Shown: positions 1-38,028, counted from the first letter of the stretch. The stretch is 38,028 nt of DNA from Methanomicrobiales archaeon (GCA_025350045.1 JANXYM010000015.1:1-38028), one strand, 5' to 3'. Notes: generated from the sequence alone by a model not told the origin. A program made the numbers and translations.

Positions 1-4279
<4,279 letters not shown>

Positions 4280-4366
4280 TTAAAAAAATAAAAAAATAGT
4301 GTTGAAATATCACAATAAATATAGGCTGTTCAATGACTTAAAGGATAGGCGTAAAAACAGGGTTAA

Positions 4367-4377
4367 CCTATATAAAG
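4367..4377 (-). promoter_or_regulatory. Archaeal TATA box upstream of gyrB
   Basis: Read on the minus strand the bases are CTTTATATAGG, a near-ideal archaeal TATA box. It would start transcription about 25 nt downstream, near 4343, giving a leader of roughly 75 nt before the gyrB TTG. A second A/T-rich element (TATATTTA, around 4315-4323) lies closer to the gene and could be an alternative. No plus-strand gene starts nearby, so assignment to gyrBA is the simplest reading. Confidence 0.6.
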
Positions 4378-4387
4378 GGTTCCCCTA

Positions 4388-4696
4388 TTACCGGAACTGC
4401 CCTATTTCGGCATCCGCAATTCCCAGTTCGCGATCGATAGCTATGACGAGCCGGTTGAGAGTGCGAACCACTTCCTGGGCATCTTCCTTGTCCATGCTGC
4501 CCGGCTGGTGCCAGATCACTTTCTTGCGCAGGAGCGTGGTGAGTTCCTCAACTTCGGTTCCCCGGAACATCTCAGGAAGCGTAAGCCCCTCGACATGATC
4601 GCCCGCCCCATACCATGCCTTATCGGGAGGAAGTGCGAAGTGCCCTGCGATCAGCATGATGCTCGTGATGAACCCGTGCCCGAACTGGTTTGCCAT
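4388..4696 (-). CDS. Small conserved-looking protein of unknown function
   Basis: A 102-residue soluble protein starting MANQFGHGF and ending AEIGQFR. I do not recognise the family. It contains a run of hydrophobic residues near the N-terminus (GFITSIMLIAGHF), a central acidic stretch and a C-terminal amphipathic helix (residues about 75-95, VRTLNRLVIAIDREL). The frame stays open further upstream into the end of the importer gene, but the internal ATG at 4694-4696 gives a start clear of that gene and was preferred. No strong Shine-Dalgarno is visible. It lies 50 nt downstream of cbiQ on the same strand and just before the gyrB promoter, so it may be co-transcribed with the importer. Confidence 0.6.
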   Translation of the reverse strand: MANQFGHGFITSIMLIAGHFALPPDKAWYGAGDHVEGLTLPEMFRGTEVEELTTLLRKKVIWHQPGSMDKEDAQEVVRTLNRLVIAIDRELGIADAEIGQFR

Positions 4697-4746
4697 AACA
4701 AAGATGATAGCAGGGCGAATTAAAAAAGATGACTTAGAAAAATGCC

Positions 4747-5574
4747 TTAGAAAAAGCGGAGGGCGGTCAGCCAGATAGTGACGGGGACGGCAATGATGAA
4801 GGTGAGGGAGATGATCAAAAAAGCCCATTCAAATCCCCTCAGCGGTTTTTTTGTGATGAACAGGTGGCTTTCCCTGCCATATCCCCGGCAGAGCATACTC
4901 GTGTACACCCTCTCCCCCTGCTCGTACGAACGGATGAACATTGTCCCAATAGTGTAGCCCAGCTGCCGGAGACGGTAACGATACGGGAGATGGCGATCGA
5001 ATGCGTCAAAACATTTGGTCTTTAAGGTCTCGTTGACCTTCCGGAATATGTAACCAAAGACGAACAGGTACCTGATCATCATGCCGAGCGCTAGGGCAAT
5101 CTCTGCGGGCAGTCCGAGCCGGCTTGCACCCTGCAATAGATCCTGCATCTTTGTAGTGGATGAGAGCAGGATTATAAACGAGATACTGATGAGGAATTTC
5201 ACTGCGAGTATAGAGGCGAATTCGACCGATTCTGTATAGATGCTGATTCCGAGTGGCAACGTATAAAGGACATGGTAATCCGTGTAATATTTGTTCTTGA
5301 AGAAGATCTGGAAGAGAATAATAATACCCCATATGGGGACGATTGCAACCAGTCGTTTGCCATACACGCTCAGAGGGAGCTTTGAAACTGCCCATAAGAT
5401 CAAAAAGAACAAAAAGAAGGTGGCTCCTACCGTGTAGACCATGATGGAATAGGGGACTGCAACAATGGCGATGATGACGGCAAATGCAAGGATAATCTTC
5501 ACACGGGCATCGAGCCGGTGCATTAAACTCTCCCGGTAAGCCTGCTTTTCGATAAAGAAAAGATCTTCTATCAT
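4747..5574 (-). CDS. cbiQ: ECF transporter transmembrane (T) subunit, CbiQ family
   Basis: The 275-residue membrane scaffold of an energy-coupling-factor importer for cobalt or nickel. It links the substrate-binding M subunit to the ATPase. About five to six hydrophobic segments are visible (around residues 27-65, 75-93, 120-140, 160-180 and 248-272). The C-terminal cytoplasmic coupling region carries the diagnostic motif as CRGYGRE (family ARG), preceded by SYEQGERV. The start ATG overlaps the stop of the ATPase gene by 4 nt (ATGA), so the two are coupled. It is the last gene of the M-N-O-Q operon. The metal cannot be told from this subunit. Confidence 0.93.
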   Translation of the reverse strand: MIEDLFFIEKQAYRESLMHRLDARVKIILAFAVIIAIVAVPYSIMVYTVGATFFLFFLILWAVSKLPLSVYGKRLVAIVPIWGIIILFQIFFKNKYYTDYHVLYTLPLGISIYTESVEFASILAVKFLISISFIILLSSTTKMQDLLQGASRLGLPAEIALALGMMIRYLFVFGYIFRKVNETLKTKCFDAFDRHLPYRYRLRQLGYTIGTMFIRSYEQGERVYTSMLCRGYGRESHLFITKKPLRGFEWAFLIISLTFIIAVPVTIWLTALRFF

Positions 5575-6404
5575 GACTTTCCCTTGTATGCCTGCACGAG
5601 TGCATTCTCCGCATCTTCGTAAGTATAGGCCATCGAGACCGGCACACCCTGTTTCTGGAGGGACCTGAGCAGTTTTGGCAGTACCGGCACATCGAGCCGC
5701 ATTGATTTGAGCATGTCCGGTTGCATGAAGATCTGTTCCACAGTGCCTTCTGCTACAAACCTGCCTTTGTTCATGACATAGATGTAATCCGCAACTTCGG
5801 CAACAAGGGAGACATCATGGGTGGAGAAGATAACGGTCATACCGTACTGTTTTGAGAGGGAGTTGATGAAACCGATCAGGTCATGGACGCCCTGGGGATC
5901 GAGCCCGGCAGTAGGCTCATCGAGCACGAGCACCTCAGGCTCCATTGCAATCACGCCGGCAATTGCAACACGTTTCTTTTCTCCCCCACTCAGATGGTGG
6001 GGAACGCGACCGGCCAAGTCTTCTATGCCGACAATTTTTAAGGCTTCATGCACGCGGTGATGGATGGTCTCTTCATCAAGTCCAAGGTTCGTAGGGCCGA
6101 ATGCAACATCCTGTTCTACGGTTGGAGAAAATATCTGGTCGTCAGCATTCTGGAAGACGATCCCCACAAATTTCCGCACCTCCCGGATATTTACCTTGGT
6201 AATTGGTTCACCCCGGATGAGGATCGATCCCGAGGTGGGTTTGAAGATGCCATTGAAATGTTTAAAGAGAGTGCTCTTACCGGCACCGTTGGAACCGATA
6301 ACCGCGATTCTCGCATTACGCGGAGCGATGAAATTGATGCCTTCCAGTGCCCTGACACTGTGAGGGTAAGAATAGCAGAGATCCCGTGTTTCAATGAGGT
6401 GCAT
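5571..6404 (-). CDS. cbiO: ECF transporter ATPase subunit, CbiO family
   Basis: A 277-residue cytoplasmic ABC ATPase that powers the cobalt/nickel importer. Visible in order are Walker A GSNGAGKST (near residue 37), the Q-loop FQNADDQIFSPTV typical of ECF A subunits, the signature LSGGEKKR, Walker B VLVLDEPTAGLDP and the H-loop STHDVSLV. Only one ATPase gene is present, so it probably works as a homodimer, as in CbiMNQO and NikMNQO systems. It lies 34 nt downstream of cbiN and overlaps cbiQ by 4 nt. Confidence 0.95.
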   Translation of the reverse strand: MHLIETRDLCYSYPHSVRALEGINFIAPRNARIAVIGSNGAGKSTLFKHFNGIFKPTSGSILIRGEPITKVNIREVRKFVGIVFQNADDQIFSPTVEQDVAFGPTNLGLDEETIHHRVHEALKIVGIEDLAGRVPHHLSGGEKKRVAIAGVIAMEPEVLVLDEPTAGLDPQGVHDLIGFINSLSKQYGMTVIFSTHDVSLVAEVADYIYVMNKGRFVAEGTVEQIFMQPDMLKSMRLDVPVLPKLLRSLQKQGVPVSMAYTYEDAENALVQAYKGKS

Positions 6405-6438
6405 GTGTCTGGTACAATAGGTGGAAAAAATTAAAGGT

Positions 6439-6795
6439 CTATTGGTTTGTCTGCGCTTCTTTTGCCTTCTTTTTTGTCACGAGCACTTTTGATATTCCGA
6501 TCACAATCACGAATGCAAGAAGGACACCGACAACTATCCCGATGACTCCTCCCAGCGGTCCGAATCTTTCACCCAGTGAGTAATCCGGCATCGGGGATTG
6601 GTACGCGAATTTTCCGGTCGTGTCTTCGTGGATCTCGGCATTTGCGGGAGTGCCACCCGTGAGTGTTTTCTGACCCTGAACAATCAGGGAGGTGCTCTCC
6701 AGACCATCCGGATCCCCGGATGCCATGAATACGGCGACAACTCCAATGAGAAGGGCAATAATGATTCCGGCTATAAGAAATGTTTTGTTGTCCAT
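6439..6795 (-). CDS. cbiN: CbiN-like auxiliary membrane subunit (PDGLE domain)
   Basis: A 118-residue protein with two membrane helices (about residues 6-27 and 84-107) and an extracytoplasmic loop between them. The motif DPDGLE follows the first helix and marks the PDGLE family, found beside or fused to CbiM/NikM proteins. Such subunits help load the metal into the M subunit. The start ATG overlaps the cbiM stop as TAATG, so translation is coupled. A short lysine-rich tail (KKKAKEA) fits a cytoplasmic C-terminus. PDGLE proteins occur with both cobalt and nickel systems, so the symbol reflects position more than proven substrate. Confidence 0.85.
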   Translation of the reverse strand: MDNKTFLIAGIIIALLIGVVAVFMASGDPDGLESTSLIVQGQKTLTGGTPANAEIHEDTTGKFAYQSPMPDYSLGERFGPLGGVIGIVVGVLLAFVIVIGISKVLVTKKKAKEAQTNQ

Positions 6796-7451
6796 TACAC
6801 ATCCACTCCTTTCGCAGCAGGGAATTCAATTTTAAAGTCCACAATATCCGGTCGGGCTGCCACAATGAGGCGGATGGCAACCACGGTGACGAATCCTTCG
6901 ATGACTCCGATAAGGGCATGGTACAGTCCCATGGCGACTAACCCCTCGTTAAGCGGGAATGTGCCGGCAAAGTACATCTCTACCGCACAGGCAAGTGCAG
7001 GAATTACACACGCCAGCCACGCGGCAATGAACGCAGCGATATTGACGTTGCCGGTCGCTGCCATGAGTCCCTTGAATGAATAGAACCCGACAAAACCGCC
7101 AATAACGCCCATATTAATGATATTGGCACCCATGGTGGTGATGCCACCGTCTCCGAAGAGTACACCCTGCACGATCAGAACGAGCGTGAGAATGAAGATA
7201 GCAGCGAATGGCGAACCGAGAATGATCGCGGCAAGTGCACCCCCGACAAGGTGTCCGCTCGTCCCCATGGAAACGGGGAGGTTGAATGACTGAAGGGCAA
7301 AAATACCAGCAGCCACAACCGCAATCAGGGGGATCTTCTCTTCGCTCATCTCGTTTCGTGCCCACCTGAGGGCGAGTGCTATGAATACAAGGGCAATGAT
7401 CCAGTAGATTGCACCCTGCCAGATGGGAATAAATGCGTCAGGAATATGCAT
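6795..7451 (-). CDS. cbiM: Substrate-binding membrane subunit of cobalt/nickel ECF importer
   Basis: A 218-residue membrane protein that binds the metal ion (S component). It begins MHIPDAF, the hallmark of CbiM/NikM, where the free N-terminus and His2 chelate the ion together with a conserved internal His, here in GTSGHLVGG near residue 67. Six or seven hydrophobic segments are visible. GGITTMGANIINMG near residues 101-114 is also typical. It is the first gene of the operon M-N-O-Q. GGTGA a few bases before the ATG can act as the ribosome-binding site. A 26-bp inverted repeat sits 19 nt upstream of the start codon. Cobalt and nickel transporters are not separable by these motifs. Confidence 0.94.
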   Translation of the reverse strand: MHIPDAFIPIWQGAIYWIIALVFIALALRWARNEMSEEKIPLIAVVAAGIFALQSFNLPVSMGTSGHLVGGALAAIILGSPFAAIFILTLVLIVQGVLFGDGGITTMGANIINMGVIGGFVGFYSFKGLMAATGNVNIAAFIAAWLACVIPALACAVEMYFAGTFPLNEGLVAMGLYHALIGVIEGFVTVVAIRLIVAARPDIVDFKIEFPAAKGVDV

Positions 7452-7469
7452 GGGTTCACCAATAATTGT

Positions 7470-7495
7470 TGTTACGATTGCAAACTATTGTAACA
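7470..7495. promoter_or_regulatory. Inverted repeat in the cbiM promoter, candidate metalloregulator operator
   Basis: The sequence is TGTTAC-N14-GTAACA, a perfect 6-bp inverted repeat with a 14-nt spacer. On the minus strand it lies just downstream of T/A-rich TATA-like elements (for example CTTTTTAACC, about 7503-7512), so it covers the expected transcription start of cbiMNOQ. That position suits repression. The long-spaced two-half-site design resembles NikR operators in general form (E. coli has 6-bp half-sites separated by 16 bp), and nikR is encoded 2.4 kb away. Binding by NikR is an inference. Confidence 0.45.
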
Positions 7496-7679
7496 CCCAG
7501 TGGTTAAAAAGCGTTGTTATTTGATATTTTAATTGATTATTTTTTTTGGTTTTTCATATTTTTTATTTGTATTTTATTAAAAAAAAATATCACATCGCCT
7601 GCCAGTACGAAATACGTGTTTCTTACCCAGATTAAGGAAATGTCGTATCACCCGGACTTACCAACAAAAGAGAATTGGA

Positions 7680-8768
7680 TTATATCGCCATCAGCAGCCA
7701 TAGGCCAAACACGATGAGCAGGATCCCGCTCGCTTTCTGCACCAGGGTGCTGTACCGGATCAGCCGTTCCTTGGGCAGCGAACCGGAGACCATACCGATA
7801 ACGAAAAACGGGGTCAGGGTTCCGGCCCCGAATGCAATGACCATGGCCAGTGCGGAAACCGAGCCGGTAAACAGGAGTGTTTCGATAAGGATGAGAAGCG
7901 GTGCGCCTGCACAGGGCGAAAGGATGACAGCAAAGATCATGCCAAGCAGGAACGCCCCCGGGAGGTTTTTGAACCGGGAGATCAGGTGCAGGGCCCTGGA
8001 CTCGGCTCCCCCAGAAAGCCGGAACAGGCCCAGCTGGAGAAGTCCAAAGATAATAGTAACAATGCCGGTGACTGCATAGACCGTGGTGCTGAATCCTGAT
8101 CCGGTGGTGAACCTGAACCCGGCCAGAAGGATCCCGGCTGCCACAAGAAGGTACGCAGCCACGAGCCCTGCACCAAAGAGGGGTGCATAAAGCCGGCGGG
8201 TTAGTGGGGATCCCGCAGCATCAGCCGCTGCTGCGATCATCACCACAAGGCTCCCGAGCATGCAGGGGGAGAGACCGGTCATAATCCCCAGGAAATACGA
8301 AAAGAGTATCGATAAAGATCCGGAATCTGAAAGGGAACCGGCGTTTGCCGGAGAACCCTTGCCCGCGTACGCACCGCTCTCGGCAAATCCAATCTCCTTA
8401 TCGAGCCGTTCTGCGGTTATCCCGGGCCCGTCAAGCACCTTAACATGGTTTATGACAACTACGGGAATTTCTGTCCTCCCGTAAGACATGAGCAGCCGGA
8501 TCGTTTCCCGGGTATCGATTGAGATATCCCTGACAGCTACCCGATCCCCATAGCGCTCCTTGACATCCTGGATGATCGGATCCGTCCGCAGGCAGTTCAG
8601 GCAATCAGCCTGGTGAAAATATTCAACGGTTACAAAACCGCAGACCGGCTGCACCAGCAGAAATGCAACCATGAACAGGAGCACTGCCGGACGGCAAAGC
8701 ACCTGCCGGTATCGGTCATACCCGCAGGGTGCTTTTCGGAAATCTGTAATGAAAGAAGAAGGTTGCAT
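7680..8768 (-). CDS. Thioredoxin-like domain fused to CcdA/DsbD-type membrane electron carrier
   Basis: A 362-residue membrane protein. After an N-terminal hydrophobic signal/anchor (about residues 27-44) comes a thioredoxin-like domain with the redox pair CLNC (Cys56, Cys59) and a cis-Pro-like TEIPVVVIN. A low-complexity S/G/A linker follows, then six hydrophobic segments with the two CcdA motifs GLSPCMLG and ILSPCAGAP, whose cysteines carry electrons across the membrane. It probably passes cytoplasmic thiol reducing power to the fused external thioredoxin domain. The chosen ATG (8766-8768) is uncertain: the frame is open from a TTG at 8829-8831, and another ATG lies just before the hydrophobic segment. 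A TATA-like box at 8862-8871 fits either of the first two. Confidence 0.85.
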   Translation of the reverse strand: MQPSSFITDFRKAPCGYDRYRQVLCRPAVLLFMVAFLLVQPVCGFVTVEYFHQADCLNCLRTDPIIQDVKERYGDRVAVRDISIDTRETIRLLMSYGRTEIPVVVINHVKVLDGPGITAERLDKEIGFAESGAYAGKGSPANAGSLSDSGSLSILFSYFLGIMTGLSPCMLGSLVVMIAAAADAAGSPLTRRLYAPLFGAGLVAAYLLVAAGILLAGFRFTTGSGFSTTVYAVTGIVTIIFGLLQLGLFRLSGGAESRALHLISRFKNLPGAFLLGMIFAVILSPCAGAPLLILIETLLFTGSVSALAMVIAFGAGTLTPFFVIGMVSGSLPKERLIRYSTLVQKASGILLIVFGLWLLMAI

Positions 8769-8861
8769 GGTGCTGGTATGGTTGTTTCTCTCTTTTTCTT
8801 CTTTACGTGCTTTTCGGATAGGACAAACCAAAAAAAACCGGCAGCCTGCTTCCGGAGTTCG

Positions 8862-8871
8862 CGTATTTAAG
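8862..8871 (-). promoter_or_regulatory. TATA-like box of the thioredoxin-CcdA gene
   Basis: On the minus strand the sequence reads CTTAAATACG within a GC-rich surrounding. Transcription would begin near 8840. The stretch 8769-9075 otherwise holds only the 5' region of this gene and the 3' flank of the DUF4418 gene. I see no other gene in it. Confidence 0.4.
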
Positions 8872-9075
8872 CCGCGGAGGGAGGGGATATTCTGAAGGAA
8901 TGTTTTTACATAATTTTAAGGTTCCTGTGCTGGAAAGCAGCGGGAATCATAAAAAACGGAATGGTACCGGATCCTTAACAATACTGGAAAAAACGCCATA
9001 CTCCGCAAGTACCGGCACAGATGTGTACCGGAATTCCCCGTGCAACGATAAAAAAATGAGACCGGAAAGAACCGG

Positions 9076-9492
9076 TCAATCGGTCCGTGCCGTGTAGGCG
9101 ATATATCCCGAGACTATGAGGGCCGCAACACCCAAGATAATAAGCACCGGCTTTGTCAGCAGGTTGCAGGGATGGTCAGGCAATGCACACATTTTGGTGA
9201 TAACTGTCGGGAAGAGAATAACAAGGACACCTATTGCTGCACTGAAAATGCCGATGATCCTTTTTGTCTCATTGGATTTTGCAATGAGGAGCAGACCCCC
9301 ACCGATAACAAGGAGAGCACCGAGCCCGATCTCGGCCCGGGCAGTCCAGCCGCACGGCATTGGCAGGTTCATGCCCGAGGCCGTTTTTACGTACATTCCA
9401 CCCACTTCACAGACCGGGGCGATTGTCCATGGCGAAATCACGATCAAAATGCCAAGCAGGATAAGAATAAGAGCAGGATAGGAAATTTTCAT
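9076..9492 (-). CDS. DUF4418-family four-helix membrane protein
   Basis: A 138-residue integral membrane protein with four hydrophobic segments (about residues 5-24, 54-71, 82-100 and 113-132). The motif PMPCGWTARAEIGLG between helices 1 and 2 is what I recognise as DUF4418. Two cysteine-containing loops (VCEVGG and KMCALPDHPC) face the same side and could form disulfides. That would be notable beside the thioredoxin-CcdA gene downstream on the same strand. Function is unknown. The family often occurs near ABC exporters, and one is encoded 1 kb away on the other strand. Confidence 0.8.
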   Translation of the reverse strand: MKISYPALILILLGILIVISPWTIAPVCEVGGMYVKTASGMNLPMPCGWTARAEIGLGALLVIGGGLLLIAKSNETKRIIGIFSAAIGVLVILFPTVITKMCALPDHPCNLLTKPVLIILGVAALIVSGYIAYTARTD

Positions 9493-9861
9493 ACAATCTT
9501 TGTCATAATATACCTATATTAACATTCGGATATTGCTTACCATTTTTACCCCCCCCTAGGATTTTACCCGGAGGACGCAGAGGATAGTTCTGTCCTGTAT
9601 GCACAAGGTGCACTTTAACGGTTGTCAGCATCCGGATACGGCAGGTTTTTGAAAGCAGCAAACTGGGTTTTACAGAGCTGCAGATGTCCGGCTCAACGAT
9701 ATTAACGGGAATATGCCTGACTCCATCCTCTTTTTTCCTGAGAGCGGACAGGGGAAACACTACCTGTCCTGAATTTAGTTTACCAAGTATTACGCGGATC
9801 CGGCATTTTACAAAACCTTAAAAAACATTCCGCAATCATGTACACATACCTGAGGGTTTTT
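9493..9861. other. Intergenic region between DUF4418 gene and nikR
   Basis: About 370 nt of divergent-promoter space. It holds a C-run (9547-9557) and A/T-rich stretches before nikR (CATTTTAC and CTTAAAAAAC, about 9805-9830) that could serve as TATA elements. I found no convincing copy of the TGTTAC/GTAACA repeat here. A minus-strand frame of 85 codons (9503-9760) has no recognisable protein character and was not called. Confidence 0.5.
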
Positions 9862-10284
9862 ATGACCATGGACTCCGATCTCTCCCGCATAGGTATCTCG
9901 CTTCCCAGCAACCTGCTCGATAAGTTTGATGATATTATCAATCAGCGCGGGTACTCATCCCGTTCAGAAGGTATCCGCGATGCGATTCGCACCTACATCA
10001 CGTACTACAAATGGATGTCCGATGTCAAAGGAGAACGCGAGGGGGTCATCACCATGGTATATGATCACGATCAGCGGGGATTGCTGGTCACGCTTACCGA
10101 TATCCAGCACGAGTACCATAAACTGATCAAGGCATCGCTGCACTCGCATGTCACCCACAACCGGTGTCTGGAAGTAATTCTTGTGCACGGCGATGGATCC
10201 GATCTCAAGTTGTTTGCCGAGCGGCTCATGTCCCAGAAGGGTGTTGAGTCGGTGAAACTTACGACCATCCAGGTAGAAGAGTAA
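9862..10284 (+). CDS. nikR: Nickel-responsive transcriptional regulator NikR
   Basis: A ribbon-helix-helix DNA-binding protein with a C-terminal ACT-like nickel-sensing domain, normally a tetramer that represses nickel uptake when nickel is plentiful. The RHH region reads RIGISLPSNLLDKFD followed by RGYSSRSEGIRDAIR. Nickel ligands match the E. coli spacing: His83 (in QHEYH), His94 and His96 (LHSH) and Cys102, counted from the chosen start. The ATG at 9862 is preferred because GAGG sits 6 nt before it. An ATG 24 nt upstream (9838) is also in frame but lacks a ribosome-binding site. Likely targets are the two metal importers nearby and possibly itself. Confidence 0.95.
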   Translation: MTMDSDLSRIGISLPSNLLDKFDDIINQRGYSSRSEGIRDAIRTYITYYKWMSDVKGEREGVITMVYDHDQRGLLVTLTDIQHEYHKLIKASLHSHVTHNRCLEVILVHGDGSDLKLFAERLMSQKGVESVKLTTIQVEE

Positions 10285-10494
10285 GGGAATTTTCTCTTCA
10301 TTTTTCTTTCATATGACCCCTATTTTTTGTCAATATCCTGAAGTACTCTTCCGGTTTTTTCCTATCCTTCCCTTATGTCTGGACTCTTGCCCGGAACCAT
10401 AAGGTTATTTTCCCTCAAAAGACATCTTCGGTAAGAATCCTGTAGGCTGGCATCCGTCCGCCGGCTGTATCATGCCCCCTTCCGGAGAATGTAA

Positions 10495-11451
10495 ATGACC
10501 GCTATTGAGACACATGACCTCACCAAATATTATGGAGACCTCTGTGCCGTGGATCATCTCTCCCTCTCGGTCGATAACGAGATCTTCGCTCTTCTTGGCC
10601 CCAATGGTTCCGGGAAGACAACAACGGTGCTCATGCTCACCACGCTCCTGCGGCCGACCGAAGGTACCGCAACCGTCTGCGGGTACGATTGTGCAACAGA
10701 AGGAGATATGGTCAGAAAAAAACTCAGCTATGTTCCGCAGGATATGGCAGTTGATATCCGGCTGACCGGGCGGGAGAATGTGGTCTTCTTTGCCAAACTC
10801 TATGGGGTTGCAGATCCCCGTGCTCAGGCGGACGAGGCCCTTGCGATCATGGAGCTGGCGGACCGGGCTGACGACCTGGTGAAGACCTATTCCGGGGGCA
10901 TGCGGCGCAGGCTCGAACTGGCACAGGCACTCGTGCATGAACCGGCCGTGCTCTTCCTGGATGAACCCACACTCGGGCTCGATGTTGCGGCACGAAAGAA
11001 GATCTGGGAGCATATCCGTAAACTCCGCAGCCGGGGGATGACGGTCTTTGTTACCACGCATTATATGGATGAAGCTGACCGGTTCTGTGACCGCGTGGCG
11101 ATCATCAGCCGGGGGAGCATCATGGCTATCGGGAAGCCAAAAACCTTGAAGGCCCAGCTGATGAAAGATGTGATCACGGCCACAATCTCCGGAGAATTCA
11201 TTCCGTTTGAACTGGGCAGTATCCGTTTTTTAGGCAGGAAAGAAGACGATGTCTCGTTCACCGCAGAAAATGGCCGCGAAGCGTTACCGCTCATAGCAGA
11301 AGCCCTGGTTGCCCGGGGTATGAAAGTCCACTCGCTCTCCCTGCATGAACCAACGCTTGACGATGTGTTTCTCAATGTCGTGGGAAGCAGCGATGAGCCC
11401 CGTTCGTTCAATGACCAGCAGTTCCGGGTCATGCTCAGGAGGCGGAAATGA
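10495..11451 (+). CDS. ABC-2 type exporter ATPase (DrrA-like)
   Basis: A 318-residue cytoplasmic ATPase. It has Walker A GPNGSGKTT (near residue 35), the signature YSGGMRRRLELAQAL, Walker B VLFLDEPTLGLD and the H-loop TTHYMDEA. The roughly 90-residue C-terminal extension, including SLHEPTLDDVFL, is typical of DrrA/NodI/CcmA-type exporter ATPases. GGAG lies 7 nt before the ATG. Its stop overlaps the permease start by 4 nt (ATGA), so it powers that permease. The substrate is unknown; its place after nikR allows, but does not show, a link to metal homeostasis. Confidence 0.93.
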   Translation: MTAIETHDLTKYYGDLCAVDHLSLSVDNEIFALLGPNGSGKTTTVLMLTTLLRPTEGTATVCGYDCATEGDMVRKKLSYVPQDMAVDIRLTGRENVVFFAKLYGVADPRAQADEALAIMELADRADDLVKTYSGGMRRRLELAQALVHEPAVLFLDEPTLGLDVAARKKIWEHIRKLRSRGMTVFVTTHYMDEADRFCDRVAIISRGSIMAIGKPKTLKAQLMKDVITATISGEFIPFELGSIRFLGRKEDDVSFTAENGREALPLIAEALVARGMKVHSLSLHEPTLDDVFLNVVGSSDEPRSFNDQQFRVMLRRRK

Positions 11452-12173
11452 AGGGCATATGGCATTACATGGAACGCGATCTGGTGAAATGGGCCCGGGG
11501 CAGGGTGGCAGTCATCACCCTGCTCGTCATGCCTGCTGCATGGCTCATCTTTGTAGGTCTTGCCCTGCCGGTCAGGTTCACCGGCAATTACCTGGACTTC
11601 ATCACGCCCGGCATTCTCGTCATGACTATGCTTGCCTCGTCCCTGCAGGGCGGATCGCTCCTGATGTTTGACAAGATCCTGGGATTTTTAAATAAGTTCC
11701 TCGCCCTTCCTTCTCCCCGCGAGAATATTCTTTTCGGGAAAATTCTGTTCATCACGATACGAGGTGTCATACAGGCGACGGTTATCCTTCTCATCGCCAT
11801 CCTTATCGGGGCAACGATCCTCTCACCTTTGCAGTACGGGATGATCTATGTGATCCTGATCCTCTTTGGTATCCTCTTCTCCGGCCTTGCTACAACCCTC
11901 GCCCTCTATATTGATGACCATGATTCCTATGCAGCGGTCAATACGCTGATCTCGATGCCGCTCTTTTTCATGTCCAGTGCCCTCATGCCCTACAGCGTCA
12001 TGCCGTCATGGATGCGGTCCATTGCTATGGTCAACCCGCTCAGTTTTGCCATCGATGCGATCCGCTCCGTGGGTCTCGGTGAGGTACCCCTGATGCAGAT
12101 GGGACTGCTGTTTGTTACCGGCGGGCTGGTTCTTATCGTCTGCGTGCAGGTATTCCGGAATATGACGGTGTAA
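11448..12173 (+). CDS. ABC-2 type exporter permease
   Basis: A 241-residue membrane protein with six hydrophobic segments, starting MKGIWHYMERDLVKW. It has the ABC-2 features expected of DrrB-like permeases: a long helix 1 (residues about 20-40), paired helices around 100-150, and the conserved region MPLFFMSSALMPYSVMPSWM followed by NPLSFAIDAIR near residues 165-205. It overlaps the ATPase gene by 4 nt. Such pairs export drugs, lipids or polysaccharides. Nothing here identifies the cargo. Confidence 0.92.
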   Translation: MKGIWHYMERDLVKWARGRVAVITLLVMPAAWLIFVGLALPVRFTGNYLDFITPGILVMTMLASSLQGGSLLMFDKILGFLNKFLALPSPRENILFGKILFITIRGVIQATVILLIAILIGATILSPLQYGMIYVILILFGILFSGLATTLALYIDDHDSYAAVNTLISMPLFFMSSALMPYSVMPSWMRSIAMVNPLSFAIDAIRSVGLGEVPLMQMGLLFVTGGLVLIVCVQVFRNMTV

Positions 12174-12613
12174 CGCATTCTGTGGGGTGAAAAGAGATGC
12201 TCTTGAGAATTTCTGTTTAAATCGTTTTTCACGTATTCTCTGCGGCAATGGGGGGTAATCCTTTGACCCCCTTTTTTTGATGAGGTATTTATCAGCATAT
12301 GAGGACCATTGCATACTTCGAGATCTCTACGCGGTGGAGTCCGGATGAGCAAAAACGCCGGAACCCCCAATAAGCGTCCGATTTTTTGACCATTCCTCCA
12401 GAACCGAATCTTCGCTGTTTCTTGTGGATATTATGTGTTCCAAATAAACATTACGATGTTTCGTCTCTTGAAAAGAATGAGCAAATGGAACAGCAAAATT
12501 GTTCTCTCCTTTAAACCGGCTAAAACCGCCACTGGGGTGCTCCGTCGGGGCGGCGGGGTTCATCGTATGGGGGAGTATGGGAACATCAGTCCTTATCAGA
12601 ACAGTGACAAAAA
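12174..12613. other. Convergent intergenic region
   Basis: 440 nt between the ends of two converging genes. It contains a T-run after GACCCCC (about 12266-12279) that can terminate the exporter transcript. Short frames on both strands here have no recognisable protein features. I see no repeat or RNA gene. Confidence 0.5.
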
Positions 12614-13375
12614 TTATGCCGGTTTCCGTCCGGTCAGTATTCCGATTCCGACCGCAGCGAAGCACACCCAGATCCCTGTTGGTACACGGTGAGGAGTGGT
12701 TGGAGCCGGTGACGGCGACGGCACCACCGGTACCTCGGTTGTCGTGACAGGTGTGGGCGCTTCCGTTATGGGCGGGATTACCGGTGTCGGTTGTCCAGTG
12801 CGAGCCGGCAGCGCAGGAATGGTATCAAACCCCACTGATCCGCGTTTCACTCCCACATCCCCCCGCTGGACCGCAATATTGTCTTTTGCCACCGACTGGG
12901 GATTCTCCACTTTCACTGAAAAGGTTCGTGTTGCAGTATTTGCTGAAGTCTGGAACGCGACGGTGGCACGCCCGTCACGATCGGTGGTTACCAGCGCGTA
13001 ATAATTGGTGTCAGACATCGTGGCAGTTGAGGGGGCGACATCCTCGCGTATCGTGCGTCCTCCCCCGTTATTGAACCGGTATGATCCGATCACGTAAGGC
13101 CCGTCAACCGGATCTTTTTCTGTGTTTGCCTGGTTTGCGAGGAGAACGGGTGGCTGATCGCCCGGCTCCCCACTCATGGTATACGTATTGGTCAGCCAGA
13201 CATAGTAGGGGGTATTGGGGGTTCCGGTGACTGTTATTGTAAACCGGGAACCGCGTGTCAGTGCGTCATCAGCCGAAGAAACAGGCGGAATAATCAGGAT
13301 AGATACAAAGATTACCGCAGCCAGGAATAACGCGGTATGCTGCAATCTGTGGGTTGAATCCTCTTGACTATGCAT
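12614..13375 (-). CDS. Secreted, C-terminally anchored surface protein (DUF3821-like)
   Basis: A 253-residue exported protein. It has an N-terminal hydrophobic segment (residues about 13-34) ending in SSA, probably a signal sequence. A beta-rich ectodomain of about 150 residues follows, beginning RGSRFTITVTGTPNTPYYVW, similar to what I know as DUF3821 in Methanomicrobiales. Next is a proline/threonine-rich stalk (about 190-230), then a short hydrophobic segment and a basic tail (GRKPA). The stalk-plus-anchor layout suggests an S-layer-associated or cell-surface role. It has no obvious partner genes; it converges with the ABC exporter. Confidence 0.75.
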   Translation of the reverse strand: MHSQEDSTHRLQHTALFLAAVIFVSILIIPPVSSADDALTRGSRFTITVTGTPNTPYYVWLTNTYTMSGEPGDQPPVLLANQANTEKDPVDGPYVIGSYRFNNGGGRTIREDVAPSTATMSDTNYYALVTTDRDGRATVAFQTSANTATRTFSVKVENPQSVAKDNIAVQRGDVGVKRGSVGFDTIPALPARTGQPTPVIPPITEAPTPVTTTEVPVVPSPSPAPTTPHRVPTGIWVCFAAVGIGILTGRKPA

Positions 13376-13562
13376 GGTATCTCGTGAGAGTGATTGGTGG
13401 TCTCACCCAAATAATTTTGGATCGGATCCGCGCACAGTACTTTCGTAGTGTTTCCTGCGAAAAAACGGTAAACCCGGAGTTACACTCTGGCAAATATACC
13501 CTAAACCCGGAATACTGGCGAAAGCCAAACTAAAAAAAGAGAAATAATTAACCGTAAAACAC

Positions 13563-13742
13563 TTAGAAGCGGGGCTTCCGGTGTTTCGGGAGGCAGTCTC
13601 TGCAAAAGACGGGCCTTCCCTCAGTTGGCTTGAACGGGACTTCGCATTCCTTTCCACAGTCTGAACAGACTACTTTTGTCATTTCACGGGGACCGAAGTC
13701 GCGGGGACCGCGGTTGCCGCCAAAATTTGATGATCCATACAT
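13563..13742 (-). CDS. Small CxxC-x17-CxxC zinc-ribbon protein
   Basis: A 59-residue basic protein starting MYGSSNFGGNRGPRD and ending HRKPRF. Its four cysteines form CSDC (26, 29) and CRDC (47, 50), exactly 17 residues apart, which matches the CxxC-x17-CxxC zinc-binding family. The glycine/arginine-rich N-terminus and basic tail suggest nucleic-acid contact, as with many tiny archaeal zinc ribbons, but no function is established. A strong TATA box centred about 25 nt upstream of the ATG implies a leaderless mRNA. The gene is monocistronic. Confidence 0.82.
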   Translation of the reverse strand: MYGSSNFGGNRGPRDFGPREMTKVVCSDCGKECEVPFKPTEGRPVFCRDCLPKHRKPRF

Positions 13743-13756
13743 AATGATTACTCAAA

Positions 13757-13776
13757 CAGTCCTTTTATAAACTGTA
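13757..13776 (-). promoter_or_regulatory. TATA box of the zinc-ribbon gene, flanked by a short inverted repeat
   Basis: Read on the minus strand the core is GTTTATAAAAGG (about 13762-13773), a strong archaeal TATA/BRE arrangement roughly 25 nt before the start codon, as expected for a leaderless transcript. The box is bracketed by ACAGT and ACTGT (5-bp arms, 10-nt spacer), which could be a small operator or chance. Confidence 0.55.
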
Positions 13777-13830
13777 TCCTAATATTGGTGCCCGGAGTAT
13801 AAGTGTTTCTGCATGGGGACGACAAAAAAG

Positions 13831-15000
13831 TTATGGTTTGCTGGTTCCTTTATGATCCGGCATTTGCCGGTATATTCCCTTGGGCACCATGATTTCGAAC
13901 TGCGCCCCTTCCCCCTGTTCACCGGTTTCCCGTATGGTGATGCCGGTGATGGAGAGGATCTCCCGGATCAGGAAGAGTCCGAGACCGGAGTCTTTGCCAA
14001 ACCCTTTCCTGAATATCTTCTCTTTTTCCTCCGGCCCTATTCCTGCCCCGTTATCATCGCAGATGAGCACCAGATCCGAACCTGATATCCGGTAGGTGAA
14101 TCTGATCCGGGTTACATGCTCTCCGTGCCGGAGGGAATTGTGGATCAGGTTATAGAATACTTTGCCAATCATGGCGTCGGTAAAGAGCTCGATACCTTCA
14201 CAATCTGCAGTGACCAGCACATCCGGTGTCTCCAGCTGGGCCGCCGCACTTAGGATGATGGGGGCTACCGGATACCATGCCGGTGCCTGTGCTCCGATTT
14301 CCTGGTAATCCTTGGTAAATGCGATCTGGTCCTGGATCGCCATGGATGTCCGCTCAAGACGTTCAAGGGACGTAGAGAGACGGGAGTCGGTTGCGAGATC
14401 CTTTGCCAGATCGAGCTCCGCCAGCAGCGCAAAGACCCGGTTCGAGATGTCGTGCCTGGTGATCTGCGTGAGCAGGGAGAGTTTCTGGTTCGCCGTACCC
14501 AGGGCTGCTTCCACAATGCGGCGTTTCTCAATATCTTCAGTCAGTGACTGGTTTGCCTCCGACAGCTCGCGGGTTCTTATGGTGATCCGCTCTTCAAGAC
14601 TGTGGGTGAGTTCTTCAAGATTTTCCTGTACCCTGCGCCGTTCGATCACTTCAGTTTCGAGCATTGCATAATTGTTGCGTATCTCCCAGACAAGGAGAGT
14701 GACGATGGCGATCATAAGGATAAATACCGCCCGGTTCGGCAGATCGGACGGATCCTCCCTGAGGGTTGCAGAGATCAGGCTGCCAAGCAGGATTGCGCCG
14801 GTCACCAGCCATGCAATAATAAACGGAGCATAGCGACTGGTGAGCCAGACCGACATTAAGAGAGGCAAGAGGTACAGTATCCATATGATAAAGCCAAGAG
14901 GAAGGAATACATCCGCAGTGAGGATACCTGCACAGAGGCAGATCATCGTGAGCTGGACGAGATGATTTATCTCTTCAGAATTTTTTCCCAGATCTATCAT
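13831..15000 (-). CDS. Membrane sensor histidine kinase
   Basis: A 389-residue kinase. The N-terminal region holds four hydrophobic segments (about residues 14-30, 33-52, 57-80 and 88-107) with little external loop, so it may sense something within the membrane. A coiled coil spans about 112-175. The H-box is ITRHDISNRVFAL with phospho-acceptor His183, the HDxxN-type found in many methanogen kinases. The ATPase domain shows an N-box NLIHNSLRHG, DDNGAGI and GLGLFLIREIL. GGGG is 5 nt before the ATG. No response regulator is adjacent. It is divergent from the DtxR-like gene and resembles the kinase at 18543-20474, especially across the last 60 residues. Confidence 0.93.
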   Translation of the reverse strand: MIDLGKNSEEINHLVQLTMICLCAGILTADVFLPLGFIIWILYLLPLLMSVWLTSRYAPFIIAWLVTGAILLGSLISATLREDPSDLPNRAVFILMIAIVTLLVWEIRNNYAMLETEVIERRRVQENLEELTHSLEERITIRTRELSEANQSLTEDIEKRRIVEAALGTANQKLSLLTQITRHDISNRVFALLAELDLAKDLATDSRLSTSLERLERTSMAIQDQIAFTKDYQEIGAQAPAWYPVAPIILSAAAQLETPDVLVTADCEGIELFTDAMIGKVFYNLIHNSLRHGEHVTRIRFTYRISGSDLVLICDDNGAGIGPEEKEKIFRKGFGKDSGLGLFLIREILSITGITIRETGEQGEGAQFEIMVPKGIYRQMPDHKGTSKP

Positions 15001-15155
15001 AACTGCCCCTTGCTGACTGTTAAGGTAGGAAATGATGGAACGCTTAACAATAAGTACCTTCTCCGCTGTTTGTTTATTTTCCCCGGTTGTGCCTGCTAAT
15101 TGCAGCAGTAAGAGTAATCACATTCTTTTTCCGGCTACTGTGAACCGTCCTTCAG

Positions 15156-15178
15156 AGGTTTGGGGTGATACCAAACCT
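15156..15178. promoter_or_regulatory. Perfect 8-bp inverted repeat upstream of the DtxR-like gene
   Basis: The sequence is AGGTTTGG, a 7-nt spacer, then CCAAACCT. It sits directly upstream of, and touches, the likely TATA region (CTTATGTG, 15177-15184) of the regulator gene at 15207. It would therefore cover the TFB recognition element and TATA. A related imperfect palindrome (CTTGGG...CCCAAA) occurs at 17408-17424 before the second half of the importer locus. The best guess is a binding site for the encoded DtxR-like protein. Confidence 0.55.
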
Positions 15179-15182
15179 TATG

Positions 15183-15195
15183 TGACGGTACGTCA
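15183..15195. promoter_or_regulatory. Second inverted repeat between TATA and start of the DtxR-like gene
   Basis: TGACG-GTA-CGTCA is a perfect 5-bp inverted repeat 11 nt before the ATG. If transcription is leaderless, as the TATA position suggests, it lies between TATA and the transcription start, a place where a bound protein would block initiation. Its half-site differs from that of the repeat at 15156-15178, so it may serve another regulator or be chance. Confidence 0.35.
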
Positions 15196-15206
15196 ATATA
15201 CCCGGT

Positions 15207-15662
15207 ATGGAGCCTGAAAGCGGCCTTGCACTCACCCCCAGGAAAGTGGAGTACCTGAAATATATCTTCGGGCGGGGTGCTACGGTCAGGACCAGCGAGC
15301 TCGCATCTGCATTTTCCGTTGATCCTTCGACAATTACAAAAACCCTTGCAGAACTTACCGCTGGTGGGTATATCTCCCATGTACCGTACCATGGCGTCTG
15401 CCTGACCGATGCAGGCCGGTATCATGCGGAATTCCTGGTAAAACGGCACCGTATCCTCAGCCTCATCCTTGTGCGATACGGGCTTTCCGATGAGCAGGCA
15501 TGCCGGGAAGTCTCACGCTTCGAGAGCCTCGTAACCAAGGACGCGATAGACAATCTCTGCCGGGCAATGGGCCATCCCCGTACCGGCATCTGTGGGGAGA
15601 TCACCCATGATAAGGGGTGTATGACTGATGCGGTATCAGGTAATCACCCGGGGTATGTATGA
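15207..15662 (+). CDS. DtxR-family metal-dependent regulator with altered metal site
   Basis: A 151-residue protein with an N-terminal winged helix (residues about 9-66: TSELASAFSVDPSTITKTLAEL is the recognition region) and the DtxR-type dimerisation and metal domain (about 67-130). It lacks the SH3-like domain. By eye alignment with DtxR, His79 is kept (His81), Met10 becomes Glu15, His98 becomes Cys99, Cys102 becomes Ser103, Glu105 is kept (Glu106) and His106 becomes Ser107. A short tail adds Cys129, His134 and Cys138. The ligand set thus differs from iron and manganese sensors. It starts an operon with an ECF importer, so nickel or cobalt is the likely signal. The ATG lies about 27 nt after the TATA region, suggesting a leaderless transcript. 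Confidence 0.85.
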   Translation: MEPESGLALTPRKVEYLKYIFGRGATVRTSELASAFSVDPSTITKTLAELTAGGYISHVPYHGVCLTDAGRYHAEFLVKRHRILSLILVRYGLSDEQACREVSRFESLVTKDAIDNLCRAMGHPRTGICGEITHDKGCMTDAVSGNHPGYV

Positions 15663-15681
15663 CGGGTAAGGGGGAACAGCC

Positions 15682-16503
15682 ATGAGTTCGACGATGATCT
15701 CTTCACATATCCCGGATCTTGACCTGATCACCTCGTATGCCCAGCGTGAGGGCACGTTCTTCTCCCGCGTGAGCCCGTGGACAAAGTTTACCGGGCTCTT
15801 TTTAGTCGTCCTGCTCATCACGCTCACCCGAAACCTGGTGATCTGCGGAGTACTCTATCTCATCATTCTCGGGGTCTACGCATCTGCCGGTCTTCCCGTA
15901 AAAAAACTGTTTGCCTGGTACACCCTGCCAGTGCTCTTTGTCATCTCCCTGGTGGGAATCATGGTCTGGACTGAGCCTGGTACCCCCCTGTTCTCGTGGG
16001 ATCTTGGTCTGGTTACCCTCACGCTTACGGACAATGGGGTAATTCTGATATTCACCCTGCTCCTCAAGGCACTCATCTCGGTTACGTACTCCCTCTTCTT
16101 CCTTATGACTACCCGTTACCAGCATTTCTCTGCCATGATCTATCGCATTTTTCCTGCACCTCTTGATCAGATCTTTCTCCTGGCTTACCGGTTCTTATTC
16201 CTGACACTCTCGATGACCGGTGCGATCTTCAAGGCAGTGCGTTCACGGGGGGGAGGAATCATCCGCAGTATCCGGGTCCAGGGCCGGATTTTTGCCGAGG
16301 TATTTGCCCTTGTTTTCATCCGCTCATTCGACCGTGCAGAGCGGGTGCACCAGGCTATGATCGCCCGCGGCTATAACGGGAAGTACGAGGCAGGGACGGT
16401 CATACCAAAACCCGGCTTTTCCGGCATTTTTTTGATGAGTGCTTTTGCCTGTGCGATTGCCATTATTGTCCTGGGGATGCCAAATCCCGGAGGGTTCTTT
16501 TAA
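15682..16503 (+). CDS. ECF transporter transmembrane (T) subunit, second system
   Basis: A 273-residue CbiQ/NikQ-family scaffold with about five membrane segments between residues 34 and 135 plus one at the C-terminus (248-268). The coupling motif is ARGYNGK, preceded by SFDRAERVHQAMI. The GGGGGAA stretch about 10 nt before the ATG may serve as ribosome-binding site. It lies 19 nt after the regulator gene and its TAA overlaps the ATPase start as TAATG. Compared with the first system the gene order here is T-A-M-N, and the T subunit is clearly divergent rather than a recent duplicate. Confidence 0.92.
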   Translation: MSSTMISSHIPDLDLITSYAQREGTFFSRVSPWTKFTGLFLVVLLITLTRNLVICGVLYLIILGVYASAGLPVKKLFAWYTLPVLFVISLVGIMVWTEPGTPLFSWDLGLVTLTLTDNGVILIFTLLLKALISVTYSLFFLMTTRYQHFSAMIYRIFPAPLDQIFLLAYRFLFLTLSMTGAIFKAVRSRGGGIIRSIRVQGRIFAEVFALVFIRSFDRAERVHQAMIARGYNGKYEAGTVIPKPGFSGIFLMSAFACAIAIIVLGMPNPGGFF

Positions 16504-17405
16504 TGACTATCATACGCCGTGATCCCCACGCTCCGCACTGCCCCCCCATCGATAAGATGCGCGACCTGATCCATGTCGACTGCGCAAGCCATACCTACCC
16601 TGACGGCAGCGTTGGTATCCACGACATGTGTTTTTATGTACTTAAGGAAGAGATCGTGGCACTCTGCGGGCCGAATGGCTCGGGAAAGTCCACGCTCCTT
16701 GAGCACCTGAACGGGCTCCTCACCCCTTCGCAGGGAGATGTCTGGGTCAATGGCAGGTCCATAACGCATGGCGAACGGTCCGATCTCTGGAAAGATGTCG
16801 GGGTTGTATTCCAGCGTTCCGATGACCAGCTCTTTGCCCCCACCGTACTTGATGATGTGATGTTTGGCCCGCTCAACCTTGGCTTGTCTCACGATGATGC
16901 GGAAGCGGCAGCGATGAGTGCCCTTGAAGGGGTAGGCGCTGCTGACCTTGTACAAAAACTCCCGAATTATTTAAGTGGCGGGCAGAAACGTCTGGTCTCT
17001 ATTGCTGGCGTTCTTGCCATGAAACCGAAGATCATGGTCCTTGACGAACCTACTTCCGATCTGGATCCCCTGCACAGCGAACGGGTTGAGAGGCTGATTC
17101 TCCGGTTCAAACGGGAGTACGGTATCAGTGTTGTCATCGCTACCCACGATCTCGACCTTGCCGCACGGATTGCTGACCGGGTCTGCCTGGTAAAGAACGG
17201 TTCGGTCTTTGCTGAAGGAACTCCGGCAGAGGTCTTCTATAACCCGGTACTTATCGAAGAGGCCGGTCTCGCCCTTCCCCAGACGGTCAGGATATACCTG
17301 GATTACTGTAAAGCACAGGGAAGAGAACCCGGACAACAGCCCATACGAAGGGAAGAACTCATTCGGGCCCTGCAATCCTCACCTTCCTTAAAGAGCGACC
17401 GATAA
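16503..17405 (+). CDS. ECF transporter ATPase subunit, second system
   Basis: A 300-residue ABC ATPase with Walker A GPNGSGKST, the Q-loop FQRSDDQLFAPTV, the signature LSGGQKRLVSIAGVL, Walker B IMVLDEPTSDLDP and the H-loop ATHDLDLA. It powers the T-A-M-N importer. The start used here overlaps the T-gene stop (TAATG). An in-frame ATG 54 nt later (16557) aligns better with CbiO starts, so the first 18 residues may not be translated. A C-terminal extension of about 35 residues (QGREPGQQPIRREE) is longer than in the first system. Confidence 0.93.
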   Translation: MTIIRRDPHAPHCPPIDKMRDLIHVDCASHTYPDGSVGIHDMCFYVLKEEIVALCGPNGSGKSTLLEHLNGLLTPSQGDVWVNGRSITHGERSDLWKDVGVVFQRSDDQLFAPTVLDDVMFGPLNLGLSHDDAEAAAMSALEGVGAADLVQKLPNYLSGGQKRLVSIAGVLAMKPKIMVLDEPTSDLDPLHSERVERLILRFKREYGISVVIATHDLDLAARIADRVCLVKNGSVFAEGTPAEVFYNPVLIEEAGLALPQTVRIYLDYCKAQGREPGQQPIRREELIRALQSSPSLKSDR

Positions 17406-17407
17406 AA

Positions 17408-17424
17408 CTTGGGATCCCCCCAAA
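17408..17424. promoter_or_regulatory. Palindrome upstream of the second M-subunit promoter
   Basis: The 17-bp sequence CTTGGGATCCCCCCAAA is an imperfect inverted repeat (TTGGG/CCCAA). It matches the core of the repeat before the DtxR-like gene (TTTGGGGTGATACCAAA) at 11 of 17 positions, including both ends. It sits about 12 nt upstream of a TATA box. Shared position and similarity suggest a common operator for the two transcription units of this importer. Confidence 0.42.
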
Positions 17425-17435
17425 ATTTCCCGAAT

Positions 17436-17447
17436 CTTTTTATACGC
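17436..17447 (+). promoter_or_regulatory. TATA box for the second M-N gene pair
   Basis: CTTTTTATACGC is a good archaeal TATA element in the 109-nt gap after the ATPase gene. Initiation would fall near 17470, leaving a leader of about 45 nt. The M-N pair can therefore be transcribed separately from the regulator-T-A genes. Confidence 0.55.
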
Positions 17448-17514
17448 TTCCGTCAATTGTTTTTTCAACACCCGGGTAGATTCCCGTATATGGCAGGGAG
17501 CAGACTGAGATCTC

Positions 17515-18165
17515 ATGGCGCACATTCATCTTGAAGACGGATCATTCTCGCTGTTTTTTGCCCTCGTATGGTGGACTGCTGCCATCGTTCTTGTTGGTAT
17601 AGCAGTCTGGCTGATGCGGTCTGAAAAGAAACCTGACCGGAGAAGGATCACGCTTGCCGCATTCTGTACTGCTGCGGCTTTTGCCATCTTCCAGGTGAGC
17701 TTACCGTTCTTTGGGGGAGTTCATATCAACTTAACTCCGCTGATTGGTATTCTTGCCGGCCCGGCAGCAGGATCCCTTGTGGTACTGATCATCAACATTC
17801 TTTCCGCTGCCATAGGTCATGGGGGCTGGGGGCTCATTGGGGCTAATACCGTAATCAACATTGTTGAAGTATTCGTGGGATTCACCTGTTTCCATCTGCT
17901 GAAATCCACGATTCCCGATCTCTTCTCGCGAGCGGGTATCGCGACGTTAGCCGGGTTGTTCTGCGGCAATATCGTGATGATCCTCATCATCATCATATCC
18001 GGTGTTCAGGGTGTGAACCAGAGCACCGGTCAGATCCTGACCGGGCTCTCACTGATTGCTGCGGTAAATATGGGCGTTGCGGTGATTGAGGCATTCATTA
18101 CCGGACTGGTTGTAGCCTATATCGGAAAAGTCCGGCCTGATCTGCTGGGCATTGAACGGTCGTGA
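17515..18165 (+). CDS. CbiM/NikM-family substrate-binding membrane subunit, variant N-terminus
   Basis: A 216-residue membrane protein with six or seven hydrophobic segments, of the divergent CbiM/NikM subtype. It begins MAHIHLEDGSF instead of MHIPDG. Because Met before Ala is normally removed, the mature chain would start Ala-His, which again puts a histidine at position 2 beside the free amine. A second conserved His lies in GGVHINLTPLIGILAG near residue 67, matching the internal His ligand of NikM. GANTVINIVEVFVGF corresponds to the GANIINMG region of classical CbiM. It has its own promoter and overlaps the next gene by 4 nt. Nickel or cobalt is expected; which one is not determined. Confidence 0.88.
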   Translation: MAHIHLEDGSFSLFFALVWWTAAIVLVGIAVWLMRSEKKPDRRRITLAAFCTAAAFAIFQVSLPFFGGVHINLTPLIGILAGPAAGSLVVLIINILSAAIGHGGWGLIGANTVINIVEVFVGFTCFHLLKSTIPDLFSRAGIATLAGLFCGNIVMILIIIISGVQGVNQSTGQILTGLSLIAAVNMGVAVIEAFITGLVVAYIGKVRPDLLGIERS

Positions 18166-18434
18166 AGAAATTGGACGAAACAAAAGGACGACTGGCCTTT
18201 TTTAGCCTTCTCCTGCTGGTAATGGTGATGGCCTTTATCGCGTACCTGCTCTCCGGGAATATGGGCATCGAAGAGCGGTTCACCCATGCAGTGGGTCGGG
18301 AAAACGGGGGAGAAGGCGGTGGTGGTGGCGGATGGTCCGAAATTACCCTCGAAGGCAGTCCCCAGTTGTACGCTCTCGTGCTGGGTGCCCTTGGGGCTGC
18401 CTGTTATGCGGGATACCGTCATTTCAGGATATAA
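18162..18434 (+). CDS. CbiN/NikN-like auxiliary subunit
   Basis: A 90-residue membrane protein with two hydrophobic segments (about residues 11-31 and 68-85). Between them is an external loop containing a glycine run and the acidic stretch GIEERFTHAVGRENG. There is no PDGLE motif, unlike the first system. It starts with GTG overlapping the M-subunit stop (GTGA). Size, topology and position match the small N subunits that help load metal into the M subunit. Sequence similarity alone would not have identified it. Confidence 0.75.
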   Translation: MKKLDETKGRLAFFSLLLLVMVMAFIAYLLSGNMGIEERFTHAVGRENGGEGGGGGGWSEITLEGSPQLYALVLGALGAACYAGYRHFRI

Positions 18435-18542
18435 ATATCCCTCTGAAAAGACCGCATGCTTCGGTATATATTTGTTACTATATTACTTCCTCGTAACTGC
18501 TAAAAGAAAACTATATCAACTATAAAAAAATACCGTTCACTA

Positions 18543-20474
18543 ATGTTCTCTCTCCTGTATGTTGATGATGAAGAAGGACTGCTGGACCTTGGCAGGATCT
18601 ACCTTGAACGGGAGGGAGACTTCTCTGTTATCACTCACGATTCAGTGCAAAACGGACTGGCACATCTGGCATCGCATCCTGTCGATCTCATCATCTCTGA
18701 CTACCAGATGCCGGATACCGATGGCCTTGCATTCTTAAAGATCGTGCGGGAAAAATATCCCGATACCCCGTTCATTCTCTTTACCGGCCGGGGGCGCGAG
18801 GAAGTGGTGATCGAGGCGATCAATAACGGGGCGGATTTCTATCTCCAGAAAGGTGGCGATCCCAAAGCCCAGTTTGCCGAGCTCAAACACAAGATACGAA
18901 CCGCGATTGAGCGCAGGAGTGCCGTCAATGCGCTCAGGGAGTCCCAGCAGCGTCTTTCCGATATCATCGACTTCCTGCCAGATGCCACGTTTGCGATTGA
19001 TACGGGGGGACATATCATTGCCTGGAACAAGGCGATTGAGGAGATGACCGGAGTACTTGCATCCGAGGTTCTGGGTAAAGGCGACCAGGAGTATGCATTG
19101 CCGTTTTACGGCATCAGGAGACCGGGGCTGTGCGAGCTGATCTTAAAATCCCCCCGGGAGATCGATGAATACAAGTACTCTCTCATAAGCCAGGAAGGAG
19201 TAGTCCTGATCGCGGAGACCTCAGAGACCCGTCCGAGAGGAAAAATCAGCACTGTCATTGTCAAAGCTTCGCTCCTGTATGACAAAAACGGTAACATTGC
19301 CGGCGCTATTGAGTCCATCCGGGATATCACGGAAAGTAAAAAGGCAGAGTCCGAGCTTCTGGCTGCCTATGAAAAGAACAAGGGACTAATGGATTCTGCA
19401 AACGATGCTATCTTCATCGCCGATATCGAGACCGGTATGCTCATCGATGCGAACAACAAGGCACAGCAGATGATTGGGCGAACACGAGCAGAGATCCAGA
19501 AGATGCACATGGTCGAGATCCACCCGGAACGGGATAAAGAAACGTACAGCAGGTACTTTGACGAGCATGCTTCTGAAGGTTCCGGAGTACAGGAAGAAGT
19601 CATTGTCGATCGCACGGGTCGTGAGATTTCGGTCATTGTGAGCGCAACCCGGCTGGAATTTGGCGGGCGACCGTGCCTTATGGGAATTTTCCATGATGTA
19701 TCCGATATGAAAAACGCACAGGATGCGTTGCGTTTCGCCAACAAAAAACTCAACATGCTGGCCGAGGTTACCCGTCATGACATCCGGAATAAGCTCACCG
19801 TTCTCGGAGGGTACCTTGAACTGATGAGGGATCCACCCCCCGCTATGCAGTACTCCATGTATCTTTCCAAGCTCAAACAAACACTCCTGACGATCAGTGA
19901 AAATATCGAGTTTACCCAGGTATATGAAAATCTGGGTATCACACCCCCGGTGTGGCAGAATGTCCACGATCTTTTCTTCTCCACCTGTGCACAGCTCGAT
20001 ATCAAAAAGATCCGGGTGCAGTCAGATCTCAACGGGCTTGAGATCTATGCAGATCCCCTGCTGGAACGGGTCTTTTTTGACATGGTAGAAAACACCCTGT
20101 TATACGGGGCAGGTGTATCAGTTATCCGGCTGTCTTCCAGAGAAACGCCTGAGGGGATCGTCATCAGTATTGAGGACAACGGTATTGGGATTCCCCCCCA
20201 GGATAAAGAGAGGATCTTTACCAAAGGATTCGGTAAAAACACCGGCTTTGGTCTTTTTCTGGCACAGGAGATCCTCTCAATTACTGCAATTAACTTAAAA
20301 GAGACAGGAGAATATCATCAGGGTGCACGGTTCGAATTTTTTGTTCCCCGAGGCAAGTACCGTTATTCCCCCCATGCTCAGACTGATCGCTGCCATATCT
20401 TTGCCAAAGACCAGGCCTCTCCCCACTCATTCCGGGAAAAGATTTACAGCGGTCTGCAGAACAAGAAAACCTGA
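18543..20474 (+). CDS. Response-regulator/PAS-PAS histidine kinase
   Basis: A 643-residue soluble signalling protein. An N-terminal receiver (residues 1-120) has the acidic pair DDEE, phospho-acceptor Asp53 (IISDYQMPDTDG), LFTGRG and a Lys in YLQKGG. Two PAS domains follow (about 131-255 and 277-395), then the H-box VTRHDIRNKLTVL (His412) and an ATPase domain with VENTLLYG, EDNGIGIPP and GFGLFLAQEIL. The last 40 residues are a polar extension. It has no DNA-binding output. A TATA-like CTATAAAAAA lies roughly 20 nt before the ATG with no Shine-Dalgarno, so it may be leaderless. It could receive phosphate from, or act with, the related kinase at 13831-15000. Confidence 0.93.
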   Translation: MFSLLYVDDEEGLLDLGRIYLEREGDFSVITHDSVQNGLAHLASHPVDLIISDYQMPDTDGLAFLKIVREKYPDTPFILFTGRGREEVVIEAINNGADFYLQKGGDPKAQFAELKHKIRTAIERRSAVNALRESQQRLSDIIDFLPDATFAIDTGGHIIAWNKAIEEMTGVLASEVLGKGDQEYALPFYGIRRPGLCELILKSPREIDEYKYSLISQEGVVLIAETSETRPRGKISTVIVKASLLYDKNGNIAGAIESIRDITESKKAESELLAAYEKNKGLMDSANDAIFIADIETGMLIDANNKAQQMIGRTRAEIQKMHMVEIHPERDKETYSRYFDEHASEGSGVQEEVIVDRTGREISVIVSATRLEFGGRPCLMGIFHDVSDMKNAQDALRFANKKLNMLAEVTRHDIRNKLTVLGGYLELMRDPPPAMQYSMYLSKLKQTLLTISENIEFTQVYENLGITPPVWQNVHDLFFSTCAQLDIKKIRVQSDLNGLEIYADPLLERVFFDMVENTLLYGAGVSVIRLSSRETPEGIVISIEDNGIGIPPQDKERIFTKGFGKNTGFGLFLAQEILSITAINLKETGEYHQGARFEFFVPRGKYRYSPHAQTDRCHIFAKDQASPHSFREKIYSGLQNKKT

Positions 20475-20642
20475 TACCTTTTTTAGCTTCTGGAGAAATC
20501 CGGGTTTCGTGTATACCTTGCCCGCTAAAAAAACCCTGATAAATGGTGTTTTCCTCTCTTCCTCCGAGGGTGAAGAAACCCCAAATGCCCCTTCCTCAAC
20601 CCCTATTTTCTTCTCTTCTCCCCAGAGCCTGTTTTTACCCGC

Positions 20643-21791
20643 CTACAAAAAAGACCGGATTCCTGACAGGATCAGGGGCTTGAGCAGAGGGATCATCCCC
20701 GGGTTGAGCATGAGTTTTTTAATAAGCCTTCCCGGCCGGTCCATATCACCATGCTCAATGATAGCAGCAAGGATGGAAGGTTCTCTGAGGGCCTGAATAA
20801 TGCCGGCAAGCTCTTCTTCACTCATTTTCTGGCGCATGCCAAAGAGCCGGAACCCGAGCTCAAGCTCGCGCCCGAAATCCGCCTGCCACCTCCGCTCGTA
20901 TTCTGCCAGTGCCGGATCATCAAATATACCGTGCTCACAGCATCCGATAGCTGTTGCCGCAGCATGCCGGGCCGAGCGGATACCGGTATAAACTCCCCCA
21001 CCGCTCGTGGGCTTTGCAAATCCCGCTGCATCCCCGACAAACAGGGTTCTGTGGCCATAAGTTCTGGGCATCAGCCCGAGCGGGAGGGTGCCGGTGACCA
21101 GGTGGGTTGTGGAAGCAGCACCGAACTTTTTTATGAGCTCAGCAAACCGTTTCCTGACCCGTGTCTGCCCGCAAAGACCGATCCTGATGCGCCCGGGACC
21201 GGTGGGAATCGACCATGCGAAAAACTCCGGGGAGGCGTCCGGGTAGATCTCCACGAACCGGGGGTCGCAGTCATGGGGTATATCTGCCTGTATGCCGGCA
21301 AGGAACACCTTTGCCCGATCCATACCGTAGAGCCGCGCGATGGTGCTTCTCGGGCCGTCCGCTGCGATCAGGATCTTAAAGGTATGCTCCTCGTGCCCGT
21401 ATGCTCCCCGTGTGAGCACCGTGTTTCCCTCCACGCCATACACGCTTGTCTTCAACCGGTATTCCGCCCCTGCTTCCGCTGCCGATTCAGCCATCTCACG
21501 GTCCACAGCAGCCCGGTCCACGACTACGGCTTTCTGGATCTTTGCATCTATGAGGATCTCGCTGCCCGTCCCGGTGATCACCCGGGCACCCGAGACCCGG
21601 TTCAGTACCGGTCTGTCTGTGATCCGGCACTCTGAAAATGCAGCATTCGATAATAGTCCCGCACACTGCACCGGATAACCGATCGTGCCATGCTCTTCAA
21701 TACAGAGCGTTGAAAGCCCTTGTACTGCGCAGGTCTGTGCCGCGGCACTTCCTGCCGGGCCGGCTCCGACAATTATTACATCGTAAGGCAT
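20643..21791 (-). CDS. Geranylgeranyl-reductase-family FAD oxidoreductase
   Basis: A 382-residue flavoprotein with the N-terminal dinucleotide motif VGAGPAGSAAA (residues about 8-18), the CAGLLS motif near residue 43, a central AADGPRS and the second FAD motif FVGDAAGFAKPTSGGG near residue 250. This is the pattern of geranylgeranyl and digeranylgeranylglycerophospholipid reductases, which saturate archaeal isoprenoid chains. Archaea have several paralogs with other substrates, so lipid reduction is likely but not certain. It lies 44 nt downstream of the HdeD-like gene on the same strand and may share its transcript. Confidence 0.88.
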   Translation of the reverse strand: MPYDVIIVGAGPAGSAAAQTCAVQGLSTLCIEEHGTIGYPVQCAGLLSNAAFSECRITDRPVLNRVSGARVITGTGSEILIDAKIQKAVVVDRAAVDREMAESAAEAGAEYRLKTSVYGVEGNTVLTRGAYGHEEHTFKILIAADGPRSTIARLYGMDRAKVFLAGIQADIPHDCDPRFVEIYPDASPEFFAWSIPTGPGRIRIGLCGQTRVRKRFAELIKKFGAASTTHLVTGTLPLGLMPRTYGHRTLFVGDAAGFAKPTSGGGVYTGIRSARHAAATAIGCCEHGIFDDPALAEYERRWQADFGRELELGFRLFGMRQKMSEEELAGIIQALREPSILAAIIEHGDMDRPGRLIKKLMLNPGMIPLLKPLILSGIRSFL

Positions 21792-21835
21792 GGGGATCGT
21801 AACCGGAGTAAAAAAGGGGAATAATCAGGGTGATG

Positions 21836-22402
21836 TTATTTCTCGTTTATTTTTCTCCATATGCGTTGCCCGGGTTGTTCCCCTGGCGATTCGAAGACCT
21901 CATCCTGGACATACCAGCCCAGCAGGATGGAAAAAAGACCAAAGACGAGGGCAAATGAACCGAGCACGGTCAGGAAGAGATTTTTCGACACTATAGGGAA
22001 ATACCAGATCAACCCTCCCAGGAGCACTCCCCCGGCAATAAACATTCCTGGAATAAGAATATATTTTGTTTTCGGGTGGGTGAGTGCGAGCGTGACATCA
22101 AAGAAACCTGAGTACACGGCGACACCTGTAATGAGCAGGAGGAAGATGATCGCAACGATATAAGGGGCGAAAAAAGAGAACGCACCTATGACAAGGAGAA
22201 CCGCAGACAGGGTGAACCAGAATATTGAGTCGTCACTTTTCGACGTAATGGCAAGCAGCAGGAAACCTGCGATTCCCACAGCGAGCAGTACCCAGAACAG
22301 GGCATAAAAAGTGGCAAGGGTAATATCCGGCACCAGGAGTGCCAGTAGCCCAAAAACAATACCGATCACACCCTGGATGAGGCATGACATTTTTGTATCC
22401 AT
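21836..22402 (-). CDS. HdeD-like (DUF308) membrane protein
   Basis: A 188-residue protein with six hydrophobic segments in three hairpins (about residues 8-50, 60-105 and 115-165), the GIVFGLLALLVPD repeat pattern of HdeD/DUF308 and a polar C-terminal tail. In E. coli HdeD is an acid-stress protein; the archaeal role is unknown. A clear TATA box about 28 nt upstream of the ATG, with no Shine-Dalgarno, points to a leaderless mRNA. The flavoprotein gene follows after 44 nt. Confidence 0.82.
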   Translation of the reverse strand: MDTKMSCLIQGVIGIVFGLLALLVPDITLATFYALFWVLLAVGIAGFLLLAITSKSDDSIFWFTLSAVLLVIGAFSFFAPYIVAIIFLLLITGVAVYSGFFDVTLALTHPKTKYILIPGMFIAGGVLLGGLIWYFPIVSKNLFLTVLGSFALVFGLFSILLGWYVQDEVFESPGEQPGQRIWRKINEK

Positions 22403-22425
22403 AATCAGTCACCAGATCAAATGGG

Positions 22426-22435
22426 AATTTATATG
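22426..22435 (-). promoter_or_regulatory. TATA box of the HdeD-like gene
   Basis: On the minus strand the sequence reads CATATAAATT, centred about 28 nt before the ATG. This is the spacing expected if transcription begins at or next to the start codon. Confidence 0.6.
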
Positions 22436-22508
22436 TCCCGGGGTTATTATTCCTTATAGGTGTTCCGACTACAAAATCTATACTGTTAATTATGCCCTCT
22501 ACAAAAAA

Positions 22509-22739
22509 TTATTCCTGCTCCTGAAAGAAATTAAAGAACCTGATATCCAGTATTTTCTCGATTATGTACAGGATGCCAAAGAACAATACTGCATACAGGA
22601 CAAAGCTGGCAACGAACTTTACCCATCCGTTCAATCCAACAGCAGTGACAATTGCATTTGACAAGGTATCTGCGATGAGGATTGAACAGAGAATGCCGAG
22701 AAAAAAAATCGCCCATTTCCTGACAGTTGACATATCCAT
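22509..22739 (-). CDS. Small two-helix membrane protein of unknown function
   Basis: A 76-residue protein (MDMSTVRKWAIFFLG...) with two hydrophobic segments at about residues 7-27 and 40-63 and an acidic C-terminus (FQEQE). The frame is open 13 codons further upstream, but the ATG at 22737-22739, or the one two codons later, gives a more natural N-terminus just before the first helix. I do not recognise a family. It lies just upstream of the HdeD-like gene on the same strand, with a separate promoter in between. Confidence 0.65.
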   Translation of the reverse strand: MDMSTVRKWAIFFLGILCSILIADTLSNAIVTAVGLNGWVKFVASFVLYAVLFFGILYIIEKILDIRFFNFFQEQE

Positions 22740-22882
22740 GATTAGAATTGGATTCCGGAGTATTAAACATAAAAACACATTTTTCCCGGATCATCTCTCA
22801 ATTGTCCCGGGATCGGGAAGTCCCGCGCTCTCCCCAAGAATAAAAAACTAGGAGCAGGATATACTTCATCTGGAATACTTTT

Positions 22883-24190
22883 ATGGAAGCACGAAGCGAG
22901 CGAAAGGACGGGGTAGTAATCTTTTTTGTATCGGGGCGGCTCGATGCATTCGGGGCCCAGCAGCTGGATACCTGGACCCGTGAGGCACTCCACGATGACG
23001 ACAAGGAACTGGTCGTGGATATGGCAGGTACGGGATACCTGAGCAGCGGGGGATTGAGGGTCTTCAATGCGCTGAAAAGGGAGATGAAGCGCAGGAACGG
23101 GCGGTTTGCGCTTGCGGCTGTCGGGGAATACCCGAAAAAAGTGCTCGACATGGCCGGTTTCTCAACAGTCTTTGATATCTTCCCGACTGCAGACCTTGCG
23201 GTTACCGATATTGCTCACAAACGCAAGAACCCCACCCTTTTCAATGAAATTTTTTACAAGAAGATCATGGGCGAGGGTGTAACGCTTACCGTGGAACCGG
23301 GCTGGATGACCACCCCTCCCGTCCTGCGGGTTCTGGGGGATCTCGACAAGGTACTCTATGCGCAGATTACCCAATCCGATATCAAAATCAGAAAGTTCTC
23401 GGAGATCACCTACTCGCTGGGGCTTGGAGCTCTCGGTGCTGATGTACAGGAGGCTATGCCCCTGATGGGTGAGATGATCACGCTCTACGGGTCAATGGTC
23501 TGGCTTCCGACCGATGGGAATAACACCCCGGATTTCTTAACCCCGCTGGATCCTGAAAGTGATGTCGGGGTCTATACCGGGTTCAATGTCTCGTTAGACG
23601 GTCCGTTCAATGAATATTTTACCCTCGAAACAAGCCTGCCGGACGGGGTGAGTATTTCTGATATCTACAAGACAATATTCTCATCCTCGCAGAACCGGGT
23701 AAAGAATTACCATGGGGTCGTTGCGGTCACCATCTGGGGCGTGCTTGCCGGGCTCTCCAGTTCCGGCCTGAAAAAATCCCCGGTAGCAGGATCAGCTCCC
23801 CCCGGGGGAGTCTCGATCATGGACCCCTCGCAGATTCACGAGTGGATCGCTTCCGACAGCGGCAATTCGCACAAAGGAGAGACCCTGGTGAGTTTCGGTA
23901 TAGGAGTTGATCTCAGCGCCGATCTCTCCTTTTTCCCCGCAGACAAGCTCTCCTCCCTGTTCTACACCAATCCTCTCAACAAAGGTGCGGCTAAAACCAT
24001 GTACCTGCACAATCACGGGGTAGTCTTCAAAAACGTTCCCTACGATGCATCGCTTGACTTAAACACACAGGTAAAAAAAATTGTAACCGATGGAGAATTT
24101 TCCGATATGCGGCACCTTCTGGACAGCACCCGGCTGAGCAAGGCCAAGATCGGCATTGCCTATATTCAGGACATAGTTAAGGAAGCCTGA
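22883..24190 (+). CDS. STAS-domain protein with large unrecognised C-terminal region
   Basis: A 435-residue protein. Residues 1-110 form a STAS domain of the anti-sigma-factor-antagonist type: the segment LVVDMAGTGYLSSGGLRVF carries the phosphorylatable Ser (Ser54/Ser55, equivalent to SpoIIAA Ser58). The remaining 310 residues or so are soluble and alpha/beta-like, with conspicuous segments TYSLGLGALGADVQ, STAS-distant YHGVVAVTIWGVLAG and MYLHNHGVVFKNV. I cannot assign them to a family. A TATA-like GAATAAAAAAC lies at about 22839-22850. The gene converges on the RsbW-like kinase gene with an 8-nt gap, and a second STAS gene is nearby. It is probably phosphorylated by the RsbW-like kinase, by analogy with Bacillus. 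Confidence 0.82.
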   Translation: MEARSERKDGVVIFFVSGRLDAFGAQQLDTWTREALHDDDKELVVDMAGTGYLSSGGLRVFNALKREMKRRNGRFALAAVGEYPKKVLDMAGFSTVFDIFPTADLAVTDIAHKRKNPTLFNEIFYKKIMGEGVTLTVEPGWMTTPPVLRVLGDLDKVLYAQITQSDIKIRKFSEITYSLGLGALGADVQEAMPLMGEMITLYGSMVWLPTDGNNTPDFLTPLDPESDVGVYTGFNVSLDGPFNEYFTLETSLPDGVSISDIYKTIFSSSQNRVKNYHGVVAVTIWGVLAGLSSSGLKKSPVAGSAPPGGVSIMDPSQIHEWIASDSGNSHKGETLVSFGIGVDLSADLSFFPADKLSSLFYTNPLNKGAAKTMYLHNHGVVFKNVPYDASLDLNTQVKKIVTDGEFSDMRHLLDSTRLSKAKIGIAYIQDIVKEA

Positions 24191-24198
24191 TTGTTTCC

Positions 24199-24615
24199 TT
24201 ACGCCTTTCTCTTTTTTACCAGCACCAGGATATTTTTCCCGTCTTCATACCGGTAGACAATGTCGTCCATGACCTGCCGGATCAAAAACACCCCCAGTCC
24301 CCCGATCTTCCGGTCCTCGATGGCATCAGTAATATCGGGTTCCGGTAGCGACAGGGGATTGAACGGCGGGGCGTTATCTTCGATCTGCACCTTGGTAAGC
24401 CCGCGGGTAGTGCAGCAGGTGACCAGGATCTTTCCTGTGCCTTGTGCATACCCGTGCATGATCACATTCGTAATTGCCTCCTCAACTGCAAGCTGGGTAT
24501 CGAGGATCTCCTCATCCGAAAACGCGTGAGCCCGCATCACCTGGTCAAGCGCAAGGGATATCTTGGGGATTGCATGGATATCGGCATCGATCGTGCAGGA
24601 AAAGGATCTCTCCAT
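24199..24615 (-). CDS. RsbW-like serine kinase (GHKL ATPase)
   Basis: A 138-residue single-domain ATPase of the RsbW/SpoIIAB anti-sigma kinase type. It shows the N-box AVEEAITNVIMHGYA (Glu, Asn), the G1-like box EDNAPPFNP, then KIGGLGVFLIRQVMD. In bacteria such kinases phosphorylate STAS proteins and sequester sigma factors. Archaea have none, so the partner here must be something else. Two STAS candidates are encoded alongside. It begins 2 nt after the stop of a short frame resembling the end of a PP2C phosphatase, so the two were probably one operon. Confidence 0.9.
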   Translation of the reverse strand: MERSFSCTIDADIHAIPKISLALDQVMRAHAFSDEEILDTQLAVEEAITNVIMHGYAQGTGKILVTCCTTRGLTKVQIEDNAPPFNPLSLPEPDITDAIEDRKIGGLGVFLIRQVMDDIVYRYEDGKNILVLVKKRKA

Positions 24616-24617
24616 CG

Positions 24618-24794
24618 CTATTTCACCCGTATAACCCTGAGGGTAATGTCGTCCGACAGCGTATAACCCCCGCAGAATATGCGCATGGATTCAGGGATCG
24701 CAGTGACGATCTCCCGCGCAGGGAGTTTCCGGGATGCACGGACACCTGTCCGCGGGAACAGGATCCGCAGGGACGAAAAGATTGTTGCATCCAT
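24618..24794 (-). pseudogene. Remnant resembling the C-terminus of a SpoIIE/RsbU-type PP2C phosphatase
   Basis: A 58-codon frame whose last 35 residues or so (AREIVTAIPESMRIFCGGYTL, then SDDITLRVIRVK) closely resemble the end of SpoIIE-type PP2C phosphatases, which finish in a GG...SDDITLxVIR pattern. The catalytic core with its metal-binding aspartates is absent; the upstream 200 nt show no continuation. It ends 2 nt before the RsbW-like gene, as an intact phosphatase gene of a partner-switching operon would. It could be a decayed gene or a short expressed protein, since it begins with an ATG and a TATA-like A/T stretch lies upstream. Confidence 0.5.
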
Positions 24795-24957
24795 AATTAT
24801 TACGATATTGTGCACGGGTCAACTTAATGGTCACGCCCTGACCGCAAAAATATTTTTACGGTTTTTACTATCAGATCCTTTCCTTTCCCCTGCAATACTG
24901 GAGTTTTTTGCCGGTACTGGTACCAATCATTACGGGATTATCGGGGAATAGCATTAT

Positions 24958-24970
24958 CTTTTAAAAACGC
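24958..24970 (+). promoter_or_regulatory. TATA box of the STAS-MBL-ABC gene group
   Basis: CTTTTAAAAACGC lies about 60 nt before the STAS start codon, so transcription would begin near 24990 and leave a leader of about 35 nt carrying the GGGGGGA ribosome-binding site. The same gap (24795-24957) also serves the minus-strand remnant; I see nothing else there. Confidence 0.45.
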
Positions 24971-25026
24971 CAAAAAAATATCAGGACTATCTCTGGAGTA
25001 AAGCACCAGAAATGGGGGGAAAAAAT

Positions 25027-25359
25027 ATGGAGATTACAACTGCAACCCGCGACGACGCAACCATTCTTTCTGTGGCCGGACGAATCGATACTGCTACTGC
25101 ACCGGCACTCGAACTGGCGATCAACAAGGCTATTGAGGGCGGAACCCGGAGGATCCTGCTCAATTTTGCCGGAGTTACCTATATCAGCAGCGGTGGCCTG
25201 CGGGTGCTGCTGGCAACCGCAAAGAAACTCAAGAATCCCGGTGACAAGTATGCCCTCTGTTCTCTGGCAGCAGAAGTGAACAAGATCTTAAAACTTGCCG
25301 GGTTCACCACCATCTTCTCTATCTATCCTTCCGAGGGCGAAGCGCTTGCCGGGTGGTAA
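25027..25359 (+). CDS. Stand-alone STAS protein (anti-sigma-factor-antagonist-like)
   Basis: A 110-residue single STAS domain. The segment RILLNFAGVTYISSGGLRVLL holds Ser54/Ser55, the position phosphorylated in SpoIIAA and RsbV, followed by KILKLAGFTTIFSIYPS, which is typical of the family's last helix. The ATG at 25027 is preferred because GGGGGGA precedes it; an in-frame ATG at 25012 is possible. Its 3' end overlaps the probable start of the MBL-fold gene, so the two are likely made together. It is expected to be a substrate of the RsbW-like kinase encoded divergently. Confidence 0.9.
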   Translation: MEITTATRDDATILSVAGRIDTATAPALELAINKAIEGGTRRILLNFAGVTYISSGGLRVLLATAKKLKNPGDKYALCSLAAEVNKILKLAGFTTIFSIYPSEGEALAGW

Positions 25360-27073
25360 CGCTTCCCTCGTTTCCCTGTCATGGCAGCCGGTACCGGGTG
25401 CCCCCGGGGCGCGGATTTACCCGCTTATTCGAAAGCTCGATACTACCTCTTCCAATGCATACCTGATCCAGACCGACGATGTCATTCTCCTCATTGACCC
25501 CGGTGGACTTGCCGAGCAGGCTGCACAGCTGGCACTGGTGATCGAAGAGTGCCGCAGGGAACATGACCGCCCGGTCTTTGTCTTTCTCACCCATGCCCAT
25601 ATCGATCATTTCCTTGGCACGCAGTGCACTCCTGCATTTGCCCATTCAAAAGCAGCAGTCTTTGCCGTACAGGAGACCGGTGCAGCAGCGCTTGAATGCG
25701 GGGACGGGAAACTGACCCAGGCTGATCTGCTGGGACAGATAATTTCACCGTTCCGGATCGGACTTCCCCTCTTAACGGATGGACGGATCGATTCCTGCGG
25801 TGTGCCGGTATCCCGTACATTCTCAAACGGCGCAACGGTCTCCATAATCCGCAAACCGGCTGCCACCGGTCTTGCACGGGAGCAGATCCGGTTTGGCTCC
25901 GGCCCAGCCCTTGATGTGTACCATACTCCCGGTCACAGCCCTGACAGCATCTGTATACAGATGGGGGGATTGTTGTTTATTGGCGATGTACTCTTTGCCG
26001 CAAACCCGGGTATCGCCGGCATATGCGGATGGGATCAGTCAGCCCTCATCCGCTCTCTCGATGGAATAGAAGCGCTCTTTGCAGACGGGGGAATTGTTTT
26101 TGTCCTGCCGGGCCACGGGCGGGTGATTGCGGCTGCTGATGCAGGGCTGATGTTTGCGGCCATCCGTGCCGATACCCTGGCACTTGAAAATATTGTCGAA
26201 CTCAACCGGGAGCGGGCGATCGAGACGGCTGCGTTTGCCGAAGACTGCATGGAACAGGTCAACGAGCTCTTCACGATCATGGCAGGACGGCTTTACTATG
26301 TCTCATATGTGCTCGAGGAACTCGGGGAAGAGGATGTGGCAGCGGAGGTCAGTCGCTTAATCAAAGGAGATGCAATCGATGAGCTCCTCGAGGCGTTCCG
26401 CTCCTTTGCTGACGAGCACCACAAGGGGAGTGGTGTTTCGATCCACCTTGCGCTCAAAGCAGGCCAGGTTATCACCAAACTCCAGCGATCGTTTGAAGGA
26501 GCAGAACTTGCGCATATCATCGATCCTGCACTTGTCCAGCGGGCAGCCCGGCTCCTCTCGGATTACACCACCATGCTCCGCGGGTTCTGCCCCCCCCGCG
26601 AACTGGAAGAGTGTGACCTGGTCCGGCACCTTGAGGCACTTGTTACCGGTCTCTCGGTTCCTGCCTGTTCGGACGATGATCTCCTCTCCTCTGAGGATGA
26701 TGATTCGACGTTCACCCGGTTACTCCTCCGCAGGATCGGTATGCAGCCCCTGCTGTCCGAGGTTGCATTCTCATTCTCTGCCGGTGAGAAACACCTTGTC
26801 GCCCCCGTCGATCACGACGATCTTACGGATCTGGTCACTTATATACTCGAAGATCTCGTAGGTATTGGCGCTGCTGCTATCGCCCTGCAGATTGCGCGTG
26901 ACGGCAACCGCGCCATCATCACTCTCACCGGGACCGGGTGCACTGATTCGGATTTTCCAAAACCGAAAGGGGGATTTCTCGGGCGACTCTGCGATCGGGC
27001 CGGAGGAACTCTCTCCTGTGCTGTTGATGGTAAAACCCGGGAGTATACGATCAGCCTTGACGGGTTGATCTGA
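25346..27073 (+). CDS. Metallo-beta-lactamase-fold protein fused to a degenerate GHKL-like domain
   Basis: About 575 residues. The N-terminal half is a complete MBL domain: THAHIDH (His83, His85, Asp87, His88), HTPGH (His197), FIGD (Asp214) and LPGHG (His257), so a two-metal site is likely. A helical region follows (about 270-400) and resembles a dimerisation segment. The last 120 residues or so look like a histidine-kinase ATPase domain by layout (LTDLVTYILEDLVGIGAAA, then FLGRLCDRAGGTLS), but the N-box Asn and the DxGxG box are missing, so ATP binding is doubtful. The start is uncertain. TTG at 25346 follows GAGGG and overlaps the STAS stop by 14 nt; no ATG or GTG is available before the domain begins. 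The substrate and role are unknown; co-expression with STAS suggests regulated hydrolase or sensing activity. Confidence 0.78.
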   Translation: MPGGNASLVSLSWQPVPGAPGARIYPLIRKLDTTSSNAYLIQTDDVILLIDPGGLAEQAAQLALVIEECRREHDRPVFVFLTHAHIDHFLGTQCTPAFAHSKAAVFAVQETGAAALECGDGKLTQADLLGQIISPFRIGLPLLTDGRIDSCGVPVSRTFSNGATVSIIRKPAATGLAREQIRFGSGPALDVYHTPGHSPDSICIQMGGLLFIGDVLFAANPGIAGICGWDQSALIRSLDGIEALFADGGIVFVLPGHGRVIAAADAGLMFAAIRADTLALENIVELNRERAIETAAFAEDCMEQVNELFTIMAGRLYYVSYVLEELGEEDVAAEVSRLIKGDAIDELLEAFRSFADEHHKGSGVSIHLALKAGQVITKLQRSFEGAELAHIIDPALVQRAARLLSDYTTMLRGFCPPRELEECDLVRHLEALVTGLSVPACSDDDLLSSEDDDSTFTRLLLRRIGMQPLLSEVAFSFSAGEKHLVAPVDHDDLTDLVTYILEDLVGIGAAAIALQIARDGNRAIITLTGTGCTDSDFPKPKGGFLGRLCDRAGGTLSCAVDGKTREYTISLDGLI

Positions 27074-27157
27074 CCCTTGCGGGAACTCCCGCTCTCTCGA
27101 CCATCATCTTACCCCATTATACCCCTCATATCGTCACTCCAAAGGGAACTATCTGAA

Positions 27158-27970
27158 ATGACCCGAAACGACTCTCCTGAAAAAAACGGTATTCCGCCGC
27201 TTCTCGAATTTCACAATGTCACGGTGATAAAAGGTGATAAGAATGTCCTAAATTCCCTGTCTGTTACTATAAGCGAGGGTGAGCACATCGCGATTCTCGG
27301 CCCCAATGGTGCCGGGAAATCCTCGTTCATCAAAGCGGTAAACCGGGAATACTACCCCCAGCCTGACGATGATGTGGTGTTCCGGATACGCGGGGAGGAG
27401 TTCTGGGATGTCTTTGCCGTGCGTGCCTTTATCGGTATTGTCTCAAACGACCTGCAGTTTGTCTATACGAGAGAGGTATCGGGCAGGGACGTGATCCTGT
27501 CCGGGTTCTTCTCCAGCATCGGGCTCTTCAACCATGCGGTGACTCCTGCAATGGAGGCAAGAACTGATGAGATCCTGACCTTCCTCGAGATCGGGCACCT
27601 GCAGGCACGCCCGATGACCGGGATGTCCTCCGGAGAAGCCCGGCGGTTCCTGATCGGCAGGGCTCTCGTGCACCGCCCGGCCGCCCTCATCCTTGATGAG
27701 CCCACCAACAGCCTTGACCTGCACGCACTTCATACCTTCCGGAACCTGATAAGAAAGATCGCACATTCCGGCACCAGCATCATCCTGGTAACGCACAACC
27801 TGCACGATATTATTCCGGAGATCGATCGCATCATTCTCATGAAGGACGGAAGGTTCACCGGCGACGGCAAAAAGAATAAGATGCTTACCGATCCAGAGAT
27901 CGGCGGATTGTTCAATGTTCCTGTTCATGTCCGGGAAGAGGACGGCTGGTATTATGCTACGGGGTACTGA
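27158..27970 (+). CDS. Soluble ABC-type ATPase (YlmA/ModF-like)
   Basis: A 270-residue ATPase with Walker A GPNGAGKSS, the Q-loop region IVSNDLQFVYTREVSGRDVI, the modified signature MSSGEARRFLIGRAL (Ser-Ser-Gly-Glu instead of LSGGQ), Walker B ALILDEPTNSLDL and the H-loop VTHNLHDI. This resembles the single-domain YlmA/ModF-type ABC proteins, which have no known permease. The ATG at 27158 is chosen; the frame is open from a TTG at 27077. The gene lies 84 nt after the MBL gene on the same strand and may belong to that transcript. No transporter membrane gene is adjacent. Confidence 0.85.
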   Translation: MTRNDSPEKNGIPPLLEFHNVTVIKGDKNVLNSLSVTISEGEHIAILGPNGAGKSSFIKAVNREYYPQPDDDVVFRIRGEEFWDVFAVRAFIGIVSNDLQFVYTREVSGRDVILSGFFSSIGLFNHAVTPAMEARTDEILTFLEIGHLQARPMTGMSSGEARRFLIGRALVHRPAALILDEPTNSLDLHALHTFRNLIRKIAHSGTSIILVTHNLHDIIPEIDRIILMKDGRFTGDGKKNKMLTDPEIGGLFNVPVHVREEDGWYYATGY

Positions 27971-28321
27971 GTAATTCCTGTATCATAACCGCAAAAAAAC
28001 AGGGTCCTCTTCTCTCATGTGGAGAATCACTTACACGATACATCCGAAATACCTTTTTTGTCTTTTTGTACGGATGGGACAAAGTATTGGATCGCATTTT
28101 GATGCATCCCACCTTTTTTGTGGTCGTCACCACTCTTTGTCAGGTCGCTGCTGCGAAAACCCCGGATCCCCAACCGTCACCGATCATCTGCTAATCTCCT
28201 GGATACAGCTCAGGAACCGGACCGTTCAATTATGGCAGACCGGAACTTTTGGACCGGCTGTACCCGCTAAAAAGCATATTGCCCCGGACAGCTCAATAGT
28301 ACACCAGCCTACTGAGGTATC
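27971..28321. other. Intergenic region before the PH-like membrane protein gene
   Basis: 351 nt. T-rich runs at about 28051-28065 (CTTTTTTGTCTTTTTG) can terminate the upstream transcript. GAGGT at 28314-28318 is the ribosome-binding site for the next gene. I see no coding frame, repeat or RNA gene here that I can support. Confidence 0.45.
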
Positions 28322-29995
28322 ATGGACGACCCGTACTTATCCAGCGACGAATCCCTAATCCTGTCCACGCATAATATACTCATCGATGGCGTCTCTCTGG
28401 ACCTGATGCTTACCAGCCGGCGTCTCATTCTTATCGATAATTCCGTTACCCCTTTTCTGCTCCGGAGCATTCCCCTCGAGAGCATCATCACCGTGTTTGC
28501 CGGCACTGATGTGAAGGGGGACCCGATATTCACCGTATCTCATATGGATCCTTCCGGTACCGGTGCCCCGCTCCCTGTGGATTTCATCTTCACCCGGCAA
28601 AAAGGCGGACAGAGAGTAAATGAGTGTAATGAATGGGCAGCAACACTCAGCAATTATGCATCCGGCGTCAGGAATGAGGCACTTTCCTCAGGTACCCTGC
28701 CGTATGATCCGGTGAAGGTCATCCAGCCACGTATGTCGGCCACGTACCGGATCGAGACATTCAGTCCCCGGAGACCGGTGATTGAGGAATATCCGGCAAA
28801 AGAAGAACCCGTCCCGTTACCCGTGCTTCCAAAAACAACGTCGGACAATGAAGTAACCGCAGGGACGGGTGAACATGCACCTCTGGAATCAGCGGAAATG
28901 GTCGAACGATATGACATTTCCCGGTTTCCTCCGGCTGAACCCGAAGAGGTGGAGACGCCGTATGCACAAACACCTGTATTGTCACCCCGGGGAACTCCCG
29001 AAGGGGTAGAGGAAAACGCGGCAATTGCGGATGCACCCGTTACCTGGGCAGGCGCAGTCCGCACGGTAACCCCTTCTTTACCACTCCTTCCTCCGACTCT
29101 GGCTTTGGAAGCAATTCCCGTTATTATGACTGCTGATGTCGAACCCCCGGCTGGGGCCGATCAGATCCATTTGGCTCCTGAAGAACCTGTGAATGTAATC
29201 GTGGCCGATGAAAAAAATGTGGTTTCTGATGTAGCACAGGCATGGGCAGATGCAGTCCGCAGGGTGACAACTCCTCTACCGGTCACGAATGAGGTTTCTG
29301 TATATGAGACCTCACCTGCAGCTGATATGTATGATAACGATCCCACGACAGATTCAGACCCGATCAGCACGACTCCGGAAGGGCCTTTGCCAGAACGTAA
29401 AGACGATATCATCCCGGTGAATTCAATGATTACAGAACTCCCTGCAGGTCAATCCGCTTCTAAAACCGCGCCGGTCCCTGCTGAAAGCTCTCCGGATGCC
29501 CCCTCCCCCCGGAAGATTGCATACCCTCTTATGCCGATCGCTGCAATTGTCGTTATTCTCGCCGTAGTACTTGGAGCAGCGGTCATCGGCTCATTTCCCC
29601 CGCCCGAAACCCGGGTGATATCCCCGCCTGTTGTTGTTACCGATGTCACAATCCAGCCGGTATCCACACCTTTTCCGGCCCCGATACCCGTTGACGGGGT
29701 ATGGGTACGGATCGAATATCCGGGAACCTTTATTGGCGAAGTGGGCAACTCTGAACTCATGCATCCGACCTCTGGCTCCGGAGTCCAGCTCTACAAAATA
29801 CTCTGGAGTGATCGCCTTGTCCAGGTATTCGCCCAGAAGCAGGAAACCAACGGGGACATGCTCACAATCGAAGTCTACCATAACGGGACCCTTCTCAAAC
29901 GCAGTTCAACCCGTGTCCCGATGGGCAGCGTAAAAATCCTTATTGATCCGATCACCGGTCAGCCTCCCGGTATCAGGCATGGAGATATACCCTAG
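28322..29995 (+). CDS. PH-like domain protein with disordered linker, membrane anchor and external domain
   Basis: 557 residues. Residues 1-115 or so form a compact beta-rich domain (LMLTSRRLILIDNSVTPFLLRSIPLESI) resembling bacterial PH/GRAM-like domains. Next comes a long acidic, proline-rich linker (about 125-395) containing a diverged internal repeat, TWAGAVRTVTPSLPLLP and AWADAVRRVTTPLPV. A single membrane helix follows (about 400-425, PIAAIVVILAVVLGAAVIG), then a roughly 130-residue C-terminal domain that should lie outside the cell (WVRIEYPGTFIGEVG onward). GAGGT precedes the ATG by 4 nt. nudC follows after 5 nt. I know this architecture only as a methanogen-type hypothetical; no function is established. 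Confidence 0.75.
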   Translation: MDDPYLSSDESLILSTHNILIDGVSLDLMLTSRRLILIDNSVTPFLLRSIPLESIITVFAGTDVKGDPIFTVSHMDPSGTGAPLPVDFIFTRQKGGQRVNECNEWAATLSNYASGVRNEALSSGTLPYDPVKVIQPRMSATYRIETFSPRRPVIEEYPAKEEPVPLPVLPKTTSDNEVTAGTGEHAPLESAEMVERYDISRFPPAEPEEVETPYAQTPVLSPRGTPEGVEENAAIADAPVTWAGAVRTVTPSLPLLPPTLALEAIPVIMTADVEPPAGADQIHLAPEEPVNVIVADEKNVVSDVAQAWADAVRRVTTPLPVTNEVSVYETSPAADMYDNDPTTDSDPISTTPEGPLPERKDDIIPVNSMITELPAGQSASKTAPVPAESSPDAPSPRKIAYPLMPIAAIVVILAVVLGAAVIGSFPPPETRVISPPVVVTDVTIQPVSTPFPAPIPVDGVWVRIEYPGTFIGEVGNSELMHPTSGSGVQLYKILWSDRLVQVFAQKQETNGDMLTIEVYHNGTLLKRSSTRVPMGSVKILIDPITGQPPGIRHGDIP

Positions 29996-30000
29996 ATATC

Positions 30001-30840
30001 ATGGTCTATACAGCGAAATTATCAACCGGTCAACTGGCCTTTTTGTTTCCCGTACCTGATGCAATCCCGGTACGCGGGGCACTCTGGGTTGTTGTCCGAA
30101 AGAATGAAGTTGCAGTAACTGACGGGAAACAGCCGACAATTTTTTGTACGGAAAAACCGGAAGTGCTGCCAGGTTCTTCCGGGCGTATGCAGTACCTGGG
30201 ACACCAAAAAACCATTCCTTGTTACGCTGCAGAAGTCGCTGCGGGCACAGAACTTCCTCATGGATGGGAATATTCAGGTGTACGGGAACTCTTCGGGAGG
30301 GTGCCGGATGAGGAACTGGCCATAGCCGCTCTCGCCGTCCAGATAATGGACTTTGACCGGACCACGCGGTTCTGCGGACGGTGCGGGGCAAAAACAAGGC
30401 AGTTACGGACTGAACGGGCCAAATTCTGTTCGGACTGCAATCTCATCACCTATCCGCGGCTTTCCCCGGCCATCATCGTTCTGGTCCGGCATGGAGACAA
30501 GATCCTTCTCGCCCGTTCGCCCCATTTCCCCGCAGGTCTCCACAGCACTATTGCCGGCTTTGTAGAACCGGGTGAGAACCTCGAACACGCGGTCCACCGG
30601 GAAGTTTTTGAGGAAGTGGGAATCACGGTAAAAAACATCTGCTATTTCGGCAGCGAGCCGTGGCCTTTTCCCCACTCATTCATGATCGGGTTTGTGGCAG
30701 ACTATGCAGGAGGAGAGATCACCATCGATAATCACGAGATCGTATCTGCAGAGTGGTTTCATCGCGACAACCTCCCCCCGATCCCATCGCCTTTAAGTAT
30801 CTCCCGGGCACTCATCGACCATTGGGTGGAACGCCACTGA
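30001..30840 (+). CDS. nudC: NAD(H) pyrophosphatase / Nudix hydrolase NudC
   Basis: A 279-residue Nudix enzyme that cleaves NAD(H) to NMN(H) and AMP; NudC enzymes also remove NAD caps from RNA. The zinc ribbon uses CGRCG and CSDC (about residues 122-142). The Nudix box is complete: GFVEPGENLEHAVHREVFEEVGI. The NudC-specific signature after it reads SEPWPFPHS, one change from the usual SQPWPFPxS. The N-terminal 110 residues are the usual poorly conserved NudC domain. The gene begins 5 nt after the PH-like membrane gene, so the two are probably co-transcribed. Confidence 0.94.
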   Translation: MVYTAKLSTGQLAFLFPVPDAIPVRGALWVVVRKNEVAVTDGKQPTIFCTEKPEVLPGSSGRMQYLGHQKTIPCYAAEVAAGTELPHGWEYSGVRELFGRVPDEELAIAALAVQIMDFDRTTRFCGRCGAKTRQLRTERAKFCSDCNLITYPRLSPAIIVLVRHGDKILLARSPHFPAGLHSTIAGFVEPGENLEHAVHREVFEEVGITVKNICYFGSEPWPFPHSFMIGFVADYAGGEITIDNHEIVSAEWFHRDNLPPIPSPLSISRALIDHWVERH

Positions 30841-31229
30841 CCTGTATCCTGAACCCCGGCATCTTTCGTGTTCCGGACCCTGGCCGGGGGAAAATGCTTA
30901 ACGCTCATCTGCAAGGGACCGTACGCAGGTCTCCATGATGCCTGGAGCAGGATTGGTATCTATGCTGAGGAACGGGAGTTCTCGTTCAACGGTCCCCACC
31001 GCGAGCTGTACCTTAATGATCCCTGCATGGTTGCAGAACCTGAACTGCTGACTGAATTGCAGATCCCCCTATTGATCCCACCCTGCACACTGCTTGAATC
31101 CGGGAACCTGCTTTTTTGTTTTTTCGCGTGTTTTTGCCGCAGCAAGGCCCCGGTAAGCTCTTTTCGACCAGAAGTGCTATAACACTGTATATAAAATCAT
31201 ATATTCAGGCATATTGTGAGAGTTAAACC
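30841..31229. other. Intergenic region with promoter of the coiled-coil gene
   Basis: 389 nt. TATATAAAAT at 31188-31197 is a strong TATA box for the next gene, with initiation expected near 31215-31220. T-rich runs around 31110-31130 could terminate the nudC transcript. Open frames across 30868-31182 lack any recognisable protein signature and were not called. Confidence 0.55.
31188..31197 (+). promoter_or_regulatory. TATA box of the receiver/coiled-coil gene
   Basis: TATATAAAAT, followed by an A/T-rich stretch. It is about 42 nt before the GTG start, so a short leader is expected. No other gene starts in this direction nearby. Confidence 0.6.
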
Positions 31230-34200
31230 GTGCGAGAGATGGCGATGAATAATCCTCTATCAGATGGAAATGAAAGTGTCATAGATATTTTCGTTTTGGG
31301 CCAGAGTGTAACAGGGACACAAGAGCTTATGGAACAGCTTGAGCACCAGGAATACCGGGTAACCCAGTTTACCGATGGAGTAGCGCTCATCGATACCCTC
31401 CGCTCAGGAAAACCCAATCTGATCATATGTGACACCACCTCCTTTGGGCAGGAGGCGTATGAGTATTGCCGGCAGATCAAATCTGATGACAGCCTCTGGA
31501 TGATTCCGGTCATGATCCTGACCCGCGCATCATCACTGGGTGACCTGTTGTATGTCCTTGACAGCAATGCAGACAATTTTATCGCCCAACCTTATGACTC
31601 TCCCTATCTCCTCTCCCTGATCGAAGGAATGCTCTCGACACCCGTTGAGCGGCAGACTACCGACCAGATCAAAACGCAGTTCAAGATCCAGCACGATGAC
31701 CGGATCTTTGTTGTCACCGCCGACCGCAGGAAACTGCTCGAATTCCTCCTCTCGGCTTTCGAGATTGCCGTCAAGAATTCTGAAGACCTCACTTCCGCCT
31801 GTACTGAACTGCAGTCACTCTCCTGCCGGTTAACAACCCTCGAAAACACCGGCACTGAGAACGAACGGACCATCGGGATGCTCAGTGCAAATATCAGGAA
31901 ACTGGAGCAGGATGAGCGTACCCTCAAAGGAGATCTTGAGGAGACCGAACAGGCACTCGATGAAAAAACTGCCGAAGCCGGACAACTCTTCCGGGATCTG
32001 GGGGATGCCCGGGCACTCCTTGCTGCCTCAGAAGAACATATCCGCATGCTTTTAGAGGAGAAAGAAAAAACGGCTGCCGCTCACGGGTCGGAAACATCCC
32101 TCCTTAATGAACAGGTGTCGTCACTCTCGCAGGAGATCGGTACAAAAACAACGCATCTGGAGGCAGAAAAACAGGCCCGCGAGGAGGAAACAACCCGTTC
32201 GGCGATGCTTGATCTTGCGGTAAAAGAGATAAATTCCCAAAAAGAGCAACTTGAAAATTCCCTCAGGACTCTGACGCATGATAAGGAACAGCTGGTGTCA
32301 GCCTTATCCTCAGAGAAAGACCGGGCCCGGGCTGCAGAAGATGGGATACAGTCGGTGCTGCAGGCAAAAGCACAGTCTGAGCAGGCACTTACACAACGAA
32401 TCAATGAGCACAGGGATGCTTCCCACCAGCAGAGCGATGAAATTCTCCGCCTGAATGCCGATCTCAAAGCCGAAACGATCCGGTATACTTCAGCAGAGAC
32501 GCATCTCGAAGCCCTCCGTCATGAGCTGGAACAATTACGGGCAACCCGTGAAGTAGCCGAGGAATTGCAAAAACGGCAGGCTGATGATCTGCAGGCACGG
32601 TATGACACAACGGTTGCCACCCTGTTTGCACAGGAACGGGAATTAAAGATCCTTAAAGATGAACTTCTGGTGGCTTTGGCTGACGGAGAAAAATCTGCTG
32701 CTTCTGCAGTCTCAGTCACTGCCGTACTCAGCGATCTGCAGGCACAGTATGACACAACGGTTGCCACCCTTTTTGCACAGGAACGGGCGGTAAAGACCCT
32801 CCGGGATGAGCTTGCGCTGGCTCAGGATGACTGCCAGAAAGGTGCAGCATCCCTGGAATCGGTCACAACCGCATTCAATGAGACCCGGGTAGAGATTGAA
32901 GAACGTGAATGGAAGATCCAATCCCTTGAAAAGCAGATCGCCAACGCCGGCATCCAAATGGCAGCAGGCGATGAAAAAACCCGTATTCTTACCACATCAC
33001 TCGAAAGTGTGCAGTCTGCACTGAACAATGAAAAAGAACAGCATGTTGCCCTCAAAGCACAGTTGGATACCGCGATTCGGGAGCGGGATGCAACCCTGCA
33101 GTCGGTTCGTGGTGCGCATGACCAGACAAAAAACGATCTTGACCTGCATAAAAATAATCTTTCGCAGCTGAACTGTGAACTCGAGGCTGCTGCATTGCTC
33201 CGGTCTGCTCTCCAGGGGGACCTCGCCGCATCCTCATCCCGGATCAAAGAGCTGGAGCATGAGCTGAAATCCGCAGTTCTGGGAAAGGACCAGACCGGTC
33301 AAAAGGCCCGTTCAATCGCAGAAGAACTGGAACGTACAAAAGCCGCCTTTAACGAAGCACGTCTGGCATTAGACACTGAAAAAGAACAACATGCTGTGCT
33401 CAGAGATCAGTTGAATGCGGTGATCCGCGAAAAGGAAGAGGCCCTGCAAACGGTTCGCGGTGCGCATAACCAGACAAAAACCGATCTTGATCTGCATAAG
33501 AAAAATCTCATCACGCTGAACAGCGATCTCGAGGCTGCCACCAGACTGTATTCTGTCCTTCTTGCGGATTTCAAGGCTTCATCGTCTCGTATTGACGAAC
33601 TGGAAGGCGAGCTGAATACGGTAATTCAGAGAAAGGACCAGACCGGTCAGCAGGCGCGTTCGCTCTTTGAAGACCTGGAAGAGACAAAAGCGGAACTTGA
33701 GACCGAGAGGAGGATCCGCCGCACGGCAGAACAAAACCTGCTGAAATCTGCACAACTTGCAGGCCGGTTCGAAGGGGACATTGCCCGGTCAACTGCAGAG
33801 CGGGAACAGTTAAAAGTTGCCCTTGAACAGGAGAGGATCCTGCACGCTGCGTCAGAAGAGAAGGTCCGTTTCGCCACCGATGCAAAAGAACATGTTGAGC
33901 ACGAGTTCAGGACCGTGAAAAACGATCGCGAGCGGGACGATGACCTGCGTGCGGCGAAAATCCAGAAACTCAACCAGGATTTCGAGGAGGTGCTCTCCCG
34001 GCAGCGGACCCTCGAACAGAAAGTACAGACTCTCGCGTCCGAGAAAGCAGCCGCAGAAGCCCGGGCTGATGCACTCTCTGATGAGATCCAGCAGGCACGA
34101 ACTGCGCTTGCGGATGAATGGGAAGACCATATGAATGATGAAGAGCGACTCGCTGCTTCTGAAAGGAAAGCAGCGCAGATGGCACAGTCCCTCTCTGGTA

Positions 34201-34814
34201 CCGGTTCAGCGGCATCGGAGCGCGAACGCAAATGGGCAGTTGTTGTCAAACAAACTGAGCTTCCCGCAGAGATCAAATCCGCCCCAAAGTCAGTACTTGT
34301 CACCGTCTCTCCTGCAGCGCGGGCAGGGCCGGTACCCCCGGTGAGCCCGGACCCCCATCCGGAAGGATCTCCGTCTTTATGTATTGAGGATCTGTTTGAA
34401 GACGATGCCCCCGGTCCGGGAGCAGCAGACCGGGAATCAGAGGATCCAGAGCATCCCTCGTCAGTGAGCACTCCGGGTATTACTCTGGATGAGGTGCCTG
34501 CCGAAGAGTTTGATCCGTGCGATGAGCAGGAAGAGGAGCCTGTGGATGCTGATGAAGATGACGGGGACCCGGAAAAATCTCTTAACGATTTTGTGGCAAC
34601 CCCATCGAGTTACGGCATCTCCTTCAACCGCCAGCAGTGGTTCGATCTCCTCAAATGGTCGCACCACTCAGGGACTCTCTCCCAGGAACAGCGCATGCAG
34701 ATCGTCCGGATGGGACGATTGATCCAGCATGGCCGTAAGCTGACAAAGAAACAGGATGAACAGGTCAGGGAGCTGATCGTGCTCGTCCAGACACTGGGTT
34801 ACCGGTTTCACTGA
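31230..34814 (+). CDS. Degenerate receiver domain fused to a very long coiled coil
   Basis: 1,194 residues, no membrane segment. Residues 17-135 fold like a response-regulator receiver: Asp68 is kept (LIICDTTSFG), as is the Thr in VMILTRAS. The N-terminal acidic pair is missing (FVLGQSVT) and the conserved Lys is Gln (IAQPYDSP), so phosphorylation is doubtful. From about 175 to 1000 it is almost continuous heptad-rich coiled coil with two internal duplications. An acidic, proline-rich linker (about 1030-1125) precedes a conserved-looking C-terminal domain (ISFNRQQWFDLLKWSHHSG to the end) of about 70 residues. It may be a cytoskeletal or scaffolding protein. The start is GTG at 31230; ATGs at 31239 and 31245 are equally possible. 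Confidence 0.8.
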   Translation: MREMAMNNPLSDGNESVIDIFVLGQSVTGTQELMEQLEHQEYRVTQFTDGVALIDTLRSGKPNLIICDTTSFGQEAYEYCRQIKSDDSLWMIPVMILTRASSLGDLLYVLDSNADNFIAQPYDSPYLLSLIEGMLSTPVERQTTDQIKTQFKIQHDDRIFVVTADRRKLLEFLLSAFEIAVKNSEDLTSACTELQSLSCRLTTLENTGTENERTIGMLSANIRKLEQDERTLKGDLEETEQALDEKTAEAGQLFRDLGDARALLAASEEHIRMLLEEKEKTAAAHGSETSLLNEQVSSLSQEIGTKTTHLEAEKQAREEETTRSAMLDLAVKEINSQKEQLENSLRTLTHDKEQLVSALSSEKDRARAAEDGIQSVLQAKAQSEQALTQRINEHRDASHQQSDEILRLNADLKAETIRYTSAETHLEALRHELEQLRATREVAEELQKRQADDLQARYDTTVATLFAQERELKILKDELLVALADGEKSAASAVSVTAVLSDLQAQYDTTVATLFAQERAVKTLRDELALAQDDCQKGAASLESVTTAFNETRVEIEEREWKIQSLEKQIANAGIQMAAGDEKTRILTTSLESVQSALNNEKEQHVALKAQLDTAIRERDATLQSVRGAHDQTKNDLDLHKNNLSQLNCELEAAALLRSALQGDLAASSSRIKELEHELKSAVLGKDQTGQKARSIAEELERTKAAFNEARLALDTEKEQHAVLRDQLNAVIREKEEALQTVRGAHNQTKTDLDLHKKNLITLNSDLEAATRLYSVLLADFKASSSRIDELEGELNTVIQRKDQTGQQARSLFEDLEETKAELETERRIRRTAEQNLLKSAQLAGRFEGDIARSTAEREQLKVALEQERILHAASEEKVRFATDAKEHVEHEFRTVKNDRERDDDLRAAKIQKLNQDFEEVLSRQRTLEQKVQTLASEKAAAEARADALSDEIQQARTALADEWEDHMNDEERLAASERKAAQMAQSLSGTGSAASERERKWAVVVKQTELPAEIKSAPKSVLVTVSPAARAGPVPPVSPDPHPEGSPSLCIEDLFEDDAPGPGAADRESEDPEHPSSVSTPGITLDEVPAEEFDPCDEQEEEPVDADEDDGDPEKSLNDFVATPSSYGISFNRQQWFDLLKWSHHSGTLSQEQRMQIVRMGRLIQHGRKLTKKQDEQVRELIVLVQTLGYRFH
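32586..32879 (+). repeat. Tandem 147-nt duplication inside the coiled-coil gene
   Basis: Two in-frame copies of a 49-codon unit, starting at 32586 and 32733. The first 55 nt or so are nearly identical (both encode YDTTVATLFAQER), after which the copies diverge. The high DNA identity at the start suggests a recent duplication or gene conversion. Confidence 0.75.
33019..33714 (+). repeat. Tandem 348-nt duplication inside the coiled-coil gene
   Basis: Two in-frame 116-codon units, about 33019-33366 and 33367-33714. Shared landmarks are EKEQHxxL, VRGAHxQTKxDLDLHKxNL, ASSSRIxELExEL and KDQTGQxARS at matching positions. The period is a multiple of the heptad-compatible codon frame, so the coiled coil was lengthened without a frame change. 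Confidence 0.8.
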
Positions 34815-34884
34815 CCTCTTTTTTTAGTAGTTAAACGGCCCTCCCCTTTTCGTATACCCGTGTCCACAGGATTTTTCCCGGTGG

Positions 34885-35103
34885 TCAAATCCATCCTTTT
34901 GCCTGAACGTAGTATCCTGCGCCGGTATAAGCAGATCCCGCCATGACGATTGCAAGGAGACTCATAAGGACAGTACTGTAATTCCCCCCGATGATGGCAC
35001 TCCATACCCATGAGAGAAATAAGAGCACTGCGAGGATACCGGCAATAATGACGGCAAAAAACCCCATGAGTGCGAGAGTCCCGGTAAGCACCAGATCATC
35101 CAT
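34885..35103 (-). CDS. Small two-helix membrane protein of unknown function
   Basis: A 72-residue protein starting MDDLVLTGTLALMGFF, with hydrophobic segments at about residues 6-35 and 45-65 and a short polar tail (YVQAKGWI). The frame is open further upstream, but that part would overlap the glycosyltransferase end region and has no protein character, so the ATG at 35101-35103 is preferred. It lies 46 nt downstream of the glycosyltransferase on the same strand and may be co-transcribed. No family is recognised. Confidence 0.65.
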   Translation of the reverse strand: MDDLVLTGTLALMGFFAVIIAGILAVLLFLSWVWSAIIGGNYSTVLMSLLAIVMAGSAYTGAGYYVQAKGWI

Positions 35104-35149
35104 GGAACACAGATGTGCTGTAGATCTATTTGAACCGTGCCGGGGCACG

Positions 35150-36238
35150 CTATTCGAGATAGCCTGCCAGCAGTTCAGTATAGAGCCTGTTGACATTTTC
35201 TTCTGTAGATGGCATGTCAGGAAACCCGGTATACCCTTGTGCTGCCGGGATATCAGCGGCCAGATCGAGACGGTACTGGCTCTGGGAAGGGAACCAGCCC
35301 TGCTTCTGGTAATACCACGAGAGATACTCCTGTTCGGTCTGCCCGGGAGTAGGGATAAAAAGACCTTTTTTCTTCTGCAGCTCGGCCAGTTCCATCATCG
35401 TTGTATACCCGGAACGGCAGATGACAAACTTGGCCCGGTTCATGAGCCCGACTTTCTCGTCATTGGACACATACCCTTTCACGGTGCAGGTATCCGTTGC
35501 CACAATCTCGGTCTTCCTCTTTGGGCTTCCGAGAATGACCACACTTTTCCCCTCAAGTTCCTGGACCGAGGGAAGCAGGAGTTCTTCGAGTTTTGTCCGC
35601 TGGGGTTCCGGCCCCGATATCATGACCAGGTAATCGAGATCCTCGGCACAGGCCCGCTTCTGGATGCTGGTGAGAATACCGGAGAAAAATGCCCGTGAAC
35701 GGGTATCGTCCGATCCGGGACGGGCGAGTTTTCCGGCAAGGGACAAAGCTCCCGGCGGATTGTCCGGCACGATGATCCGGTCATATTTCCGGTGCAGGTA
35801 CGTGTTGATACGCAGGGCGAAAAGTTCCACGGGCCAGATGGCAAAGGGCATGTGGTAGTGGAGCTGGTGGGTGATGAAGATGGAGGGCACATCTTTGGCA
35901 TACACTCCCAGCCGGTTGTCGCTGATGATGAGATCATAGCGATCCTTTGCAAGGATCTTTGCCAGGGTACGCCGTTCGTTGGAGACTGCCTTGAGAAGTA
36001 CCGGAAGATACAAAAAGAATTTCGGGAGGAAGAGGCTGCCCGAACTGTAGGGTGAGGGGTAATCCTCGAACTCGATGAACCTGCACCGGGGAAATTCCTG
36101 TTTGAGAGCGTTCAGGGCATTGCCACAGGCCGCAATGGTGACTTCGTGATCGTGTGCGAGTAATTTTTTTATCAGGGGGATATCCCTCATCGCATGTCCG
36201 AGTCCCCAGCTCAGTGGTGAGAGCAGTACCTTTGCCAT
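35150..36238 (-). CDS. GT-B fold glycosyltransferase (GT28/MurG-like)
   Basis: A 362-residue cytoplasmic or membrane-peripheral glycosyltransferase. The N-terminal motif LSPLSWGLGHAMRDIPLIKKL is the acceptor-side glycine-rich loop of GT28-like enzymes. The C-terminal donor site shows VICRSGYTTMMELAEL followed by LFIPTPGQTEQEYLSWYYQ, where the Glu binds the sugar nucleotide ribose in this superfamily. The sugar and acceptor cannot be named. It is divergent from a UbiA-family prenyltransferase gene, which fits work on a lipid-linked or isoprenoid substrate, but that is a guess from position. Confidence 0.88.
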   Translation of the reverse strand: MAKVLLSPLSWGLGHAMRDIPLIKKLLAHDHEVTIAACGNALNALKQEFPRCRFIEFEDYPSPYSSGSLFLPKFFLYLPVLLKAVSNERRTLAKILAKDRYDLIISDNRLGVYAKDVPSIFITHQLHYHMPFAIWPVELFALRINTYLHRKYDRIIVPDNPPGALSLAGKLARPGSDDTRSRAFFSGILTSIQKRACAEDLDYLVMISGPEPQRTKLEELLLPSVQELEGKSVVILGSPKRKTEIVATDTCTVKGYVSNDEKVGLMNRAKFVICRSGYTTMMELAELQKKKGLFIPTPGQTEQEYLSWYYQKQGWFPSQSQYRLDLAADIPAAQGYTGFPDMPSTEENVNRLYTELLAGYLE

Positions 36239-36640
36239 GTCAGTAGTTCCCCATATCCGTGTATACTCTTATTTTCCGAAGGATATTGAATGATGCGAAG
36301 AAACCGTTTGGCATCTCGTGTACCGGTCGTGACCTTTTGCAGGAATCCCCGGTTCTTTTTTAGTTCTTGATCTCCGGAGGGGGGAGGTCAATTCGTAAGC
36401 TTAATTGAGCCCGGATTGCCCGGGCATGATCACCCGCCCGGATATTCATCATCTCCATGCAGGTAGTACGGGAATCCCGTAGTCATCGAATGGTGAAGAT
36501 TTTTAGCAGTGAAACCGGGCTTTGGACTGGTACGGGGGAAAACCTGCAGATGCATCTTCCTGTAATATTTGGTCAGAATCAATAAATTCTCTCCAGTCAC
36601 CATCATTATCAGCGTTTCCAACCATAACGGAGAGTTCTAT
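36239..36640. other. Divergent promoter region between glycosyltransferase and prenyltransferase genes
   Basis: About 400 nt. GAGTATACAC on the minus strand (about 36260-36270) is a possible TATA element for the glycosyltransferase. T-rich and A/T-rich patches near 36354-36364 and 36575-36590 may serve the plus-strand gene. A 63-codon minus-strand frame (36430-36621) has no protein character. Nothing else is recognised. Confidence 0.4.
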
Positions 36641-37492
36641 ATGTATTACCCATTGAAACGGCTCATACGATTTGAGGCCTATGGCATCCTTTTTATCATT
36701 GCCGGGATCTTCGGGGTGCTCCTTGCTGCGGGCCGGATGGATCTCACCCTTCCTCTTCTTCTCCTCTTCATTGCCGCATCCTCTGCCTTTGGTTTTGTCA
36801 TCAATGACATCTCTGATATGGCGCTGGATGCCCGTTCTGCAAAACCCCGGAACCCGCTTGCCGATGGCTCCATGACCTGCCGGACTGCAAAACTTGTCAG
36901 CGCAGTCCTGCTTGCAATCTCCCTCATCTGCATGGCATTCCTGCCCTCCTCTCTCCTTGTCGTTGAACTGGCAGTCCTGTTCGTTTTTATCACATATTCA
37001 TTCTGGATCGAGGTGAAAAATATCGCGGGGCTTGACCTGATCTATCATGCCCTGTTTCCGGCGCTGTACGGGCTGCTCGGGTACGTGCTGTATCATCCAC
37101 TGGACCTTACCGGCATTGTGTACATTGTGCTGCTCGGGATCTTCGGGGCAGTCGGGGAACTGGGCAATGAAATACGGGACCTTGAGAAAGACCGGACCGA
37201 GCGGAAAAATACCGTGGTGATTATCGGGCAGCGGATGGCTTTTTTCTTAACCATTGCGTTTATGGCCTGCGCATTCTGCATCATTGCTGTTTTTGCCCTC
37301 CGTGAACCCGGTTTTCTCTGGCTCCTGCCTTTTGTGCCGTTCGGTCTCTTCCTTGTACACCCTGTGGTAAAGGCCATGAAGGAGCCGGAATACAGCACGC
37401 GGTTTGTTGATGCGATCAACAAGAGGGCAATCATTCTTGCAGCAGCTATGCTTGTGGTGTATGGTTTCCTGCGGTTTACCTCGCCGGCCTGA
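36641..37492 (+). CDS. UbiA-family prenyltransferase
   Basis: A 283-residue membrane enzyme that joins a prenyl diphosphate to an acceptor. The first aspartate motif is NDISDMALDARSAKPRNPL (near residue 65) and the second is NEIRDLEKDRTERKNT (near 190); both bind Mg-diphosphate. Eight or nine hydrophobic segments surround them. In archaea this family includes digeranylgeranylglyceryl phosphate synthase, but paralogs act on quinones, hemes and others, so the substrate is left open. The ATG at 36641 has GGAGA about 7 nt upstream and starts right before the first helix; the frame is open for another 24 codons upstream. Confidence 0.88.
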   Translation: MYYPLKRLIRFEAYGILFIIAGIFGVLLAAGRMDLTLPLLLLFIAASSAFGFVINDISDMALDARSAKPRNPLADGSMTCRTAKLVSAVLLAISLICMAFLPSSLLVVELAVLFVFITYSFWIEVKNIAGLDLIYHALFPALYGLLGYVLYHPLDLTGIVYIVLLGIFGAVGELGNEIRDLEKDRTERKNTVVIIGQRMAFFLTIAFMACAFCIIAVFALREPGFLWLLPFVPFGLFLVHPVVKAMKEPEYSTRFVDAINKRAIILAAAMLVVYGFLRFTSPA

Positions 37493-37602
37493 CGGGGAGA
37501 ACTAGCGTATCTCTCTCCTGTAGGGACAGGATTTTTTTTAGAAATGGACGATTAACATGGTTTTTAATGTTTAACTCATGAATAATTGTTTAAGGTATTA
37601 CT

Positions 37603-38028
37603 GTGACGCACGACAAAAATCCGGAAACGAATGCTCCTGAAAAGGGCAGTTTAAAGGCAGGAAAGACACCAGAGCAGTCGTTTTTTGGCAGGAGTACGCT
37701 TGTTGCTATCATCGGGATCGCTGTAGTGATCGTGCTCCTTCTTGTAGTCGGAGTAATGCAGAATACAGCGGGTCAGGACGCAGCTGTACCCCTGCAGACC
37801 TGTGCTGAAAAAACTCTCGTGTATATCAACAGCAATCTCGTCTCTCCCGGTACATCCGCCTCTCTTATCTCGGCCACCGAAAACCGGGGTATCTATGAGA
37901 TGAAGATAACGTACCTGGGCAAGGAGATGCTGCTCTCTGCAACCCGGGACTGTTCATCACTGTTTACCAACAGCATTGACATGAATGCTGCAGTGGCAGG
38001 AAGCGGAACCGGCACAGCACAAACCGCC
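37603..38028 (+). CDS. Membrane-anchored extracytoplasmic protein (C-terminus beyond window)
   Basis: 142 codons, open to the right edge. It starts with GTG (AAGGT 6 nt upstream). There is a polar N-terminus of about 30 residues, one membrane helix (about 31-53, STLVAIIGIAVVIVLLLVV), then an external region with two cysteines (TCAEKTLVYI and RDCSSLFTNSIDM). The order YEMKITYLGKEM, then a strand and SIDM, resembles the segment that precedes the thioredoxin fold in DsbA-like archaeal proteins, so a C-terminal thioredoxin domain beyond the edge is plausible but unseen. Confidence 0.7.
   Translation, partial: MTHDKNPETNAPEKGSLKAGKTPEQSFFGRSTLVAIIGIAVVIVLLLVVGVMQNTAGQDAAVPLQTCAEKTLVYINSNLVSPGTSASLISATENRGIYEMKITYLGKEMLLSATRDCSSLFTNSIDMNAAVAGSGTGTAQTA

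Follow-up and report, generated by a model that had tools for sequence, protein, structure and literature searches.

In the bacterial partner switch, the free kinase sequesters a sigma factor. SpoIIAA/AB/E-like genes have also been reported from the sigma-less Methanomicrobiales by Anderson et al. (2009; PMC2686161), who state, in the passage that deals with them, that the targets of these genes could not be determined from the genome. The genes in question, Memar_2467-2469 and Mlab_1450-1452, are given there as anti-anti-sigma, serine phosphatase and anti-sigma, and presumably form one gene family with those analysed here. The same gene presence, and the puzzle that it poses in organisms without sigma factors, is likewise described in a passage of PMC3035220. 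Partner switches that act independently of sigma factors are known in bacteria, namely BtrU/V/W in Bordetella and SypA/SypE in Vibrio fischeri (PMC8256260). Since those passages of PMC2686161 and PMC3035220 already report the presence of the genes, the existence of such a cluster is not in itself new. Unlike the present analysis, however, the same passages do not mention a long STAS protein (STASlong), an MBL fusion or loss of the phosphatase. What is new here is the recurrent loss of the phosphatase with the kinase and STAS genes kept, a long STAS protein with a conserved C-terminal domain of ~310 aa outside Pfam, and a genome-level association of STASlong with RsbW (93/100).

The stretch of DNA analysed as a whole (the window; 38,028 nucleotides) corresponds to contig 19 in a genome of 2.53 Mb, a Methanoregula-like MAG, and has its closest relatives among Methanoregula and other Methanomicrobiales MAGs, which makes the host a methanogen. 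The original prediction, made from the DNA sequence, placed in about 4.2 kb of the window a partner-switching-type cluster of two STAS proteins, an RsbW-like kinase, a PP2C-phosphatase remnant and an MBL/GHKL-like fusion. Pfam, tblastn and structure models located all five elements there, next to an ABC ATPase gene:

22883-24190, plus strand: STASlong, 435 aa; Pfam STAS, E=6e-16, residues 5-104
24199-24615, minus strand: RsbW/SpoIIAB/BtrW-like GHKL serine-kinase, 138 aa; HATPase_c_2, E=2e-27
24618-24815, minus strand: remnant of a 5TM-5TMR_LYT + SpoIIE phosphatase (PP2C), 65 aa; tblastn
25012-25359, plus strand: STAS2, single-domain and anti-sigma-antagonist-like; STAS, E=3.5e-20; TIGR00377 above cut-off
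~25295-27073, plus strand: MBL-fold hydrolase with a DHp/CA histidine-kinase-like tail; Lactamase_B, E=3e-15
27077-27970, plus strand: soluble ABC ATPase without a permease; ABC_tran, E=4e-23

The strands are therefore split, with the kinase and the phosphatase stump on the minus strand and the STAS and MBL genes on the plus strand. Across the whole genome we counted one RsbW, three STAS proteins, the third of which (C60) lies outside the cluster, and three SpoIIE proteins, all outside the cluster; no second RsbW-type protein of comparable strength was found in the genome. The host is an archaeon and hence without sigma factors. This part of the original prediction was borne out, as Sigma70_r2 (sigma70 region 2) had no match in this genome. 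Matches to it were found in 5/231 genomes of the order, 17 of them in a single MAG, and are probably contamination.

Our comparison covered fifteen relatives together with further loci from genomes of the order Methanomicrobiales. The Methanoregula-type gene order is STASlong> <RsbW <PP2C STAS2> MBL> ABC>, and linkage of these genes recurs at about 26 distinct loci of this type. The order in families f4 and f5 is STAS2>PP2C>RsbW>STASlong>, on one strand, with genes that overlap or nearly abut in most loci; Methanoregula differs in that PP2C-RsbW lies inverted, with STASlong on one side and STAS2 on the other. In other genomes, STAS-PP2C-RsbW and STASlong occupy separate sites. Conservation of the neighbourhood across Methanomicrobiales had been put forward as a check on the cluster, and the linkage is indeed conserved: with about 26 Methanoregula-type loci and an operon in other families, the arrangement is beyond chance.

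The N, G1 and G2 boxes of the RsbW-like GHKL kinase are all present, and E46, N50, D80 and GGLG are intact in alignments to RsbW (6m36) and SpoIIAB (1th8). The catalytic motifs are retained in 26/26 Methanoregula-type loci, and the motif DxAPPFxPL...IGGLG is one that we take to be BtrW-like. Scores against the NCBIfam equivalogs lie below the cut-offs (62 vs 145 for NF003144, 51.5 vs 155 for TIGR01924 and 40.5 vs 135 for TIGR01925). The kinase is predicted to work like the RsbW/SpoIIAB equivalogs but is not a member of them. Both STAS proteins had been predicted to carry a phosphorylatable Ser-Ser-Gly motif, and in both it reads S-S-G-G, with the second Ser aligned to SpoIIAA Ser58. In STAS2 this is Ser60 (aligned to Ser58 of 1th8_B and invariant in 11 sequences), whilst the putative phospho-acceptor of STASlong is Ser55, which pairs with the equivalent Ser in TM1442/SpoIIAA. 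Ser55 is invariant in relatives, and STASlong is conserved across 16 aligned sequences.

The partner-switching reading of the cluster therefore holds for the parts of the module and their motifs, but not for its phosphatase, as in this genome the cluster has no functional PP2C/SpoIIE phosphatase of its own. The predicted remnant proved to be a 65-aa stump, in which residues 1-12 are joined in frame to residues 420-460 of the intact phosphatase, with ~400 codons deleted. In tblastn against the intact phosphatase of locus L015, the N-terminal 12 residues matched at E=0.017 and the C-terminal 41 at E=2e-15, and the stop codon of the remnant lies 2 nt ahead of the RsbW start. In relatives, an intact 5TM-5TMR_LYT + SpoIIE gene of about 460 aa adjoins RsbW.

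The cluster phosphatase is gone or reduced to a stump in 13/26 distinct Methanoregula-type loci. The stumps comprise residues 1-78 (L013/L014), pieces from both ends (L016 and L017), residues 1-46 plus about 220-240 (L049/L151) and residues 426-460 (L145). On a tree of STASlong+RsbW, six phosphatase changes are required, at least five of which fall on well-supported branches; the genus has seen at least five independent losses of the gene. Several of the phosphatase-loss genomes are single contigs (G158, G193 and G194), and assembly breaks are therefore no explanation. The remnant itself is nearly neutral, with dN/dS of 0.25/0.33 and 0.11/0.09 in two pairs. We considered whether it could be a functional mini-protein, and this is not supported, since dN is about equal to dS in both pairs. 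In several loci an open frame runs into RsbW and could reflect translational coupling.

Whether or not a lineage has the cluster phosphatase, dN/dS is about 0.08-0.29 for RsbW and about 0.04-0.23 for STAS2 and STASlong. These values point to purifying selection on the RsbW and STAS genes despite the phosphatase loss. They bear on the possibility that the module is decaying, such that with its phosphatase gone the switch would be locked with phosphorylated STAS and on its way out. The stump in the window and the losses in 13/26 loci fit such a course, as do the neutral drift of some phosphatase remnants and locus L067, where STASlong is fragmented and RsbW truncated. However, the catalytic residues and low dN/dS of RsbW and STAS persist in phosphatase-less lineages and other SpoIIE proteins are still in the genome, and we consider decay very unlikely. 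The three SpoIIE proteins elsewhere in the genome have 5TM-LYT, PAS-PAS and dCache-HAMP sensors, and rescue in trans is therefore plausible. An orphan 5TM-LYT SpoIIE paralog was evaluated as the compensator and rejected; it is present both with and without the cluster phosphatase, and hence does not clearly correlate with the loss.

STASlong consists of an N-terminal STAS domain (residues ~1-113) and a C-terminal domain of ~310 aa, a region to which zero Pfam families matched. The C-terminal domain was found in 47/393 genomes of the phylum, nearly all within the order, plus two other families. An AlphaFold model of STASlong reaches a mean pLDDT of 67.7, a moderate quality, and its core stretch at 167-233 is poor. 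Among the best 40 Foldseek matches, acetolactate decarboxylase (ALDC) was the sole fold besides STAS chains, SLC26-type ones included. Several ALDC chains matched this pLDDT-67.7 model at E 4e-5 to 8e-4, with TM by target of 0.40-0.48 and rmsd of 9-10 A, and the VIA-align rows for the model were filled by the STAS part alone. The C-terminal domain and ALDC have in common a block GxGxxG...GEMITLxG...PTDG, the alignment being unsure outside the GEM block. This block speaks for a relation, but in profile comparisons the relation is marginal. With hhalign, just 21-30 columns were aligned to ALDC (E 0.006-0.017), and a profile alignment scored Z 2.3-2.7 relative to shuffled columns, a level that the best shuffles also reached. 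PF03306 had no match in any of 23 STASlong C-terminal domains, even at E 10, and PDB profile searches with the domain returned nothing relevant (two hits to armadillo designs appear to be repeat artefacts). In further difference from ALDC (PF03306), conservation of the Arg in ALDC's 'VRxxPxQ' stretch does not seem to extend to the STASlong domain, and a genuine PF03306 gene (C48) exists separately in the same genome. On the model, the domain may have a fold akin to that of alpha-acetolactate decarboxylase, a relation that we treat as a lead. The papers searched described no fusion of STAS with an acetolactate-decarboxylase-like domain. Conserved within it are HxH (376, 378), a later His (411) and the Glu of GEM (197). 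The HxH and later His could form a metal site, and HxH is missing from some divergent paralogs. A degenerate PP2C was also considered for the domain and was dropped, given that there was no PP2C fold in the best 50 structure matches and no Pfam match.

In some relatives the C-terminal domain of STASlong is fused to TCAD9, which is kinase-like and has an HGD...DF motif; the name TCAD9 is not used in the text of the eLife conflict-system paper, and we take over no function from there. The C-terminal domain keeps its STAS partner in these variants with an added enzyme-like module, and thus behaves as an output module would. At locus L128 such a STAS-C-TCAD9 fusion lies close to STAS2-PP2C-RsbW, and a HAMP-SpoIIE gene follows two paralogs, at L063 and L066. 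Moreover, RsbW is present, also where the two genes lie apart, in 93/100 genomes with STASlong vs 45/131 others (Fisher p=3e-21, uncorrected for kinship), and the seven STASlong genomes without RsbW are all <90% complete. The STAS C-terminal region, originally named as one possible output, is supported as a candidate.

Against STASlong as the output, it is not beside RsbW in many genomes, and the 45 genomes with RsbW and without STASlong mean that it cannot be the sole output in the order. Stressosomes have a STAS-plus-sensor architecture, for example in RsbR-type proteins, and by analogy an input role is just as conceivable for STASlong. Its C-terminal domain would then sense a ligand and its STAS domain compete for RsbW, the real target being an unlinked transcription factor or enzyme. 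Beyond the stressosome precedent, such an arrangement would accord with a C-terminal domain unlike an output DNA-binding domain and with the conserved HxH and GEM, at which a metal or a small molecule could be bound. The RsbW genomes without STASlong also favour it, as another RsbW target must exist, at least there. However, STASlong seldom occurs without RsbW, lies at the 3' end of the f4/f5 operon and has related STAS-C proteins whose TCAD9 kinase-like domain looks like an effector. Overall we judge an input role for STASlong rather unlikely and yet a serious rival, not separable from the output reading by sequence alone.

Two other outputs had been suggested, the MBL enzyme and the neighbouring ABC ATPase. 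The MBL protein has a complete metal site, HxHxDH...H...D...H, with invariant ligands; its true start is uncertain, and its frame overlaps the end of STAS2. In VIA-align, residues 19-296 matched LACTB2 (Z 15.9, rmsd 3.1, 200 aligned) and residues 304-590 matched HK853 (Z 16.3, rmsd 4.2, 188 aligned). The predicted MBL/GHKL-like fusion is thus upheld in its MBL site and a histidine-kinase-like fold, but the tail is without ATP-binding motifs: the N-box Asn and the DxGxG box, assigned by eye, are missing from the window protein and its relatives. The C-terminal half models as a DHp/CA histidine-kinase-like pseudokinase. Were this protein the output, RsbW or the STAS proteins would control a hydrolase, and through it the formation or breakdown of a small signal molecule. 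The full metal site and a tail suited to protein contacts would serve such a role, and the gene overlaps or abuts STAS2 in Methanoregula and is often linked to the f4/f5 operon (L051, L054, L159, L162 and L164). There, however, outside the genus, it lies on the opposite strand. Moreover, no MBL gene lies within about 7 kb of the intact operons L056, L160, L161 and L163, and the G158 locus is without MBL yet keeps RsbW and both STAS genes. We therefore regard the MBL protein as an improbable output. The ABC ATPase gene starts 3 nt after the MBL gene, overlaps it in some relatives and is probably co-transcribed with it. As a neighbour running with MBL it is confirmed, but it is a genus-level (Methanoregula-specific) one, outside the ancient operon.

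Sequence comparison shows which parts are there and that their linkage is conserved, that active-site residues are intact, that the phosphatase was lost repeatedly, that the RsbW and STAS genes are under purifying selection and that STASlong goes with RsbW across genomes. Our preferred reading, held tentatively and with a little less than even confidence, is a sigma-free partner switch with STASlong as effector and SpoIIE reset in trans. RsbW would bind STAS2 and STASlong through their STAS domains and phosphorylate these domains at the conserved Ser, and SpoIIE-type phosphatases would reset the phosphorylated proteins. The partner most likely to be regulated, where bacteria have a sigma factor, would be STASlong, with its C-terminal domain as the effector. 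Phosphorylation of STAS2 would set how much RsbW is left to hold STASlong or phosphorylate it, and the availability of RsbW would thereby decide the activity of the C-terminal domain. In this lineage the cluster phosphatase has decayed, and dephosphorylation would probably be carried out in trans by at least one of the three other SpoIIE proteins. What we infer are the interactions and phosphorylations, which way the switch turns, the role of STASlong as output and the rescue in trans. A more specific proposal, which we find doubtful, is that the archaeal switch has been re-wired to a STAS protein with a metal-binding ALDC-derived domain (elsewhere with TCAD9 as well), switched by RsbW and served by interchangeable phosphatases in trans.

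STASlong, almost confined to RsbW genomes, is a concrete target candidate for a puzzle that has stood since 2009. With a named candidate, and a phosphatase discarded while the rest is kept, four small proteins are enough to put the question to the test. If the reading is right, partner switching would be a switch of general use at the protein level, one that does not depend on transcription initiation factors. In common with SpoIIAA/SpoIIAB/SpoIIE and RsbV/RsbW/RsbU of Bacillus, the system has an aligned phospho-Ser, a GHKL Ser-kinase with N-box E46/N50 and a SpoIIE-type PP2C, and the operon linkage of STAS, kinase and PP2C is seen in archaeal relatives. Unlike the Bacillus switches, there is no sigma domain in the genome, the phosphatase has been lost from the cluster and the second STAS protein carries a large extra domain. 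BtrU/V/W and SypA/SypE share with the archaeal cluster a STAS/kinase/phosphatase logic without a sigma output, but their outputs, type III secretion and biofilm, differ from that here.

The profile of STASlong, the cluster's STAS protein with a long C-terminal domain, was also matched by STAS proteins of 780-820 aa at loci L060, L061, L062, L128, L131 and L132 of relatives. The domain scan covered four of these six long proteins (L060, L061, L062 and L128), and all four carry TCAD9, an APH/RIO-like kinase domain, as their C-terminal end; an HGD...DF motif can be read in that of L128. Divergent STASlong paralogs that lack the HxH motif are directly followed downstream by a HAMP-SpoIIE phosphatase gene at two loci:

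L063:7079-10307, STASlong paralog and HAMP-SpoIIE gene
L066:378-3734, STASlong paralog and HAMP-SpoIIE gene

In genus g25, the RsbW domain forms the C-terminal part of 800-1020-aa proteins, one of which has a Cthe_2159-like carbohydrate-binding match, and a STAS gene lies directly downstream of the genes encoding them:

L224:4259-6664, minus strand, RsbW-ended large protein
L226:772-3840, minus strand, RsbW-ended large protein

At L021, the gene for a 663-aa serine beta-lactamase-fold protein (1950-3941, minus strand) separates STASlong from RsbW. In G189 (L067:6016-8024), RsbW is truncated and STASlong is split over several frames; here the entire module is decaying.

Two further genes belong to the window's own genome; a few genes separate the first from the cluster, which lies downstream of it:

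window 18543-20474, plus strand, response regulator-PAS-PAS-histidine kinase hybrid
G000:C48:62656-63312, genuine acetolactate decarboxylase gene (PF03306)

A decarboxylase gene of this kind occurs in most of the order (167/232). A single MAG of Methanomicrobiales, G032, gave 17 matches to sigma70 region 2, most likely reflecting bacterial contamination.
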